From Armatimonadota bacterium (GTDB lineage Bacteria > Armatimonadota > Fimbriimonadia > Fimbriimonadales > Fimbriimonadaceae): a DNA stretch of 64,000 nucleotides. Within the stretch, counting starts at the first letter, position 1; each line of letters starts with the position of its first letter. Positions 1-64,000 of this stretch are shown here, piece by piece. The DNA lies in assembly GCA_025360125.1 (NCBI GenBank), contig JANYCU010000021.1, forward strand, positions 1 to 64,000, read 5' to 3'. The notes under the pieces were generated by a model. It had not been told where the DNA came from and made no database searches. It saw only the letters and a program-made list of their open reading frames with translations. The translations under genes were made by a program, and so were the position numbers.

Positions 1-52
1 CTGCTAGAAGCCAGTGTCTTGAACAATGACAAAGTTGAGGTAAAAACTCGAA

Positions 53-568
53 GTGAGTGCTCAGATTAAATACAAAAGGCGCAAGTCATGGAACACGCCT
101 GGCGACTCTCACTATCTCACGTTCTCGACCTATCATAAGAAGCGCTATCTGAGTGACGAGAGAATCTGCAAACTCCTCCCAAAGCGAATCAATGAGGCAT
201 CCAAAGAATTAAACTTCGCCGTCCTAGCCTATGTGTTCATGCCCGACCACGTCCATATCCTTATCCATCCGCACGACGAAATCTACGAGATGGAGGACAT
301 CCTGAAAGCAATGAAGCAAGGCCCATCAAAGTCGGCACGCAACAAGAAGTGGACTACCACGAATCTTTGGGAATCAGGCGGAGGTTATGACAGCAACATC
401 AATAACTCTCACGCAAGGATGCTTGCCATCTCTTACATCCACATGAATCCAGTTCGCAAGGAAATAGTCGAGTATCCCCAGGAATTCGGTTGGTCGTCGT
501 CAAAGTGGTATCACACCGATGAGGAAGGTGCCGTAAAGTGCTATCACATCCAGGAGTTTTGGAGCTAA
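53..568 (+). CDS. REP-associated tyrosine transposase (RAYT, IS200-like Y1)
   Basis: A 171-residue protein of the single-strand HUH/Y1 transposase superfamily. It carries the metal-binding His pair in MPDHVHILIHP (H66 and H68), the catalytic tyrosine in GGGYDSNI (Y112) and the RAYT signature YIHMNPVR followed by GWSS. Family knowledge: RAYTs nick and join single-stranded DNA at REP hairpins and are usually single-copy, domesticated-looking genes flanked by REPs. The start is GTG, with a GAGG about 15 bases upstream. The gene looks intact. Its right-hand structured end lies at 607-714, and its left end falls outside the window. The internally deleted relatives at 1.6 and 2.9 kb align to its first ~45 and last ~10 residues but are clearly diverged, so they are sisters rather than direct copies. 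Confidence 0.9.
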   Translation: MSAQIKYKRRKSWNTPGDSHYLTFSTYHKKRYLSDERICKLLPKRINEASKELNFAVLAYVFMPDHVHILIHPHDEIYEMEDILKAMKQGPSKSARNKKWTTTNLWESGGGYDSNINNSHARMLAISYIHMNPVRKEIVEYPQEFGWSSSKWYHTDEEGAVKCYHIQEFWS

Positions 569-606
569 AATGCATGATGGGTGCCATTTGAAAGCAGTCT
601 CCTTTC

Positions 607-714
607 CACTGGCTTCTCCCAGCCTCACTCCGTTCAAGGCAGAGGTCGGAGCCAGTGCCACACCAAGCTCTCTCTTTTATGATAGATTTAACCCCGCCCA
701 CGAAGTGGCTTGCC
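607..714. repeat. Structured right end of the RAYT element (hairpin plus REP)
   Basis: An 8-bp stem CACTGGCT (607-614) / AGCCAGTG (650-657) is followed by an inverted REP whose hairpin is CCAC-gaa-GTGG (698-708). The same two-part layout, with a different but still complementary long stem, ends the deleted element at 1501-1917. This supports an end recognised as folded single-stranded DNA. The 569-606 stretch before it shows nothing else. Confidence 0.65.
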
Positions 715-844
715 AAATTATGCAAGCGATGCAAAAGACGTAGTAATGGCTATAGCAAACAAAGTGATAACACCTATGGTGGACAGTGCTCAAAGTGAAC
801 GTGAAAAAAGCCTTCACAGAATTCTTGGAGATGACGCAGACTAA
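692..844 (+). pseudogene. Orphan C-terminal tail fragment (possible toxin tail)
   Basis: A reading frame opens immediately inside the REP, runs through LPNYASDAKDVV and MAIANKVITPMVDSAQ, and stops at TAA 842-844. That stop overlaps the ATG of the next gene (TAATG). The first in-frame ATG is at 746. It has no complete domain and looks like the last ~40-50 residues of a larger protein cut off at the element boundary. Stop-start overlap with a small downstream gene is the usual layout of polymorphic-toxin C-terminus/immunity pairs. The function is inference only, since no toxin motif is visible. Confidence 0.4.
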
Positions 845-1338
845 TGAATCCAGATGAAAGGATTGGGTTTGGAGCGCGAATTTCGGTTTTGCAATGGACA
901 GCTCTTGGGCGAGATACTCATACGCAATTTATTTTCGATGGGCTACAAAAGCATGTTTCAGGTGACTTCGGTGTTCCAGGCTTAAATATTGGATTCTATT
1001 ATGAAGTCGAAAACACTGAGCCAAAAATAGGTGTTAATCGAGATGGATTCCGAAATGCGTATCTCCCGAACAGAAAAATTGCCTTTTGTAGTTTTAAAAT
1101 CTGGAGAGACGATGCATTCTTGTCAGACGATTCCTTTAAGGACATGCTAGCGGGGAAGTTCGTTCGGGCGGCAAGGCACTTTGCACAGTTTTTCGAAAAA
1201 AAAATGCCTTCATTTGAAAGCAATAAGTATATAAATTGTATTGAATCTGAAATGCAAATATACTTGGATTCCGAGATTAATGTTAAATTTAGTTACGATG
1301 ATTTGATGATTGTTAAATTACAAACTGGAATTGAATAG
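844..1338 (+). CDS. Small cytosolic protein, candidate immunity protein
   Basis: A 164-residue protein without signal peptide or membrane segment, mixed alpha/beta in character, with aromatic-rich stretches (FIFDGLQKHV, FCSFKIWRDD, FVRAARHFAQFF). I do not recognise the family. The ATG overlaps the stop of the upstream tail fragment, which implies translational coupling. The gene is AT-rich compared with the metabolic genes to the right. The stop codon is only about four bases from the first of three REP hairpins (1342). Position, size and coupling fit an immunity gene of a contact-dependent or Rhs-type toxin system. An unrelated cargo gene is the alternative. Confidence 0.7.
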   Translation: MNPDERIGFGARISVLQWTALGRDTHTQFIFDGLQKHVSGDFGVPGLNIGFYYEVENTEPKIGVNRDGFRNAYLPNRKIAFCSFKIWRDDAFLSDDSFKDMLAGKFVRAARHFAQFFEKKMPSFESNKYINCIESEMQIYLDSEINVKFSYDDLMIVKLQTGIE

Positions 1339-1341
1339 ACT

Positions 1342-1434
1342 AGCCACTGTGTGAGCTGGGTAGTTTTGGCAAGCCACTGTGTGGGTTGGGTGAAAATCTT
1401 AAATAAGGGGCTAGACACTGACGTGGGCTGGGCT
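1342..1434 (+). repeat. Three REP-like hairpins in tandem
   Basis: Units at 1342-1363, 1372-1391 and 1411-1434 share a short palindrome followed by CTGGGTAG or a close variant. The first two have stem CCAC-tgt-GTGG/A. The third is degenerate (GACACTGACGTGGGCTGGGC). Units elsewhere have TCAC-tgt-GTGA, so both sides of the stem change together. The rest of 1435-1500 shows no gene. Confidence 0.7.
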
Positions 1435-1500
1435 ATTTCGTGGCACTGGCTCCGACCCCTGGCTCGAACGAGTCTGCCGAAGCACGACGACCGCAGGATG

Positions 1501-1917
1501 CGACAAGTCACTGTGTGAACTGGGTAGTTTTGGAAAACGAATCCGGGTGGCACAGGCAGCGACGTCTACGCAGCTGGGAGTTACCTGTGTTCAAGTGCCT
1601 TCGAAAACCTGGCAATTGTGAGTCAAGTCAGGAGACTCAAGACCCGTCAGTCCATCAATGAGTTTGGCCACTCTCATTACCTCACCTTTTCCACCTACCA
1701 TCGCAAGCCCTATCTCAAGAACGATCAAATCTGCCAGCTGATGGTGTCATGAAATGCCACTATATGACCGAATAGGAGTTAGAATAAGAAAAGTGAACAG
1801 CGCTCTGTCAGGTTTCTCACGGTTAACTCTCAGCTTCGCAGTGGTCGCTAACCGTGCCACCCGGGGAAGGCTTTCGTCAACAGAAAGTACCCAGCCCACG
1901 CAGTGGCTCGCCGCCTG
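1501..1917 (+). mobile_element. Internally deleted RAYT element (MITE-like copy A)
   Basis: A complete non-autonomous element. The left end has a REP (1505-1527, TCAC-tgt-GTGA), the block CCGGGTGGCAC and a subterminal stem CACAGG (1551-1556) / CCTGTG (1584-1589). The right end has the mirror arrangement: stem CACGGTTA (1818-1825) / TAACCGTG (1849-1856), GTGCCACCCGG, and an inverted REP at 1888-1910. Left and right ends are therefore imperfect terminal inverted repeats of roughly 100 bases. The interior keeps only a RAYT remnant. Confidence 0.75.
1618..1775 (+). pseudogene. RAYT remnant with large internal deletion (copy A)
   Basis: From GTG at 1618 the frame reads a RAYT N-terminus (GHSHYLTFSTYHRKPYLKND, matching the intact gene's GDSHYLTFSTYHKKRYLSDE) and stops at 1750-1752. 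The extreme C-terminus (MKCHYMTE, compare VKCYHIQEF) follows at 1749-1775 in another frame. About 115 central residues are missing, including the HUH motif and catalytic tyrosine, so it cannot be active. The same deletion occurs in copy B. Confidence 0.8.
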
Positions 1918-1967
1918 TAAGGCACTAAAACAGAAGCACAAACTTTATTAAAAAAGTCGGCAATAAC

Positions 1968-2621
1968 ATGTATACACTATCTTTGGTGCTTTTAACATTC
2001 AACCATCACAGCATGGATGCTGTGACCGAAATTGCCAGTATTTTATCGTTTGATTCACATAAGTCCCCAAAAGAATCTTTCTCCGCGTTCATGAGTCTTT
2101 CCAAAAGACAACTCGTCGACTGGCCCATCGGTTCGCCCGATGTATTTCAAAATGATAGTAGGGCTATCAGTAAGCAAAGCCCAAGACTTTCATCGATAAG
2201 ATTAAATACGTACTTAACGAAACTTCAAGATTACTCGTGTAGATTAACGAAATCACAATTAGACGCCAGCAAGTCAATTTGGTCCATTAATCAAAATGGA
2301 GTATATTTATACGCATTAGTAGTTTCCGAAGGAATAGATTGGTATGCAAAGGGGATTGACAGAACAACGTCGAAGCAGGAGCAGAATTTGATGGCAGGTC
2401 AGGCGTCAGTGTTGTTATCGAAGCTCAAATTTGTTGTAAAAACTGCTGGCAAGCATCGCCTTGAAGGCTTTGACGAGTTTCAAAAGGCTTTTCTGCAGGG
2501 GCCAACTAAAAGCTCGATATCAGATTCGAAAGATCGTCATTCTAAAACTGTTGACACTATGCATAAGTTGGCGAGCAATTTACGTTTGGTTGCAACTTCA
2601 AAGTCCAAGTTTATCAAGTAG
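1968..2621 (+). CDS. Unrecognised 217-residue protein (boxed cargo gene 2)
   Basis: I do not recognise this protein. It starts at ATG 1968 with a short hydrophobic stretch (LSLVLLTF) that is not a convincing signal peptide. ATG 2013 (MDAVTEIASILSF) is an alternative start giving a soluble protein. The rest is helical and Lys/Ser-rich, ending SKSKFIK. Just upstream, right after the element end, a frame reads LAACKALKQKHKLY and stops, which may be a second toxin-tail scrap. The stop is 15 bases from a REP (2636). By position it is the equivalent of the two other boxed genes, so effector or immunity roles are both possible. Confidence 0.6.
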   Translation: MYTLSLVLLTFNHHSMDAVTEIASILSFDSHKSPKESFSAFMSLSKRQLVDWPIGSPDVFQNDSRAISKQSPRLSSIRLNTYLTKLQDYSCRLTKSQLDASKSIWSINQNGVYLYALVVSEGIDWYAKGIDRTTSKQEQNLMAGQASVLLSKLKFVVKTAGKHRLEGFDEFQKAFLQGPTKSSISDSKDRHSKTVDTMHKLASNLRLVATSKSKFIK

Positions 2622-2635
2622 AGTTTCTCTCCACG

Positions 2636-2700
2636 AGTCACTAGCGTGAACTGGGATAAGTCTTGAATTTGGCCTGCCACTTGGCAAGCCACTTCGTGGG
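2636..2700 (+). repeat. Two degenerate REP-like hairpins
   Basis: A unit at 2636-2660 (TCACTAGCGTGA then ACTGGGATAAG) has stem TCAC/GTGA with a longer loop. A shorter unit at 2686-2700 has CCAC-ttc-GTGG. Both lie between gene 1968-2621 and the left end of element copy B. Confidence 0.6.
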
Positions 2701-3188
2701 CGACAAGTCACTGTGTGAGGTGGGTAGTTTTGGAGAACGAATCCGGGTGGCACCGGTAGCGACGTCTGCGACCTGTCGGCCGAAGCCGCAGGCGAAGGAG
2801 GAAGCTGGGAGTTACCTGTGTTCAAGCGCGATTGTTATGAAGGGTAAAACTAGGCAACAGTGAGCCAAGTCTGGAAACTCAAGATCCGTAAGTTCATCAA
2901 CGAGTTTGGCCACTCGCAATATTTAACGCTCTCAACCTACCATCGCAAGACGCGTCTCAAGAACGATCGAATCTGCTATTTGAAGGTGATATCAGGTGTC
3001 ATTATATGCCTGAAAAGGAGTTAGAATAAGCAAAGTGGTCGACGCTTTCTCAGGTTTCTCACGGTTAACTCTCAGCCCCCGAAACGGGGCGTCGCTTAGA
3101 CGACGTTCGCAGTGGTCGCTAACGGTGCCACCCGGGTAAGGCTTTCATCAAGCAAAAGTACCCCACCCACACAGTGGCTCACCGCCTG
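2701..3188 (+). mobile_element. Internally deleted RAYT element (MITE-like copy B)
   Basis: It has the same organisation as the element at 1501-1917. The left REP is at 2705-2727, with left subterminal stem CACCGGTA (2751-2758) / TACCTGTG (2813-2820). An inverted REP lies at 3158-3180. Its right end carries an extra insert of two small hairpins (CCCCG-aaa-CGGGG, then CGTCG…CGACG) at about 3076-3112, and its left end has a ~35-base insert relative to copy A. Confidence 0.75.
2860..3024 (+). pseudogene. RAYT remnant with large internal deletion (copy B)
   Basis: GTG 2860 opens a 54-codon frame with the RAYT N-terminus (FGHSQYLTLSTYHRKTRLKN) that runs into out-of-frame C-terminal sequence. The next frame reads CHYMPEKELE before a stop. 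The deletion junction matches that of copy A, so the deletion predates the split of the two copies. Confidence 0.8.
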
Positions 3189-3193
3189 ATGAC

Positions 3194-3388
3194 GTGGCTA
3201 ATTATACTGGAGGCATGAAAGAAGCATTTGAAGCAGGGCGAGCTTTGATAAATGGTGATCCAAACATGAGAGAATTTATTAAGATCGGCAATCTGGTTGA
3301 TTCTGGTTTCGACAGTGTAGACTGGGGAGGTCTTGGGATGCATGCGACCAAGCTCGGAGGAAGTAAATTTGGGTCAACGCACATTTAG
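3194..3388 (+). CDS. Short C-terminal tail, candidate toxin remnant
   Basis: The frame enters directly from the end of element copy B (…DDVANYTGGMKEAFEAG) and runs 64 codons from the first possible start (GTG 3194) to TAG 3386-3388. Its sequence, ending LGMHATKLGGSKFGSTHI, looks like the end of a larger exported or Rhs-type protein and not a complete protein. Its last ~20 bases overlap the start of the downstream gene. No catalytic motif is recognisable. It could also be a small complete protein of unknown role. Confidence 0.45.
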   Translation: MANYTGGMKEAFEAGRALINGDPNMREFIKIGNLVDSGFDSVDWGGLGMHATKLGGSKFGSTHI

Positions 3389-3935
3389 ATGCTACATAAC
3401 GCCAAAAGAATTCGAAGAGATTATTTTCAGATCTTCACGAGTATTTCAATTTAAATTTATAGGATCAAGTTGGAACCAATGTGAGTTGGTCGACATTGGA
3501 ATTATGACGGAACAAGAAGGGTTAGAGTATAGTAATTTTATATTTAGTGAAACTGAAATACCAATTAGCAGTTATGAGAGCTGGGCAATGGGAGATCTGC
3601 ATTTCTCTAATCTATTAAACATGTATGGATATATTGATATGTTGCAGTTATCTCTTAAAACGACCAAGATCGAACGCACCGGCAAAACCATGCCAATAAA
3701 TCAAATGTCCTACCGACTTTTTAATTGGATCGCAAAGGAAATCCGAGATATATCTGAACTTTGTGATGACCTCTGTGTGATTTCAAGTGGGTCAAAACTT
3801 CACGAGAAAACAAGAATTACAAGTGGCATCCGGAAGGCTTTGTTAGAAGGGACCTTACTTACAGGAGGAAATTCACCTACAAGGAAGCCTGTCGTGGTCA
3901 TTGGATTGTGTCATGACTGTCAAAATTGGCCGTAA
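3369..3935 (+). CDS. Candidate immunity protein (boxed cargo gene 3)
   Basis: The preferred start is TTG 3369, which has GGAGG at 3356-3360 eight bases upstream and overlaps the preceding tail gene. An in-frame TTG at 3333 lacks such a site. The resulting protein has about 188 residues, is cytosolic and rich in aromatic and acidic residues (FQFKFIGSSW, YESWAMGDLHFSNLL), and belongs to no family I recognise. Its stop is about ten bases from the next REP. Overlap with an upstream tail and an upstream Shine-Dalgarno inside that tail fit an immunity gene. This is inference. Confidence 0.6.
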   Translation: MGQRTFRCYITPKEFEEIIFRSSRVFQFKFIGSSWNQCELVDIGIMTEQEGLEYSNFIFSETEIPISSYESWAMGDLHFSNLLNMYGYIDMLQLSLKTTKIERTGKTMPINQMSYRLFNWIAKEIRDISELCDDLCVISSGSKLHEKTRITSGIRKALLEGTLLTGGNSPTRKPVVVIGLCHDCQNWP

Positions 3936-3940
3936 CTAGC

Positions 3941-4124
3941 CGACAAGTCACTGTGTGAGCTAGGTAGTTTTGGAAAACGAATCCGGGTGGCACTGGCAGC
4001 GACGTCTACGCAGTTGGGAGTTGCCTGTGTAAAAGCCAGGTAAAACCCATTTAACGTGAGTCAAGCCAATAAGAGAAAGATCTGCAAATTCATCAATGAG
4101 ATTGGTGACACGTCACTCTGCTAG
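3941..4124 (+). mobile_element. Truncated left end of a RAYT element (copy C)
   Basis: A REP at 3945-3967 is followed by the conserved left-end block with stem CACTGGCA (3991-3998) / TGCCTGTG (4022-4029). A RAYT N-terminal scrap starts at GTG 4056 (VSQANKRKICKFINEIGD) and hits a stop at 4122-4124. Similarity to the other copies is lost near 4112, just before the end of the reductase-like gene, which marks the right edge of the accessory region. Confidence 0.7.
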
Positions 4125-4127
4125 TTT

Positions 4128-5177
4128 CTATCCTCGTGCGTTGCGGGCGCGGTCGATGGCGTCCTGGTTGACTTCCCTTTCGAATGCTCGGTATCCGGCC
4201 AATTTGAATCCGTGTTTATCGGCCAGGCGGATGGTTTCTTCGACTTGCTCCACCGAGACGTCTTTGCCCAGCGTGAAGTTTTCGATCTTGCCATCAAGGG
4301 CAAGCATCATGGTTTCGCTCATACAGGCGAAAGCGGTCTTAGGTGGGAAACCGAAGCTCATTCCGAAATCCACGTCGCCCGGTACGGCAACGACTCCGCC
4401 CTCGATCACTAAGACATCGGGGCGTTCGCTCGCGACTTTGGCGGAAACATCGCGAGGACGGGCCACGTCGCAGACCACCGCTCCACGCTTTAGGTGTTCT
4501 GGGAAAATGATGTCGGTCCCGGCTGAGCTGACGGTGATGATTACGTCGGCATCTTTGATGGATGAAACGTCGACTGAGGAAACCGTGCGCGTACATTCGT
4601 CGGCGACCGCTTGCGTCCGCTCGGGATCTCGTCCGATAACCGTGGTCTTGGCAAAGTTTGGCGACATGATTCGGGCGCATGTTCGACCGATGGAACCTGT
4701 CGCGCCGACTACCGCGAGATTGGCATTGGGAATGTCGATGCCGACCAAATTGGCGGCCTCCATCGCGCCCTGAATCGCCGTGGCGATGGTGTAGCTGTTG
4801 CCAGTTGTGATCGCGATCGGAGAGTTCTTGGCTACGGTGATTCCTCCGTCGCCGACGACGCTGGTGAATGCACCGAGGCCCATGATCTCGGCCCCCTCTG
4901 ATTTCGCCAATTCGGAGCAGTAGATCAGCTTTTCGTAAACTGCTTCGAGTGGAAGCTTATGAAGCATCATGTCGGGGGTGAGCGGACAAATGATGAAGAG
5001 CCCTTCGGTTTTGGCGCCGGTCTTGCTCTCGATGCCCTTGATATAAGAACCTATGAACGGCTTTTTCTTGCCATAGACCTTTTCGATGACCCAATCGGGC
5101 ATGTACTTGGCGATCGGGTACTTGCGTGCCGCGTCCTTAGGCTTGATGGGATGAATTACAAAGGCAAATCGATGCAC
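4128..5177 (-). CDS. Acyl-ACP reductase-like NAD(P)H oxidoreductase
   Basis: A 349-residue protein resembling cyanobacterial long-chain acyl-ACP reductase (AAR), which reduces acyl-ACP to fatty aldehyde. It keeps the family blocks MGLGAFTSVV, TTGNSYT, the Rossmann loop VVGATGSIGR (about 157-166) and FACMSE, whose Cys285 aligns with the thioester cysteine of AAR. Cyanobacterial AAR works with aldehyde-deformylating oxygenase. No such gene is present here, so aldehyde, alcohol or another acyl substrate is more likely than alkane. It is the distal gene of a three-gene unit with the 5197-6105 gene and ridA, 19 bases downstream. A shikimate-dehydrogenase-like role is the alternative. Confidence 0.75.
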   Translation of the reverse strand: MHRFAFVIHPIKPKDAARKYPIAKYMPDWVIEKVYGKKKPFIGSYIKGIESKTGAKTEGLFIICPLTPDMMLHKLPLEAVYEKLIYCSELAKSEGAEIMGLGAFTSVVGDGGITVAKNSPIAITTGNSYTIATAIQGAMEAANLVGIDIPNANLAVVGATGSIGRTCARIMSPNFAKTTVIGRDPERTQAVADECTRTVSSVDVSSIKDADVIITVSSAGTDIIFPEHLKRGAVVCDVARPRDVSAKVASERPDVLVIEGGVVAVPGDVDFGMSFGFPPKTAFACMSETMMLALDGKIENFTLGKDVSVEQVEETIRLADKHGFKLAGYRAFEREVNQDAIDRARNARG

Positions 5178-5196
5178 AGTTGATTCCTATGGTACT

Positions 5197-6105
5197 TTAC
5201 GCCGGATTGAGGTCGATCCGATTCGGCTTCCAACCGAGGGAAGTAAGGACGTCGAGATATTCTTGTGGGGTGATGTCTTCTGGCCGTTTACCAAGGTGGG
5301 CAACGATCATTCCTTCCATGACATTGGTGGCAAAGGTCTCACCATTAATCATTGGCGTCGTTGTATAGGCGGTTTTTACTCCAGCCCCTTTTAAGAAATC
5401 AATATCGGCCTTTCGAAGTGTCTGAGTGATGATGATCTTTCCGGGCATTTTGTCGGGCATAAATTTGCGGATGTAGTGCCAATCTCCGCAGATGATGTCC
5501 GCGCCAAGGAAATATTGAGGGAATTTCGGTGTGCGCTTCTCTTGCTTTTCGCCAGTTGGATAGAACCATTTGAACGGTAATTTGGTGATGATAGGCAAGA
5601 TGACCTTTCCAAACGACTTTACACTGGCATAGGACTTTAGAGCGATTGGAACTCCGATTCCGAACAGGAGGTCGCCATAAACAACTTTTGCTCCGGTCTT
5701 GTCGAGCGCTTGGGCCATTCCAAAACGATCGACTGCGCTGACGAGCAGGACTTTCGAGTTCTTGAAATCAATCTCGTTTGAGTCATTAAGCGCCTCAATG
5801 GTTTGTCGTTCGAGGGTGTGCTTTAACCCGCCCCCATCAACGATTGGTGTCGTCTTTACGTTCTTGATGAGGTTGAGGATTTCTCGAAAGGCGTATTTTT
5901 TGTCTTCGAGGACGAGATAGATGTCCGCTCCGCCGACGCCAAGGGCATCAACTTTGCCATCGAGTTCGGCAAATAGCTCGCCAAATTTTTTCATGTCGCC
6001 GTCCGTGCCTCGTCGCTCGAGGGTGTATTTTTCACCAAGAAGTTCGACTTCGTCTTTTTTGTCGCGCTTACTGGTTCCCAGACTGACCGAAACAACGGTT
6101 TTCAT
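5197..6105 (-). CDS. Conserved protein of the family annotated as quinate 5-dehydrogenase
   Basis: A 302-residue protein with conserved stretches VVSVSLGTSKRDKKDEVELL, DALGVGGADIYLV, TPIVDGGGLKHTLER and LVSAVDRFGMAQAL. From memory, close relatives are labelled quinate 5-dehydrogenase and often neighbour AAR-like genes. I see no classical GxGxxG loop that would confirm a dehydrogenase, so the label is weak. Its ATG directly abuts the ridA stop (6106-6108), so the two are in one transcript. The gene downstream is the AAR-like reductase, which suggests a shared acyl or aldehyde pathway. Confidence 0.6.
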   Translation of the reverse strand: MKTVVSVSLGTSKRDKKDEVELLGEKYTLERRGTDGDMKKFGELFAELDGKVDALGVGGADIYLVLEDKKYAFREILNLIKNVKTTPIVDGGGLKHTLERQTIEALNDSNEIDFKNSKVLLVSAVDRFGMAQALDKTGAKVVYGDLLFGIGVPIALKSYASVKSFGKVILPIITKLPFKWFYPTGEKQEKRTPKFPQYFLGADIICGDWHYIRKFMPDKMPGKIIITQTLRKADIDFLKGAGVKTAYTTTPMINGETFATNVMEGMIVAHLGKRPEDITPQEYLDVLTSLGWKPNRIDLNPA

Positions 6106-6486
6106 TTAGAACACAGCGACGGCTTCGATTTCGACGTCAACTCCGCGCGGGAGTGCGGCGACGGCGACGGTTGATCTGGCTGGTGGCACGGATCCCATTG
6201 CGGCGCCATAGATTTCGTTGACGGTGACAAAGTGCTCCATTGAGGAAAGGAAGATCGTTGTTTTGACAATGTTTCCAAAATCGAGTCCGGCTGCAGTCAA
6301 GACGGCTCGCATGTTGGCGATGACTTGGACTGTTTGCTCGCGGACGTCGCCATCTACTAATGTTCCGTCTGGGCGGAGAGGAATTTGTCCGCTCATAAAA
6401 TAGAAGTTGCCGCTGGCCTTGATCGCTTGGCTGTAAGGGCCGATGGCTGCGGGTGCGTCTGAAGTCGAAATAACCTCTCTGGTCAT
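6106..6486 (-). CDS. ridA: RidA family enamine/imine deaminase
   Basis: A 126-residue protein, full length for YjgF/YER057c/UK114 proteins. It has the typical N-terminal APAAIGPYSQA and C-terminal PPARSTVAVAALPRG, whose Arg is the substrate-binding arginine of active RidA. Family role: hydrolysis of reactive 2-aminoacrylate and related enamines to keto acids, as a cytosolic trimer. It is the first gene of the ridA - 5197-6105 - AAR-like unit and abuts the next gene. Its product may protect against reactive imines, or may be specific for this pathway. Confidence 0.92.
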   Translation of the reverse strand: MTREVISTSDAPAAIGPYSQAIKASGNFYFMSGQIPLRPDGTLVDGDVREQTVQVIANMRAVLTAAGLDFGNIVKTTIFLSSMEHFVTVNEIYGAAMGSVPPARSTVAVAALPRGVDVEIEAVAVF

Positions 6487-6520
6487 GCCTTGCAGAATAC
6501 CTACTTGATGACAGCTCGGT

Positions 6521-6548
6521 ATAAAAATGGGCGCCCGGAAGGGCGCCC
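6521..6548 (-). terminator. Rho-independent terminator of the hook operon
   Basis: A GGGCGCCC (6529-6536) - ggaa - GGGCGCCC (6541-6548) hairpin. Read on the minus strand it is followed by ATTTTTATA. It lies just downstream of the flgE stop and upstream of ridA. Confidence 0.88.
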
Positions 6549-6586
6549 TAGTTTCGACTGGTCAGACAAAGACCTTGATTAAGTTA

Positions 6587-7891
6587 CTATCGCTTCATAT
6601 TGATGAGATCTTGCAGAAGCTCATCAACGGTTGTGACTACCTTGGTGTTGGCTTGGAAGCCACGCTGAGTCACGATGAGATCCGTAAACTCGGCACCAAT
6701 ATCAACGTTCGATTGCTCGAGGAAACCAGTGTTTAGCATTCCGCGAGAACCAGTTCGAGGAATACCAATCTGGGATTTTCCGCTGTTATCTGATTCCATG
6801 AAGAGGTTGTTGCCGCTTCGTTCGAGACCTTCAGGGTTGGTAAACGATGCCATTGCGATTTGAGCAATTGGCCTTGTGAGACCGTTCGTGAAGATTCCGG
6901 TGATGACTCCGTCTTGCGAGATAGAGTAATTTTGGAGGGATCCGGGAGCAAAACCGTCTTGGTCAGTTGCGTTAACTTGTGACGCCCCAGCCAATTGTGA
7001 AATAGAGTCAAAGTTCATGTTGACGGTGAATGGAGCGTAAGGCGTTCCAGAAGCTGGACTTATCGTGATCTTATTGTCCGTTCCTGCAGGCAGTGCCGTA
7101 ACTCTTTTACCGTTGGTGTCAAAATACATTCTCTCATTTCCGGCGGTTGCACTGCCACCAAGCAGATTTCCAGTTCCAACTGGACCTTCCCAGACCTGCC
7201 AGTCGAAGCTTGAATTTGCTCCGGCAGGGGGTGTTGCACCAGCGGGAGGATTCTGATGGTTGGTCATGACCAAGTTAAGGTCGTGGGATCCACCAAGGGC
7301 GTCGTAAACTCGAATCGAGGTAGTTACGGTGTCGGCTGGAACAGATGCTGCGTTAAGGTTTCCGGCCCAGACAGTTCTGGACGTGACTTGTACGGAGTTT
7401 AGGGAATTCGGAATTTGGACGAAATCGGTTGCATTTAGGGCTTTGGTGGCGTCAATTTTCCCTAACGTATCTGCTTTCCATCCGAGGATCCGTTCTCCGG
7501 TGGAGGCTTGAACTAAGTTCCCTGAGGAGTCAACTTGGAATGATCCGTCTCGGGTGTAGCCCATTCTCTGAGAATTGGAAGTAATAAAGAATCCGTTACC
7601 TTGAATGGCCATGTCAGTTTGACGGTTGGTTTGGTTCAGGGCTCCTTGCGAGTTATTGGTGTCGGTAGCGGAGACCGAGACACCTAGCCCGTACTGAATT
7701 GGGTTCACGCCGCCTCGGCCAGCAGTTGCTCCCGATGCGCTTCGAGTGGTTTGCGACATCATTTCGGCAAAGCTGACTCGCGAACTCTTGAAGGCTGTAG
7801 TGTTGACGTTGGCAAGGTTGTCGCCAATGACGTTCATTCGTGATTGTTGCGCTTTGATCGACGCAACGCCTGATAGCATAGCTTGTAGCAT
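6587..7891 (-). CDS. flgE: Flagellar hook protein FlgE
   Basis: A 434-residue hook subunit. The N-terminal rod/hook motif MNVIGDNLANVNTTAFKSSR lies at about residues 19-38. FlgF/G-type core motifs follow (GNGFFITSN, YTRDGSFQVDSSGNLV). The C-terminal D0 helix contains TDLIVTQRGFQANTKVV and ends TVDELLQDLINMKR. It is exported by the flagellar type III apparatus and polymerises to form the hook. It is the last gene of the fliK-like - flgD - TIGR02530 - flgE operon, with a terminator right after it. The 140 bases between it and the previous gene show no other gene. Confidence 0.95.
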   Translation of the reverse strand: MLQAMLSGVASIKAQQSRMNVIGDNLANVNTTAFKSSRVSFAEMMSQTTRSASGATAGRGGVNPIQYGLGVSVSATDTNNSQGALNQTNRQTDMAIQGNGFFITSNSQRMGYTRDGSFQVDSSGNLVQASTGERILGWKADTLGKIDATKALNATDFVQIPNSLNSVQVTSRTVWAGNLNAASVPADTVTTSIRVYDALGGSHDLNLVMTNHQNPPAGATPPAGANSSFDWQVWEGPVGTGNLLGGSATAGNERMYFDTNGKRVTALPAGTDNKITISPASGTPYAPFTVNMNFDSISQLAGASQVNATDQDGFAPGSLQNYSISQDGVITGIFTNGLTRPIAQIAMASFTNPEGLERSGNNLFMESDNSGKSQIGIPRTGSRGMLNTGFLEQSNVDIGAEFTDLIVTQRGFQANTKVVTTVDELLQDLINMKR

Positions 7892-8030
7892 TTTAATTAA
7901 TCCCTTTGTGTCCTTGTCTGTGTAGATTGAAGCAAATTTTCTACTTGCTTCCGAGGCTTCCCGAGAGATTAATCTTGAGTCCAGCCCTATCTACTATTGT
8001 TGATTGGTCGTGTATCGATATTCTTTAGGG

Positions 8031-8393
8031 CTAAACCACTACAGCACTATCGATATTAGTGAAAACATTGTCCTTGAGGCTCGCCTTGTCGACGGCCGTG
8101 ATCACGGTTCGGTTTTTGACGCTTACCACGAGGGCGGCATCATCGACCAAAACCAGCGATTCTTTCGCGCCTTTCGAGGCTGCCATATCGACTCCTTTCA
8201 TCACTCGTGCCCATGCGGCGGCATCAAGCTCGATGTTTCGGCTTTGAAGTCGCGTTTGGGCATGGCTGCTCACTTTCAATCGATCCTGAAGGATTGATTT
8301 GAACTCATCTATATTCCCAGGTTGACTCTTGACGGGTGCAACGGGCTGATTATTGAGTAGCTCCGATATTTTCGAGTTTTGAATTTGGTCCAT
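8031..8393 (-). CDS. TIGR02530-type flagellar operon protein
   Basis: A 120-residue protein with the family core SSHAQTRLQSRNIEL and the strand-rich GAKESLVLVDDAALVVSVKN, followed by RTVITAVD. These small proteins sit between flgD and flgE in many Firmicutes and deep-branching bacteria, and their molecular role is not established. The spacing is nine bases from flgD. The order and orientation support co-expression in the hook operon. Confidence 0.85.
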   Translation of the reverse strand: MDQIQNSKISELLNNQPVAPVKSQPGNIDEFKSILQDRLKVSSHAQTRLQSRNIELDAAAWARVMKGVDMAASKGAKESLVLVDDAALVVSVKNRTVITAVDKASLKDNVFTNIDSAVVV

Positions 8394-8402
8394 GGTGAAC
8401 TC

Positions 8403-9020
8403 TTACGTGATGCTGGTAATTCCACCAACTGGCAATTGAAGTTTCACACCAGCCGAAGTGAGTACATCTACCACTATGACACCATTGGCAACTTCGATGC
8501 CGGTCGCTTGACCCGCAACCTTGGTTGTGCCATTGAGACCGCCGACGGTTTTACCAATGAGGTAAGTATAATCGACAGGCAGTGGCTTAGGTCCAGTGTC
8601 GCCTTCATAGACATTTTGAATAGATGTTAATCCAACGGAAGAGTTCGTTCCGTCGGGTTGAGTAACGTTTAGTTTAACGGTACCATCTGCTGCTACTGCT
8701 ACTCCAGTAACGGTTCCAGTAATAACGGTATTTCCAGAAGTTCCAGAACCTTGGTAAACCGCATCAACAACTTTACCAATCAATGATTGAGCCTTAGTGA
8801 AATCGCCTTGAGTTTGCAGATTTTGCATTCCCTGGACTTGACCAAGTTGAGAAATCTGTGCAAACAGATCACTGTCTTTCATTGGTTCGAGTGGGTTTTG
8901 GCTGGCCATTTGCACGGTCAACAAGTGAAGAAATGTTGCCATATTCAGTCCAGCTGGCGCTTTTGGCGCTGGCGGAACATAAAAGGCTTTTGGATCTACG
9001 GTTGAAACGAGACTACTCAT
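8403..9020 (-). CDS. flgD: Flagellar hook-capping protein FlgD
   Basis: A 205-residue hook scaffold. The conserved N-terminal block reads MATFLHLLTVQMASQNPLEP (about 28-47), followed by FAQISQLGQVQGMQNL. A Tudor/FnIII-like strand region follows (GKVVDAVYQGSG, VTGVAVAADGTVKLNV). FlgD caps the growing hook and guides FlgE insertion. Four bases separate it from the upstream fliK-like gene. The length is typical. Confidence 0.93.
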   Translation of the reverse strand: MSSLVSTVDPKAFYVPPAPKAPAGLNMATFLHLLTVQMASQNPLEPMKDSDLFAQISQLGQVQGMQNLQTQGDFTKAQSLIGKVVDAVYQGSGTSGNTVITGTVTGVAVAADGTVKLNVTQPDGTNSSVGLTSIQNVYEGDTGPKPLPVDYTYLIGKTVGGLNGTTKVAGQATGIEVANGVIVVDVLTSAGVKLQLPVGGITSIT

Positions 9021-9024
9021 TTTT

Positions 9025-10467
9025 CTAAATCTCCATGTCTAAAAGGGCGGTTGTGACTCGTTGCGGTTTTGGTGCGACGTTGGTTTCTTTCGATTCTATC
9101 GTTGCTACTCTCGCATTGAGTGAAGCTTGTCGTGATTGTTGGTCTTGTTGCTGCTGATTTTGGTTCGATCGAGCCTGATTGAATTGCTGACCCATATTCA
9201 TTGTTTCAGCGTCAGCTCCACGAACTTCGATCTTCACTTGGCCGAAGTTTCGATTTGCCAAAGTTCCAGCAAGGTCGTTTCTGGATTCGTGAAGGGCTTG
9301 CCGCAACGGTTCGTTCGATGCATTGAGGGTTGCGGTTAGGCCAGCCATGTCTTTTCGAATATTGATGACCACGGAGCCAAGTTCTGCTGGGTGCATTTCG
9401 ACTCGGACTTCGTTGCGGACGCTGCGGGCAGCAAGTTCATCAATTCGCTTTGAAATCGTGTCGACCATGGCTTGACGTTCGGCGGTTGTCAATTGGTGGG
9501 TTGGAACTGCCGTTGTCGTTGGAGCAGCGTTTTGAATTGAAGCTGGCATCTGAGGCTCTGGAAGGGCGGATTCAGAGTCTTCATTGGTCTGATCTTTCGA
9601 TTGACTTTCGGACTTTCCACCAGCTAACGATGCATTTTCCAAAGTATTAATGGTCGCCTCAGTTCCACCAATTTCGCCCATGGGTGAGTTGACTGGTTCT
9701 TTCGTGACTCCGGCCGTCCCTTGCTTTGGTGCATTGGCAGCAGCAGGATTGATGACGACGTTTTCTGCGACTAATTTGTCGGCAACAACATTGGTTGTTG
9801 ACTGCACCGAAGTAATGTTCAGTTTTACAGATTGATCTTGAGGAATTCGTTGCCCAGTGTTCACAACCGCTTTGAGGTTGGGGTTTGCCACCGAAATAGT
9901 AGCTTGAACCAGCGAATTGTCCGAGCCTTCAAACGCCGATGAAACCAGCGCGGAGATCGTCGGATTTTGAGTTGCGTCCAAATTTGGAGTAATCGTTTGT
10001 TTGGAAATGACAACCGCTTTGCCCAATGCATCAACAACTGTTGGGTTTTTGATTGGTTCAAGTGGATCAACTTTTAGATCATTATTGACCTTAAGAGGGA
10101 TTGCGCTGGCAGAAATTACTTGTATGCCATTCTCAACCGGAGAAGTTGATTGAGGTTGGACAATCGGAACGATGCCAGCAGCTTGAAGTTGGGCAATGAT
10201 GGCTGGATCGATTAGAATCGGGTTGCCATCAGGAGCAGGTGGAACTTTCGTTCCATCTTCTTTATTCGCGGAGTCCAGTTTTTGCAGTTGAGCATTCGGC
10301 TCGTTGTCTGCGACTTCTCCGTGAGTTTCCCCCTTTGCCGTTTGAAGTGTTTTCTCAAACTCTTCCTTTGGCGGAGGCGACTCCATTATTTTGCCGGGTG
10401 GAGCCTGACTAGAAGCGCCCCCGTCCATTAAAAGACGTATGTCCATCTCCCATAAGTATTGGAGCAA
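9025..10467 (-). CDS. fliK: FliK-like flagellar hook-length control protein
   Basis: Up to 480 residues. The long N-terminal part is low-complexity and rich in Gln, Asn, Ala and Val, as expected for the molecular ruler. The Flg_hook C-terminal domain (about 340-425) has RNEVRVEMHPAELGSVVINI and LRQALHESRNDLAGTLANR. Family role: measures the hook and switches export specificity through FlhB. The start is uncertain: TTG 10467 has no clear Shine-Dalgarno, and ATG 10446 or 10428 are in frame. It is the first gene of the hook operon. A 9-bp inverted repeat lies in the divergent upstream gap. Confidence 0.85.
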   Translation of the reverse strand: MLQYLWEMDIRLLMDGGASSQAPPGKIMESPPPKEEFEKTLQTAKGETHGEVADNEPNAQLQKLDSANKEDGTKVPPAPDGNPILIDPAIIAQLQAAGIVPIVQPQSTSPVENGIQVISASAIPLKVNNDLKVDPLEPIKNPTVVDALGKAVVISKQTITPNLDATQNPTISALVSSAFEGSDNSLVQATISVANPNLKAVVNTGQRIPQDQSVKLNITSVQSTTNVVADKLVAENVVINPAAANAPKQGTAGVTKEPVNSPMGEIGGTEATINTLENASLAGGKSESQSKDQTNEDSESALPEPQMPASIQNAAPTTTAVPTHQLTTAERQAMVDTISKRIDELAARSVRNEVRVEMHPAELGSVVINIRKDMAGLTATLNASNEPLRQALHESRNDLAGTLANRNFGQVKIEVRGADAETMNMGQQFNQARSNQNQQQQDQQSRQASLNARVATIESKETNVAPKPQRVTTALLDMEI

Positions 10468-10472
10468 CTTCG

Positions 10473-10500
10473 GAATTCATTAGGCCTCGGCAATGAATTC
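10473..10500. promoter_or_regulatory. Inverted repeat between divergent fliK-like and HAD genes
   Basis: Perfect 9-base arms GAATTCATT (10473-10481) and AATGAATTC (10492-10500) with a 10-base spacer fill almost the entire gap between the two divergent starts. The spacing of about two helical turns between arm centres suits a dimeric regulator. No matching site was noticed elsewhere in the window. Confidence 0.4.
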
Positions 10501-10505
10501 GTGAA

Positions 10506-11264
10506 ATGAGCCATAATCTATGTGTGCGGAACCCAGATTCGAATGAACCTGTCAAACTAATCCTTTTTGATATAGATGGAACATTGGTTGACGGGTTACA
10601 AATGATCGTGGGTGGGCTCGGCGATGCATACGAAAAGTACGGTAATCATCGACCCTCAGACTCAGAATTAATGGCGAGCATTGGTATGCCACTTTCTGAT
10701 CAAGTTTATAATTTCGGAAAGCACCCCCAAGATGAGGCTGAAAAGGAGTCAATGATTGAATTTGTCATTGATCGATATGCCGCCTATGCTCATCTTGAAA
10801 CTGAAATTACCGAGGCAGTTGAGTCTCTCAGGCTCGCTGCCAAAGGTGGAATTAAAACCGCACTCGTAACAAGCCGAAATGCACGTGAATTCGAAATCCT
10901 TCGAGAAACTTTCTCCGCATGGGATTCGGTCCACGCCACTGTTTGTTCATCAGACGTTACCAAGCCAAAGCCGCATCCTGAAAGTGCTTTGCTTGCTTTA
11001 TCCAAACTCAATGGTAATCCCGAAGATGCAATCTTCATCGGTGACTCCATTTTTGACATTAAATGCGCAAAGTCGGCAGGAATCCGATGCGGCGCAGTAC
11101 TGTACGGAGCCGGAAAACAAGAAGACCTTCTTGCCGAAGCTCCCGATCTCATTTTTAAAACACCGCTGGACCTACTGGAGTGGGTTCAGAACATAGTTGA
11201 GCAAAGTCATGCCAAGGAAGAAGACCTTAGACAAACCAGTTTCGAATCTCGACGTAAAGCCTAA
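10506..11264 (+). CDS. HAD-superfamily phosphatase (phosphoglycolate phosphatase-like)
   Basis: A 252-residue protein with the four HAD motifs in order: FDIDGTLVDG (nucleophile Asp), TSRNAREF, KPKPHPES (Lys) and FIGDSIFDIKCA (acidic pair). The cap is the small alpha-helical type 1 between motifs I and II. It probably dephosphorylates a small metabolite. The substrate is not evident. Its last ~55 bases overlap the next gene's start, so it leads the HAD - glycosidase-like - era unit. Confidence 0.88.
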   Translation: MSHNLCVRNPDSNEPVKLILFDIDGTLVDGLQMIVGGLGDAYEKYGNHRPSDSELMASIGMPLSDQVYNFGKHPQDEAEKESMIEFVIDRYAAYAHLETEITEAVESLRLAAKGGIKTALVTSRNAREFEILRETFSAWDSVHATVCSSDVTKPKPHPESALLALSKLNGNPEDAIFIGDSIFDIKCAKSAGIRCGAVLYGAGKQEDLLAEAPDLIFKTPLDLLEWVQNIVEQSHAKEEDLRQTSFESRRKA

Positions 11265-14200
11265 AAAGGCCACGACCACAAAAAAGAAAGCGCTAGCCAC
11301 GAACCCTGAGTCTCTGAACACAGAACTTAGTGATTTCCTTGGCGAAGACGTTTCGCTCGTCTTTCGAGCTCGGCAAACTGCAGTTGCAGAAAAGCCAGTT
11401 TCGGAGCCTGCACCAAACCCTCGTGCCAAAGTTGGAGCGAAAAAGGCGGTTCAAATGGCTCAGGAAGATAGCACCAATTGGGACGTAGGGTTGCCCATTC
11501 CATCATTTCGAGCTCGAAGTGAGGATACGCCTCAACCTCGAACAACCCGACAAGCTCGACCCAACAGTTTGGCTCCATCACTCACGCCAACCAATCGGCC
11601 CGAAAGTAAGCAAACGAGAGCAGAGCCTAGGCTGCCGCGGGAACGAACTCCTCGACGCGAAGTGCCTATCGATGATTCTGAGGGCTTTGAGCAGGAAGGA
11701 ACTGATCGACGCGATATCGAGCGTTCTGCTCCACTGCGAGAGTTTGAACCAATCGCGATCCTCGAATTTGATGACGACGGCGAAACAGTGATGGTAAAGA
11801 TGCGCGAGCGAGGCGAAATGCCTGCTCAAAATGAACGCGCACCGAGAACTCAATCAAGGACTTCCCTTTCCAATCGAACGGTTTCGGAACCTGCACCAAA
11901 GAAAGAGTCAGAACGAGTCGTGATTCCACCTCGAGCTCTCATTGACATTCCTCAGGATGCTCCACAGATCGTCATGAGAAACGGGGTCCCAACATTGGTT
12001 CGAGACTCTAAGGTCTATCCGAACTTTTGGTTCTATGCTGCACCGCCCGATGAAGATCGAGTTACAATTGTTCTTCAAGAGATTCGACAAGCCGCTGAAT
12101 CTGGAGTCCATGTCTTTTGCATTGGCGTCGAAGCCGTTTGCGACAAGCATCACTTCGATGCATTATTTGAACGATGCAAAATTCTCCTTGCTCGAATCGT
12201 TAAAATTGATGCGGATGCTCAGGTTGCGTTTCATCTCGACTTGGTTGCACCTAAGGGTTGGGAAATTGACTTCCCCGAGGGCGTCTACCGAGATTCACGA
12301 GGTGATTTGGCCGAACCGAGCCTCAGCGACGACAAGTTTTGGAGCCAAGTCGAGGCTCAAGTTCGCGCATTTACCAAGCAGCTTTTGACTTTGCCAAACG
12401 CGAAGCACATCCTTGGAATCGATTTGGATAAGGACGGCTGGACCATTGCCGAGAACCAAACGCTAGACATCTCGATCGCTAGCAAACAAAAATTCCGGGA
12501 ATGGGTCAGAGAGCGTTATCAAGGTGATGTCGTTTTGATGCGAGCATCTTGGTTTAACGGAACCGCTGATTTTGATTCAGTTCGAATTCCAGACATTAAC
12601 CAGTCGGTCGGCAGAGCGAGGATGATTGAAGCGGACCGCAAAGAACGACCCGTCGTCGATTATCATCTCTTCCTCAGCGACCTTACGGCGAAGAGAATTT
12701 CCGATTTGGCTTATGCGGTTAAGGAAGCCTCCGAAGGAATTTTCTTGGTCGGCACCCGATACGGCAAGACATTCCAAAACTTCCGACCGAGTTCTGGTCA
12801 ACTTTCTCTTGGCAAGATCCTGCGGACCCCAGAAATTGACTTCATTTCGGCAAGTCCAAGCAATAAAAATCGACAGCCAAGCGGTGTTTCAGCATTTGAA
12901 GTTCCAATTGATAGTTTTGTTCTCAATAACAAACTGTTCGTTTCGATGGAAGACTTTAAAACTTCCCTTTCGAACCGGCCTGAGCCCGAGCTTGGCAACC
13001 CAACCATTCGCACTCCGCAAGCGCTAGAAGCTGTGCATCGACGCGGATTTGGTGGATCTTGTGCTCACCAATCGGGTGTTTGCTGGAGCGATCAATTTGG
13101 CAATGGCTGGTTAACGGCCGCGTCAGTTTGGGAACGAGCAAAAGCCATGCGGGACTTGGCGATCAAGTCCATGTCGGTTCAAAGCAAGGACCCGGATGTT
13201 GCCGTCTTTATTGATGAGCGGACATTGGGTTATTTGGTGAACGTCGAGAGCTTCGGTCAATTGATCGAAGAATCCTTGGAGTCCATCGGACGGGCTGGAG
13301 TCAGCTATGGCCTTTATCTCTTGAGCGATCTTGCCCACCGGGTCAAGTTCCCTGAGTGCAAGGTTTATGTTTTCTTGAACGCATGGGATATCCGACCTGA
13401 TTTACGAAGTGCGATCAAGCAGAGGCTCCACAAAGATGGCAAGCTTCTGTTCTGGGTCTACAGTGCTGGCCTCTTCGACAACGGACGAGAGTCTATCGAG
13501 CGAGCCCGAGAAGTCACGGGAATTGCCATCAAGCCTCAGCCGATCTTTAGCAAAGCCGGAACTTCGATCCTTGATCGGAGAAATATTCTTGCCCAGGCGT
13601 TCCCAAGCAATACAATTCAAACTACGTCGGTGATCGAGCCAACGTACTTTGCGGTGCCGGAAGATGGAACTGTCTTGGGTGAATACGCTCAAACTGGTTT
13701 GCCAAGCTTCGTAACTCGGGACATCTCGGTAGAAGAGTCGAAGCAGACCTGGACGAGTGTCTTCCTTGGTGAATCGACGATTAATTCGTCTCTCATTCGA
13801 TCGCTTGCCCAGAAAGCTGGTGCTCACGTGTGGAGTTTCCATGATGACGTTATTCATGTTCGACCTCCGTTCCTTACTGTTCACTGTACAGGCGATGGAA
13901 TGAGAACGATTGCCTTACCTGGCAAGTGGAGCGCATACAATTTGCTCACTTCCGAGTGGGTGACGGTCGATTCGACCAATATCAAGTTCAGTTCGCCTGA
14001 CGGTGTAACTCACATGTTCTTGGTCGGTACAACCGACGAGATTCGCCAAATCCTCGAAACTGATCCTCGATCGGTTCTTCGAATGGATAAGTTGCCTGAG
14101 CGAGAGTCTAACGTTCGAGTTGATGTCAGTTCGTTTGATGTTCCAATCATGCGCCTCGGTGAATTATCTTCCGACAGCGATGGAGAAGACGGTCTCGATG

Positions 14201-14427
14201 AGTGGTTCCTTCGACCGAAGGACGAGGAGCCCTATGAAGAAGATGCGAGCCTGGCCCCTGGGACGATTCAGCGAACGACGGGTCGACGCCGAACTAACAA
14301 TCGCCACGAACGAAGGCCAAGAAAGCTCTCGTTTGCCGAGCAGGTGGACTTTGTCCCAACTGGCGAAGAAAAGGTCAAGGACAAGGACGATGTCGCGCTG
14401 GACATCCTGTTTAGGAAGCGAGACTAA
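11209..14427 (+). CDS. GH42-like beta-galactosidase-fold protein with disordered ends
   Basis: About 1072 residues. The first ~260 are Arg/Lys/Pro/Ser-rich and predicted disordered. A TIM-barrel glycosidase-like part begins at YPNFWFYAAPP, with FREWVRERYQGDV plus a downstream Trp as in GH42 enzymes. A glutamine-amidotransferase-like beta-galactosidase trimer domain (FLNAWDIRPDLRSAIKQR) follows, then an acidic and basic tail. There is no signal peptide. The usual acid/base segment (…NE) reads GIDLDKDGW here, with Asp in place of Glu, so catalysis is doubtful. VSMED may hold the nucleophile. ATG 11209 is preferred, and TTG 11197 is possible. Its TAA overlaps the era ATG. Role unknown. Confidence 0.65.
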   Translation: MPRKKTLDKPVSNLDVKPKKATTTKKKALATNPESLNTELSDFLGEDVSLVFRARQTAVAEKPVSEPAPNPRAKVGAKKAVQMAQEDSTNWDVGLPIPSFRARSEDTPQPRTTRQARPNSLAPSLTPTNRPESKQTRAEPRLPRERTPRREVPIDDSEGFEQEGTDRRDIERSAPLREFEPIAILEFDDDGETVMVKMRERGEMPAQNERAPRTQSRTSLSNRTVSEPAPKKESERVVIPPRALIDIPQDAPQIVMRNGVPTLVRDSKVYPNFWFYAAPPDEDRVTIVLQEIRQAAESGVHVFCIGVEAVCDKHHFDALFERCKILLARIVKIDADAQVAFHLDLVAPKGWEIDFPEGVYRDSRGDLAEPSLSDDKFWSQVEAQVRAFTKQLLTLPNAKHILGIDLDKDGWTIAENQTLDISIASKQKFREWVRERYQGDVVLMRASWFNGTADFDSVRIPDINQSVGRARMIEADRKERPVVDYHLFLSDLTAKRISDLAYAVKEASEGIFLVGTRYGKTFQNFRPSSGQLSLGKILRTPEIDFISASPSNKNRQPSGVSAFEVPIDSFVLNNKLFVSMEDFKTSLSNRPEPELGNPTIRTPQALEAVHRRGFGGSCAHQSGVCWSDQFGNGWLTAASVWERAKAMRDLAIKSMSVQSKDPDVAVFIDERTLGYLVNVESFGQLIEESLESIGRAGVSYGLYLLSDLAHRVKFPECKVYVFLNAWDIRPDLRSAIKQRLHKDGKLLFWVYSAGLFDNGRESIERAREVTGIAIKPQPIFSKAGTSILDRRNILAQAFPSNTIQTTSVIEPTYFAVPEDGTVLGEYAQTGLPSFVTRDISVEESKQTWTSVFLGESTINSSLIRSLAQKAGAHVWSFHDDVIHVRPPFLTVHCTGDGMRTIALPGKWSAYNLLTSEWVTVDSTNIKFSSPDGVTHMFLVGTTDEIRQILETDPRSVLRMDKLPERESNVRVDVSSFDVPIMRLGELSSDSDGEDGLDEWFLRPKDEEPYEEDASLAPGTIQRTTGRRRTNNRHERRPRKLSFAEQVDFVPTGEEKVKDKDDVALDILFRKRD

Positions 14428-15317
14428 TGGCGCACCGATTCGGACATGTTGCCGTTATTGGCCAGCCAAACGTAGGCAAAAGCACCCTGATCAACTACAT
14501 CGTTGGTCAGAAGGTGTCGATTGTTAGCAGCAAGCCTCAGACGACGCGAAAGCGCGTTATGGGGATTTCGACCAAACCTGACTATCAGATTGCATTTATC
14601 GATACGCCCGGAATTCATGAGCCTCATAACCGCCTTCAAAGGTCGATGGTTGAACAGGCCCGCGGTTCGCTCGACGGAATCGACTGCATTTTGGTAGTGG
14701 TTGATGGAGCGAGAATGCCCGACGACATCGACGAGTCGGTCGCAAACCTGGTTCACGTGGATAAGAAGATGCCAGTTGTGCTTTGTCTGAATAAGATGGA
14801 TCACATGAAGGCTGAGCATGTCGTGCGCCACGTCGAAGCCTATTGCGCTCTATTTGGCACCGAAGAGTACATGCTCACGGTTGCCATTCGGGGCGCCAAC
14901 GTCGACAAGCTTTTGGAAATTTTGGTCGCGCACTTGCCCGAGCGAGCACCGTTCTATCCTGAAGATGAATATACGGACCAGACTTCACGGTTTATTGCCG
15001 CTGAGTATGTTCGGGAGAAGATTTTAGTCAAGACTCGGCAAGAAGTTCCCCATGCAACCGCGGTTGTGGTTGAAAGCTGGGAGGACCGAGAAGACGGTCT
15101 GGCTCATGTCTCAGCCTCGATCATTGTCGATAAGGATAGTCAGCGGGCGATCATGCTTGGCAAACACGGCTCGTTTATCAAGGAAATTGGCACCGAGGCG
15201 CGTTTAGACCTTGAGAAGATGCTTGGGCAGCGAGTCTATTTGGAACTCCATGTCCGAGTTCAAGAAGGATGGCGGCAGAACCCGCGCATCCTCCATGAAC
15301 TTGATTACGAAGGTTAA
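14427..15317 (+). CDS. era: GTPase Era
   Basis: A 296-residue protein. The G domain has GQPNVGKSTL (G1), the switch region KPQTTRKRVMGI (G2), DTPGIHEP (G3) and NKMD (G4). The C-terminal KH domain contains MLGKHGSFIKEIGTEARLDL. Era binds the 3' end of 16S rRNA and assists 30S assembly. It is translationally coupled to the upstream glycosidase-like gene through TAATG, an unusual partner for era. It ends tail-to-tail with the next gene, overlapping by four bases. Confidence 0.97.
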   Translation: MAHRFGHVAVIGQPNVGKSTLINYIVGQKVSIVSSKPQTTRKRVMGISTKPDYQIAFIDTPGIHEPHNRLQRSMVEQARGSLDGIDCILVVVDGARMPDDIDESVANLVHVDKKMPVVLCLNKMDHMKAEHVVRHVEAYCALFGTEEYMLTVAIRGANVDKLLEILVAHLPERAPFYPEDEYTDQTSRFIAAEYVREKILVKTRQEVPHATAVVVESWEDREDGLAHVSASIIVDKDSQRAIMLGKHGSFIKEIGTEARLDLEKMLGQRVYLELHVRVQEGWRQNPRILHELDYEG

Positions 15318-17185
15318 AGTTTTGCGTATTTTGCGCGAACCATTTCGATCTGTTTGAGGTCACTTTCCATCGCGGTTTTGTACCCGTTGTCATATTGGGC
15401 AACGAGGATTGTTCCGAGCATGGCCGCCCCGAGTCCGACTGTAACCAACGAGAATCGAGGTTGGTCGGGTTCGAGTTCGTGCTGGCTCATGAGATACAAA
15501 ATGACCAGAAGGCAGAAGCAGCCAAGATGGATTTCGTTGTGTCCAGTATGCAAACTTAAGTCGATGCTAAAGTGATATCCCGCCAGTAGCAACACAACGG
15601 CGATGGGCCACGGTCGTAGCGGCATGTTGCCTCTTTGCATGAGATAAAGGATCACATAGAGGGTTGAGCTAGCTTCCCATCCTCGGTAGGCGTAGCCAAT
15701 AGACAGAGCTAAAAGGAGGAGAATGAAGGGCACTATCCGCTTTCCTTTTTCCATCCTTGCCGCAATCACCATCGCCCAAAGAGCTAGGGGAAGCAAAAGA
15801 AAGAACAAGTATGAGTTGGCTAGGGAGAAAGTCGCGACGTATCCCCAGTCCTTCCAGCCAGAACCTATAAACGAGAGAACCAAAAGCAGGCTTGGCCAGC
15901 CAAGGTGGTCAAATGTTAGCTTCTTGAATTTGTTTCGAAGGAGGAAAAAGATACCGATTGCGACGGCCAAACAGATCATGTCGGCATAGAAAGACAGATC
16001 CGAATAGGTTACAACGGCCAGAAGCATGGGCCAAACCAGATGGTGTGGACCAAGGTTCTTTGCCTTCGTTCGATTTAGGAGGAAGTATCCGATACCGATC
16101 AGGGCGCAGGCGATGCCGGAGTAGATCAGAAGTGGGCCGAATTGGCCAACCATGATTCCGAGAATATTTTCGTCTGGTCGGAGGAATCGTGGAACGATGT
16201 CGCTCTTTGCGACCCTCAGGCAATATTCCCAATCTTTTTTGGAGACGGTTTGTTGATATGCTTGCTCAATTCCCTTCTCCTTATCTGCGTCGTAATATCC
16301 TTGCCACGTGTCGGCGACCTTCGTACCTGTGTCCCAGAGACCGAGCCGAATATGTCGAATGCCGACCATTCCCGCGATGGCGGTTGGGCAAGATCTGATC
16401 ATTGCTCGACCGAATTCCATCTCCCCGATTCGCAGCTCAGTTGCTTCCCTGCTCGTCTTCATGATTTGTTGGAGCGGTCGACCTGAACTCAAATGAGGGA
16501 ACGTGACGCCCCCCCAAAGAGGATAGAAAGCACTTTTGGGAAGGTCCATAAACTGGCCTCGATACAATGCTTCCTTGCATGTAATTTCATCAAAGACATG
16601 ATCATCATATGCAGTGGGATATGGCTTCGCAATCCAGGTCGCAGTTGCCGCTTTGACATCTCCGAGAAGATAATTCAGGTGGAACATTCGTTCTCGCCAA
16701 TACCAGTTGTTGGGTTCTTTGGCGGCTCCATCGGAAGCAAAGCTAAGGAGCCTTTTGGCAAGGTTGAGAAGTCTTTCTTTGTCTCTAACTTTTCCTAGGG
16801 ACGGCATATTAAGGACGAGCCTGACAAGATGAGCCTTTGCGGCAAGATCCTGTGGATTAGCCTGGCAATACTGTTCTAGCGGGCTGGAAGTGTCTTTTCC
16901 TTCAGCCTCCAAGGTATTCCAGTTCTGTTGCATTTGCACCAGAACTAGACCTAGTCTTTCGTCTCGACTTGGACCTGACTGCCGAGGAGGTGGCACAATC
17001 GACCATATGGCAAGCTCATAGATGTCATTCGGCAGAGGAGGGATTACTTTGATTTGATCCTGAAGCGTTAAGTGGCTGGCAAAGAGCCGTGCGCCGAACA
17101 GGAAGTAGCTTCGGAAAGGAGCCACGAGTATGAGGAAGCAAATGAACACGGAGGCGACCGTGAGTGTTCTTCGATCGCTCTTCAT
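15314..17185 (-). CDS. Large polytopic membrane protein of unknown function
   Basis: A 623-residue protein with one N-terminal membrane segment (TLTVASVFICFLILVAPF), then ~290 extracytoplasmic residues with helical, TPR-like character (AKAHLVRLVLNMP, LLNLAKRLLSF, WRERMFHLNYLLGD). About nine further membrane helices run from residue ~340 to the end. I do not recognise the family. It overlaps by four bases the small membrane gene downstream of an ECF sigma factor, so the three form one operon. A sensory or target role for the sigma factor is possible. Confidence 0.7.
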   Translation of the reverse strand: MKSDRRTLTVASVFICFLILVAPFRSYFLFGARLFASHLTLQDQIKVIPPLPNDIYELAIWSIVPPPRQSGPSRDERLGLVLVQMQQNWNTLEAEGKDTSSPLEQYCQANPQDLAAKAHLVRLVLNMPSLGKVRDKERLLNLAKRLLSFASDGAAKEPNNWYWRERMFHLNYLLGDVKAATATWIAKPYPTAYDDHVFDEITCKEALYRGQFMDLPKSAFYPLWGGVTFPHLSSGRPLQQIMKTSREATELRIGEMEFGRAMIRSCPTAIAGMVGIRHIRLGLWDTGTKVADTWQGYYDADKEKGIEQAYQQTVSKKDWEYCLRVAKSDIVPRFLRPDENILGIMVGQFGPLLIYSGIACALIGIGYFLLNRTKAKNLGPHHLVWPMLLAVVTYSDLSFYADMICLAVAIGIFFLLRNKFKKLTFDHLGWPSLLLVLSFIGSGWKDWGYVATFSLANSYLFFLLLPLALWAMVIAARMEKGKRIVPFILLLLALSIGYAYRGWEASSTLYVILYLMQRGNMPLRPWPIAVVLLLAGYHFSIDLSLHTGHNEIHLGCFCLLVILYLMSQHELEPDQPRFSLVTVGLGAAMLGTILVAQYDNGYKTAMESDLKQIEMVRAKYAKL

Positions 17186-17427
17186 GGCTGAGTCCTCGAA
17201 GCGACTAACTGTTGCTGAATGTACGTTTTGACCGCGGGAGATTGAACCGTCGTGTTACCTGTGAATTGAGTAGTTGAGAGAGCGAGAACCGCCGAAGCGA
17301 TGATGACAGTGATCGCTGAGTCGATGATATTCTTTCTCACTTGGGCACGATGGTACAGATTCAGCGGTGTCTCGGTAGCTTCCACCTTTTCCCTCGCATA
17401 TTGAGTCAGTTGGTTGAAGTCTCTCAT
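17182..17427 (-). CDS. Small single-pass membrane protein, possible anti-sigma factor
   Basis: An 81-residue protein with a ~35-residue cytoplasmic N-terminus (MRDFNQLTQYAREKVEATET), one membrane segment (IIDSAITVIIASAVLALS) and a ~25-residue outer tail. It overlaps by four bases the sigma gene upstream and the large membrane gene downstream. The position is that of an anti-sigma factor, but it lacks a recognisable zinc-binding HxxxCxxC motif, so the role is inferred from context. Confidence 0.6.
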   Translation of the reverse strand: MRDFNQLTQYAREKVEATETPLNLYHRAQVRKNIIDSAITVIIASAVLALSTTQFTGNTTVQSPAVKTYIQQQLVASRTQP

Positions 17428-17957
17428 GACTCATCTCCCATCAAATGCTGAAGCTGCTTCTTTGCTGTGCTGAATCGGCTTGCGATGGTGCCCTCGGGCA
17501 CTTCGAGAATCGTTGCGGCCTCGGCGTAGGTATAGCCGGAAACGGCGACTAACAGGACGACATCTCGACTCTCTGGCTTCAGATCAGAAATGAGTGTTCG
17601 TAGTTCGACCATCATCGGGTCCTGCTCGTTTGGGGCAGGAATCGAGGGCGTCAGGGGTAACCACTTTGGCTTACGCTTCCAATAGTTTCTTGCTTTGTTG
17701 GTGACGACTTTCGCAATCCAGGCTTCGGCCGAATCGAGTTCTTTCAAACGACCTTGGTGCTGCCAGACCTTAATCAAACAGTCCTGGGCAAGGTCCTCGG
17801 CGAGGGTGTAGTCGAGAGTTAGTGAATAGGAGAGTTTGAAAATGAATTCTCGAATCGAGTCGAAATCAAATTCGAGGGTTTCTTCACGGTTTTGATGAAC
17901 CTGTATTAACTCAAGAGACTGCCAAGTCAAGACTGCCATATTGTTAAGACCCAGCAA
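17424..17957 (-). CDS. ECF-type RNA polymerase sigma factor
   Basis: A 177-residue protein with the sigma-2 region 2 sequence LAQDCLIKVWQHQGRL through AWIAKVVTNKARNYWKRK. The sigma-4 helix-turn-helix reads YAEAATILEVPEGTIASRFS (about 145-164). TTG 17957 has AAGGA about ten bases upstream. ATG 17939 is the alternative start. It is the first gene of a sigma - small membrane protein - large membrane protein operon, which is the common arrangement for membrane-controlled ECF factors. Targets unknown. Confidence 0.92.
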   Translation of the reverse strand: MLGLNNMAVLTWQSLELIQVHQNREETLEFDFDSIREFIFKLSYSLTLDYTLAEDLAQDCLIKVWQHQGRLKELDSAEAWIAKVVTNKARNYWKRKPKWLPLTPSIPAPNEQDPMMVELRTLISDLKPESRDVVLLVAVSGYTYAEAATILEVPEGTIASRFSTAKKQLQHLMGDES

Positions 17958-18012
17958 CTTTCATTATCCTTCATTTTTCTTTTGAGGGGCGAGAGGCGAA
18001 TCTTAAAACAGA

Positions 18013-18042
18013 AAAGGACCAAAGAATACTCTTTGGTCCTTT
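18013..18042 (-). terminator. Terminator downstream of secDF
   Basis: 12-bp arms AAAGGACCAAAG (18013-18024) and CTTTGGTCCTTT (18031-18042) with a 6-base loop. On the minus strand the T-rich tract TTTTCTGTTTT follows. It lies 20 bases beyond the secDF stop. Confidence 0.88.
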
Positions 18043-18061
18043 CCCGATCTCAGATCTCCGG

Positions 18062-20611
18062 TTAGTCGATCTCTTTCCAGCTGTCCTTGACCGTGTCCTT
18101 CGCTCGGCGTCGAACTTGACCGTAGGAACGACCTTCCGTGCTTGTGTTTGCTTCCGTTCGAGGAACGTTTTGCATGCTTCCGCTGCGGACGTGGGCCATT
18201 CGCTGGGATTCTGTTCGCGCCAACCCTACGAGCCCAAATTTCTCGCCCTTCTTCTTCACGATAGCGCGATCCCAAAGGTAAAGAATCGGTGAAGCGTTAT
18301 AGATGGATGAGTATGTTCCGGAAACAATTCCGATCAACATCGTAACAATGAAGAACTTCAGGTCCGGGGTAGGTGTTCCGAAGAACACGAGAATCAGTAG
18401 GGTTACGATAACCGTTCCCGACGTGTTGAGCGATCGGCTGAACGATTGAGTAATCGATCGATTCATGAGATGCTGCAAGTCTTCACCAGATTCTGGCTTA
18501 CGCAGGTTCTCACGGATTCGGTCAAAGATAACAATCGTATCGTGGACCGAGAAGCCGATGATGGTTAGCATCGCTGTAAGGAACAGCGAACTAATATCCC
18601 ACTTGAAGAAGTAGCCGAAGAAGGCAGCCATGAAGATAACCACGAGAATATCGTGGAACAATGCGCCGATGGCCGAAAAGCCAAACTTGAGACCTTCTTT
18701 GAATCCGCCAACTGAGAATCCGAATCGCAGAGCTAGGTATCCGACAATCAGCAAGATCGAAATACAAACACCGTAAACTGCGCTGAGCTGAACTTCTTTT
18801 TGAAGGGTTGGTCCAACGGTTTGAATACCGACTAAGTCGGCATTAGGGATGCCTGCCGCAGTTTCAATCATCTTTGCGTTGTCTTTTTCGAGAGCAGTAA
18901 TTTGTTCGGCAGTTGCGTTCGCGGCTGCTTTTGGAAGTGACTCTGCGGGTACCGAAATAATCGCGACTCGGTCTGTTCCGATATCGGCAAATTTTACGGT
19001 CGAACCTTTCATGCCAGCTTTTTCAAGGCTTTCACCAAGCAGTGCACTCGTCATATCGGCACTAACTTTATACTGAGCTTCAGTACCACCCTGCAGTTCA
19101 ACGTTGAGCTTGAAACCACCGAGGGGTACGAAAATGAGACCAAAAATAACCGTTGCGAGTGAGATCAAGAACCATCGATTCGTTTTCTGAAGGACCTGAA
19201 GAATCTTCTCTCCACCCTTTGTGATTCCGCCAAACCAGTCTCGGTCAACTGCGTACCACTTTGGATCGGTTGCAATGCCTGAACCGACAAAGAACAGCAA
19301 GAGTGATCGGGTAACGGTAACCGCAGTAAAGAGCGAAATGATAACACCGATGATTAGCGTCGTTGCAAAGCCTTTAACTGGGCCAGTACCGATGCTGGAG
19401 AGCACCAGACAAGTCAGGATAGTACAAGCGTTGGAGTCAATAATCGCGGGAAGAGCTCGTTTAAAGCCAATTTCAATCGCAGTTTGAAGAGGCCTACCGT
19501 TCTTCATTTCCTCTTTGAAACGTTCAAAGACGAGAATGTTGGCGTCAACCGCCATTCCTACCGACAAGATGAACCCTGCAATTGCCGCCAACGAGAACGT
19601 GGCGTCGATAAACTTCAGGGCGGCCAAGGTCAGACCTGTGTAAAGCAGCAACGCAAGGAAGGCAACGAAACCAGGAAATGCATAGTAGGCGATCAGGTAA
19701 ACGCTGATCACTGAGAAAGCGATAATGCCAGAGGTCAGAATCTTGCTGTAAGCGGTTTTACCAATAGTTGGGCTAACCGTATAGGCGCCTAATTGCTTCA
19801 GGTCTGCTGGCAGCGAACCACCATTGATGAGGGCGACCAGGTTGAAAACGTATTCCTTGGTAAAGGTTCCATCGGTACGACAGCCATTCGTGATTTTTGC
19901 GTCAGCCTTCATGTTGGCGATGCTGAGAACCACACCATCGAGAACGACGGCGAGGGGCTCTAGCTTGCCGTAATAGGTGTCGCTCCATGCAGACATAGCA
20001 CTGGTTCCCGAGTTGCTAAAGTTCATAACTGGAACGTATGAGTCGGTAGCCGCCTCAGGTTCGGCCTTTGCCTCTGTGACGTCAGTACCTGCCAAAATCA
20101 AGTGCCAACCGCTGATCATTTGATCATATTCAGGCGTGTGAGGCTCGATCAGCTTATGATCGCGATTCCGAATGAAATGAACATTTGGATCGTTCGGATC
20201 TTTCGATGGATTAACTTCGTATTCTCGATTCTTATCAAGGCCAGAGTTTGAATTTTTGGCATGATAGAACATCATTCGAGCACTCGAACCGAGGACCTTC
20301 TTCGCTTCCTCGATATCAGTGATTCCCGGCAGCTCAACCAGAATTTGGTCATCGCCTTTGGCGGCAATAACTGGTTCAGCCGCGCCAAAGCCGCTTGCGC
20401 GGTGAATGAGAACGGGCAGAATCTGCTTTCTCGCCTCTTCGGGGGTGATTTTGTTCTTTAAGTCAGGCGCGACAATGACTTGGTAAGTGAGGCGGGTTCC
20501 GCCTGTGATATCGAGACCAAAAATGGTCTTCCCTTTGAAGTCACCGAATAGAGCGAGGACGGCCAAAACGATGACACAAAGTAGGAAATAAAAGCTGTTA
20601 CGACGTTGCAA
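18062..20611 (-). CDS. secDF: Protein translocase subunit SecDF (fused)
   Basis: An 849-residue fusion of SecD and SecF. The SecD half has LDITGGTRLTYQV near the N-terminus and the periplasmic P1 domain (LVELPGITDIEEAKKVLG). Its membrane block contains AGFILSVGMAVDANILVFER. The SecF half starts near the second GGT motif (LNVELQGGTEAQYKV) and has TIIGFSVHDTIVIFDRIREN. There are about 12 membrane segments in all. It uses proton flow to pull proteins across the membrane after SecA. It is a monocistronic gene ending in its own terminator. The length is slightly above usual fused SecDFs. Confidence 0.96.
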   Translation of the reverse strand: MQRRNSFYFLLCVIVLAVLALFGDFKGKTIFGLDITGGTRLTYQVIVAPDLKNKITPEEARKQILPVLIHRASGFGAAEPVIAAKGDDQILVELPGITDIEEAKKVLGSSARMMFYHAKNSNSGLDKNREYEVNPSKDPNDPNVHFIRNRDHKLIEPHTPEYDQMISGWHLILAGTDVTEAKAEPEAATDSYVPVMNFSNSGTSAMSAWSDTYYGKLEPLAVVLDGVVLSIANMKADAKITNGCRTDGTFTKEYVFNLVALINGGSLPADLKQLGAYTVSPTIGKTAYSKILTSGIIAFSVISVYLIAYYAFPGFVAFLALLLYTGLTLAALKFIDATFSLAAIAGFILSVGMAVDANILVFERFKEEMKNGRPLQTAIEIGFKRALPAIIDSNACTILTCLVLSSIGTGPVKGFATTLIIGVIISLFTAVTVTRSLLLFFVGSGIATDPKWYAVDRDWFGGITKGGEKILQVLQKTNRWFLISLATVIFGLIFVPLGGFKLNVELQGGTEAQYKVSADMTSALLGESLEKAGMKGSTVKFADIGTDRVAIISVPAESLPKAAANATAEQITALEKDNAKMIETAAGIPNADLVGIQTVGPTLQKEVQLSAVYGVCISILLIVGYLALRFGFSVGGFKEGLKFGFSAIGALFHDILVVIFMAAFFGYFFKWDISSLFLTAMLTIIGFSVHDTIVIFDRIRENLRKPESGEDLQHLMNRSITQSFSRSLNTSGTVIVTLLILVFFGTPTPDLKFFIVTMLIGIVSGTYSSIYNASPILYLWDRAIVKKKGEKFGLVGLARTESQRMAHVRSGSMQNVPRTEANTSTEGRSYGQVRRRAKDTVKDSWKEID

Positions 20612-20718
20612 TGCTAGAGGCCACTCCTGGCTAAAATGAAGCTCATAGTATACCGATTACGCCGAAACGAATCGGATAGTTCGAGCATCTAACATGAGAG
20701 TTCGCTCATAATCACACT

Positions 20719-21162
20719 ATGATCACATCGATTGCCGCCGTTTTGTTCGTCGCTCAGGGCTTGCAGCCAGCACCCGAAATCCACTTTAACATCGAATCTG
20801 CGAAGAAAGATGTCATCAAGGGCAACGTGACGATCACGATTCCAGAAGGGTGGCATGCGTACCAAAATCCACCGAAGAGTGAGTTCGAGAACCCATTGAA
20901 AGTGGAAGGAACAACCAAAGGATTCACTGCGAAGTTTGTATATCCAAAGGGAGAAGCCATGAAGAGTTCTGGTATGGACTCACTTGTCTACGTTGGAAAG
21001 GTCAAAATTCCATTCGAAGGAAAAATTGCGAAGACGATCAAGCCGCAAAAGAACGGCATGTATCACTTCGAATTTAAGATCAGCTACCAATTTTGCAACG
21101 ATTCAACCTGCATTCCGCCGTCGAGCCTTAATGCAAAAGTCAACGTCAAGGTTGGTAAGTGA
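20719..21162 (+). CDS. Stand-alone DsbD N-terminal domain protein
   Basis: A 147-residue protein with a signal peptide (MITSIAAVLFVAQGLQ). The single domain matches the DsbD alpha / thiol-disulfide corrector fold (GNVTITIPEGWHAYQNPP, then YQFCNDSTCIPP). The two cysteines in C-x4-C correspond to the redox pair of DsbD-alpha. In E. coli this domain is part of DsbD and passes electrons to periplasmic partners. Here no membrane or thioredoxin part is attached, so a DsbD/CcdA partner must be elsewhere. The stop overlaps the kdsA start by four bases. Confidence 0.82.
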   Translation: MITSIAAVLFVAQGLQPAPEIHFNIESAKKDVIKGNVTITIPEGWHAYQNPPKSEFENPLKVEGTTKGFTAKFVYPKGEAMKSSGMDSLVYVGKVKIPFEGKIAKTIKPQKNGMYHFEFKISYQFCNDSTCIPPSSLNAKVNVKVGK

Positions 21163-21974
21163 CGCCGTTTAAGGTTGGTACTTTTGCAGTCGGCGATGGC
21201 TCGCTAACCATTATCGCTGGACCTTGTTTGGCTGAATCCCTGCAGTTGTGCCAAGATGTCGCCGGGACCATGAAAGAGGTCTGTGCAAAATTGGGGCTCA
21301 ATTACGTTTTCAAAGCATCGTACGACAAGGCAAACCGAACGTCGGGCGGCTCAATTCGCGGCTTTGGTATGGACGAAGGTTTGTCGATCATTTCTTCGGT
21401 TGGATCAAAGTTTGGTCTGCCAACGACGACCGACATCCACACGGCTGAGCAAGCTGCTCCAGTTGCCACCGTAGTCGATATCCTTCAGATTCCAGCGTTC
21501 CTTTGCCGCCAATCAGACATTTTAGAGGCAGCCGCGCTGACGGGCAAACCCGTCAATGTGAAGAAGGGTCAGTTTTTGGCTCCGCATGATGCGAAGAACA
21601 TTGTTTCGAAACTGGAGTCTTTTGATTCGAAGGGCATCATGCTGACTGAGCGAGGCACGACGTTTGGCTATAACACCCTCATTGTCGATATGCCTGGCCT
21701 TGAGGTGATGCGTTCGTTTGGCGTTCCTGTTTGTTTCGATGCAACGCACTCGGCCCAGCGCCCTGGTGGCGCGGGAACGGCGACGGATGGCGTTCGTGAG
21801 AGTATTCCGGCGATGGTTCGGGCTGCGGTAGCGGTTGGAATCGACGCGTTATTTTTAGAGGTCCATCCCGACCCGGATAAGGCCCTTAGTGATTCGGCTA
21901 CTCAATGGAAGTTGAGTCGGGTGATGGAGATTTTGGAGCCAGCTGTGGCGATCTATTCGCTACGACTGCAATAG
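21159..21974 (+). CDS. kdsA: 3-deoxy-8-phosphooctulonate synthase
   Basis: A 271-residue enzyme that condenses phosphoenolpyruvate and arabinose 5-phosphate to Kdo-8-phosphate for lipid A-core. The motif IIAGPCLAES has Cys where metal-independent forms have Asn, so it should be the metal-dependent class. Other family motifs are KASYDKANRTS, DILQIPAFLCRQ, VNVKKGQFLAPHD and FDATHSAQRPGG. The GTG start lies in a GTGA overlap with the DsbD-domain gene. It implies an outer membrane with a Kdo-type glycolipid. Confidence 0.96.
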   Translation: MTPFKVGTFAVGDGSLTIIAGPCLAESLQLCQDVAGTMKEVCAKLGLNYVFKASYDKANRTSGGSIRGFGMDEGLSIISSVGSKFGLPTTTDIHTAEQAAPVATVVDILQIPAFLCRQSDILEAAALTGKPVNVKKGQFLAPHDAKNIVSKLESFDSKGIMLTERGTTFGYNTLIVDMPGLEVMRSFGVPVCFDATHSAQRPGGAGTATDGVRESIPAMVRAAVAVGIDALFLEVHPDPDKALSDSATQWKLSRVMEILEPAVAIYSLRLQ

Positions 21975-21985
21975 GTGTTTAGGTA

Positions 21986-22648
21986 CCATCCCTTCCGTCA
22001 CGTCGGTCATGCAGTTGAGAAAGCTTTCTGAATGACCGACGTGCCACCTTCCCATGCTTTGGGAAGGATTAAGCCTTCGGTATTCAGAAGCGTGTCAAGT
22101 CTGGGGTTGAATCGTCAATCCAAGTCTTGAGCGTCGATCTCGCCTAGGCAGATCATTCGGATCAGATCCGCCACGCCTTGAGGGTTTTGGAAAACTCTCC
22201 TTGCGGAGATCCTGACCACGGTCACTCCAGCTTGTTTCAATAACTGATCCCTCAAAGCGTCAGATCGCACCTTCACATCATGGATGTTGCCATCAATTTC
22301 GATCGCAATTTTCAGCTTGTCAATGTAAAAATCCACGATTATCCCTGGCAAAAGTGCAGCTTGGCGACGCACTTTGAAAATTTTGTTGTACTTGGGTCTA
22401 AGATAATGCCAAAGAATTATCTCAGGAGGCGACATTTCATTACGAAGTTTTTTCGATCGCTTTATTTGCTTTGGTGGCCGCTTTGTGAGCCGTTTCCTCT
22501 GGGAACTCTCTTCTTCCATGTGATTCTCTATATTACTGAAAGTCTCCATGGTTTGGATAACAAGATCCTTCCCAAAGCATGGGAAGGTGGCGCGCCAGTC
22601 AATCCGAAGTTTCCGTTGTCTTTTGACTGGCGTGACGGAAGGGATGGT
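21986..22648. mobile_element. DUF559 nuclease element 1, bounded by inverted repeats
   Basis: Perfect 18-base terminal inverted repeats lie at 21986-22003 (ACCATCCCTTCCGTCACG) and 22631-22648. Each end also folds. On the left, ACGTCGGTCA (22001-22010) pairs with TGACCGACGT (22034-22043), and CCTTCCCA (22048-22055) with TGGGAAGG (22061-22068). On the right, CCTTCCCA (22567-22574) pairs with TGGGAAGG (22580-22587), and CGCCAGTCAA (22593-22602) with TTGACTGGCG (22623-22632). The only gene inside is the DUF559 nuclease. The unit fills the gap between the convergent genes kdsA and the esterase. No clear target duplication is visible. Confidence 0.7.
22115..22549 (-). CDS. DUF559 (Vsr-like PD-(D/E)XK) endonuclease
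   Basis: Starts at ATG 22549 or 22519, giving ~134-144 residues. The frame is open upstream to 22666, but that part would be read from the terminal repeat. The basic N-terminus is followed by NEMSPPEIILWHYLRPK. The nuclease core has IIVDFYIDKLKIAIEIDG (Asp … Glu-x-Asp) and ends VVRISARRVFQNP…LIRMICLGEI. DUF559 proteins share the Vsr/PD-(D/E)XK fold, and their role is unsettled. A paralogue with the same ending lies at 55122-55541, also inside inverted repeats. Confidence 0.85.
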   Translation of the reverse strand: METFSNIENHMEEESSQRKRLTKRPPKQIKRSKKLRNEMSPPEIILWHYLRPKYNKIFKVRRQAALLPGIIVDFYIDKLKIAIEIDGNIHDVKVRSDALRDQLLKQAGVTVVRISARRVFQNPQGVADLIRMICLGEIDAQDLD

Positions 22649-22703
22649 TACCCAGCTGGTTTGCATCCAAAATAAACAGCTGGCGGAAACTCACCCTCCC
22701 ATC

Positions 22704-23597
22704 TTACAGATTCTGGAAGAACCAACGTTTGGTATTGATAATCATGCTTGGGTGCCAGTCGTGGCCCCACTCGATGATTTCGAGGTGCTTCTTGCCGGGA
22801 AGTTGGTCGAACATCGATTGAACATTTGGCAAGCGGCAGGACGGATCTTTGGTTCCCACGGTGACATGGGTCGGTACTTGGCAATGTTCCGCCTGAAAAA
22901 TTGTGTCGTAGTAGCTAATCGTATTCAAGACTCGCTGCTCGCCAATTGGAATTTCACTCATGTAATCCGTCAGCTCTTTGAGCGGATACCGATAGGCATA
23001 CTTTTGAACTGAGTCACCCATCCCGCACATGAACGGCATATCGGCACATACCGATTTGACTAACGGCATCCAGGCTCCGAGCCAGATCGACATTCCGCCG
23101 CCTTGGCTCATGCCTGCAACCCCAATTTGGTCCGAATTCACTTGTACTTGGGCATGCAAAATGCGCAACGCGATGACTGCGTCCTGATACATGGACCGAA
23201 AAATCCAGCTGTGCCGATCCTCGGCTCCGTCGGCAAAATAGCCTCGGTCTTGAACATACGCTTCTTGATGGAACGCGTCCTCGCCATGAAAGTTGAACGA
23301 TAGGCTGACCATGCCTGTTCGGGTGCCATATTCATCCGGTAACTTCGATTCGAGACCGTACGGCGGCACCCATAAAAAGCCGGGCAGGTTTCTGGCCCCC
23401 TCGGGGTAGGCAATCCAGCCGTGACGAGCAGTGCCTTTTATTCCGGCGAACGAAAACGATTCGACAACATGAGTGCCAGATTGGTTTGGAATGGTCCGAA
23501 AGTTCGAGACTTTCAGCGGAAAATCCATCGCTTCTTGCGTGGTCTCTATCCAAAATTGCTGAAAATCTTCAGGCTTTTCGTAAGGGAGTTCGATCAT
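22704..23597 (-). CDS. Acetyl-xylan esterase / cephalosporin deacetylase-like hydrolase (AXE1)
   Basis: A 297-residue alpha/beta hydrolase. The nucleophile elbow is GMSQGGGMS, the family block is DGAEDRHSWIFRSMYQDAVI, a candidate acid is in VGTKDPSCRLPNV, and the catalytic His is in EWGHDWHPS. The family removes acetyl groups from sugars and cephalosporins. ATG 23597 (MIELPYEKPEDF) overlaps the stop of the NIL-domain gene (ATGA). No signal peptide, so it acts on imported acetylated substrates. It ends towards DUF559 element 1. Confidence 0.85.
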   Translation of the reverse strand: MIELPYEKPEDFQQFWIETTQEAMDFPLKVSNFRTIPNQSGTHVVESFSFAGIKGTARHGWIAYPEGARNLPGFLWVPPYGLESKLPDEYGTRTGMVSLSFNFHGEDAFHQEAYVQDRGYFADGAEDRHSWIFRSMYQDAVIALRILHAQVQVNSDQIGVAGMSQGGGMSIWLGAWMPLVKSVCADMPFMCGMGDSVQKYAYRYPLKELTDYMSEIPIGEQRVLNTISYYDTIFQAEHCQVPTHVTVGTKDPSCRLPNVQSMFDQLPGKKHLEIIEWGHDWHPSMIINTKRWFFQNL

Positions 23598-23833
23598 GCA
23601 CCGACAGCGCGTTGTTGCGATTCGACGTTTAGGCCAGTGGTCATCAGCCACGCAATGGATCGTTGAATGTCTTCAACTGGTCCTTTCAATTCAATTTCCA
23701 TCGAACCGAAATCGACATCGACATTTGCTCGAACGATATTGACCTGGACATTGAAATCTCTGCCAAGTTGCCAAAGCCACGGTTCTTTTGCCGCGCTACT
23801 GCCACCCGAAACATGTACCATTACCGAAGTCAT
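23594..23833 (-). CDS. NIL-domain protein
   Basis: A 79-residue ferredoxin-fold protein with the NIL pattern: LWQLGRDFNVQVNIVRANVD, then GSMEIELKGPVEDIQRSIAW. NIL domains usually sit at the C-terminus of methionine ABC transporters or with ferredoxins. Alone they are thought to bind small ligands. The stop overlaps the esterase start by four bases. It is divergent from leuA, 57 bases away. Confidence 0.8.
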   Translation of the reverse strand: MTSVMVHVSGGSSAAKEPWLWQLGRDFNVQVNIVRANVDVDFGSMEIELKGPVEDIQRSIAWLMTTGLNVESQQRAVGA

Positions 23834-23889
23834 TTGGAACGAAGTCTACCTCTGTTCGACGTATAATCCTCATAACGGTAAACAACAAA

Positions 23890-25035
23890 ATGAGTACAAG
23901 AGTCTATGTCTTCGATACAACGCTGAGGGACGGTGAGCAAAGCCCCGGAGTGCGTCTTTCGCTTGAAGAAAAGCTTGAGATTGGCCACCAGTTGGTGAGG
24001 CTTGGGGTTGATATCATCGAAGCTGGCTTCCCTATTTCCTCGCCCGGGGACTTTGAAAGCGTTCATCGGTTGGCAACTGAACTCAAAGGAGTGACAATCT
24101 GCGGGTTAACCCGAGCACGACAAAAGGACATTGAAATTGCCGCTGAGGCTTTGAAACCAGCCGAACGACGAAGAATCCATACGGGCCTGGGCGTCAGCGA
24201 GAACCACTTGGTCAATAAGCTGCGAATGTCAAAGGATGAAGCCCTCGAAACGGGAGTTAAGGCCGTTAAGTGCGCAAGGCAATTTACCGATGACATTGAG
24301 TATTTCATGGAGGACTCTGGCCGAGCCGACCTCGACTACGTTTACCGAGTTGTTGAATCCGTTATCGACGCCGGGGCCACCGTCATCAACGTTCCAGATA
24401 CCACGGGGTTCACGTATCCTACCGAGTACTACAACCTCATGAAGGGCATCATGGATAATGTGCCTAACATCGACAAGGCGATCCTTAGCTGCCACTGTCA
24501 TAACGACCTTGGAATGGCGACGGCGAATACTCTCAGCGGTGTTCTTGGGGGAGCAAGACAAGTCGAAGTCACGGTCAACGGGATAGGCGAAAGGGCGGGC
24601 AATACCGCGCTCGAAGAAGTCGTGATGGCGATGTATATTCGTCGCGATAAGTTTGATATGGCGACCAAGATCGACACTACCCAGTTATTGGCGACCTCGC
24701 AAATGGTTTCAAAGTTGACGGGAATGTTAATTCAGCGAAATAAGGCAATAGTGGGCGCAAACGCCTACGCCCACAGCAGCGGCATCCACCAAGATGGAGT
24801 TCTCAAAGATCGATCAACATACGAAATCATTGACCCAACGCTTGTCGGTGCGCTCAAGAGCGAGATAATTCTAACTGCTCGGTCCGGTCGACACGGATTA
24901 AAGCACCGATTGCAGGAACTGGGCTACGAGTTCACTCCAGAGCGATTTGAAATTCTTTACAATAAATTCGTGGAGCTTGCGGATACAGTGCAAGAAGTCG
25001 GTGACGACCATCTTCGGCAACTTGTTGCTAGTTAA
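23890..25035 (+). CDS. leuA: 2-isopropylmalate synthase, short form without regulatory domain
   Basis: A 381-residue DRE-TIM metallolyase from ATG 23890 (an in-frame upstream extension has no family similarity). It has FDTTLRDGEQSPG, GFPISSPGDFE, CHCHNDLGMATAN and the metal-binding HSSGIHQDG. The first step of leucine synthesis condenses acetyl-CoA with 2-oxoisovalerate. Typical LeuA has ~500 residues with a C-terminal leucine-binding LeuA_dimer domain. Here the protein stops after the linker (HLRQLVAS), so leucine feedback at this site is not expected. Citramalate or homocitrate synthase activity is an alternative. leuD lies at 51.7 kb. Confidence 0.85.
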   Translation: MSTRVYVFDTTLRDGEQSPGVRLSLEEKLEIGHQLVRLGVDIIEAGFPISSPGDFESVHRLATELKGVTICGLTRARQKDIEIAAEALKPAERRRIHTGLGVSENHLVNKLRMSKDEALETGVKAVKCARQFTDDIEYFMEDSGRADLDYVYRVVESVIDAGATVINVPDTTGFTYPTEYYNLMKGIMDNVPNIDKAILSCHCHNDLGMATANTLSGVLGGARQVEVTVNGIGERAGNTALEEVVMAMYIRRDKFDMATKIDTTQLLATSQMVSKLTGMLIQRNKAIVGANAYAHSSGIHQDGVLKDRSTYEIIDPTLVGALKSEIILTARSGRHGLKHRLQELGYEFTPERFEILYNKFVELADTVQEVGDDHLRQLVAS

Positions 25036-25723
25036 GCCTTAACGAATCAGCGACTTCCTTCTCAATTGTTGTTACCACCTCAGGTGATTCAACGGTAATG
25101 AATCGAAGAACATAAAGGTCTCGGCCATTGGGAATCAAATAACTGATTTGGGTGTACATTGCACCGTCGGTCTGTTGCCATGTTGCCTGCATTCGGTGGG
25201 CTAAGCCAATCGGCAAAGTCACGTCTTTTGCTATCTGCTTTGAGTTAAAGCAATCTTGTTCAGAACCATCGGTATCGAGCCAGGTCCAGTTGGAGCTCTG
25301 GGATTTTTTTTTGACGTAAAATCGAGTTAATTCTTCGCCAATGACCTTTTGGTTGGTAGAGACGCAATGGAGGATGATTCCTTTTTGAGCCAACTTATCA
25401 AGGTTCTTGAGCTCGTCTTCTTTATTAATTCGATCAAATCCTTTGGTGATGTCCTCGATATTCTTCGCCTCATCAGCCGTCAACTTTGGTGCAGAAGGGT
25501 CATTTGTTGCCAAAATATCAGCAACGTTTCCAGTTCCAAAAAGAGTATTTGCACCTTGTCGCCAGCCTGAAGGCACGGCCAAGGACACATCTTTGTCATT
25601 ACTATCTGCTTTCACCCACCCTTGCGGCAAAACGAATGCAACCTTTTTGTGCTCAACTCCCCCACCCATGGTGCATCCGCCTATTAGGGCGCATACACAA
25701 AAAGAAAAGTAATATCTTTTCAT
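25028..25723 (-). CDS. Lipoprotein of unknown function
   Basis: A 231-residue protein from ATG 25723 with a lipoprotein signal (KRYYFSFCVCALIGGC, Cys +1). The exported part alternates strands and loops (VAFVLPQGWVKADSND, SLAVPSGWRQG, MYTQISYLIPNGRDLYVLRF), similar in style to PsbP-like or DUF1795-like lipoproteins that start with two 'P.GW' strands. It overlaps leuA tail-to-tail by eight bases. Its start codon lies in the loop of a 14-bp perfect hairpin. Confidence 0.7.
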   Translation of the reverse strand: MKRYYFSFCVCALIGGCTMGGGVEHKKVAFVLPQGWVKADSNDKDVSLAVPSGWRQGANTLFGTGNVADILATNDPSAPKLTADEAKNIEDITKGFDRINKEDELKNLDKLAQKGIILHCVSTNQKVIGEELTRFYVKKKSQSSNWTWLDTDGSEQDCFNSKQIAKDVTLPIGLAHRMQATWQQTDGAMYTQISYLIPNGRDLYVLRFITVESPEVVTTIEKEVADSLRLN

Positions 25724-25739
25724 AGGAAAAGATATTACT
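25708..25739 (-). promoter_or_regulatory. Perfect 14-bp hairpin around a start codon
   Basis: The arms AGTAATATCTTTTC (25708-25721) and GAAAAGATATTACT (25726-25739) are exact complements around a 4-base loop. The lipoprotein ATG (25721-25723) begins in that loop. It may be an mRNA hairpin controlling translation or an operator at the start of the gene. Confidence 0.5.
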
Positions 25740-25763
25740 CTGGAAATCAAACCGTTTGATTAT

Positions 25764-27020
25764 CTATTTAAAGAAATCAAATCCTTGAAGCTTATCTCGG
25801 ACGCTGGCAAGGAATGCCCCAGCCGCCATTCCATCGATGATTCGATGGTCGTAAGTTAAGACTAAGTGCATGATGGACCGAATCGCAATCATATCGTTGA
25901 TTACGACTGGCATTTTCTTGATTGAATAGGTTCCCAGGATTCCTGCTTGGGGTGCATTGATCATCGGTGTTCCAAAAAGAGCGCCATAGGTGCCTGGATT
26001 GGTAAGGGTAAATGTTCCGCCCTGTACGTCCTCTGGCTTAAGCGAATTGCTTCGAGCCTTCTTCGCAATCGCATCTAAATCCTTGGCTATTTCGACCAAC
26101 GTTTTCTTGTGGCAATCTCTGATAACTGGGACGATAAGTCCGCCTTCGCCTTTCGCACCGAGGGCCACCGCAATTCCAATATGAACGGCGTTATTCCTAA
26201 GAATATTTCCGTCGGCTTGTAGTGCTGAGTTCACGCCAGGAAAGGCTTGAAGCGATTCGGTGAGGGCTTTGATGAAGAACGGTGTATAGGTGAGTTTGAC
26301 TCCATAAGTCTCGAGGAATGATTCCTTGTTGTGGTCGCGGAAATTGACCATGTTGGTCACGTCGACTTCGGTAACCGTAGACACGGTTGGAATTTGAGAT
26401 GACTTGATCATATGATCGGCAATCATCTTTCGCATTCCGACGAGAGGAATAATTTCTTGATCTGGACCTGCGACCGTTGGAGTGATTGGTTTGACCTCGG
26501 GGGCTGCTTTTGGAGTAGCTACTGGTTTCGCTCCACCTGAGCCTAAGTAAGCTTCAATGTCCTTCTTGGTGACACGTCCGCCATCACCAGATCCGGCAAT
26601 TGCTGCTAGCTGACCTTCAGAAATTCCGTGCTCCTTTGCCATCGCCCGAACGACCGGGGTGTACCACTTCTTGTCGTCGACATTGGACGGAGTCGCAACT
26701 GAGGTTGGCGCATACGGAGTTGCGGGTGTCGGAGTTACTTCTGCTGGCTTCGACTCGGCCTTCGGGGAGGTAGCCGCTGCACCATCAGTTTCTATGTATC
26801 CCATCGCTTCAAAAACCTTAACGGTAGCACCTTCGGCAATCGTTATCTCGGTCAAAACGCCAGCGGCGGGGGCTTGGAGTTCGGTGTTAACCTTATCCGT
26901 CATGATCTCAACGACCGGCTCGTCTTCCTTGACCGTATCGCCAATGTTCTTCAGCCAACGACTAACGGTTCCTTCGTGAACGGACTCGCCAAGCTCGGGC
27001 ATCAAGATCTCTACGCGCAT
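25764..27020 (-). CDS. 2-oxoacid dehydrogenase E2 (dihydrolipoamide acyltransferase)
   Basis: A 418-residue protein. The lipoyl domain (1-77) has the lipoylated Lys in IMTDKVNTELQAP. A Pro/Ala/Thr-rich linker and an E1/E3-binding domain (VVRAMAKEHGISEGQLAAIA to GGRVTKKDIEAYL, about 127-160) follow. The catalytic domain ends with DHRIIDGMAAGAF (His … Asp-Gly). The complex may use pyruvate, 2-oxoglutarate or branched-chain 2-oxoacids. The sequence does not decide which. No E1 or E3 gene is adjacent. It lies four bases after the phenylalanine hydroxylase stop, so they may share a transcript. Confidence 0.93.
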   Translation of the reverse strand: MRVEILMPELGESVHEGTVSRWLKNIGDTVKEDEPVVEIMTDKVNTELQAPAAGVLTEITIAEGATVKVFEAMGYIETDGAAATSPKAESKPAEVTPTPATPYAPTSVATPSNVDDKKWYTPVVRAMAKEHGISEGQLAAIAGSGDGGRVTKKDIEAYLGSGGAKPVATPKAAPEVKPITPTVAGPDQEIIPLVGMRKMIADHMIKSSQIPTVSTVTEVDVTNMVNFRDHNKESFLETYGVKLTYTPFFIKALTESLQAFPGVNSALQADGNILRNNAVHIGIAVALGAKGEGGLIVPVIRDCHKKTLVEIAKDLDAIAKKARSNSLKPEDVQGGTFTLTNPGTYGALFGTPMINAPQAGILGTYSIKKMPVVINDMIAIRSIMHLVLTYDHRIIDGMAAGAFLASVRDKLQGFDFFK

Positions 27021-27024
27021 GTTG

Positions 27025-27957
27025 TTAGTTTACCGATCCTGGAACCAAGAAACTTCTCAGATCCTCCTCGTTTACGGCAGGTTCTCCACCAGAAACATTG
27101 TTGAGCCGTCCGTCCTTCATCCAGGCTTCTAATTCGTCAACCAGCGAGAAGAGGTGGTCAAACGAATCAACCCAGAACAAGAGAGGCTGATAGTGGTCAA
27201 TTTCGAAATACTGATTGATGACCCATTCCAACTGAATAGGATATCTTTGGACATTGGGAGACTCGATGCAGTGCTCGATTTCACCGTAGGAGCTTAAAAG
27301 GCCACTTCCATAAACTTTCAATCCGTCTTTGCCTTTCATGAGTCCAAATTCGATGGTGAACCAAAAGAAGCGAGCCATCGCTTTGATGATGCTTTCAAGG
27401 CGAACCAACTTTTCATGCTCGTCCTTGATTCCCGATCCTATTTCTGCCGCCAAATAAGCAAGTTCACCAAACCGAACCAACGTATCGGCAAATGCCTTGT
27501 CGGTGTGCATCGGCACGTGGCCGGCAATATCATGAAAGATGTCTGGTTCGGGCAAATAATCAAGTTGATCCGCTCGACGAATGGTGATTGTCGTTGGGAA
27601 ATCTCGATTGCGAAGACAATCGAAAAACTTGTATGCCGGCACGTATCCCGCAACCGCTTTCGCCCGAAAACCTGTCAACGGATTCAGAAAGTTGTTGACG
27701 TCATCTAGTCGTGGAACTTGATTTGGATTTAAGCAAAGGGACTCGATTCCTTTGAGGAAATGAGGGTTTGCGTACTTTTCCCACCGGGGCAACATTCTTG
27801 CAAATAACTTGCGCCAAGCCTCATGATTTTGCTCCGAATATTCCTCGTAAGGTTGGTGGATGTACAGTTGACCTTGTGCCTTCGCATCCTCAATAAAAGG
27901 GGCTTCAGTGGTCGTCAACCCTCGGGCCCCTTTGCCCGCTGCGGTATTCATATTCAT
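27025..27957 (-). CDS. phhA: Phenylalanine 4-monooxygenase
   Basis: A 310-residue biopterin-dependent aromatic amino acid hydroxylase. The iron ligands are the two His in PDIFHDIAGHVPMHTD and the Glu in FFWFTIEFGL. Other conserved parts are PLTGFRAKAVAGYVPAYKFF and YGSGLLSSYGEIEHC. It converts phenylalanine to tyrosine. There is no N-terminal ACT regulatory domain, as usual for bacterial enzymes. It is directly upstream of the E2 gene. Confidence 0.95.
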   Translation of the reverse strand: MNMNTAAGKGARGLTTTEAPFIEDAKAQGQLYIHQPYEEYSEQNHEAWRKLFARMLPRWEKYANPHFLKGIESLCLNPNQVPRLDDVNNFLNPLTGFRAKAVAGYVPAYKFFDCLRNRDFPTTITIRRADQLDYLPEPDIFHDIAGHVPMHTDKAFADTLVRFGELAYLAAEIGSGIKDEHEKLVRLESIIKAMARFFWFTIEFGLMKGKDGLKVYGSGLLSSYGEIEHCIESPNVQRYPIQLEWVINQYFEIDHYQPLLFWVDSFDHLFSLVDELEAWMKDGRLNNVSGGEPAVNEEDLRSFLVPGSVN

Positions 27958-27970
27958 ATCTTAGCAAACA

Positions 27971-28342
27971 TTAGTAAGTGCGACGTTGCTCGTTTCGCTG
28001 AACCATCCATTTGTAGAGGAATATCCCGGCAACGCTCAAAAGTGGAACAAAGAGGGCGAGCCAGTGGCTAATTTGGAGTTTGCGCGTGATCACGGTGCTT
28101 GCATAAAAGTCGTTGGACAAAAAAACCACCCGCTGCAATCCAAACAAGGCGCCAAGCGAGATTGGAACGAATGACATCCACCACCACCACGCTGGTTTGC
28201 CATATGATCGCTGGTAGGTAATTGAGCCAATGAACAGGATGACTCCAAAAAATGCGCACAAAAATGAAGTAATAACAATGTCCATTGCACTCTGCGGACA
28301 TCCGGTTGGAGCTCCCTGTTCGGCGTTAAAAAATGACAACAT
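27971..28342 (-). CDS. Small membrane protein
   Basis: A 123-residue protein with three membrane segments (VITSFLCAFFGVILFIGSI, WWWMSFVPISLGALFGL, HWLALFVPLLSVAGIFLY) and a basic C-terminus (RNEQRRTY). ATG 28285 (MDIVITSF) is an alternative start that would remove a non-hydrophobic leader. No family is recognised. It lies 13 bases upstream of phhA on the same strand. Confidence 0.6.
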   Translation of the reverse strand: MLSFFNAEQGAPTGCPQSAMDIVITSFLCAFFGVILFIGSITYQRSYGKPAWWWWMSFVPISLGALFGLQRVVFLSNDFYASTVITRKLQISHWLALFVPLLSVAGIFLYKWMVQRNEQRRTY

Positions 28343-28425
28343 TGAATGTTATTATGGGTGTTTTGGCGAAACTTCTTATTGTAACTTGCCAGATAATGTT
28401 CGAAATTGGATAGCATCTTAACCCT

Positions 28426-30414
28426 ATGGTTGAATTAGTCCTTGCGATGACCCAGTTTGGCGTGCAAACTCGAGTTCCGGCGTTTCCTCTCGTAACTCAT
28501 TCGCCCTACTTCAGTTGTTGGCTCATGGGAGACCATTTGAACAGGAACTGGGCTAAACACTGGTCTGGCAATACTCAAGCGATCTCTGGGTACATCAAGA
28601 TTGATGGCAAAGCGTATCGTTTCTGCGGAAACGGGGGCCGAGCCGAAGAATTGCCTCAAATTGGGACAGAACTAACCGCGACGACCTCAACCTTCAAATT
28701 TAGTAAGGATGGCATTGCCTTCGACATCAATTTTGTCTCGCCTTTACTCCCAAAGAACCTTGAAGTTTCAACCCGACCGACCTCTTATCTCAACACGAGT
28801 ACGAAATCGACGGACGGAAAGACTCACGAAGTGTCGCTTTATATGGACTTCACCGCTGAATGGTGTGTTGGCAACGAATCTCAACCAGTCATTGCCTCAC
28901 GAAGCAAACTGGGCGACCTCGAAGCCCTCTCGTTCCGCTCGGCCGATCAACCGACTCTGAAACGCACAGGAGATCAAATCACGATTGATTGGGGCTCATT
29001 CTGGGCTGCGGGAAGCAAGGATGAAGGATGGAGCTCGACCATCTCCGCACACAATACATCCCGGAGTGCCTTTGTCAATGGGGTTTCGCTGGACGAAGAC
29101 GACCTAAGGTTTCCACGGGCGGCCAATGATGATTACCCGGTCTTGGCTTTTCAGACTAAATTTAGCGTCGGCGACTCGTCAGAAGATCGAAACTTGATGA
29201 TTGCTTACGACGAAGATTATGCGATCGAATACTTCAAGCGGCCACTCCGCCCCTATTGGAATCGTAACGAAATTGGCATGGGAGCCTTGCTGAAAAAAGC
29301 AAATGCCGAACGAGACTCGATTTTTAAGGCATGCGACAAATTTGACAAAGAACTGGCCGAGAAACTGGCTGCAATCTCTCCTGAATATAAGACAATTGGA
29401 TTGCTTGCCTATCGGCAATGCATTGCTGGGCATGGTTTTGTCCAGGATCTCAACGGAGATACCTTGGGCTTTAGTAAAGAAAACACGTCGAACGGTTGCA
29501 TTGGAACTGTTGATGTGCTGTTCCCTGCTGCTCCGTACTACCTCTATTTCGATCCTGAAATGCTCAAAGCCCAACTGATTCCGTTGCTGGACTACGGGTC
29601 ATCGAGTCGGTGGAAATTTGATTTTGCCCCGCATGACCTCGGTCAGTATCCTAAAGCCAACGGCCAGGTGTATGGCGGTGGAGAACGAACGGAGGAGAAC
29701 CAGATGCCTGTTGAGGAGTCAGCAAACCTGTTGATTCTCACGTTGGCCTACCAGCGGGCAACGGGAGATAAGTCCTTCGCCCTCAAATACGCCGGAACTC
29801 TTAAAAAGTGGGCGAATTATTTGGAGCGAAAGGGATTCGATCCGGAAAACCAACTCTGTACCGATGACTTTGCTGGGCATTTGGCTCACAATACCAATTT
29901 ATCGCTCAAAGCAATTATCGCGCTTCGGGCTTTCGGAGAACTATCGGGAGACCAGAAATTTACCAAACTCGCTGAACAGTGGGCCAAAGATTGGGTGAAG
30001 GTTGCGGATGATGGTGATCACTTTCGGCTGACGTTCGACAGAGCAAACACGTGGAGCCTGAAATACAACCTTTTGTGGGACGAACTGCTTGGCTTTGGTC
30101 TCTTCCCGCGAGCGGTGGTTGACAAGGAGCTTAACTATTACATCAAGGTCCAAAACCAATATGGCGTTCCGCTCGATTCACGGGTTGCTTACACCAAGAC
30201 CGATTGGCTGATGTGGGCGGCCGCGTTAGGCGATCAAAAGCAGTTTGATGCCCTTACGAAGCCCGTAACAAAGTGGCTGCTAGAAACCCCCTCGCGGGTT
30301 CCCTTTACCGACTGGTACGAAACGAAAACGGGCGAGACAAGGGGAATGTATGCGAGAACGGTCATCGGCGGAGTCTTTGCTCGACTCCTTCGAGATAGCC
30401 ATCGTCTCCGGTAA
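28426..30414 (+). CDS. GtaA-like protein (DUF5127/DUF4965/DUF1793 architecture)
   Basis: A 662-residue protein resembling fungal glutaminase GtaA and bacterial relatives. The N-terminal beta-sandwich contains LMGDHLNRNWAKHWSGNTQA and a 'SYLNTST' region. The C-terminal all-alpha barrel contains FAPHDLGQYPKANGQVYGGG, MPVEESANLLILTLAY, DDFAGHLAHNTNLSLKAI and KYNLLWDELLGF. That second half resembles (alpha/alpha)6 glycosidases, so glutaminase activity should not be assumed. Export is likely for the family, but the N-terminus is only weakly signal-like. It ends at a bidirectional terminator. Confidence 0.8.
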   Translation: MVELVLAMTQFGVQTRVPAFPLVTHSPYFSCWLMGDHLNRNWAKHWSGNTQAISGYIKIDGKAYRFCGNGGRAEELPQIGTELTATTSTFKFSKDGIAFDINFVSPLLPKNLEVSTRPTSYLNTSTKSTDGKTHEVSLYMDFTAEWCVGNESQPVIASRSKLGDLEALSFRSADQPTLKRTGDQITIDWGSFWAAGSKDEGWSSTISAHNTSRSAFVNGVSLDEDDLRFPRAANDDYPVLAFQTKFSVGDSSEDRNLMIAYDEDYAIEYFKRPLRPYWNRNEIGMGALLKKANAERDSIFKACDKFDKELAEKLAAISPEYKTIGLLAYRQCIAGHGFVQDLNGDTLGFSKENTSNGCIGTVDVLFPAAPYYLYFDPEMLKAQLIPLLDYGSSSRWKFDFAPHDLGQYPKANGQVYGGGERTEENQMPVEESANLLILTLAYQRATGDKSFALKYAGTLKKWANYLERKGFDPENQLCTDDFAGHLAHNTNLSLKAIIALRAFGELSGDQKFTKLAEQWAKDWVKVADDGDHFRLTFDRANTWSLKYNLLWDELLGFGLFPRAVVDKELNYYIKVQNQYGVPLDSRVAYTKTDWLMWAAALGDQKQFDALTKPVTKWLLETPSRVPFTDWYETKTGETRGMYARTVIGGVFARLLRDSHRLR

Positions 30415-30425
30415 GGCGTCAATAA

Positions 30426-30458
30426 AAAAAGCCCCAAGCTCATTACTTGGGGCTTTTT
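30426..30458. terminator. Bidirectional terminator
   Basis: The arms AAAAAGCCCCAAG (30426-30438) and CTTGGGGCTTTTT (30446-30458) surround a 7-base loop, with A/T tracts on both sides. It lies between the convergent GtaA-like gene and the receiver gene and can serve both. Confidence 0.9.
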
Positions 30459-30470
30459 AAATTGTTTGAC

Positions 30471-30884
30471 TTAAAGGTCGATTCGTTTGCTCTTTCCGCC
30501 GCCGTCAGGGCCGTCGTTGCCATCAAGAATTCTCTTGACGAATGTGACGAGTTCCATCGGGTTGAAAGGTTTGGTCAGATACATATCTGCACCGTAGTGG
30601 TAGCCCTCAAAAACGTCCTTGTCTTGCGCTTTCGCGGTCAACATAATGACCGGAAGTGCTTCCGTTTCTGGCTCGCGTCTCAGCGATTTTAATACTTCAA
30701 AGCCGTCCATATATGGCATCATGACGTCGAGGACGCACATGTCGGGTTTTTCAGATTTGACTTTTTCCAAGCCCTCTTTCCCGTCAAATGCCGTCACGAC
30801 TGTATAGCCATTTCGCTCAAGATTGACCTGAATCAAACGAACTATGTGGCGCTCATCGTCACAAACTAGAATCTTCTTTGGCAT
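30471..30884 (-). CDS. Single-domain response regulator (CheY-like)
   Basis: A 137-residue receiver domain with acidic pocket CDDE (9-10), phospho-acceptor Asp53 in CVLDVMMPYMDG, Thr in MLTAKAQD and Lys in LTKPFNP. It has no output domain, only a short Gly/Lys-rich tail. The start has AGGAGA seven bases upstream. A close paralogue lies immediately upstream on the same strand, and a GAF/HisKA_2 kinase is 2.6 kb away. It probably acts through protein contacts. Confidence 0.93.
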   Translation of the reverse strand: MPKKILVCDDERHIVRLIQVNLERNGYTVVTAFDGKEGLEKVKSEKPDMCVLDVMMPYMDGFEVLKSLRREPETEALPVIMLTAKAQDKDVFEGYHYGADMYLTKPFNPMELVTFVKRILDGNDGPDGGGKSKRIDL

Positions 30885-30962
30885 GCAGTTCTCCTAGATA
30901 TCTCCCTTCTAGGCTAGCATCGTACCACAACTATTTACCGTTGTACATCCTGTAAGAATGAT

Positions 30963-31364
30963 CTATGAAGAATGTTGCAAAATTAACTCGACGCATCGAA
31001 CGATTTCTTCAGGATCAAACGGCTTCGTCAGGTACATCGTTGCACCCCGATGAAAAGCTTCATAGACATCTTCATCCTGGGCTTTTACGGTTAAAAGGAC
31101 GACGGGAAGCTCGACGGTTGCCGCATTATTTCGAATTTTCGTCAGAACCTCAAGCCCGCTAATGTAGGGCATCATTACGTCGAGCAAGCAGATGTCTGGT
31201 TGATGCTCCTCAAGCTGCGTTAGCGCTTCTCGACCATCGGTAGCGGTGATCACATCGAATTCCTTTCGTTGAAAGTGGACCTGCAGCAACCGCAACACAA
31301 AGGGTTCATCATCACAAATGAGGATTTTGGTTCGTCGGGACATGCTTTCCTGCGCTTGGCTCAT
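30963..31364 (-). CDS. Single-domain response regulator (CheY-like), paralogue
   Basis: A 133-residue receiver with acceptor Asp62 in CLLDVMMPYISG, acidic pair CDDE, Thr in LLTVKAQDED and Lys in LTKPFDPEE. It is clearly paralogous to the receiver at 30471-30884. ATG 31343 (MSRRTKIL) is an alternative start that trims a non-conserved leader. A 78-base gap without a clear terminator separates the two genes, so co-transcription is possible. Confidence 0.92.
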   Translation of the reverse strand: MSQAQESMSRRTKILICDDEPFVLRLLQVHFQRKEFDVITATDGREALTQLEEHQPDICLLDVMMPYISGLEVLTKIRNNAATVELPVVLLTVKAQDEDVYEAFHRGATMYLTKPFDPEEIVRCVELILQHSS

Positions 31365-31441
31365 TCTACTGCACCTGGTTCCATCAGACGAAACTCGTGC
31401 CAGTGGAGTTCCACTCGTGGGACCAAGGTATCCTAACTCAC

Positions 31442-32224
31442 GTGAAACTTTGCCGATTTGAACTAAAATCAGAACCTGGCGTGATCAAATCCGGGATGGT
31501 TTATTCAGGCAAAATCTATGAGACTGATGGGACCGAGGCGATTGCTGTTCACGACGCAATGGACATTCGACCACTCTGTCCAATTCCAACCCCGCCCAGT
31601 GTTCGCATTTTTCGATCTGACATCGGAAAGCAGTCTCAAGACCCTCATTTCTTCTATGGGAATCCGGGAGCGGTCATTGGACCTAGTCAAATTGTCAATT
31701 TGCCCAATGCTGACAACGATTTTGTTGTTCGTTGCTATTTAGGTGGCACGATTGTTGGTTCGGGCTACCATGTCAATGTCGAAGAAGCCGAAGCGATGAT
31801 CCTCGGCCTTACTCTGGTTTGCATTGTTACTGGCAAGGGCCTCGAAAACGAGGAGAGGGAGCAAGGAATTGGCCTAGGACGATCCCATGACCTTGGAATC
31901 GTGATTGGTCCGGTTTTGACGACGCCTGACGAACTCGACGACGTTATGGTGATGACTGCTAACGGAATTCTCTACAAGCTTGAGGCGTCAATAAAAGTAA
32001 ATCATGTCGAACGCGCGACCGCTAACTTTGAAGAGTTCACAATCTCAATGATCGAAGCCGTTCGTTTTGCTTCCGAAACGTGCACCCTCCATGCTGGTGA
32101 CATTTTCTGCGTGGGACCCATTTTTGAAGACATCGAAAGCACGGTTTCCCACGGCGACGAATTTCAATTTTCAATGGAGCGACTCGGGACGCTCGCCCTT
32201 AAACTCAATGACCAACCTCAATAA
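31442..32224 (+). CDS. Fumarylacetoacetate hydrolase-fold protein, metal site degenerate
   Basis: About 260 residues from GTG 31442 (VKLCRFELK, the usual FAH N-terminus). An in-frame GTG 31397 adds 15 non-conserved residues. The fold is indicated by PPSVRIFRSDIGK, FFYGNPGAVIGPSQIV, GYHVNVEEAEAMILGLTLVC and GRSHDLGIVIGPVLTT. FAH enzymes bind Mg/Ca through a Glu-x-Glu strand (…DYEVEL…), which here reads NDFVVRCYLGG. The usual Asp-rich block after it reads VTGKGLENEEREQG. A catalytic FAH role is therefore doubtful. It overlaps the M16 peptidase start by 17 bases. Confidence 0.7.
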   Translation: MKLCRFELKSEPGVIKSGMVYSGKIYETDGTEAIAVHDAMDIRPLCPIPTPPSVRIFRSDIGKQSQDPHFFYGNPGAVIGPSQIVNLPNADNDFVVRCYLGGTIVGSGYHVNVEEAEAMILGLTLVCIVTGKGLENEEREQGIGLGRSHDLGIVIGPVLTTPDELDDVMVMTANGILYKLEASIKVNHVERATANFEEFTISMIEAVRFASETCTLHAGDIFCVGPIFEDIESTVSHGDEFQFSMERLGTLALKLNDQPQ

Positions 32225-33437
32225 AATCACCCTTTCGAACGGAGTTCGAATCCTCGTCGAGCCAGTCCCTTACGTCAAAAGTGCTGCAATCGGCCTCTGG
32301 TGCAAAACCGGAAGCCGACACGAGCGAGATAACGAAGCCGGAATCACTCATCTCATCGAGCACATGCTCTTTAAGGGCACGCCAACCAGAACGGCCAAAC
32401 AAATCGCTGAGTCGATAGAAGGTCGAGGCGGAGTGCTTAATGCATTTACGGACAAGGAGTCCACCTGCTATTACTGTCGAGTTCTTTCGGATGACACCGC
32501 CAATGGAATCGATGTCCTCACCGACATGATGCTCCATTCAAATTTTGATCCCAAGGAGCTAGAGACCGAAGAAGGGGTGGTTTGTGAAGAAATCAAGCGG
32601 AGTGAAGACGAACCGTCTGATCACGTACACGAACTTCACTTAGGTTACCGCTGGGGCCAACATGAACTCGGAAAGCCAATCATCGGTACCGAAGAATCGG
32701 TTCAGTCCTTCCGCCGCGAACATATTATCGAATACATGGACCGCCAATATCGAGCCGAAAACGTCCTACTTTCGGTCGCCGGAAATGTCGATCCAGACCA
32801 AATCAAAGAGGAAGCGGAAAAAATCCTCGGCAAACTGAAGACTGGGGCAACCGAGTCGCAAGTTTCCCGACCTGCAGGCATCGCTTCGATCAATGAGATC
32901 AATAAAGACACCGAACAGGTTCACTTCTGCATCGGCACCGATGCAATTTCCGTTTACGACGAAGATTTGCTGGCGGTGATGAGCGTCTTTGATTCGGCCT
33001 TAGGCGGAAGCATGTCCAGCCGACTGTTTCAAGAAGTTCGCGAAAAGCGCGGCTTGGTGTACAGCATCGGCAGCTACACGCTTTCGTATGGGGCGGGCGG
33101 AGCCTATACGGTTTACGGCGGCACCAGCATGAAAAACTGGGAAGAAGTCAAATCCATTGTTCGCACCGAATTTGACAAAATTATGGCTGACGGTTTGGAT
33201 GAAGAAGAACTGGAGCGGACTAAGAAGAGCCTTGCAGGGCACCTCGTGCTTGCGCTGGAAGGGATGAGTAGCCGAATGATGCGCATGAGTCGATGCGAGT
33301 TGAATTACAAACGGGATATTTCGATCGAAGAAGCTTTAGTTCGGCTGAACAAAGTAACCAATGCGCAGATCAAAGAATTAGCAAATCGTATTTTAGATCC
33401 GGTGTTCGTAAGTACCACGGCAATCGGTCCGTTTTAA
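32208..33437 (+). CDS. M16 family zinc peptidase (processing-peptidase-like)
   Basis: A 409-residue protein from ATG 32208. The inverted zinc motif is HLIEHMLFKGT (His48, Glu51, His52), with the third ligand in the block EEGVVCEEIKRSEDEPSD. The C-terminal half has FQEVREKRGLVYSIGSY, the substrate-binding Arg/Tyr segment. There is no signal peptide, so it is cytosolic, like Bacillus MlpA/YmxG and mitochondrial processing peptidase beta. It overlaps the FAH-fold gene and is followed four bases later by a histidine kinase gene. Confidence 0.92.
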   Translation: MTNLNKITLSNGVRILVEPVPYVKSAAIGLWCKTGSRHERDNEAGITHLIEHMLFKGTPTRTAKQIAESIEGRGGVLNAFTDKESTCYYCRVLSDDTANGIDVLTDMMLHSNFDPKELETEEGVVCEEIKRSEDEPSDHVHELHLGYRWGQHELGKPIIGTEESVQSFRREHIIEYMDRQYRAENVLLSVAGNVDPDQIKEEAEKILGKLKTGATESQVSRPAGIASINEINKDTEQVHFCIGTDAISVYDEDLLAVMSVFDSALGGSMSSRLFQEVREKRGLVYSIGSYTLSYGAGGAYTVYGGTSMKNWEEVKSIVRTEFDKIMADGLDEEELERTKKSLAGHLVLALEGMSSRMMRMSRCELNYKRDISIEEALVRLNKVTNAQIKELANRILDPVFVSTTAIGPF

Positions 33438-33441
33438 CTCA

Positions 33442-35040
33442 ATGACAGAGTTTGAGGTCAATCAGCTTCTCGAAATTGTCGCCGGCGCAAGAGCCGAAGA
33501 CGAGATGCTGGATGAACTTGCCGAGCTCGCCCAGCGGTCTGCCAAGGCTGATTCGTGCGATATCTTATTTCGCGATGCTGGCGAAGGCCTCATTTTGAGG
33601 GCGAGCACGATTGTTCCTGAGCTCGTTAATCGGCTCAAACTCGGAAAAGGAATTGGGTTTACTGGGATGGCGTTAATCTCGGGTGAGGGCCAGTACCACC
33701 CAAATCGAGCATTTGCCCATACTAGCTACGCCAAATATCCTGGTCTTAACGAAATGGAATCGTGTAGCGTCGCCGCGATTCCGATTCGACATGTTGACGG
33801 CAATATCTTTGGCGTCATTGTTTTTCGCCGAAAGACGCCGTGGCGATTCCCAGTGAAGACTCAAGCAAAGCTGACATCCATCGGCCATATGGTTGCCCTT
33901 GGTTATAAATCTTATCGAGCTGGGTTTCAAGTTGGTGCTCAATCCAACCGCCTCGGTGCATTGAGCGAGGTATCTAGAACGATTTCGACCAGTCCTTACC
34001 TCGATGAAGTTCTTCAGCTCTTGGTGAACCTAACTGCTCAGCAGTTTAACTACCGGGTTTGTACCGTTAGGTTGCTCGACGAAGAACGTCAAGAGTTGAT
34101 CTTAAGGGCTACTCAGGCTACGGTAAAGGCTTATCAGCGCAAGCGTGGAATTAAACTGGGAGAGTCGATTGCGGGGCGAACGCTGGCAGAAAATCGGCCA
34201 GTTATAGTGCGTGATGTACAGGTCGATTCAGATTACATTGGCCACGATCTCGCGGTTGAGCAAGGTCTTCGCAGCATGATTTGTATTCCGTTAAAAATCC
34301 AAGATCGTCCGGTTGGAGTGATGTCGTGCTACACCGGAGAAGTCCGAGATTTTTCGTTGGATGAAATTTCGGCACTTGAAACCCTTTCCCAGCAAGCGGC
34401 ATTCGCCATCGAACATGCCAAGCTTCAGGTTCGGGACACCCTGATGCAAGAAGTTCACCATAGGGTGAAAAACAACCTACAACAAGTTGCGGCTTTATTA
34501 CGGCTGCAACTCAGAACCGCGAGTTATAAGACTCTCGAAGAAGCCCTAAACGACGTACTAACGCGAATTCTCGCAATTTCTGCAGTACACGATCTGCTTA
34601 GTCGAGAAGACCTTGACCATGTCGGGATTCGATCCATCGCCGAAGCTTTGGTGCACCACCATCAAAGTTCGCTTATGTTGCCCAATAAGACGGTTTCGTT
34701 TGTGGTTCGTGGTGAGGATCTCCGACTCAATATGAATCAGGCCACTCAGGTTGCGTTGCTCATGAACGAACTGATCTCAAACGCTGTCGAGCACGGATTT
34801 AGCCAGACCAATGAAGGCGAAATTCATGTGACCATTGAGACCGATGAAGATACCGTGAGCCTTTGGGTCTCTAACAATGGAGACCAGTTACCCGAAGAAT
34901 TTGATGCTACGAAGACGAGTAGTCTTGGACTTCAAATCGTCGATAACCTTACACGCTCGATGAACGGCAAATTCAAAATCACCGACGTTCTGGGCTGGAC
35001 CGTCAGCGAAGTGAAATTCCCTAAAATGTCGGGTGAATAG
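33442..35040 (+). CDS. GAF-GAF sensor histidine kinase (HisKA_2 type)
   Basis: A 532-residue soluble kinase. Two GAF domains span about 20-155 and 175-325. The HisKA_2 dimerisation helix has phospho-acceptor His339 in EVHHRVKNNLQQVAALLRLQ. The ATPase domain has the N box NELISNAVEHGF and the G box SLGLQIVDNL. The N-terminal GAF may sense a small ligand or redox state. It has no receiver or transcription domain. The two CheY-like proteins encoded 2-3 kb upstream are plausible partners. It lies four bases after the M16 gene. Confidence 0.92.
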   Translation: MTEFEVNQLLEIVAGARAEDEMLDELAELAQRSAKADSCDILFRDAGEGLILRASTIVPELVNRLKLGKGIGFTGMALISGEGQYHPNRAFAHTSYAKYPGLNEMESCSVAAIPIRHVDGNIFGVIVFRRKTPWRFPVKTQAKLTSIGHMVALGYKSYRAGFQVGAQSNRLGALSEVSRTISTSPYLDEVLQLLVNLTAQQFNYRVCTVRLLDEERQELILRATQATVKAYQRKRGIKLGESIAGRTLAENRPVIVRDVQVDSDYIGHDLAVEQGLRSMICIPLKIQDRPVGVMSCYTGEVRDFSLDEISALETLSQQAAFAIEHAKLQVRDTLMQEVHHRVKNNLQQVAALLRLQLRTASYKTLEEALNDVLTRILAISAVHDLLSREDLDHVGIRSIAEALVHHHQSSLMLPNKTVSFVVRGEDLRLNMNQATQVALLMNELISNAVEHGFSQTNEGEIHVTIETDEDTVSLWVSNNGDQLPEEFDATKTSSLGLQIVDNLTRSMNGKFKITDVLGWTVSEVKFPKMSGE

Positions 35041-35058
35041 GCTCCTTTTCAACTAACT

Positions 35059-35566
35059 CTAGTTGAATGTATATTTATAAAAACCAAAATTGCCAGGCAG
35101 GAAATCCGACGCCTTGGCTCCGCCTGGAGTAAGGTCACATGCAGTGACTCCTGTTGGCTTGGTGATACCCCAAGTTTCGCTAGTTTGGGTGTCCACGCAT
35201 ACCAGCCCGCCGATGGGACTCTGCCCAGTCATAACATGGATATCGACCAGCATTGCCACGATTAGGTGCCCCAGAATGTTCAGCGAAGTTCCGCCAGGTC
35301 ATTTTCCCTTGGCCGTCCATCGGCATCATTTGGGTCGCGCCGTTCATGCTGTTGTAGCGAACGATACTTTGACCAAATTGAAGCAGCTGCCAATCGTTGT
35401 TAATTAGGGGCGCAGGGCGACCACCACCCTGATCGGAAGATGTGCCAGTTGAGGTCGTGGTCCCTCCACCAACAGGAGGGCGCTGTCCGACAGAAAGGAT
35501 TGAAAGTGAGCCAATTGTCAAGATAGCGATGACAGATACTGCGATGAGTCCTTTGTCGGGCGCCAT
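35059..35566 (-). pseudogene. Signal-anchored protein gene split by a frameshift
   Basis: ATG 35566 starts MAPDKGLIAVSVIAILTIGS, a signal-anchor helix, followed by a Gly/Thr-rich linker and WQLLQFGQSIVRYNSMNGAT. The frame ends at 35180 after a tail (RAGMRGHPN) that looks out of frame. The +1 frame continues with pseudopilin-like sequence (MLVDIHVMTGQSPIGGLVCV … FLPGNFGFYKYTF) to a stop at 35059. Joining the frames near 35255-35262 would give ~165 residues. It may be a pseudogene, a sequencing error or a programmed shift. Confidence 0.55.
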
Positions 35567-35588
35567 GGCGTATTCTAAGATAACCAAT

Positions 35589-36344
35589 ATGTTGCTGCTC
35601 GCTTCCCTGTTCTTTGCACCTCAGACTCCACTGATCACGCGTGCTCATTCTCATAACGATTACATGCAAGCGAGACCCCTGGATGAAGCGCTGGACAATG
35701 GATTTAACAGCGTCGAAGTGGACGTCTTTCCCGTGGACGGCAAATTGCTGGTCGCGCATAACGCCAAGGATGTCAAGCCGGACAAAACCATTGAGTCGAT
35801 GTATTTGGACAAACTTTCGGCTCGTGCGAAAGCTAATCATGGGGCAATCTATCCGGGGTCGAAGACAACCTTTTGGGTGTTGGTCGATGTGAAGAAGAAT
35901 GGCGAAGAGGCATACCGAACTTTCAAGACAATTCTTGACCGATATCCTGAGCTGAAACCGTCGGGGAGAAAGAGCAAGGTCCGATTCGTGATCAGCGGGT
36001 ACCGAGCGTTTGACTTGATCGCGGCCGACAATGGCAAATGGGCGGGCATCGACGGCGAACTCAAGGATATGGGAAAGAAATATTCGGTCGAACAAATGCC
36101 GTGGATAAGTGGAGATTGGAGCGAGCTATTTCCCAATAAGGGGGAAGCCACGTTTCCGACCGCCCAAATGGAAAAACTTGAGTCTATGGTGAAAGCGATT
36201 CATGCTGAGTATCGGCTGGTTCGGTTCTGGGGAGCCTCCGACCTCGAATCAACCTGGAGTCTCCATTGGAACGCAGGCGTCGATCTCCTCAACACCGATC
36301 ATATCGCCGCGCTAAGAAAATGGGAGCTTGCTCAGAGGCCGTAA
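35589..36344 (+). CDS. PLC-like / glycerophosphodiester phosphodiesterase-like secreted protein
   Basis: A 251-residue protein from ATG 35589, with signal sequence MLLLASLFFAPQTPLITRA. The TIM-barrel phosphodiesterase signature is present: AHSHNDYMQARPLDEALDNG, VEVDVFPVDGKLLVAHN and the closing LLNTDHIAAL. The HNDY…E-x-D…H pattern gives the usual two-His, Glu/Asp calcium-type site. The substrate may be a phosphodiester lipid or headgroup. It is divergent from the signal-anchor gene, with only ~20 bases between starts. The bases 36345-36561 after it hold no gene. Confidence 0.8.
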   Translation: MLLLASLFFAPQTPLITRAHSHNDYMQARPLDEALDNGFNSVEVDVFPVDGKLLVAHNAKDVKPDKTIESMYLDKLSARAKANHGAIYPGSKTTFWVLVDVKKNGEEAYRTFKTILDRYPELKPSGRKSKVRFVISGYRAFDLIAADNGKWAGIDGELKDMGKKYSVEQMPWISGDWSELFPNKGEATFPTAQMEKLESMVKAIHAEYRLVRFWGASDLESTWSLHWNAGVDLLNTDHIAALRKWELAQRP

Positions 36345-36561
36345 GGCACCGAAATAATGGCCTATGAGATCGAGCGTCTTGGATAGACGGTAAGTCTTAA
36401 ATTTTGTCGCAATAATTTTGACCCTGACGCGTCGAAAGCCCTGCTGGAAGCCGAGTAGGTCTGCTCATGAGACCGAATTCGAATCCTGTCATAATATGCA
36501 AACTACGAAACGTCGGCTCCGCTGTGTCTTTGGAGCGGAATATAAAATATCGTGAAGGATT

Positions 36562-37383
36562 GTGTCAGCTATTAAAATTCCTCAAGGCACCTTTTTCGGC
36601 AGTACGACTCGGCGTATGGATGTCGCAGGGCTCCATCTGACCGAGACTGTCTATCCGCCGCTCCTGAAGATTGCTCCTCACTCTCATGAGCTCGCTAACT
36701 TTTGCCTTGTTCTTCGTGGGGCATACGACGAGACATCCGGGAAAGATGAGCGATACTGTGAAAAGTCGGCACTGATTTTGCACCCACAAGGAGAAGTCCA
36801 TTGGGATCAACATTCCGATGTCGAAGTGAAAATATTTTGTGTGGAGTTTGGAAAAGACCGTGCCGAGTTAGTACGATCATATACACCAATTCTAGACACC
36901 CCTCACCACTTCTCGTCCGGGCCAGTATCCGTCATTGCTTCAAGGATTTACAACGAATTTCGACGCAACGACTCCCTGTCACCCCTAGCAATCGAAGGAT
37001 TGATCCTTGATGTTTGCGTTGCTGCCTCTCGTGGAATGCGAAATATCGACGGCAGCACATCATCCCGATGGCTCGCACAAGTCGAAGGACTCCTGCATGC
37101 TCGCTTCAGGGAGAGTTTTTCCCATTCTGAAAGCGCCGCAGAAGTTTCGGTTCATCCAGTTCATCTGGCCAGGATGTTTCGACAAAAGTACAATTGCACC
37201 GTCGGTGATTACGTGAGGGATCTTCGGGTCAATGAGGCGTGCAGTCTGTTGGCTCGGTCTAGAAAATCAATAGGCGAGATAGCCGGAGATGTCGGATTTT
37301 CGGACCAAAGCCATTTCTCTCGGACCTTTCGGGACCGCATGGGCAGCACTCCGGGTGACTATAGACGAACTTGTTTTTCCTGA
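36562..37383 (+). CDS. AraC family transcriptional regulator
   Basis: A 273-residue protein. The N-terminal cupin-like sensor has LKIAPHSHELANFCLVLRG, YCEKSALILHPQGEVH. The C-terminal pair of helix-turn-helices (about 175-270) has LARMFRQKYNCTVGDYVRDL and IGEIAGDVGFSDQSHFSRTF, then GSTPGDYRR. The start is GTG, with AAGGA close upstream. A weak hairpin (GCTCC/GGAGC) lies just before the start region. The next gene on the same strand encodes the retropepsin/PDZ protein, a possible target. Confidence 0.92.
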   Translation: MSAIKIPQGTFFGSTTRRMDVAGLHLTETVYPPLLKIAPHSHELANFCLVLRGAYDETSGKDERYCEKSALILHPQGEVHWDQHSDVEVKIFCVEFGKDRAELVRSYTPILDTPHHFSSGPVSVIASRIYNEFRRNDSLSPLAIEGLILDVCVAASRGMRNIDGSTSSRWLAQVEGLLHARFRESFSHSESAAEVSVHPVHLARMFRQKYNCTVGDYVRDLRVNEACSLLARSRKSIGEIAGDVGFSDQSHFSRTFRDRMGSTPGDYRRTCFS

Positions 37384-37454
37384 AATGTTTACTGCATCCC
37401 TAAACGCTAATTGTGTACAAGTTGCCACGAAAGGCGTTCGTTTACAATTATCTT

Positions 37455-39338
37455 ATGCCATTTAACATAACATTCAGAGAAGTGATTCGATCCACTATCT
37501 TGAGCATTGGCTCGATTGGAATAGCTCTTTGGTGGGCGCCATACTTTGACAAACGACCTCAATCACCGGATGTTGAAACCGTCCTAACCCTTTCGAAAGC
37601 TGCTTCCGGTGGAGACTCATGGAATCAGATTCATTCGCTCCATACAACGAGAATGTCGCAACGTGGAGGCGTTAAACGTCAAATAGACGAGTGGAATGAC
37701 GTGCACACGGGTCGATATGTCGTCAGTGTCCAATCTTTCTTTACTGAGGCTCGCGGATATGACGGAATATCATCTTGGCTCCAACCACGACTCGGCCAGA
37801 GCTATCGGCTTGGAGATGACGATTCGCGCCTGAGCTCGGTCGATAATGCTTACCAAGTGGCAAGGGCTTACTGGTTTCAGGATCGACTACGATCTACTCG
37901 ACAAATTTTGGGAATTCGCGTTGAAGGTGCACGTAGCTTCGACGTCGTTCAGATCACTCCTGAAGGCGGGAGACCATTTGAAATCTGGTTCGATACTTCA
38001 ACGCACCTTATTGACCGTTTTGTCGAGCAAGAGGCCGAGCAAATCTCCGAAATCAGATTTTCCGATTATCGACCTATTCGCGGAGTCATGCTGCCTTATC
38101 GCATTCAAGTAGGGCGCGCCGGCAGTGATGACCACGAAATTGAAACTGTGACGTCCATCGAGGCCAATGCTCCAATTTCAGATACGGCGTTCTCCCTTCC
38201 AAAGCCTGAGGCTCCTGACTTTCTTATGGACCACGGCAAGACTTCGACAACAATACCTTTCAAGTTGGAAAATAATGTCATTCTTATCCCCGTCCGACTA
38301 AATGGCCAAGGTCCGTTCTGGGCGGATTTCGCCACCGGTGGTAGTCTAATTATTCAACCTAAGGTCGCTTCAAGGCTACATTTAACATCCGGTACGACTG
38401 AGAAATCGTATGGTGGCGGTGAGTCCTTCGTTGTTTCGGGAGTGTCGATGGTAGATCGGATTCAAATCGGAGATGCCAGTTTTGGCAAAATACCCGCCGA
38501 CGTATTTTCCATCTTCGACGATGCCCCCGAAATGCTTCTCGTAGGACAAGAAATCCTGCTACGTTTCGCGGTCCGATTAGACTTCGATCATAAACTGATG
38601 ACACTAACTCCCCTGAGTAACTTCAAGTATTCAGGTCATGGCAATATTGTGCCGTTCCATTTCCAGGATAATCAACCGGAAGTACTTGGCGAGGTCGACG
38701 GAGTTGCTGGAGTATTCACTGTCGATACTGGCGACAACGGATCCTTACTTCTCATCGCACCATTTGCCAAAAAATACAACTTCTACAACCGCCTAAATGC
38801 GCACATTTCTTACGGCGGCAAGGCTGTTGGCGGAGGCACCTACGGAGTGATGGGCAGAGCAGGTCGCGTCTCTTTTTCTGGGTCGGATGGTCGGCCTAAG
38901 GTCGAAGTGAAGGGACCGATTACGAGGCTTTCAATGCAGCAAGGTGGCTTCGATGCCAATCGATACGTCTCGGGCAACATCGGTGTTGGCATTATCAAGC
39001 AATTTAACGTCACATTCGACTACGCTCGACAACGCATCATTTTTGAAAAGAATCGACAGTATGGGGTACCTGACGTTTATAATCGTAGCGGATTAAAGCT
39101 CCATGCCCATGGAACTAGATGGACTGTCGAGGAGGTTGAGCTAGGAGGTCCAGCGGACACACTCGGGTTCGTCGTTGGGGATGAAATTATCACGATCGAC
39201 GGCAAGGACGCATCTGCGATCAATCGGGACGCCCTTAATCATATGTTCAGTCAAAAGCCTGGTACCGTCGTCACGATCGTGCTTTTGGTCGGCAAGTCCA
39301 ACCGAATTTGCAGACTTATTCTAAAAGAAATTCTTTGA
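37455..39338 (+). CDS. Retropepsin-like aspartic protease with PDZ domain, one site degenerate
   Basis: About 627 residues from ATG 37455 (GTG 37413 is in frame). One N-terminal membrane segment (STILSIGSIGIALWWAP) is followed by an outer-membrane-lipoprotein-like strand region (about 55-240) and two retropepsin-type repeats. A C-terminal PDZ domain follows (LKLHAHGTRWTVEEVELGGP, then LGFVVGDEIITIDGKD). The first repeat reads FWADFATGGSLII where DTG is expected. The second keeps VDTGDNGSLLLI. A dimer-like active site would thus lack one Asp. Confidence 0.8.
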   Translation: MPFNITFREVIRSTILSIGSIGIALWWAPYFDKRPQSPDVETVLTLSKAASGGDSWNQIHSLHTTRMSQRGGVKRQIDEWNDVHTGRYVVSVQSFFTEARGYDGISSWLQPRLGQSYRLGDDDSRLSSVDNAYQVARAYWFQDRLRSTRQILGIRVEGARSFDVVQITPEGGRPFEIWFDTSTHLIDRFVEQEAEQISEIRFSDYRPIRGVMLPYRIQVGRAGSDDHEIETVTSIEANAPISDTAFSLPKPEAPDFLMDHGKTSTTIPFKLENNVILIPVRLNGQGPFWADFATGGSLIIQPKVASRLHLTSGTTEKSYGGGESFVVSGVSMVDRIQIGDASFGKIPADVFSIFDDAPEMLLVGQEILLRFAVRLDFDHKLMTLTPLSNFKYSGHGNIVPFHFQDNQPEVLGEVDGVAGVFTVDTGDNGSLLLIAPFAKKYNFYNRLNAHISYGGKAVGGGTYGVMGRAGRVSFSGSDGRPKVEVKGPITRLSMQQGGFDANRYVSGNIGVGIIKQFNVTFDYARQRIIFEKNRQYGVPDVYNRSGLKLHAHGTRWTVEEVELGGPADTLGFVVGDEIITIDGKDASAINRDALNHMFSQKPGTVVTIVLLVGKSNRICRLILKEIL

Positions 39339-39448
39339 TTGTTTATCCTTTTTCGCTGCCTGCCGCCTATTGATGGGCATATCGAAAAACTTGACAAGAA
39401 GTATTCGCAAGCTCGTAACCTATTGCCCGGCCAGGCCCAAAATGCGAA

Positions 39449-40066
39449 CTAAAACCTGGATGGCATTAACTCGCCTATGAACGCCTCAACGCTCACGAAT
39501 CGATATGTCTTTAAACCAGCCTCCAATGCGCCATCGACATTCTCGGCACGGTCGTCGATGAAGAGCGTTTCTGCTGGCGAGATGCCCAGCGCTTCGCACG
39601 CCATCAGAAATATCTGCGGGTTTGGTTTGCGGAGGCCAAATTGCGAGGAGCAATAGATATGCTCGCCAAATATCGTGCGAAGCTCGGGAAATAATGTGTC
39701 GATTTCCTCGTGCAACAGGGGACCATTGTTGGTCAGAACCCCCATGCGATATTGCTCGCTCCATCGAGAAGCAACCGCCAGAACCTCAGGATAAGGCGTC
39801 ATGCCGCAGCGGCGATATTCGCACCACTCTTGTCGGGAGATCGGATACTCGATCCGATTTCCAAACTCGGTCAGGTACTCGCCGGGAGTAAATTCGCCTG
39901 CATCGGTCCGGTCTTCAAATCCCGAACCCCAAATTGCATCGGCGACGTCAGCATGTGCCATGCCAGACAAAGCGTGGAGATAGGCTATGCGTTTGTCGTC
40001 GTCAAGGTGACATAGGACATCGTCCATGTCGAACAGAATTCCTTTGATTTTAGACAGATCTAGCAT
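39449..40066 (-). CDS. HAD-superfamily hydrolase (subfamily IA)
   Basis: A 205-residue protein with LFDMDDVLCHLDDD (motif I, with Asp-x-Asp-Asp in place of DxDGT), VLTNNGPLLHEE (motif II), LRKPNPQIF (motif III) and LFIDDRAENVDGA (motif IV). The helical cap is type 1, and relatives include haloacid dehalogenase-like and YihX/GS1-type phosphatases. The substrate is not evident. It lies ~75 bases downstream of mqnD on the same strand. Confidence 0.88.
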   Translation of the reverse strand: MLDLSKIKGILFDMDDVLCHLDDDKRIAYLHALSGMAHADVADAIWGSGFEDRTDAGEFTPGEYLTEFGNRIEYPISRQEWCEYRRCGMTPYPEVLAVASRWSEQYRMGVLTNNGPLLHEEIDTLFPELRTIFGEHIYCSSQFGLRKPNPQIFLMACEALGISPAETLFIDDRAENVDGALEAGLKTYRFVSVEAFIGELMPSRF

Positions 40067-40139
40067 GAATCAGAATTTTGCAGCGAGATAAATCTCGCAG
40101 GACAAAGCGCCAATAAATTGCCGCATTCCACACAAGAGA

Positions 40140-40997
40140 TTAATCCACGACTTCGACTTCGACCGGGGGAACCATGCCGATCCGAGCACCTTCAGAAAGC
40201 AATAGCTTAATCGCCTCAATGCCCTCATCTCCCATGTCCCTCGTTCGTTCGTTCACGTACATGCCAACAAATTTATCGCTCGTCTCAAAGTCCATTCCTC
40301 GCGCAAACTGAAGAGCATAATCCAATGCATAACCTCGGTCGCCAAGGCCTGCGTCGATCGACGCTCTCATGCATCGGCTGACTTCGATAACTGCTTCAGG
40401 TCCGAGGTCTTTGCGAACCACGTTAACGCCGAGCGGCAGCGGTAAACCAGTCTTTTTCTTCCACCAAACGCCCATATCGGCGACCAAGAACAGGCCATCG
40501 CGACCGTACGTTAACTGGCCTTCGTGTATGATCAAACCGACCTTATACTTCCCTTCTTGTATTGACGGAATGATCTCGTCGAAAGGAACGACTTCGAACT
40601 GAAGGATCGCGTCTTTCCCGATTTGATCTTCAAAAAAGAGGTTGAGCTGCAGGTACGCCGAAGTCAATTTTCCGGGAATGGCAATGACATGGTTTGGAAG
40701 GTCTGCAACCGAAATCGGTTCACTGGCGACAACCATTGGGCCGTAGCTCTCACCAAATGATCCGCCATGTCGCAAGAGTGCATATTTGTCGGCAACGTAA
40801 GCAAACGCATGCACCGAAATCGCGGTGGATTCTAACCGTCCTTCCATCGCCCACTCGTTCAAAGTTTGAATGTCTTTGAGGATGTGCTCGAACTTGTATT
40901 GGCTCTGAACCGCGCCTGAGGCAAGACCCCAAAACATAAAGGCGTCGTCGGAATCGGGGGAATGGCCAATTCGAATCGTGTCGATTGCGGTACTCAC
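40140..40997 (-). CDS. mqnD: 1,4-dihydroxy-6-naphthoate synthase
   Basis: A 285-residue periplasmic-binding-protein-fold enzyme of the futalosine menaquinone pathway. It converts cyclic dehypoxanthinyl futalosine to 1,4-dihydroxy-6-naphthoate. Family blocks are IRIGHSPDSDDAFMFWGL, STAISVHAFAYVADKYALLR, GSFGESYGPMVVA, GLIIHEGQLTYG and GLPLPLGVNVVRKDLG, including the catalytic His in the IHEGQ loop. No other mqn gene is in the window. Confidence 0.93.
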   Translation of the reverse strand: MSTAIDTIRIGHSPDSDDAFMFWGLASGAVQSQYKFEHILKDIQTLNEWAMEGRLESTAISVHAFAYVADKYALLRHGGSFGESYGPMVVASEPISVADLPNHVIAIPGKLTSAYLQLNLFFEDQIGKDAILQFEVVPFDEIIPSIQEGKYKVGLIIHEGQLTYGRDGLFLVADMGVWWKKKTGLPLPLGVNVVRKDLGPEAVIEVSRCMRASIDAGLGDRGYALDYALQFARGMDFETSDKFVGMYVNERTRDMGDEGIEAIKLLLSEGARIGMVPPVEVEVVD

Positions 40998-41122
40998 GCT
41001 AATAGTTTACGCTCTCAGATGCCTCTCCGTCGGCACCGAGGAAAAGAAAGTTTCAGTGTGGAGTGAAAGATGAGGACAATTGTTTCGTGCAAGCCGTTGG
41101 TCATCCGACGTAAAATAGCTTC

Positions 41123-41884
41123 GTGCCCCCGAAGAAGCCAACCCTGAGTCCGAGCCGAATGACCACCTATTTGGCTTGTCCAATGAAATATCTTTGGACG
41201 TATGTGGACGCCCGGGGCAAGTGGTATCTGAAGGCCAAAAGCTACTACTCTTTTGGTTCAACTCTGCACAAAGTCCTTGAGCGGTTTCACGATTCTGGTG
41301 ATGCTGGAGTGACGACAGTTGGCGATGCTCTCAAGGTCTATGAGGAGAGTTGGCTTGAGGCTGGGTATTCCAGCCCCGAAGAGATGCAAGAGGCGTTTGG
41401 AGAAGGCCGAGAAATTGTCATCAACACGATTGAAGAAGAATTAAAGCGAGAACCCGGCGTCCGCACCGTTGCAGTCGAGAAATTCCTCCGCTCCGATCTT
41501 GGCCCGTTCGTCCTCATTGGCCGAGTTGACCGCCTTGACCAACATCCCGATGGCACGCTCGAAATTGTCGACTACAAGTCTGGTCGGTCCAGTGTTAGTG
41601 AAGACGATGTCAGAAGCGATCTGGCGATGGCGTGCTATCAGCTTCTCATTCGGCGAAATTTCCCGGGAGTTCCTGTGATCGCGACTATTCACGCTCTGCG
41701 AGCGAAAATGAAGGCCTCGGCTTCCCTATCCGATGAGGAGGTTAAAGTCTTTGAGGCAGATATTCGGCTACTCGGAGAGCAAATTCTGGCGACCACGATT
41801 GACGATCATTCCCCGTCAAAGAAAGAGCTGTGTGAAGATTGCGACTTCCTCACCCTTTGTAAAAAGGATCCCCGGTATGCCTAA
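41123..41884 (+). CDS. RecB-like PD-(D/E)XK nuclease with Fe-S cysteines
   Basis: A 253-residue protein starting at GTG 41123. SRMTTYLACPMKYLWTYV holds the first cysteine. SFGSTLHKVLERFHDSG holds the RecB His. The nuclease core is FVLIGRVDRLD … LEIVDYKSG (Asp, Glu-x-Asp-x-Lys), followed by the QLL motif (LAMACYQLLIRRNF). The C-terminal CEDCDFLTLC supplies three cysteines, so with Cys19 it can bind a 4Fe-4S cluster as in AddB and Cas4. No cas genes or repeats are nearby, so a DNA-repair role is favoured. Confidence 0.9.
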   Translation: MPPKKPTLSPSRMTTYLACPMKYLWTYVDARGKWYLKAKSYYSFGSTLHKVLERFHDSGDAGVTTVGDALKVYEESWLEAGYSSPEEMQEAFGEGREIVINTIEEELKREPGVRTVAVEKFLRSDLGPFVLIGRVDRLDQHPDGTLEIVDYKSGRSSVSEDDVRSDLAMACYQLLIRRNFPGVPVIATIHALRAKMKASASLSDEEVKVFEADIRLLGEQILATTIDDHSPSKKELCEDCDFLTLCKKDPRYA

Positions 41885-42324
41885 GGGTTGATTGGAGGTT
41901 TCTTGATTTTCTGCGGAAACACCAAGTAGTAAAAGTACCAGACTCCTGGAGACATCGCAACGGCGAACAAGAGCATATAGCCATACTGGTCTAACGTTAT
42001 TGGCGGGGTTCCCCCCATGGTTGGACCGAGCAGGAAGTTCAATCCACCGATTACAAAACATAGCCCAAAAGAGCCAACGATAGCCAAGATTCCGATCACC
42101 CGGAACGCCGACTTTGGAACCAATCGGATGGGATAGATGAGCCATATGAGGGCAGTCCAGACCAAAGCCATGGCGACATAAACCAATGCAGTCACAGTGT
42201 ATTCAGGATGCTGTGGTATGGCTGCGAAGATAGGCCTCGTCACGATTCCCATGAAGATCAATGGGGGCAGATAGACGGCAATCCGCGCGACCATTGCTCC
42301 GGTTGGCGAAAGATGCTCGGTCAT
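41881..42324 (-). CDS. Four-helix membrane protein
   Basis: A 147-residue protein with about four membrane helices (VARIAVYLPPLIFMGIVT, ALVYVAMALVWTALIWLI, VIGILAIVGSFGLCFVIGG, YMLLFAVAMSPGVWYFYYLV) and a basic Pro-rich C-terminus. No family is recognised. It overlaps the nuclease gene tail-to-tail by four bases and lies 29 bases after the M16-like gene pair on the same strand, so it may be upstream- or downstream-co-transcribed with neither clearly. Confidence 0.65.
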   Translation of the reverse strand: MTEHLSPTGAMVARIAVYLPPLIFMGIVTRPIFAAIPQHPEYTVTALVYVAMALVWTALIWLIYPIRLVPKSAFRVIGILAIVGSFGLCFVIGGLNFLLGPTMGGTPPITLDQYGYMLLFAVAMSPGVWYFYYLVFPQKIKKPPINP

Positions 42325-42353
42325 TTGTTTTTATAGAGACGATACGAAAACGC

Positions 42354-43535
42354 TCAATAGATTCTCACATCTGATTCGTCGATTAGTTGGATGAGTAACT
42401 TCTTCATCTCTGGCAAAGTGATTCCCTTCATTTGAAGCAAAATCGATTCTGCATCCCAATCAAAGCCATACATCGTCCGCCAATAATGACGCAAATAGGT
42501 TTGGTCGTTCAGATCATTCGAAAGTGATTCACCGATACCGAGTAGCAACGGTAAAGTTGGCATTTGGTAAGCCAAGTACCCGGAGCCAATACCGACGGCG
42601 TGATTCAGGTCTGCCTGCGTCAGCGACTCGCACTTTGCCCTTAATTTGGTCCGCAACTCAGCGAGTACTTCGGCTTTTGTTCCTGCCTCATCGGTTGCAT
42701 ACGCCATCCGGAATCGCCACCCTTGCACGGTTGGAAGTAAAAAGGCCTCTTGACGATAACTCAAGTTCATGGCTTCCCGCGCGACGAGCCATTGAACGGA
42801 CTCTTTGCCGACTCCGAGGGCATTGGCGGCAAGTAGATAGCTGGCAAGACTCGCCCGAGTAACCGTGATCGGTTTGCTATCGTAGACAATAATCGGCAGG
42901 GGGTTTGGTAGCGGCTTTGCCAGTAACGGATAAGACAGCGGTAACTGGTTCGGCGCATCGTAGACCCATCCGGTCTGCATGCTTCGCCACTTTTCGGTTG
43001 GAGCATTGCCACGAAAGGTGCCCGCGACGGCCACTGAGATGTTCTTTGGACGCATTATTCCTTGCCAAAGTGCCGCCATTGTATCGTGATTCAGCTCAGC
43101 CTCTTGTAAGTCAAATCCGCGATACGCTGGTCCCCAAGGGCTTGTCATTCGTGATCGTCTCGCTTTGATGGTGTCAGCAAGAAAAGATGGTTCGGTAAGA
43201 ACGCTGTGGAGCAAGCTTAACCCGGGGCCGAAGTCGCCCTTATCGACGGTCAATCCAATTCTGACGTGGTCAGCTGCCATGTACAGACGAAATCGTGTTC
43301 CCGTTTTTTGAACGTGCAAAACGTCGCGATTACCAAATTCTGGTGTCATTTGAACGGCGACTTGCATTGCCTGGGCCAATACGTATCGTTGGGAGGAGTT
43401 TAGGTCCGGCAACTTGACTACCGCTTCAATGGCCACGCTATCCCTTCCAGGGACTGCATATTCGCGAATTTCCGGCACCGAACTAACCTGGTTTGAAACC
43501 GTGATTTGAGTAAAAAATACAAAGGCTGGAATCAC
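42354..43535 (-). CDS. Secreted M16-like protein, non-catalytic partner
   Basis: About 393 residues. The GTG at 43535 (VIPAFVFFTQITVSN, a short signal sequence) overlaps the upstream M16 stop by four bases (GTGA), which is preferred to ATG 43562. It has M16-like alternation (IGLTVDKGDFGPGLSLLHSV, ISVAVAGTFRGNAPTEKW) but no HxxEH zinc motif. Many M16 enzymes work as pairs of one zinc subunit and one degenerate subunit (as PqqL/MPP alpha). The adjacent gene supplies the zinc motif. Confidence 0.72.
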   Translation of the reverse strand: MIPAFVFFTQITVSNQVSSVPEIREYAVPGRDSVAIEAVVKLPDLNSSQRYVLAQAMQVAVQMTPEFGNRDVLHVQKTGTRFRLYMAADHVRIGLTVDKGDFGPGLSLLHSVLTEPSFLADTIKARRSRMTSPWGPAYRGFDLQEAELNHDTMAALWQGIMRPKNISVAVAGTFRGNAPTEKWRSMQTGWVYDAPNQLPLSYPLLAKPLPNPLPIIVYDSKPITVTRASLASYLLAANALGVGKESVQWLVAREAMNLSYRQEAFLLPTVQGWRFRMAYATDEAGTKAEVLAELRTKLRAKCESLTQADLNHAVGIGSGYLAYQMPTLPLLLGIGESLSNDLNDQTYLRHYWRTMYGFDWDAESILLQMKGITLPEMKKLLIQLIDESDVRIY

Positions 43536-44650
43536 TGCGCAACACCTTTGATGAGGCTCCATGTTCGGAGGAAACCAGCGTACGAGGCAAGTTCAATACT
43601 TTCGATGAGTTTTGCTGGTCGCAAACTGGGAGATAACGACAATAAGGTTCCGTTAAATTCGGCTGCGCCATCCGGTGTTGAAAGCCGCGACTTGACCCAT
43701 TCAATTGCGTTGATTCGTCCCAAAATGAAAATAATCGCCGGGTCCTCAACATCCACAACTTGTTTGATGGAATCATAAGGGTCCGTAGTGCCGACGAGCG
43801 CCATGCCCGAGCGAATACTCGGGGTGTATGTAATAAACGGCCGATTGAGCCGTCCAGCTAAACCAAACGCAGCGACCAAAGCGTTAACTCCCTGCTTAGT
43901 CGTGATCGAAGGGATCGGAACTCCAACCATTCCCGCCGCTCCAAAACTACCGTCTATTGCTCGAGTGGCTATCGGGCCCGGCTTGGAAGTCATCAATCCA
44001 GATAGCAAATCCTTGCATGAAGAAGTAAATAATTTTTGGTCGAGCGTGCCACAAGCCGAAATAACAACATTGCTCCCACGGGTCATTTGTCGCCAAAGTC
44101 CTCTCAAATCGTCCGGCTTTGCTCCCGAAACTGACTCTTTGTTTCCCACTGGATCAATCCCTTCGGCGCCATAGACCGATTTCCATGCTTGCTTTGAGGC
44201 AATTTCGGGAGTCGAAGCAAGGTCAACTTCTCGTCCGACCAAAATTGATTCCCGCTTAATGAGGTCCTCGGTGGCCCCACAATCCTTTAATAGTTGCCCA
44301 ATGCCTTTATAGGCGAGGGACAATTTATCGGGTGGCAATCGCCATTCAAACCGCATCCAGTCTCGGCTCGTGCTGCAAAACAAGAACCCTCCTGACGATT
44401 CAATTTCTAGATCATGGCCAGGAATGGAGCGAGCGGCAATATGCTCGATCAAGTGTCGATAGCCGTAATTTGAAGGTAGGTCTGGAAAGTCACGGTTGCT
44501 GAGAATGAGTTGGACAGACACAAACGGCGATTCGCGCTTTTCGCAGAAGATCACGGCACCATTGGGTAGCAGCGTCTTCAGCTGGTCCGATTCTTGATAC
44601 TGGGGGCTGGCAAGGGCTATAAGAAAAGGAATCATTTTGAGCGCCAGCAA
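43532..44650 (-). CDS. Secreted M16 zinc peptidase
   Basis: A 372-residue protein with a short signal peptide (KMIPFLIALASPQ). The inverted zinc motif is RHLIEHIAARS, and a candidate third ligand is in RESILVGREVDLAS. M16 core strands are present (GAVIFCEKRESPFVSVQLIL, SNVVISACGTLDQKLF). TTG 44650 has AAGG seven bases upstream. ATG 44635 is an alternative. It pairs with the non-catalytic M16-like gene downstream. Both are exported, unlike the cytosolic M16 at 32.2 kb. A peptide-clearing role is inferred. Confidence 0.78.
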   Translation of the reverse strand: MLALKMIPFLIALASPQYQESDQLKTLLPNGAVIFCEKRESPFVSVQLILSNRDFPDLPSNYGYRHLIEHIAARSIPGHDLEIESSGGFLFCSTSRDWMRFEWRLPPDKLSLAYKGIGQLLKDCGATEDLIKRESILVGREVDLASTPEIASKQAWKSVYGAEGIDPVGNKESVSGAKPDDLRGLWRQMTRGSNVVISACGTLDQKLFTSSCKDLLSGLMTSKPGPIATRAIDGSFGAAGMVGVPIPSITTKQGVNALVAAFGLAGRLNRPFITYTPSIRSGMALVGTTDPYDSIKQVVDVEDPAIIFILGRINAIEWVKSRLSTPDGAAEFNGTLLSLSPSLRPAKLIESIELASYAGFLRTWSLIKGVAQ

Positions 44651-44732
44651 AAACCGACCTTATAATTGTACGTCGAAATGGTCCCTGCCTGAATTCTGAA
44701 GTGAAACTTTGCTCAAGTCGGATATCCTATCT

Positions 44733-45386
44733 ATGCATATGCGCACCCCACGCCTCGTTTTTTTCGGTCCTATTGGTGTCCTGACCATCGGATCTGCTTT
44801 CGGCCAAATTGTTCAACAAAAAGGTGGATACATGATTTTCGTCAAGTATTCCAAGGGCCAAGTTCTCAAGCAAGAAATGTCGGCCCACTTGGTCAGTGAT
44901 GCAAAAAAGCAATCCAAATCGACCTTTGTGACCAAGTGTACGGGTTTCGACAAAAAGGGTTTTACATTGTTGGATGTAACGCCACCGACAGTCGGAAAGA
45001 CGCCATCCAAAGTCAAACACATCAAAGTTGACAAGCATGGAAAACCGATCGGAAATGCCATTGATGGGTACGGTGGAACATTTGCCTGGCCAGAGTTTCC
45101 CGTAAAGGTCGGTCAGTCTTGGGATGGCGATATCAATGTCGCCGGGAGCCCGGGCCAACCGAGCGGCATGATCATGAAATCGACCTACAAAGTTACGGGA
45201 GTCAAGACCATCAACGGCGTAAAAGTAATGGCGATCACATCCGTAATGAAGGTCTCCGGAAACTACGATATTTCCGGAACCGGAACGATTTATGTTCGAT
45301 TTTCGGACGGCCAAACTCAATCCGCTGATTTCGATATGCTGTTTTCAAACCTCAAGATTGCGATGAATATTAGGACCATCAAATGA
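44733..45386 (+). CDS. Secreted beta-rich protein (DUF6263-like)
   Basis: About 217 residues from ATG 44733, with ATG 44739 an alternative. A signal sequence (MRTPRLVFFGPIGVLTIGSA) is followed by Lys-rich beta strands: YSKGQVLKQEMSAHL, WPEFPVKVGQSWDGD, SGTGTIYVRFSDGQ. The 'Y..GQ.…F….PVKVGDSW' pattern resembles DUF6263-type exported proteins of unknown role. Its TGA overlaps the next gene's ATG (ATGA). Confidence 0.65.
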   Translation: MHMRTPRLVFFGPIGVLTIGSAFGQIVQQKGGYMIFVKYSKGQVLKQEMSAHLVSDAKKQSKSTFVTKCTGFDKKGFTLLDVTPPTVGKTPSKVKHIKVDKHGKPIGNAIDGYGGTFAWPEFPVKVGQSWDGDINVAGSPGQPSGMIMKSTYKVTGVKTINGVKVMAITSVMKVSGNYDISGTGTIYVRFSDGQTQSADFDMLFSNLKIAMNIRTIK

Positions 45387-46084
45387 TTCGAGCTGGTTCT
45401 GCAGACCCAGCTATTTCGGCTCTTCTCAGCAAGCATCCAATGGTCACCGCGACTCTTGAGAATGAATGTAAGGGTATCGAATTTGAAACCAACCGCCGTC
45501 GGTCGGTGACGAGTCCAGATGGTAGCGAGCTTGGTGGCGTGGTCGAACTGATGGACAACAATCCGCTCGTCTGTGCCGACACCGCATGGGTACCGTCCGC
45601 TGGGGGAACGTTAGTCGCCTTAGCGCTTGGTCCCCTGCTTGAAGCAGGACTTGTGGTCGAGCCACCTGCAGTCCTTCTTTCCTTCGAAGAAGATGAATCA
45701 GGCGTGCAGACCGGGCTGAAATCCGTTGGCTACACCGGAGATTTTGCCTTCAACTGCGAAAACCACGACCTTGGGACCGTTCGCGGGGCTTATTGCATTG
45801 CAAAGATCGCCAACCCACAATCCTTCGATGAACTCGACGACATCTTTGATGAGCGATATGGACGCTCGTTCTTCGTTCGGCGAACAGAAAATGAGCCGTG
45901 GGTCAAGGAATTGGTCGAGGGTAAACCGTGGGCGTGTTTTCGTTTGGAACTGACCGAAGGTGAATCCGAGAGCCTTTTGGCGATCCATATCATGGCCGAT
46001 ATCAACGGCAAAGCTGGGGCTGCCCAATACATCCACACCATGAATGTGATGTGCGGATTCGAAGAATCTTTAGGCCTTGTCTAG
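45383..46084 (+). CDS. ArgC-like protein lacking NADP domain and catalytic cysteine
   Basis: A 233-residue protein whose C-terminal part follows N-acetyl-glutamyl-phosphate reductase: GTLVALALGPLLEAGLVVEP and a closing NGKAGAAQYIHTMNVMCGFE, where ArgC has the 'KGAAGQA.QN.N…G' motif. True ArgC has ~345 residues. Here the N-terminal Rossmann domain is almost absent (no GxxGxxG), and the NPGCYPT cysteine motif reads WVPSAGGT. It cannot be a normal reductase and may bind a ligand or regulate. The start overlaps the upstream secreted gene by four bases. Confidence 0.6.
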   Translation: MIRAGSADPAISALLSKHPMVTATLENECKGIEFETNRRRSVTSPDGSELGGVVELMDNNPLVCADTAWVPSAGGTLVALALGPLLEAGLVVEPPAVLLSFEEDESGVQTGLKSVGYTGDFAFNCENHDLGTVRGAYCIAKIANPQSFDELDDIFDERYGRSFFVRRTENEPWVKELVEGKPWACFRLELTEGESESLLAIHIMADINGKAGAAQYIHTMNVMCGFEESLGLV

Positions 46085-46414
46085 GTCGAGCTTCTTCGCA
46101 GGTTTCTGCTTCTCTGCTTCAACAGCGGCAATGTCTTCCTTGGAGCCGACCAAGTAATCGGCGCCGTCTCCTCCGACTTTCTCCCAAACTCCCTTTTCCG
46201 ACTTCTTGTAAGTCGAAAAGCCTTTCTTACCCGCGTCTTCTGCCCCGGAGTGCTTTTGAAGTTTGAACGTGGCCCGGCTCACGATCTTCTTGATCTCCAT
46301 TCCGCAAAACGGACATAAGCCCAGGGCATCTTCAGAAATGCTTTGCATGAGCTGAAGCTTCCCTTCGCAGATAAAGCAGTCTCGGTCGCACGGTTCGTAC
46401 TCGTAGATGGGCAT
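46070..46414 (-). CDS. FmdB-family zinc ribbon protein
   Basis: A 114-residue protein with the FmdB start [18 protein letters not shown], then a second pair in [20 protein letters not shown], forming a four-cysteine zinc ribbon. The tail is Lys/Ala-rich and charged. FmdB proteins were linked to formamidase/amidase gene control, but the mechanism is unknown. The protein is longer than the ~70-80 residues of minimal members because of the tail. It overlaps the ArgC-like gene tail-to-tail. Confidence 0.85.
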
Positions 46415-46437
46415 CGGTTCAGCTATATTGTATCGGA

Positions 46438-47088
46438 ATGAGTTCAGAAATCCTGCGCGTTATCCAATCAATTCCTTCGTGCGAGCGATGCGAACGGTTG
46501 CGCGCTTGGTGCAGGGACGTGGCCGCCAATCCGCCCAAGCGACATATTGGCGAAAGGTATTGGGCGAAACCTGTTCCGCCGCTGGGCGATCCAGACGCTG
46601 AGTTTCTCATTGTCGGCCTTGCTCCGGCCGCCAACGGCGCGAACCGAACTGGACGCATGTTCACGGGGGATCGCTCGGGCGATTGGCTCTTCCGCGCCCT
46701 GCACAAAGCCGGAGTCTGTAGCCAGCCTGAATCCATCGATATAAACGATAGTCTTTTGTTGACGAACGCACTGATTGTCGCAACTTGCCATTGCGCGCCG
46801 CCCGACAACAAACCGACCATCGAAGAGATCCGAAACTGCAGTGTGTGGCTAAAGGCAGTTATTCACGCCAAAAAATGGCGAGGAATTCTGTGTCTTGGCG
46901 GCATTGCCTGGACCGAGGCGCACCGAGCCCTCAATGCAAAAGCCCCAAAATTCGCTCATGGCGTCATTTCGATGGATGGCAACACGAAGTTGGTCGCGAG
47001 TTACCATCCCAGCCAGCAAAACACATTCACTGGCCGACTAACCGAACCGATGCTCGACGAAGCAATTCAAACGTGGCTTACGGGTTAG
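46438..47088 (+). CDS. Uracil-DNA glycosylase family 5 (UdgB)
   Basis: A 216-residue Fe-S enzyme. The N-terminal cysteines are in [14 protein letters not shown]. The family-5 signature is [19 protein letters not shown] (motif 1 without the Asp/Asn of other families). [15 protein letters not shown] is motif 2, with the catalytic-loop His. Another family feature is [12 protein letters not shown]. It excises uracil and other deaminated bases. It is divergent from the zinc-ribbon gene, 23 bases apart. Confidence 0.92.
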
Positions 47089-48400
47089 GAATCCATTTGG
47101 CGTGTCCGTCGATGTAAACCACCGCTCGTCCGCCAGGACCGACGACAAACCCAAGTTCAGTCCCGGCGGGATCTTCAACCCCGTTCATATCGCCACCCTT
47201 AAACGTGTAGTTAAAGTCGTTCAATAGGTCGCGGTTCTTCATGTATGGCATCAACTTATTCTCCCAACCTTCCGCTCCAGGAAGCACATCATCGTTATCT
47301 GCGCCATAAATCATGAATCCGGTTCCAACCTGTTTGGCTTTGGAAAGCAGTTTCTTCTTAACAATATCCAGACCAAGCTTCTTTGCCGTCGTGGGATCAA
47401 CGGGTTGAACGACTCGAAAAAGCAAAGAACCAGCATCTTGATAGACGACGATGTCACTTTGGTTGGAAAACTCTATTCGCCCTTCCGATGGACCCAGTCT
47501 TGCCGCTTTCGGAATAAGTCCACTTTCTGTGGGCTTAGGCTCCTCTGGTTGAGTCTTTTGCGATTGTGATCTACCAGAGCTTGCGGTCGGAATTTTCTTT
47601 GCCTCATCGAGCTGAATGTAAGCCATGTCACCGCTGGATTGAGTGGTAAAAGGCCTCCTATATTCATCTTCTAAGCTGGCGCGATACTCCTCGTCCATTG
47701 CTTCATTCATGAGAACATAGTTGACCGTCATCGAAGAGAGGTTAAGCGTGACTTTGTATTGGATCCGTTGAACCTTCACTTTTCCCTTTCCTGGAAGATT
47801 TTGATAACCGAAGAGATTCAAATTCTGCGAATCACCGTTCATCATGAATGCGATTGAAATTGTCGGATCCAGTTTTGCAGTGGCAATTTTGCCATTGGGG
47901 TAGAAAATTCCGAGGGAGTTGTTTGCCTTGTTGACGCCCATGAAGAACGGAGCGTACGACCTTTCTCCGAAGTAAATCATTCTCGCATCGCCCTTGTCTA
48001 GGGGTGTTGCCTGGCCCGTGTCGAGGTTCAAAAATCCTCCCGAACTGTCATCCCTGACGCCTGTAAAATAGACGTTTCGGTCATCGCCAAGTGCCGTGAT
48101 GTTCAAAATTGGAATCGGAAACTTCAACGCGGTACTACTTTTCGAGGTTCGATTGTAAACGAACCATTTTCCTTGATCTGGCGAATCGAATGCCAAGAGG
48201 TCATCGAACTTCGTCGAGGTTACTTGGCGATAGAAAATGAGACGCCCGGAATGTGAAATCTGATACGACCGTACAACTCCGCTCGCAATGGTCTGTGAAG
48301 GCATCAATACATAAGCTTCCTTGTCATTGCCAAACAAATCCTGGCCAAAGCCAAGGGCATTCAAAGCAACGGCAAGCAGAATGGTAATTAGTTGTCTCAT
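47078..48400 (-). CDS. Secreted propeller-like protein with pseudopilin-type C-terminus (paralogue 3)
   Basis: A 440-residue protein with signal peptide ([20 protein letters not shown]), then beta strands with propeller-like repetition ([41 protein letters not shown]). The C-terminal ~85 residues match the globular part of Armatimonadota pseudopilins: [36 protein letters not shown], ending [16 protein letters not shown]. The N-terminal pilin helix is absent. It is the third of three tandem paralogues with four-base overlaps. Function unknown. Confidence 0.75.
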
Positions 48401-49716
48401 GGGTTAGGGACCCACTTGGCGTGACCGTCAAGGTAAACTACCGCCCGCCCACCGGGCCCAACAATAAAGCCCAATTCGGTACCGGAAGGATCTTCAACGT
48501 TTGCCAAGTCGCCACCCTTAAACGTGTAGTTAAAGTCATTCATGAGGTCGCGGTTTTTCATGTACGGCATCAACTTGTTCTCCCACCCTTCCGCTCCAGG
48601 TAGCACCTCATCGTTGTCCGACCCATAAATCAAAAATCCCAATCCAACCTGTTTGGCTTTGGAAAGCAGTTTCTTCTTCACCATATCCAAGCTAAGTTTT
48701 CGGGCGGCAGCTGGATCTAGGGGCTGAATAACGCGAAAAAGCAATGATCCGGCATCTTGGTAAACCACGATGTCACTTTGGTTTGAAAACTCGATTCGAC
48801 CTTCAGCCGGGCCAAGCTTTGCTGACTTCGGAATGAGCCCGCTTTCCTCCGGTTTAGGATCGGGCGCTTGAGTTTTTTGACCTGGTGAGCGACTTGTATT
48901 CGCGGTCGGAACCTTCACTGGTACATCAAGCTGAATGTAAGCCATGTCACCGCTGGACTGAGTTGTGAACGGCCGCCGGTATTCATCCTCACGTTCTTGA
49001 CGAAATTTCTTGTCCAGGGCTTCATCCATCAACGCATAGTTGACGGTCATTAACGACAGGTTGAGGGTGACTTTGTATTGGATAAGATTAGAGGCCTTTT
49101 TAGCTCCCTTCTCCAGGTGATAACCGTAAATGATCAAATTTTGGGTATTCCCTTCAATAGAAAAGCCAATGGAGATGGCAGGGTCCAGCTTTGCGGTAGC
49201 AATCTTGCCGTTTGGATAGAAGATTCCCAAAGTATCTTTAGCCTTGTTCACTCCCAAAAGGAATGGAGCGTAGGCCTTATCCCCATAATAAATAATTCTT
49301 GCTTCGCCCTTGTCTAGGGGTGTTGCCTGGCCAGTCGATAGGTTCAAAAACCCTTCAGGATTGCCTTCTCCTGCGCCGGAGAAATAGACGGTTCGGTCAT
49401 CACCAAACGTCATGATGTTCGATATCGGAACCGGAAAGTTTAGCGCAGTTGTGCTTTTGGATGTTCGGTCGTAAACAAACCATTTTCCCTGCTCCGGTGA
49501 ATCATATTGCTGTAATTCGTCAAATTTCAAACCTGTGACTTGGCGATAGAAAATGAGACGCCCGGAATGGGAAATCTGATACGACCGTACAACTCCGCTC
49601 GCAATGGTCTGTGAAGGCATTAATACGTACGCTTCTTTGTCGTTGCCGAAAAGATCCTGGCCAAAGCCAAATGACGTTAACCCGAAGGTTATAAAAAGTG
49701 CCAGTAGTTGTCTCAT
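48397..49716 (-). CDS. Secreted propeller-like protein with pseudopilin-type C-terminus (paralogue 2)
   Basis: A 439-residue close paralogue of the protein at 47078-48400, with whole segments identical ([19 protein letters not shown]). The start is ATG 49716, which gives the same four-base ATGA overlap seen at the next junction. ATG 49731 is in frame but would overlap by 19 bases. The end is [20 protein letters not shown]. High identity of neighbours suggests a recent tandem duplication. Confidence 0.75.
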   Translation of the reverse strand: MRQLLALFITFGLTSFGFGQDLFGNDKEAYVLMPSQTIASGVVRSYQISHSGRLIFYRQVTGLKFDELQQYDSPEQGKWFVYDRTSKSTTALNFPVPISNIMTFGDDRTVYFSGAGEGNPEGFLNLSTGQATPLDKGEARIIYYGDKAYAPFLLGVNKAKDTLGIFYPNGKIATAKLDPAISIGFSIEGNTQNLIIYGYHLEKGAKKASNLIQYKVTLNLSLMTVNYALMDEALDKKFRQEREDEYRRPFTTQSSGDMAYIQLDVPVKVPTANTSRSPGQKTQAPDPKPEESGLIPKSAKLGPAEGRIEFSNQSDIVVYQDAGSLLFRVIQPLDPAAARKLSLDMVKKKLLSKAKQVGLGFLIYGSDNDEVLPGAEGWENKLMPYMKNRDLMNDFNYTFKGGDLANVEDPSGTELGFIVGPGGRAVVYLDGHAKWVPNP

Positions 49717-50969
49717 GGGTTTGCTATCCATTGTACGTGTCCGTCGCAGTAAGCCACCGCCCGCCCACCCGGCCCCACGATGAAGCCAAGTTCGGTAGAA
49801 GCAGGGTCTTGAATCGAGCTCATGCTGCCGCCCTTAAACGTGTAATTGAAGTCGCGTAAAAAGTCAGCGTTCTTAAAGTAGGGTCCGACTTTGTTCTCCC
49901 AACCTTCAGCCCCAGGAAGGACATCGTTGTCGGCGGCGTAAACAATCAGTCCAGTCGCCGCCTGCTTTGCATCCGAAATTGCCTTTCTTTTGGCTTCCAT
50001 GGCCAGGAGCCTTCGGGCTAATTCCAAGTCCATCGGCTTGATTTCTCTGATCAAAAGTGCTCCCGCGTCTTCGTATACGACGCAGTCGTTTGTGGGACCA
50101 AACCTTGGTTGAGAGCTTGACAAGCAAAGTTTTGCCCTTGTCGGTAAGTCGGTCATCAAATCCTTTGGCAAAGTCCAAAGCTTCACATAAACGAGGTCGC
50201 CAGCTTTCTCTGATTTGAACATTGGAGTAGCGTCCGCCCCAGCATCTTTCTGGAACTCTGCTCGAGACAATTCTTTGAAACTCGTGCTCCCGTCCGAGGT
50301 CTTGTAAATCAGATTGCCGACTTTGGTGGGGTCCGACTTCATCATCGCCAAAAACGTGATTGAACTGGCATCCGAGCGAAATGGCTTGAAAATTCGGACT
50401 TTCGGGGGCATCGTAAAGGTCAAGGATTGTCCATTGGGTTTCACTAGCAACATGTCGCGTTCACCGCGTTTGAACATGAAATATGGGGCCACGGTCTCAT
50501 TGCCGTAGTAAACGCAATTTTGCAAGTCGAAACTGGTCTTCGTGATATTGCCCGTGGGAACATCAATGAATCCTTGAACTTCAGGTTTGGCATCGCTGTA
50601 AAAATAGACCGTCCGCTCATCGCCAAGAATGACGGTTTGCTCCGCTTGCTCCGGTAAAGGGATCAATTTGCTCGTCTTGCTAACCCGGTCGTATCGATAC
50701 CACTTTGGGCGCTTCATCGGCTCTCTTGGTTCGACCAGCGACTTAGCGATTGCAGACTCGTATTCCGGAATCTCATACTTGACGTACGTGATGTATCGGC
50801 CCGAAGGTGAGAACTGGGCGTCGGAAGCAAATCCACTCGAAATGGATTCTGCAGGAAGCAGTATAAACGCTCGCTTATCGTCGCCAAAAGTATCGATTTT
50901 GTCTTGGCTAAAGGTCAATGCGTAGGAAATTAGGCCAAGAGTGATACAGGCAATCCGTTTCATGATCAT
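49713..50969 (-). CDS. Secreted propeller-like protein with pseudopilin-type C-terminus (paralogue 1)
   Basis: A 418-residue more distant paralogue and first gene of the array. The signal peptide is KRIACITLGLISYALTFSQ, with FGDDKRAFILLPAESISSGF near the start and beta repeats (RYITYVKYEI, KWYRYDRVSK, DERTVYFYSD). The C-terminal module is AKQAATGLIVYAADNDVLPG … GPGGRAVAYCDGHVQWIANP. ATG 50963 is an alternative start. No promoter is clear in the 28-base gap to the next gene. Confidence 0.75.
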   Translation of the reverse strand: MIMKRIACITLGLISYALTFSQDKIDTFGDDKRAFILLPAESISSGFASDAQFSPSGRYITYVKYEIPEYESAIAKSLVEPREPMKRPKWYRYDRVSKTSKLIPLPEQAEQTVILGDERTVYFYSDAKPEVQGFIDVPTGNITKTSFDLQNCVYYGNETVAPYFMFKRGERDMLLVKPNGQSLTFTMPPKVRIFKPFRSDASSITFLAMMKSDPTKVGNLIYKTSDGSTSFKELSRAEFQKDAGADATPMFKSEKAGDLVYVKLWTLPKDLMTDLPTRAKLCLSSSQPRFGPTNDCVVYEDAGALLIREIKPMDLELARRLLAMEAKRKAISDAKQAATGLIVYAADNDVLPGAEGWENKVGPYFKNADFLRDFNYTFKGGSMSSIQDPASTELGFIVGPGGRAVAYCDGHVQWIANP

Positions 50970-50996
50970 CTGAAGACAATCATATCAAGAAATAGT

Positions 50997-51659
50997 TCAA
51001 GGTTTGCCCTTTAAGTCGTCAGAAATTGGAATTTTTGCGCCTTGAGTCAGTCCAAATTTAGCCGATAGGCCCTGTTTGACTTCAATAACGTAAAAATAGT
51101 CACCCGCTGGTTTGACGGGTGCCTCACTAAACGCAACACCTTTCCCAACGTTCAAAACCTTCTTATCCATCGAAATGTAGTCAATATCGAGCGGCAAGAT
51201 TGTGTGGCTCATCCAAAACGAATAGTTACCCGAAAGCTTTTGAACAACGGGAAACAGAAAAAGCATTCCCTCGTTATCTTTAACTTCCTTGTCATGTAAG
51301 AACATCATGCCTTCCTGACGTTTGCTCTCGTCATCCATGATCCAAAGCTTGAGGTCGCCACCGGGAGTCTTGAGCGTCGTAGTTTTAAGTGAATCCAACT
51401 GGAAAATTCGGTCGGGATTCTTGACGCCGTAAACGTTTCCTTTCGGTCCCCCATTCGGGTTGGGCTCATTGTTGGCATCAATTCCGTGGTTGTTTGCTTC
51501 CTCAGAGTTATCAACTGCGTTATTCGACACGGCTGAATTGTTTGAACTGGTGTTACCCGTACTAATCGGAACAATTCCACTGGAATTATTGGAATCCTCC
51601 TTAGTACAACCCGTCAGAATTGCCACTGCCGTGAACGAGAGTAATACAAACTTACGCAT
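50997..51659 (-). CDS. DUF192 lipoprotein
   Basis: About 220 residues from ATG 51659: lipoprotein signal MRKFVLLSFTAVAILTGC, a ~70-residue Asn/Ser-rich linker, then a DUF192 domain (LKLWIMDDESKRQEGMMFL, GMLFLFPVVQKLSGNYSFWM, LPLDIDYISMDKKVLNV). DUF192 proteins are small beta-barrel proteins of unclear function. The start overlaps the leuD 3' end by eight bases, so it is probably co-transcribed with leuD. Confidence 0.82.
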   Translation of the reverse strand: MRKFVLLSFTAVAILTGCTKEDSNNSSGIVPISTGNTSSNNSAVSNNAVDNSEEANNHGIDANNEPNPNGGPKGNVYGVKNPDRIFQLDSLKTTTLKTPGGDLKLWIMDDESKRQEGMMFLHDKEVKDNEGMLFLFPVVQKLSGNYSFWMSHTILPLDIDYISMDKKVLNVGKGVAFSEAPVKPAGDYFYVIEVKQGLSAKFGLTQGAKIPISDDLKGKP

Positions 51660-52260
51660 GAGTACTCCCAACCATAGGAGGAACAAATGCGGTCGAATGT
51701 GCCTCATATTTCGATATATCGGCCTCAAATTGCAAGGTCGTGCCAATCAAATCTAGGCCCTCAATCAGTGCGAGTTTTGTAGCCTCGTTGATTTGAAATG
51801 GAAAGACATAGTCGGCAAACGATACGGTCTGGGCGGGAAGATCAACCGTAATTGTCGCTCCCGTCGGAAGAGCCGCCAGAATTTCGTGGTCGGCATGGTT
51901 AAGTTCAATCAGCAACAACCCACAATTGGCCGAATTGCCTCGGAAAATATCGGAGAATCCTGGCGAGTTCTCTTCTTTTCGGGCGATGACGCATTCGAAT
52001 CCGCCTTGCTGGATCGCCCAAACTGCGTGTTCGCGAGATGAGCCACACCCGAAGTTGGTTCCAACGACTAAGATCGATGCACCCTTGGCCTCAGGGCGAT
52101 CTAAAATAAACGATTCGTTCCGAACGTCGTGAAACAAAAGTTCGCCATAACCGCTCTTCTCGACTTTACTGAGGAAGCGGGCCGGGATAATTCGGTCGGT
52201 ATCGACCTGGTCCTCATTGAGGACGGCGATTTTGCCAGAGTGGGTGGTGAAGCCAGACAC
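51652..52260 (-). CDS. leuD: 3-isopropylmalate dehydratase small subunit
   Basis: A 202-residue swivel-domain subunit with VDTDRIIPARFL, the loop VVGTNFGCGSSREHAVWAI and SDIFRGNSANCGLL. With LeuC it isomerises 2-isopropylmalate to 3-isopropylmalate. leuC is not in the window and leuA is 28 kb away, so leucine genes are scattered. The start is GTG 52260. It is divergent from trpE, only 25 bases apart. Confidence 0.95.
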   Translation of the reverse strand: MSGFTTHSGKIAVLNEDQVDTDRIIPARFLSKVEKSGYGELLFHDVRNESFILDRPEAKGASILVVGTNFGCGSSREHAVWAIQQGGFECVIARKEENSPGFSDIFRGNSANCGLLLIELNHADHEILAALPTGATITVDLPAQTVSFADYVFPFQINEATKLALIEGLDLIGTTLQFEADISKYEAHSTAFVPPMVGSTHA

Positions 52261-52285
52261 GACTTAAGTTTGTCACATCTTTCAC

Positions 52286-53779
52286 ATGATTTCCGTTCAT
52301 AATTCACTCGGAATGCTCTCTCCCTCGTTTGACGAATACTTAACTCTGTCTGCCGACGGAAAGGCAGTTCCGATTTACCAAGATATCCGAGCTGACATTG
52401 AGACGCCAGTCAGCGCGTATTGGAAACTTGCATTCGATCAGACCTACAGTTTTCTTCTCGAAAGCGTTACGGGCGGCGAGCACCTCGCCCGCTATTCAAT
52501 CTTAGGGGTCACTCCGAAACGAGTGATTCGATGCAAGAACGGACAAGGCAAAATCATTGCCGGCGGAGCCGTGAGGCCGTTCAATCTTAAGCAAGGCGAA
52601 GATCCGCTCGATGTTCTGAAAGAAGAACTCGACAAGATGTCGCCGATTCCGTTGCCTGGTCTCAACCATTTTATGGGCGGAGCGGTGGGAATGATGGCGT
52701 ACGACATCGTTCGCTATTTCGAAAAACTCCCCGACACCTGCAAGGACGATCTGAAGGTCGACGATATCGCGATGATGATCACAAATCACGTGGTCGTGTT
52801 TGACCATGTTAAAAACATCATCCGGGTAGTCGTCATGGCCGACGGAACCCGAGAGAGCTACGACGATGCGGTAAACGAAATCCAATGGGTCATCGGTCGA
52901 TTGAGTCAGCCCTTGCCGCCCCTGCCTAAGGGTGGAGTAAATCCGCCGAAACTTTCGTCTAACCAAACGCAAGAGGAATTCGAAGGAAATGTCCTCAAGA
53001 TGAAGGAGTATCTTCGACAAGGCGACGGTCAGCAAATGGTCCCTTCCCTTCGGTTCATGGCTGAGCCCGTGACCGATCCACTTTCGATCTACCGGGCCCT
53101 TCGCAGCATCAACCCTTCGCCCTACATGTTTTTGCTTCAATTTGGCGACTTCGAACTCATTGGAGCGTCGCCCGAAATCATGGTTTCCCTCCACGATGGC
53201 AATGCCCGTGTTAGACCGATTGCCGGGACAAGGTGGCGAGGGCAAAATGAGGCCGAAGATCAACAACTGGCCGAGGAATTACTTGCCGATGAGAAAGAGC
53301 GCGCCGAGCATATCATGCTCGTTGACCTTGGTCGGAATGACATTGGACGGGTGGCCAAATATGGCTCTGTGAAGGTCAACGAACTCATGGTGATCGAAAA
53401 GTATAGCCACGTGATGCACATCGTCAGCGATGTGACGGGTGAATTGCGGGACGATCTCGATGCTTACGATTTGATTCGCGCTACCGTTCCCGCGGGAACC
53501 ACGAGCGGTTCACCGAAAGTTCACGCGATGGAGATCATCGACCAACTCGAACCCACTCGTCGTGGAGCCTATGCTGGCACGGTCGGCGTCATCGGTTACG
53601 ATGGCAACATGGACACTTGTATTGCCCTAAGAACGATCTTTAAGCGGGGTAATCGAGCATTCGTGCAGGCGGGCTGTGGCGTCGTTCACGACTCTAATCC
53701 GACTTCGGAATACATCGAGGCCCAAAACAAGGCGAAGGCGTGTTTGAAGGCGATTGAAGTCGCCAATGAAGGGCTTTAG
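52286..53779 (+). CDS. trpE: Anthranilate synthase component I
   Basis: A 497-residue chorismate-binding enzyme. The N-terminal tryptophan-binding region has SVTGGEHLARYSILGVTPKR (the feedback LLES-type element). The catalytic half has GDFELIGASPEIMV, RPIAGTRWRG, EHIMLVDLGRNDIGRVAKYG and PAGTTSGSPKVHAMEIID. It converts chorismate to anthranilate with TrpG, which is not adjacent. ATG 52313 is an alternative start. Neither has a strong Shine-Dalgarno. It ends before a clear terminator. Confidence 0.95.
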   Translation: MISVHNSLGMLSPSFDEYLTLSADGKAVPIYQDIRADIETPVSAYWKLAFDQTYSFLLESVTGGEHLARYSILGVTPKRVIRCKNGQGKIIAGGAVRPFNLKQGEDPLDVLKEELDKMSPIPLPGLNHFMGGAVGMMAYDIVRYFEKLPDTCKDDLKVDDIAMMITNHVVVFDHVKNIIRVVVMADGTRESYDDAVNEIQWVIGRLSQPLPPLPKGGVNPPKLSSNQTQEEFEGNVLKMKEYLRQGDGQQMVPSLRFMAEPVTDPLSIYRALRSINPSPYMFLLQFGDFELIGASPEIMVSLHDGNARVRPIAGTRWRGQNEAEDQQLAEELLADEKERAEHIMLVDLGRNDIGRVAKYGSVKVNELMVIEKYSHVMHIVSDVTGELRDDLDAYDLIRATVPAGTTSGSPKVHAMEIIDQLEPTRRGAYAGTVGVIGYDGNMDTCIALRTIFKRGNRAFVQAGCGVVHDSNPTSEYIEAQNKAKACLKAIEVANEGL

Positions 53780-53816
53780 GCTACAGAGTTATTGATCAGG
53801 TTTCTTTCCTTGCAAG

Positions 53817-53851
53817 GAACCACTTCCATAGTCAAAGTGGTTCAACTTTTT
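53817..53851 (+). terminator. Terminator of trpE
   Basis: The arms GAACCACTT (53817-53825) and AAGTGGTTC (53835-53843) with a 9-base loop are followed by AACTTTTTG. It lies 40 bases after the trpE stop. Confidence 0.85.
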
Positions 53852-53876
53852 GTGTAACTATGGAGCTTCAAATAAG

Positions 53877-54845
53877 ATGATCTTGCCTGTGACCTTAGCG
53901 ATATTGAGTGTAGCCGCGCAGGAGCCGCAGCTTAAGTCAATTCGAATATTTGACGGTGGCACTGCAGAGCAATATATGCGCTTTGTCGCCGGTACAGGCA
54001 CGATTAAACAAGCCATTTGTGTCTATCCAGAGCGAATGTTTTCAGGGATGGGGCCGTGCAGAGTTTTTCGATATACGGATGGAACCGCGAAACTAGACCC
54101 ACCACTAGCATCCTACTTGAAAATCAAGGGCACAAAATATTGCGGATTCTTTCAGCCTAGTCTCTTACCTCGACCTTATTGCCACCCAGACGGTCAACCT
54201 CGCGGTAAGGAGGCAACAGACGATACCATTACGTATCTGCAAGAGAAAATGACTGACGTCAAGGCACCTGGAATCGAAGGGTCTTTTCGCCTCGGAAACG
54301 GATTGTCTGCCCTGGGCTATCATGTCAAAGTTCACCCGTTCTTTGATGACATGTGGGTTCACATTATGGTCACTGGCAATTGGCAGCCAAATCTTTTGGA
54401 TGCAATTGCTGAATGTGTTGGTGGGACGATCGTCACAGAAAAAGGTCCGCCTGACACTTATCGGATAGAACCAAATCTTGAAGAGATTCGAGCCCGCGCT
54501 TTGGCCACCCTTGAAGATTACACGCCAAGCCCTAACTCGGACGCATTTAATGAGCGTGAGACACTTGGTTACAATCTTATTAAGACTGCTTCACCCGACC
54601 TGCTGAAACGTTGGCTAGATGCTGCTAAGGGGCGGGATCGCATGTCGGTTACTGATCGCACGTGGGCAAAAGGCATTAGCAAATACCGAGATATGATCCT
54701 TGGAGAACTTCTAAAGCAAGGCAAGGCTCCTGCAGGGTACACGATGGATGATTTCAAAGCCATGAACGTCTTTCTCGACTTGGGAGGCTATTTGAACTTT
54801 GGTGTAACTCTCCAGGCTCCAAACGGCTTCCTCATTCACCTGTGA
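53877..54845 (+). CDS. Secreted protein of unknown function
   Basis: A 322-residue protein from ATG 53877 with GGAG 11 bases upstream. An in-frame TTG 53850 would lie in the trpE terminator and is rejected. The signal peptide is MILPVTLAILSVAAQEPQ. The exported part contains a secretin-like or ferredoxin-like strand pattern (MWVHIMVTGNWQPNLLDAIA) and a helical C-terminus (RETLGYNLIKTASPDLLKRW). No family is recognised. It ends towards DUF559 element 2. The 145 bases in between hold no gene. Confidence 0.65.
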   Translation: MILPVTLAILSVAAQEPQLKSIRIFDGGTAEQYMRFVAGTGTIKQAICVYPERMFSGMGPCRVFRYTDGTAKLDPPLASYLKIKGTKYCGFFQPSLLPRPYCHPDGQPRGKEATDDTITYLQEKMTDVKAPGIEGSFRLGNGLSALGYHVKVHPFFDDMWVHIMVTGNWQPNLLDAIAECVGGTIVTEKGPPDTYRIEPNLEEIRARALATLEDYTPSPNSDAFNERETLGYNLIKTASPDLLKRWLDAAKGRDRMSVTDRTWAKGISKYRDMILGELLKQGKAPAGYTMDDFKAMNVFLDLGGYLNFGVTLQAPNGFLIHL

Positions 54846-54989
54846 TTCCACCTATTTGAAAGCCTGGCAAGTCGTTTGACAATTCAGAGACGATTATCTA
54901 GCGATAGCCCTGAAAAGGGAGAGCCCTGATTGGATTTGTGACTGGGCGAAGTCCCAACCTTTATTTTACGACTAACTCCACATTCTTTC

Positions 54990-55633
54990 ATCATCCACCC
55001 CGTCACGCCAGTCATTGGTGATTAACGACTTTGGAATGACTGGCGCGCCACCCCTCCAATCTTTGGATGGGATTTTATTCTTGGACACCTTGAAGTAAAA
55101 ATTGCAAATAGAGCATGTAAAATGCCTTCTGTGGAAGGACCGAAACCAAAATCCGCGAAACTTCCGAGGTCGTTGCCCAAGCATATTGCTCGTGCGAAAA
55201 GGCAGCGAAATGAGATGCCGCTGCCAGAATTACTGCTTTGGATAAGACTGCGCCCAAAGGTAAACAAGGACTTTAATTTCCGACGACAAGCTTCTTTGCT
55301 TGGAAGATTTACTGCTGATTTCTATGTAACAAAGGACAAGCGAAGGATTGTTTTCGAAATCGACGGAATGATCCACGAGTTGCATCGACGCAGCGATGCC
55401 GAACGAGACGAGTTATTTCGAAAGGCGGGTATTTCGGTTGTGAGAATATCAGCGCGGAGAGTCTTGGCAAATCCAGATGGTGTTGCCAATTTGATTCGAA
55501 TGATTTGTCTCGGCGAGATCGAGGTCCAAGACTTGGAATAATGATTGTATTGTCCTGTCCTGGGCAAGAATCCCATCCAAAGATTGGAGGGGTGGCAGCC
55601 CGGTGACTTTGTCGGGCTGACGGGGTGGATGAT
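54990..55633. mobile_element. DUF559 nuclease element 2, bounded by inverted repeats
   Basis: Terminal inverted repeats are exact over 16 bases (54990-55005, ATCATCCACCCCGTCA, and 55618-55633). A second exact inverted pair of 28 bases lies inside (55047-55074 and 55569-55596). The left end folds CGCCAGTCATT (55006-55016) with AATGACTGGCG (55035-55045). The right end folds CAGCCCG (55596-55602) with CGGGCTG (55613-55619). The only gene inside is the DUF559 nuclease. It lies between two convergent genes, exactly like element 1 at 22.0-22.6 kb. Confidence 0.75.
55122..55541 (+). CDS. DUF559 (Vsr-like PD-(D/E)XK) endonuclease
   Basis: A 139-residue protein. The basic N-terminus is followed by NEMPLPELLLWIRLRPKVNK. 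The nuclease core is FTADFYVTKDKRRIVFEIDG (Asp … Glu-x-Asp), ending VVRISARRVLANPDGVANLI and CLGEIEVQDLE. It matches the protein at 22115-22549 through the whole core, and the last ~30 residues are nearly the same. It is the only gene within inverted-repeat element 2. The role is inferred to be cleavage connected with element movement or repair. Confidence 0.87.
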   Translation: MPSVEGPKPKSAKLPRSLPKHIARAKRQRNEMPLPELLLWIRLRPKVNKDFNFRRQASLLGRFTADFYVTKDKRRIVFEIDGMIHELHRRSDAERDELFRKAGISVVRISARRVLANPDGVANLIRMICLGEIEVQDLE

Positions 55634-55688
55634 TATTTGCGTAGTTATTCCATCACTCTGCAGAAAGGCCAATATTTTCGTCAAGTGA

Positions 55689-56549
55689 CTAGTCCGTCCC
55701 AATTCCCATCTCATCGAGCAGTTTCTCGACGGTTTCCTCGTCGTAGCGGTCCATCTTGCTCGAGCGCGGAATCTCTAGGTCAGCTTCTTCAAACTGTTCG
55801 TTCGCCCTTAAAAGCTCCTCCAGCAGTCCGTAATACATGTTCTTCGTCGGGTCGAGGTCGCTCGCAAGCCGAACCGACTTGATCGCTTCCGCTCGCTTTC
55901 CTAGTCGCCAAAACGGAACGACACACCGCAAATAATAGTAGTCGTCGCCGGGGGAAAGTTCAACCGCAGCGCGAAGCGACTGAAGCGCTTCATCATAGTT
56001 GCCAAGCTGAATATTGAGTTCGCCAATCCAAAAGTGAAAATAGTCGTTATCTGGCATCGCCACGACTGCATTCACTGCGTACTCCATTGCCGACCGCGGA
56101 GCGCCAGCGTCTCGTAAAGTCTCGGCGAGCTTGAAGTTCATGAAGGCGTTCGTCGGATCTTTCTCGAGGGCCATGAGCAAATGATCGATGGAATCTCGAA
56201 ACTTGCCGTATCGCTTTTTGAGGTCGGCAATCCCCGCCCGAGCCTCGGCGGAATCAGGCCGAATCGCCAAAGCCTTTTCGTATTGGCGAAAAGCCTGGGG
56301 GAATAGATCAGCCGTTTCGTAGGCACCCGCTAATTCGAGTCGAGAGGAAATATCTCGTGGCTCACGCTGATCGACTGCATTCTTAAAGTGAGCAATCGCT
56401 TCCGAAAAGTTGCCTCCTTCAAGGCTAAGACGGCCAAGTTGGTCGCTCTCATCCGCACTGTGTCCCTTGCGTAGCGGCTCAACGTCTGTTCGTACGTCGG
56501 ATTGAAAAGTGCCAAAAAGGTCGGCAATAGCTTTGATGGTTTCGCTCAT
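55689..56549 (-). CDS. TPR-repeat protein
   Basis: A 286-residue helical protein with about five tetratricopeptide repeats, for example LGRLSLEGGNFSEAIAHFKN, FPQAFRQYEKALAIRPDSAE and YDEALQSLRAAVELSPGDDY. There is no signal peptide. The C-terminus is acidic and contains EEADLEIPRSSKMDRYDEET. It probably forms a scaffold. The start overlaps by four bases the stop of the upstream secreted-protein gene, so they form an operon. Confidence 0.85.
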   Translation of the reverse strand: MSETIKAIADLFGTFQSDVRTDVEPLRKGHSADESDQLGRLSLEGGNFSEAIAHFKNAVDQREPRDISSRLELAGAYETADLFPQAFRQYEKALAIRPDSAEARAGIADLKKRYGKFRDSIDHLLMALEKDPTNAFMNFKLAETLRDAGAPRSAMEYAVNAVVAMPDNDYFHFWIGELNIQLGNYDEALQSLRAAVELSPGDDYYYLRCVVPFWRLGKRAEAIKSVRLASDLDPTKNMYYGLLEELLRANEQFEEADLEIPRSSKMDRYDEETVEKLLDEMGIGTD

Positions 56550-58087
56550 GGTTTATTCTTCGTCAAATCTATGATATCTGACGAAGAGCCTGAGCCAACC
56601 ATTCGGATGAACAACGTAGCGGGATAACTCGAACCAGAAAGTGGCATCGTCATGATCTTTAATTTTCGAGTCTCACCCGGAGCCAAATGGTATTTGGCGA
56701 TTCTAGCTTCGCTTTTTGGCAGAATCTTTGGCGTGATCACATATCGATCGTCGACAAAAAAGATTCCGCCCGAATATCCGGCGCTCGGCTCAAAGGCAAG
56801 TTCAATGTCGGCGCCAACTGGCTGAGGATTTGTGATTGTGGCCGCTATGTCATAGACAACACCAAAGTTGCCGTCGAGTCGTCCAGCACTGTCTTGGCGG
56901 AGAATAGACTTTTGCCCAAGTCGAGTCACGGAAAACCTTCCACCCACCGAGAACGAAGCGGTCTCTGCTCGATAGGGGCTGGGGTAGACGTGTTCGGAAA
57001 TCATGTATTCCGAGTTATCCCAAGTTCGAACTGCCAGGGCACCGACTTCACGCCATGGTGTCGAACTGTTATAGGTCAAATTCCAGCGTGGCTCCATGTC
57101 CATCAAGTCGAACGCATCAGTTCGGACTAAAAGTTTTGAATTACCGCCAACATGGCGAATGGAGCACAAGCCACTAATCACGGCTTTCGGCTTCAGTTTT
57201 CGGCACGAAATGGGAATGCAAGTGTGCGGAGGAAGGGTAATCACTTCCCCGCTGTCAGATATCCAAGCTCGGAGGAATACGTCGGCTGCGCGAAGTCCGG
57301 CACTGACCGGATCCATCGTCGGGGCCGAGTCGCCCGGGGTGAGGCAAACGCGCACTTCATCGTCGGAATTGTTGATGATGAGCGTTCGCACGACCATCGT
57401 GCGAGACGTGTCATTGATGTGGTGGTATAGCAAGCGAGCCGACTTTTCGGGATCGAGCTCTTGGGCAAAAAGATTTTCCTTTTTGGTAATGCGTTCGGGA
57501 TCGTTGCAGTACCATAACGCGTCCTCATTCTTCGGCATGAGGCCAACGTTGTTGACCCGAACCGTCACCGTGCCGCTGCGGAGGATGGTTCCTGGGGCAG
57601 AAATGGAAACCTTCACCGGAATATTGGTCGACATTCCCGGGCCAAGCGAGGGAACATTTAAAAACGTTAATGACATCTTGGCAAGGGGGGCAAATCGAAT
57701 TTGACGCTTGAGTGAGCCTTCGATCGATCCTGAGATTGTCCCAGGAATCGCTGGCTTTCCGCTAACCGTGGCGGTTATCTGAGCAGGAATGATCGCCGCG
57801 TATGGTTTCACCGAAAAGTCAATCTGTTGGACTTTCGACTTGCTGTGAATCGTGATGAATCCTGCGCCAGGTCTCAAACCTCTCGCAAGCAGACCCGATC
57901 CGGTCTTCGTTACTTCCAAAATAAGAGGATCCGATGATGTAACTTTCGACTCACCTAAGTCCATGGAAAGGCCGACAGGACTCGAATCTCCGACGCCTAA
58001 ATGAATGGCACCCATATAAGCAAGCGATGACGCTGGCAGCGAAACTGCCGCCAGAATCAAAACTAAACTTTTTCGCAAGAAGCCCAT
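56546..58087 (-). CDS. Large secreted beta-rich protein of unknown function
   Basis: A 513-residue protein with a signal peptide (KSLVLILAAVSLPASSLAY) and many beta strands suggesting several Ig-like or bacterial-surface domains (SDPLILEVTKTGSGLLARGL resembles a BIG2-type strand pattern). The later part has ATITNPQPVGADIELAFEPS and ATLFIRMVGSGSSSDIIDL. No family is recognised. It is coupled to the TPR gene downstream by a four-base overlap. Confidence 0.7.
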   Translation of the reverse strand: MGFLRKSLVLILAAVSLPASSLAYMGAIHLGVGDSSPVGLSMDLGESKVTSSDPLILEVTKTGSGLLARGLRPGAGFITIHSKSKVQQIDFSVKPYAAIIPAQITATVSGKPAIPGTISGSIEGSLKRQIRFAPLAKMSLTFLNVPSLGPGMSTNIPVKVSISAPGTILRSGTVTVRVNNVGLMPKNEDALWYCNDPERITKKENLFAQELDPEKSARLLYHHINDTSRTMVVRTLIINNSDDEVRVCLTPGDSAPTMDPVSAGLRAADVFLRAWISDSGEVITLPPHTCIPISCRKLKPKAVISGLCSIRHVGGNSKLLVRTDAFDLMDMEPRWNLTYNSSTPWREVGALAVRTWDNSEYMISEHVYPSPYRAETASFSVGGRFSVTRLGQKSILRQDSAGRLDGNFGVVYDIAATITNPQPVGADIELAFEPSAGYSGGIFFVDDRYVITPKILPKSEARIAKYHLAPGETRKLKIMTMPLSGSSYPATLFIRMVGSGSSSDIIDLTKNKP

Positions 58088-58146
58088 AACAAGAAAACCT
58101 TATAAAGGTACCCGTCAAATTTCGAGCCAATCGCGGACAAAGAACC

Positions 58147-60717
58147 CTATTGTTGCCATTTTGCCAAGTTCAACTCGGCCGGAATTGAAACGTCAGCATG
58201 TTTCGGTACGACTCGAATGGTGTAGCCCTGGTGCCCTGGATGAGTGCATTCTATATTCCCACGGAAAATCGCCATCGAATCCTCGTAAGCGACAAAATCC
58301 AGGTCAATCGGCTCGGTATCAATCAGCTCACGATTCATTCCAACTTTACCAGTTACAGCCTGAACCCGAACGTCGTCAGCTGAGAGTTGTCCAAGGTGTA
58401 CTTGCGTCGTAATTTCGAGCGGACTACCGAGCAAATTCGACGTCTTCGCATTGTCGCTTACGCCATGAATTTGTACCTGGGGCCACCCGAGTTGAACCCG
58501 AGTTCGCCATTCAAGTCCGGCTTTTGCCCGAGCGGATCCGTTGCTGCTCATTTCCAAGAACTTGTCTGAAGCTGGCACGTAAAATTTCCGCGTGTACTCC
58601 TGAACCATTCGGTCAGTGCTAAAGAACGGTCCAAGATGCTTCAAGCTCTCGCGAATCATCGCGAGCCATCCCATTGGCATTCCGTGCTCGACCCGGTGAT
58701 AAAAAATCGGAGAAAGCTGATTTTCAAGAACGTCGTACAGCGAGTGAGAATCGAGCCAGTCTTGGTGTCCAGATTCGAGCCCTTCTGATCGGTCGCCAAT
58801 GACAAAGCCAAGCGAATGGTCATAGCCTTCGTCCCACCATCCGTCAAGGATAGAACAGTTCAATCCTCCGTTGGGCACAACTTTCATTCCGCTGGTACCC
58901 GACGCTTCATAGGGTCGTCGAGGGTTGTTTAGCCAAACGTCAACGCCTTGGACGAGCATTCTTGCGACTCCCATGTCGTAGTCCTCAATAAACACCATTC
59001 GTGACCGCGCGCCGCCCTCGGTGATGAAATTATAGAGCTCCTGAATGAGTTTCTTTCCAGCGTCGTCCCGTGGGTGCGACTTGCCTGAAATGACAATCTG
59101 TACGGGCCGCTCAGGGTGATACAAAATTGACTTCAAACGGTCTGGATCGCTGATCATCAACGAGCCACGCTTATAGGTTGCAAATCGTCGTGCAAAGCCA
59201 ATTGTCAGGATTCGTGGGTCAAGGATGCTACTGATGAATGTCTGATCCATCCGGCTATTCATGTGCCGACGAGCCAAATTGGTCTCCATACGCTTACGGA
59301 TGTACCGAATAAGGGCACCTCGTTGGTCCTCTCGCACTTGCCAAAGCTCTGAATCGGGAATCTTGTCCACTCCTTTCCAATTGTCAGGATCGCTCGGATT
59401 CCGTCGCCAGCCATCACCGCAATATTCATCCAGCAAGTGAGCCATTTTCCGTCCGACCCAAGTCATCATGTGGACGCCATTCGTGACGTGATCAATCGGA
59501 ACTTCGTTCTCGGGATATTCTGCCCATCGCTGCGAGAACATTCCCCGCGATACTTCGCCGTGAAGTTTTGCAACTCCGTTAACGTTGTTGGCGGTTTCCA
59601 TCGCCAGTATCGCCATGTTAAACGACTCAGATTCACTTTCTGGATCAAATTTCCCAAGTTTTAAGAAGTCTTCAAACGGTAGTCGTGCCTTTGCTACCTT
59701 GTTGGTCATGTATTTTTCGAGAAGCTTAGGCGGAAAAAGGTCGAAGCCAGCTGGTACCGGGGTATGCGTCGTAAACACGTTTCCGTGGACCGTAGCCGCT
59801 CTCGCCGTTCGGAAGTCACAATCGTTTTCCTCAACGTATTGCCGAATTCGCTCGATCGATAGAAACGCGGCATGCCCTTCGTTCATGTGGCATACCGTTG
59901 GGCGAATTCCAAGTGCGGTCAGTGCCTTCATTCCACCGATACCTAAAATGACTTCTTGTCGAATGCGCATCTCTTCATCGCCCGAGTAGAGTGAGTCCGT
60001 GATTTCTTGGTCACCTGGGGCATTTTCGAGGACGTTGCTATCGAGCAAGTACAACGGAATGCGCCCCACATCGGCTCGCCAAATTTGCAAGGTCACGACG
60101 CGATCTGGAAATTCGATTGGTACTCGAATTGGGTCTCCATTCTCGTCCCGCATCAACTGAAGCGGCATCTGGTAGAAGTCATACTGAGGATAAATCTCTT
60201 GTTGCCACCCGTCATGTGTAAGCTGCTGACGGAAATAGCCGCGGTTATAGAGCAAGCCAAGTCCAACCAATGGCAATCCGATGTCTGATGCAGTCTTCAG
60301 GTGATCACCCGCGAGAACGCCGAGGCCGCCGCTATAAATGGGCAGGCCCTCAGTTATTCCGAATTCAAAACAGAAATAGGCAATTTTGGCCTTATCTTTT
60401 TGATCAGGAAACTCACGTTCAAACCAAGTCTCTTCGGCCAGATAGTCATCCAGAATTTGCTCGCATGCCTTTAGACGGCCTAGAAACAGCCCATCTTTAG
60501 CGAGGATAGCCCATCTATCTTTCGGGATCCGATTGAGATACAGAATCGTGTTGTGCTCGCACTCTTCCCAGATGTCTTTGTCGATGCTACGAAAAAGATC
60601 TCGGATTTGGTGGTTCCACGACCACAAAAAATTGCGAGCAAGCCTTTTGAGCGGTTTCAGCGGTTCTGGAAGTTCGGAAACAACTTCAAACGCCCTAGAG
60701 AACTTTGGATTCTTCAT
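58147..60717 (-). CDS. glgP: Alpha-glucan phosphorylase
   Basis: An 856-residue enzyme of the short GT35 class with the N-terminal DUF3417 region (PLKRLARNFLWSWNHQIRDL). The core has YFCFEFGITEGLPIYSGGLG and VCHMNEGHAAFLSIERIRQY. The PLP-lysine loop is EASGTSGMKVVPNGGLN. It releases glucose 1-phosphate from glycogen or maltodextrin. It stands alone, without other glycogen genes nearby. It is divergent from livF, 84 bases apart. Confidence 0.95.
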   Translation of the reverse strand: MKNPKFSRAFEVVSELPEPLKPLKRLARNFLWSWNHQIRDLFRSIDKDIWEECEHNTILYLNRIPKDRWAILAKDGLFLGRLKACEQILDDYLAEETWFEREFPDQKDKAKIAYFCFEFGITEGLPIYSGGLGVLAGDHLKTASDIGLPLVGLGLLYNRGYFRQQLTHDGWQQEIYPQYDFYQMPLQLMRDENGDPIRVPIEFPDRVVTLQIWRADVGRIPLYLLDSNVLENAPGDQEITDSLYSGDEEMRIRQEVILGIGGMKALTALGIRPTVCHMNEGHAAFLSIERIRQYVEENDCDFRTARAATVHGNVFTTHTPVPAGFDLFPPKLLEKYMTNKVAKARLPFEDFLKLGKFDPESESESFNMAILAMETANNVNGVAKLHGEVSRGMFSQRWAEYPENEVPIDHVTNGVHMMTWVGRKMAHLLDEYCGDGWRRNPSDPDNWKGVDKIPDSELWQVREDQRGALIRYIRKRMETNLARRHMNSRMDQTFISSILDPRILTIGFARRFATYKRGSLMISDPDRLKSILYHPERPVQIVISGKSHPRDDAGKKLIQELYNFITEGGARSRMVFIEDYDMGVARMLVQGVDVWLNNPRRPYEASGTSGMKVVPNGGLNCSILDGWWDEGYDHSLGFVIGDRSEGLESGHQDWLDSHSLYDVLENQLSPIFYHRVEHGMPMGWLAMIRESLKHLGPFFSTDRMVQEYTRKFYVPASDKFLEMSSNGSARAKAGLEWRTRVQLGWPQVQIHGVSDNAKTSNLLGSPLEITTQVHLGQLSADDVRVQAVTGKVGMNRELIDTEPIDLDFVAYEDSMAIFRGNIECTHPGHQGYTIRVVPKHADVSIPAELNLAKWQQ

Positions 60718-60801
60718 TACCTAGTAATTATTCTAGGGTATTTGAGGAGTACAATTCAGCCCTAATCGGGTTTATTTAAGGTAGAACCGATTGGTTTTCA
60801 C

Positions 60802-61503
60802 ATGTTAGAGATAAATGGCATTAACGTTTTCTACGGCGCAATCCAAGCGCTGGACAACGTATCGATTCACGTTAATCCCGGCGAGATTGTCGCCATTATT
60901 GGTTCGAATGGTGCTGGGAAATCCACTTTGCTCAGGACAATTAGCGGGCTAATTCGCGCTAGATCCGGTTCAATTTCCTACAATGGTCACGATATTACAC
61001 AAGCCCAACCTCACGATATTGTGAAGTTGGGATTGAGTCATGCACCAGAAGGTCGAAGGATCTTCACCAACATGTCGGTCCAAGAAAATTTGCAGCTTGG
61101 TGCGTACCTACGCAAAGACAATATGGTGCAATCGGACATGGAAGCCGTTTTAAACCGCTTTCCAAGGCTCAGAGAGCGATTTAAACAAAGTGCAGGCACA
61201 CTCAGCGGTGGTGAGCAACAAATGCTCGCCATTTCGCGAGCGCTGATGTCTAATCCGGAAATTCTGCTTCTCGATGAACCGTCTCTCGGCTTGGCTCCTT
61301 TCCTTATTACTGAAATTTTTAATATCGTCAAAGATCTGAACAAAGATGGCAAGACCGTCTTGATCGTGGAGCAAAACGCAAACCGCGCCCTTGAAATTGC
61401 CGACCGGGCCTACGTTCTTGAAACGGGCGTCGTCGTCCTCGAAGGAATAGGCAAAGATCTTCTCGTCGATCCGAAAGTCAAAGAAGCCTATTTGGGTGGA
61501 TGA
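60802..61503 (+). CDS. livF: Branched-chain amino acid ABC transporter ATPase (LivF type)
   Basis: A 233-residue ABC ATPase with Walker A GSNGAGKST, the Q-loop region, signature LSGGEQQMLAISRALM, Walker B ILLLDEPSLGLAP and switch VEQNANRALEIA. LivF-specific features include SHAPEGRRIFTNMSVQENLQ. No permease, LivG or binding-protein gene is adjacent. It shares a four-base overlap with rimI, so it is transcribed with the rimI-tsaD pair. Confidence 0.92.
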   Translation: MLEINGINVFYGAIQALDNVSIHVNPGEIVAIIGSNGAGKSTLLRTISGLIRARSGSISYNGHDITQAQPHDIVKLGLSHAPEGRRIFTNMSVQENLQLGAYLRKDNMVQSDMEAVLNRFPRLRERFKQSAGTLSGGEQQMLAISRALMSNPEILLLDEPSLGLAPFLITEIFNIVKDLNKDGKTVLIVEQNANRALEIADRAYVLETGVVVLEGIGKDLLVDPKVKEAYLGG

Positions 61504-61967
61504 TGCTGGCAACCCTGCGATTCGTCGCTCTCGATAAAACTTACATTCCAAAGATTTTGGAAATCGAGCAGGTGACTCACACGGCTCCGTGGTCACAGCG
61601 TAGTTTCGAAAATGAGCTTGAACATAAATATGGCATTTTCCTTGTTGGTCTGATCGATGGCGAAGTGAGCGCATACGGCGGAGTCTGGATTCTTGTCGAC
61701 GAAGCCCATGTGACCAACGTTGTCGTGAAAGAAAACTTGCGGGGCCAAGGCATTGGTCGAAAACTGATGATCGAACTGTTAACAAAAGCACGGACAAAAG
61801 GCGCGGTTTGCGCGACTTTGGAAGTTCGGGCAACGAACGCAACCGCGATTCAACTTTACGAAAAGTTAGGCTTCATTCAAGCGACGGTTCGCAAGCAGTA
61901 CTACCCCGACAACAAAGAAGATGCCGTGGTCATGATGCTGAACGACCTGGTCAAATGGGCTCCCTAA
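61500..61967 (+). CDS. rimI: Ribosomal-protein-alanine N-acetyltransferase RimI
   Basis: A 155-residue GNAT enzyme with the acetyl-CoA loop VVKENLRGQGIGRKLMIELL and the RimI-type motif LEVRATNATAIQLYEKLGF, ending in KQYYPDNKEDAVVMML. It acetylates the N-terminus of ribosomal protein S18 in E. coli. Its TAA overlaps the tsaD ATG (TAATG). RimI beside TsaD is a widespread arrangement. Confidence 0.93.
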   Translation: MMLATLRFVALDKTYIPKILEIEQVTHTAPWSQRSFENELEHKYGIFLVGLIDGEVSAYGGVWILVDEAHVTNVVVKENLRGQGIGRKLMIELLTKARTKGAVCATLEVRATNATAIQLYEKLGFIQATVRKQYYPDNKEDAVVMMLNDLVKWAP

Positions 61968-62986
61968 TGGCGTCATTTTTTCCGGGCCACATCCTCGCAA
62001 TTGAATCAAGCTGTGATGAAACATCTGCAGCTGTTATCCTCGAAAATAAGGTCCTGAGCAACATTATTAGCTCCCAAGTTGCCATGCACGAGCAATGGGG
62101 AGGAATCGTTCCTGAGGCCGCCGCTCGTGCTCACATCGAAGCTATTCTTCCCGTTATTCAAACCGCTTTGTCCAAGGCTCACGTTGTTTTGAGTGCGATT
62201 CAGGCCCTAGCGGTTACGAGCCGTCCTGGCCTTGTTGGAGCTCTATCGGTCGGGGTAACGACCGCCAAGACTTTGGCCCAAACGTTAGGAGTCCCTTTGC
62301 TGGGCGTTGACCATTTAGAGGGTCACCTTTTGGCGTTCCTGGCGGAAAATCTAGACGCCCCGTTGCCGATGCTTTCCTTGCTCGTGTCGGGTGGCCACAG
62401 CGAATTAGTCCTTATTCGTGGACTCGGCGACTACCAACTGGTTGGACAAACGCGGGACGATGCGGCAGGAGAAACGTTCGACAAAGGGGCTCGCCTCCTT
62501 GGTCTCGGTTACCCAGGCGGTCGCAAAGTTTCTGAACTTGCGGAGACGGGAAATCCAAAGCGCTACGCCCTTCCTCGGGGTCTCGCCAAAGAGCGATACG
62601 ACCTCAGTTTTAGTGGCCTCAAAACCGCCATGCTCCGCTTGGTCGAATCAGAAAGTACAAATCTCAATGTTCCTGATGCCTGTGCTTCGTTGCAAGCAGC
62701 GATCTGCGATAGTCTCCTAAGTAAGCTCAAAAACGCGGTAGAAGACCTTTCCCCACGTTCCATCGGCCTTTGCGGCGGTGTCGCGGCCAATGCGGAACTC
62801 CGCAACCAAGTAATCGCCCTCGGCCAGCGATATGGTCTTCCCGTTCTTATCCCATCCAGTGAATTCTGCACAGATAATGCGGCCATGATCGGCCTAGCTG
62901 CGTCCTATCGACTTAACCGAGGCGAACGAAGTGACTTAACCCTCGAAGTCCAGCCGAACTCCAATTTATTTTCTTTGAAGCCTTAG
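61967..62986 (+). CDS. tsaD: tRNA N6-threonylcarbamoyladenosine transferase TsaD
   Basis: A 339-residue ASKHA-fold enzyme from ATG 61967. It has ILAIESSCDETSAAVI, the family block GGIVPEAAARAHIEAILP, iron ligands in VDHLEGHLLA, ATP loops LLVSGGHSELVL and DDAAGETFDKGARLLGLGYP, and GLCGGVAANAELR, then CTDNAAMIG. With TsaB and TsaE it makes t6A37 in ANN-decoding tRNAs. The length is typical. It ends four bases into xerC/D, tail-to-tail. Confidence 0.96.
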   Translation: MASFFPGHILAIESSCDETSAAVILENKVLSNIISSQVAMHEQWGGIVPEAAARAHIEAILPVIQTALSKAHVVLSAIQALAVTSRPGLVGALSVGVTTAKTLAQTLGVPLLGVDHLEGHLLAFLAENLDAPLPMLSLLVSGGHSELVLIRGLGDYQLVGQTRDDAAGETFDKGARLLGLGYPGGRKVSELAETGNPKRYALPRGLAKERYDLSFSGLKTAMLRLVESESTNLNVPDACASLQAAICDSLLSKLKNAVEDLSPRSIGLCGGVAANAELRNQVIALGQRYGLPVLIPSSEFCTDNAAMIGLAASYRLNRGERSDLTLEVQPNSNLFSLKP

Positions 62987-63876
62987 CCACGGGGGTGCGC
63001 CTTCTGATATCGATTTCTCACTTCATCGTCCTGAAGTTCGGTATAGACCTGAGTCGTCGCAATGGACTCATGTCCCAGCAACTCCTGCACCGCTCTTAAA
63101 TCAGCCCCGCCCTTCAACAGGTGAACCGCGTATGTGTGCCGTAATGTATGTGGACCAATATGGCCCCTTACTCCAGCCGCGACCGCCATGTCCGAAACCA
63201 GCGAATAAATCGCTTGGCGCGACAGCGGTTTGCCCCGAATTGACAAGAAAACCGATCCGGTCGGTCCTTTGATGAACGTGTCGCGAACCTGATCTAGGTA
63301 GTTAGACAAGACCAATGCAGTCTGATGCGGCAGTGGCACAATCCTCGTTTTGTTGCGTTTTCCAGTGACGCGAATCGCACTCGAAGCAAGATCAATCTGA
63401 GTCACATCAAGTGATGAGAGTTCCGAAACACGGAGACCCGCACCATACAGTAATTCGAGGATCGCCATGTTGCGGTGATGGATATTGGTGTCTTCGTGAA
63501 GGGCAAGCATTCCCTCAATTGACCGGGAATCCATCGCTTTGGGTAACCGTTTCCCCGCTTTAAATCCCCCAGTCGAGGGCAGATCAACCACAAATTGAAC
63601 GCCATTCTTTCGCAAGAACTTCAGGAAGCTCCGAAACGAACTCGCTTTCCGCTGGGCCGACCGACGTGAAGGAACGCCAGCAAGAAACACATCGAATTTC
63701 TGCAATTCATCATGCGACAAATCCTCCCACCTGGCCAGTGAAGAAGAAACAACCAAAATCACCTCGTCAAGGTCGCGCGAATAGGCCTCTAGGGTGTGCA
63801 TCGACGCCCCCTTTTCGATCTTGAGATAGTCTAAGAACCACTCTACGGATTCGCGGAGGTCTTCTTTCGTTGCCAT
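62983..63876 (-). CDS. xerD: Tyrosine recombinase XerC/XerD
   Basis: A 297-residue site-specific recombinase. The N-terminal core-binding domain (1-95) has YLKIEKGASMHTLEAYSRDL. The catalytic residues are Arg in GAGLRVSELSSL, Lys in TGKRNKTRIVPLP, His/Arg in PHTLRHTYAVHLLKGGAD, His in LLGHESIATTQVYTEL and the Tyr in the same stretch. The length fits chromosome-dimer-resolution enzymes. XerC versus XerD cannot be settled here. Its 5' end overlaps the gene running off the window edge. Confidence 0.92.
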   Translation of the reverse strand: MATKEDLRESVEWFLDYLKIEKGASMHTLEAYSRDLDEVILVVSSSLARWEDLSHDELQKFDVFLAGVPSRRSAQRKASSFRSFLKFLRKNGVQFVVDLPSTGGFKAGKRLPKAMDSRSIEGMLALHEDTNIHHRNMAILELLYGAGLRVSELSSLDVTQIDLASSAIRVTGKRNKTRIVPLPHQTALVLSNYLDQVRDTFIKGPTGSVFLSIRGKPLSRQAIYSLVSDMAVAAGVRGHIGPHTLRHTYAVHLLKGGADLRAVQELLGHESIATTQVYTELQDDEVRNRYQKAHPRG

Positions 63877-64000
63877 ATCAGCACGTTGGGCCGAACGTAT
63901 TCCATGTCCTCAACCATGTCGAGATGGTTCGGATCATTAACATGAACCGGGTCGATTGGATCGTAATTCGCTTCTAGGGCGGTCTTAAATTCTAAGAATC
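63843..64000 (-). CDS. C-terminal part of a gene cut by the window edge
   Basis: The minus-strand frame is open from the window end to TAG 63843-63845. It reads 51 codons: FLEFKTALEANYDPIDPVHV, NDPNHLDMVEDMEYVRPNVL, then IWQRKKTSANP. The codon use is normal and the frame overlaps the xerC/D start by 34 bases. No family can be named from this fragment. Confidence 0.55.
   Translation of the reverse strand, partial: FLEFKTALEANYDPIDPVHVNDPNHLDMVEDMEYVRPNVLIWQRKKTSANP

Follow-up and report, generated by a model that had tools for sequence, protein, structure and literature searches.

The window, a stretch of DNA of 64 kb, contains two DUF559 nuclease genes, each lying between a pair of inverted, structured end modules (Table 1). 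Copy 2 is a 644-bp unit in which the gene is enclosed by two inverted three-part modules, each composed of a palindrome (P), a hairpin (H) and a mirror arm (T). Its outer inverted repeat of 16 bp and its inner inverted repeat of 28 bp are both exact, and between outer and inner repeats there is one hairpin per side (CGCCAGTCATT..AATGACTGGCG and AGCCCG..CGGGCT), with hairpin-side single-strand folds at z = -3.7 and -4.0. These coordinates confirm the repeats and hairpins that a sequence-only reading of the locus had described. The same layout in different sequences, also part of that reading, was found again as copy 1, at about 21983-22650. The two nucleases are paralogues, as had been claimed, with 60-61% identity and Pfam DUF559 (PF04480) scores of 71.1 and 76.3 bits against a curated cut-off of 20.6. 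Searching the window with a covariance model for this end module gave exactly four matches, all of them bracketing the two nuclease genes. Neighboring genes are ordinary, and include those for a DAHP synthase, an acetyl xylan esterase and a TPR protein. Nothing in the window matched Rfam at the gathering threshold, so the module is not a curated RNA family. PADLOC returned a weak, sub-threshold-type match of copy 1 to a methyl-directed restriction enzyme, and no defence locus around copy 1.

Table 1 Coordinates of the two DUF559 units in the window and of the parts of copy 2
Feature	Position	Strand	Details
Copy 1 left end module	21983..22069	-	Covariance-model match 21980-22069, 87 bits; single-strand fold z = -7.2
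Copy 1 DUF559 nuclease gene	22115..22549	-	PF04480 E 2e-21; start codon at 22549 is our choice, open frame runs upstream to 22690
Copy 1 right end module	22565..22650	+	Covariance-model match 22565-22653, 87 bits; single-strand fold z = -5.1
Copy 2 whole unit	54990-55633		644 bp
Copy 2 outer inverted repeat	54990-55005 / 55618-55633		16 bp, exact
Copy 2 inner inverted repeat	55047-55074 / 55569-55596		28 bp, exact
Copy 2 left end module	54990..55074	-	Covariance-model match 54985-55073, 86 bits, E 2e-23
Copy 2 left module parts	P 55074-55047; H ~55046-55006; T 55005-54990	-	T is the mirror arm
Copy 2 DUF559 nuclease gene	55122..55541	+	139 aa; PF04480 E 8e-20
Copy 2 right end module	55569..55633	+	Covariance-model match 55570-55638, 60 bits, E 1.5e-15
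Copy 2 right module parts	P 55569-55596; H 55597-55617; T 55618-55633		H is a short hairpin; T is the mirror arm

The copy 2 protein contains the invariant columns E, Q, D, EIDGxxH and R, and its predicted structure (AlphaFold, pLDDT 88.8) has a PD-(D/E)XK/Vsr-like fold. The best PDB match was NGO0050 (3hrl, Z 12.5), followed by the homing endonuclease I-Bth0305I (3r3p, Z 10.9, 94 aligned, rmsd 3.0), and an EDxHD homing endonuclease profile was matched at E 2e-4. TnsA of Tn7 was a distant fold match (Z 6.3), and Holliday-junction resolvases and Vsr-type repair enzymes are among the fold relatives. Among named relatives of the nuclease in our genome collection, the nearest came from an uncultured Fimbriimonas (68% identity); judged by this one protein, the host probably belongs to Fimbriimonadaceae (Armatimonadota). 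Relatedness of YcjD to Vsr was published in 2005 (PMC1189080), and a DUF559 protein of Caulobacter, VsrA, induces the SOS response if a cytosine methyltransferase is missing (PMC12907096). Such a response is in keeping with DNA cutting in vivo by a putative nuclease. Two orthologous, vertically inherited pairs had dN/dS values of 0.07 and 0.10, which indicates that the protein is under purifying selection.

Anatomy and mirror symmetry of the end module

Read in one orientation, the module is 60-90 nt long and consists of a pyrimidine arm, a loop and a purine arm (together the palindrome P), followed by TGGC, the hairpin H, GAC and the T-arm. Across 58 modules of the host genome the pairing of H was kept despite sequence change, with 95.9% of cells able to pair and 177 double-change cells versus 41 expected from shuffles. 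The alignment used for this count was fitted to the model, and a free alignment (A2) gave the same picture. The T-arm is the mirror image of the P purine arm, relating the seven bases before TGGC to the seven after GAC. In the same 58 modules this mirror match was 95.4% compatible at one exact register and 35-54% when slid, and permutation of the arms among 14 distinct pairs gave p < 5e-5. A direct repeat was tried as a description of the T-arm and rejected (68% versus 95.4% for the mirror, permutation p 0.97). Mismatches in the mirror obey third-strand rules, with T opposite A, and T stands opposite C in both module types whose purine arm ends in C. Order-wide, at 11 nt with one mismatch, mirror-without-direct matches numbered 52 versus 22 direct-without-mirror matches, and perfect 11-nt mirror matches rose from 5 to 31 once T opposite A was allowed, while direct matches remained at 12.

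Mirror symmetry of a purine tract is expected neither from protein recognition nor from Watson-Crick pairing, and is the hallmark of an intrastrand purine-motif triplex, which we infer from this symmetry that window-type modules may form. The module has the pyrimidine, purine and mirror purine arms of a triplex repeat, fitting the pairs G·G-C, A·A-T and T·A-T. Published triplex repeats have a short second loop of 0-10 nt, whereas in window modules an H of ~30-55 nt lies between the G-arm and the T-arm; many modules of relatives have a short linker instead of the long H. This symmetry, and with it the kinship in kind with BoxC/PIT/TM repeats, is missed by the sequence-only reading. The TGGC-H-GAC layout is shared by Croceibacterium, as CCTCCCCC..GGGGGAGG-TGGC-AGCGC..GCGCT-GAC-GGAGGGGG.

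Comparison of the two ends of single elements separates the parts of the module. In four of five host elements P was 100% identical between both ends, whereas the H stems were only 36-73% identical; in the fifth (L003) the P loop alone was identical. We read P, on this basis, as the probable recognition site, with H acting as a structural spacer.

DUF559 genes and flanking repeats across phyla

Enrichment of DUF559 genes within paired inverted repeats had been proposed as the check on the locus, and it was found in the host's order, where 57 of 87 such genes had a flanking inverted repeat with a score of at least 16. An equally good repeat flanked 0.3% of 1320 control positions and two of 180 other small ORFs, which bears out the view that the arrangement is not due to chance. 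Most DUF559 genes of the order therefore have repeats, the reverse of the outcome that had been named as speaking against the association, and 30 of the 87 are without a good flanking inverted repeat. The flank test is an inverted-repeat score with no module model, so both repeat kinds are counted. At 52 further loci, mostly proteobacterial and from several other phyla, 39 genes were flanked versus 0.5% of control positions. Of 48 named loci spread over many phyla, about 30 were likewise flanked, including those of Sphingomonadaceae, Bradyrhizobium, Rhodobacteraceae and Chlorobiaceae as well as Flavobacteriales, Clostridia, Melainabacteria and Gracilibacteria. In a co-occurrence test of 150 Pseudomonadota genomes, 23 of the 31 DUF559-bearing genomes and seven of the 119 others had at least five triplex-type palindromes (p = 1.4e-14, a value that ignores phylogeny). 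The association of DUF559 with such repeats across phyla is thus well supported.

Of the seven repeat-rich genomes that have no strong DUF559 match, three contain weak, partial ones and the other four lack any. These four proteobacterial genomes (G098, G112, G134 and G220) have 19-202 triplex-type palindromes and zero DUF559 matches; the partner may have been lost there, or a different enzyme may be involved.

Intergenic hairpins are common near gene ends, and the palindromes could in principle be nothing more than hairpins, or terminators working in both directions, that enclose a small gene. We consider this extremely improbable, because only two of the 180 other small ORFs have such flanks and the modules are dispersed as a family, have mirror arms and contain a second hairpin that covaries. 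Plain terminator hairpins were rejected on the H covariation and the small-ORF control.

A DUF559 gene also adjoins a known triplex repeat in E. coli. Intrastrand triplex repeats (TM and TMECO, earlier PIT and BoxC) have been described in more than 260 genomes, often as inverted pairs; an E. coli repeat sequence forms a triplex in vitro by CD and NMR, in vivo footprinting detected no stable triplex in E. coli, and the repeats were stated not to be associated with mobile elements, with no nuclease link given (PMC4666352). TMECO no. 9, a BoxC repeat at 1,351,204-1,351,239 of MG1655 (PMC4666352), lies in the K-12 record between fabI and the DUF559 gene ycjD (1,351,407-1,351,760). By our arithmetic, the chance of any of 18 repeat sites landing so near ycjD is ~0.003. 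Strain 2021CK-01784 has a second triplex module, inverted and intact, that extends over the 3′ end of ycjD. This module is truncated in K-12, which probably explains the 12-nt difference in ycjD length between lineages (PMC12817139). The two E. coli modules are an inverted pair on the 3′ side of ycjD, and are not placed around the gene. In the fabI-ycjD interval (L249:2393-2430 and L252:1383-1421) the triplex module encodes the last ycjD codons. Upstream of ycjD, in the ycjD-sapF interval (L249:2758-2802), there is a long near-perfect hairpin, CACCTCATTCTGACAAGATTTAATCTTTTGTCAGAATGAGGTG, which is not a triplex module.

The ycjD gene is found in phylogroups A, B1 and C, with eefRABCD in its place elsewhere (PMC12817139). 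A clean empty site of the ycjD unit was looked for in E. coli and not found; ycjD-free strains have the eefRABCD efflux operon in the fabI-sapF interval. BoxC pairs at hrpB-mrcB, ygfF-gcvP and alx-sstT are present in some strains and absent from others, and internal collapse between direct copies of an arm was seen. These polymorphic sites show collapses and one replaced segment, from which we could establish neither the direction of change nor a target-site duplication.

Dispersal of modules and copies of the whole unit

The host genome (G000) contains about 62 modules, a lower bound with 72 candidates scored per genome. At least 37 and 34 modules of the window's type were present in its genus mates G002 and G009, and each remaining genome had at most eight, nearly all having zero, so that this type is abundant only in the three genus genomes. 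Most host modules are without a nuclease gene, and single half-ends are the commonest form. Fourteen of the 62 host modules were located within 700 bp of one of 11 DUF559 genes, where 0.3 would be expected by chance. A genome of another genus (G033) has an independent 61-bp module family at 51 places.

Several further observations concern these modules. Several modules lie in the first ~1 kb of six host contigs (C49, C42, C45, C35, C15 and C12), and this position less than 1 kb from contig ends suggests that the repeats interrupt the assembly and that their count is too low. Decayed copies of the nuclease gene exist, as L005 and L011, two of the host's eleven DUF559 genes, contain an in-frame stop (TAA and TAG). 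The A3 modules at L232, L235, L237-L239 and L241 are of host type with a GGGGGAG arm, TG[GT]C and the hairpin GGCGAATCG..CGATTCGCC; this type occurs in several copies, and no adjoining DUF559 gene was found for it. At L001 (G000:C56, ~192,700), about 40 bp of the 3′ end of the upstream gene (CTCGTCATCGAYGTGGAYCCATACAGCTTGATGTAAT) recur with a few mismatches immediately past the DUF559 element on its downstream side, as would be seen had the insertion brought along or duplicated the gene end.

Whole units are also present in more than one copy. At L068 and L069, two loci of one genome, the gene-plus-ends unit is 97% identical over 549 bp with unrelated flanks, and the units at L070 and L072 are 94% identical over 736 bp. 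Near-identical units at two loci with unrelated flanks support mobility of the gene together with its ends. The description of the locus as a self-contained element stands to that extent, and it does not extend to the end module, which is itself dispersed and mostly nuclease-free. No target-site duplication was present at L069; L068 has an imperfect 9-10 bp direct repeat inside a tandem array. Neither a target-site duplication nor a clean empty site was found at the loci examined.

An IS-like transposon, with DUF559 as a cut-and-paste transposase and MITE derivatives, would account for terminal inverted repeats around one gene, for gene-less derivatives, and for the distant resemblance to TnsA. 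It is nonetheless very unlikely, as target-site duplication was not seen and the H stems of the two ends are unlike each other. Furthermore, transposons of this type do not leave half-ends, which are the commonest form here, and the orientation of the module relative to the gene is reversed between lineages (the window versus L068).

Gene-less module pairs of ~136 bp lie beside gene-bearing units (L006 1232-1367 and L068 9308-9443). Such pairs could be empty sites for a free-standing homing endonuclease, in which a double-strand break in a gene-less pair would be followed by gene conversion that inserts the gene, and I-Bth0305I, an EDxHD enzyme, is the second-best fold match. This explanation is quite unlikely in our view, since it accounts for spread of the gene and not for the tens to hundreds of single dispersed modules.

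The nuclease could also be a caretaker that processes triplex or hairpin obstacles or breaks, with the repeats spread by another route. Purifying selection, vertical inheritance, the resolvases and Vsr-type repair enzymes among the fold relatives, and the repeat-rich genomes without DUF559 all fit such a role. We regard it as unlikely, as it leaves unexplained both the bracketing by inverted modules with matched P boxes and the near-identical gene-plus-ends units at separate loci. That one or other of these three explanations (caretaker, homing endonuclease or IS-like transposon) applies is quite conceivable, if somewhat short of an even chance.

A proposed nuclease-repeat partnership and its relation to known systems

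The reading that we favor, and hold to be fairly probable, is a nuclease-repeat partnership like REP/RAYT (REPtron) built from unrelated parts. In this proposal, a module exposed as a single strand, for example on the lagging-strand template, would fold so that the purine arm of its hairpin binds the mirror T-arm as a third strand through the three pairs given above, forming an intrastrand purine-motif triplex. The DUF559 protein, as a Vsr/EDxHD-type PD-(D/E)XK enzyme, would recognise P of its own module type and nick or cut there, most likely on the single-stranded, folded module. Repair of the break would place copies of modules, and at times of the entire module-gene-module unit, elsewhere in the genome. 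The gene would then be kept mostly vertically under purifying selection, and non-coding modules would accumulate singly or as inverted pairs. The binding and cleavage of the module and the copying step are inferred. The proposal as a whole draws on the cross-phylum association, the abundance of the window's module type in one genus alone, the covarying H and mirror arms, the matched P boxes, the repeated units, the low dN/dS values, the fold match to I-Bth0305I, the position of ycjD beside TMECO no. 9, triplex formation in vitro by related E. coli repeats and the SOS response caused by VsrA. Against it speak the 30 order-level DUF559 genes that are not well flanked, the four repeat-rich genomes in which DUF559 had no match, the placement of both E. 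coli modules on the 3′ side of ycjD, the failure to find a target-site duplication or clean empty site, and the published footprinting that detected no stable triplex in E. coli.

We propose more tentatively that a stand-alone Vsr-type nuclease that recognises and spreads an intrastrand DNA triplex might be the generator of the BoxC/PIT/TM repeats, which have been known for years without a generator or enzyme partner. Such a triplex-spreading nuclease could conceivably, though we would not call it probable, represent a mobile or selfish element of an entirely new class. If true, it would be the long-missing source of repeats in hundreds of bacterial genomes, including that of E. coli. The pairing of DUF559 with repeats may explain where triplex repeats originate, and a consistent partner gene family makes their origin testable directly in E. 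coli K-12. The large DUF559 family, so far of unknown function, gains a candidate substrate, and the partnership would be independent of REP/RAYT. Genome annotation is affected as well, since triplex-type modules probably account for many spurious ORF tails rich in proline or arginine in bacteria.

Triplex repeats and the DUF559 family were each already known, and the link between them is apparently unreported. We found no report of it in the open-licence journal literature, a scope that could miss an earlier report, and the open-licence papers on DUF559 and ycjD that were examined had no mention of repeats.

Both window genes belong to the DUF559/YcjD/VsrA (Vsr-like) family, which has been described as Vsr-like with an unknown or repair function. 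The enzyme shares the catalytic-domain fold of the EDxHD homing endonucleases (I-Bth0305I, 3r3p). Those endonucleases reside in introns or inteins without dispersed structured repeats around them, whereas here the gene is intergenic and enclosed by structured modules. The repeats resemble BoxC/PIT/TM (TMECO) repeats in having a C-arm, loop, G-arm, short linker and mirror purine arm (PMC4666352), and in being dispersed, intergenic and often in inverted pairs, with TMECO no. 9 adjoining a DUF559 gene. The window modules differ from them in their arm sequences and in having an additional hairpin, H (TGGC...GAC), after the G-arm and before the mirror arm. The likeness to REP/REPIN-RAYT systems lies in the organization, in which one nuclease gene, mostly vertically inherited, is bracketed by inverted palindromic repeats that are also dispersed as singles and pairs in the same genome. 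RAYT, however, belongs to the HUH (Y1) tyrosine nucleases and a REP is a simple palindrome, whereas the unit described here combines a PD-(D/E)XK/Vsr-type enzyme with a mirror (triplex) symmetric repeat, and it is not a member of REP/RAYT because its enzyme comes from another superfamily.
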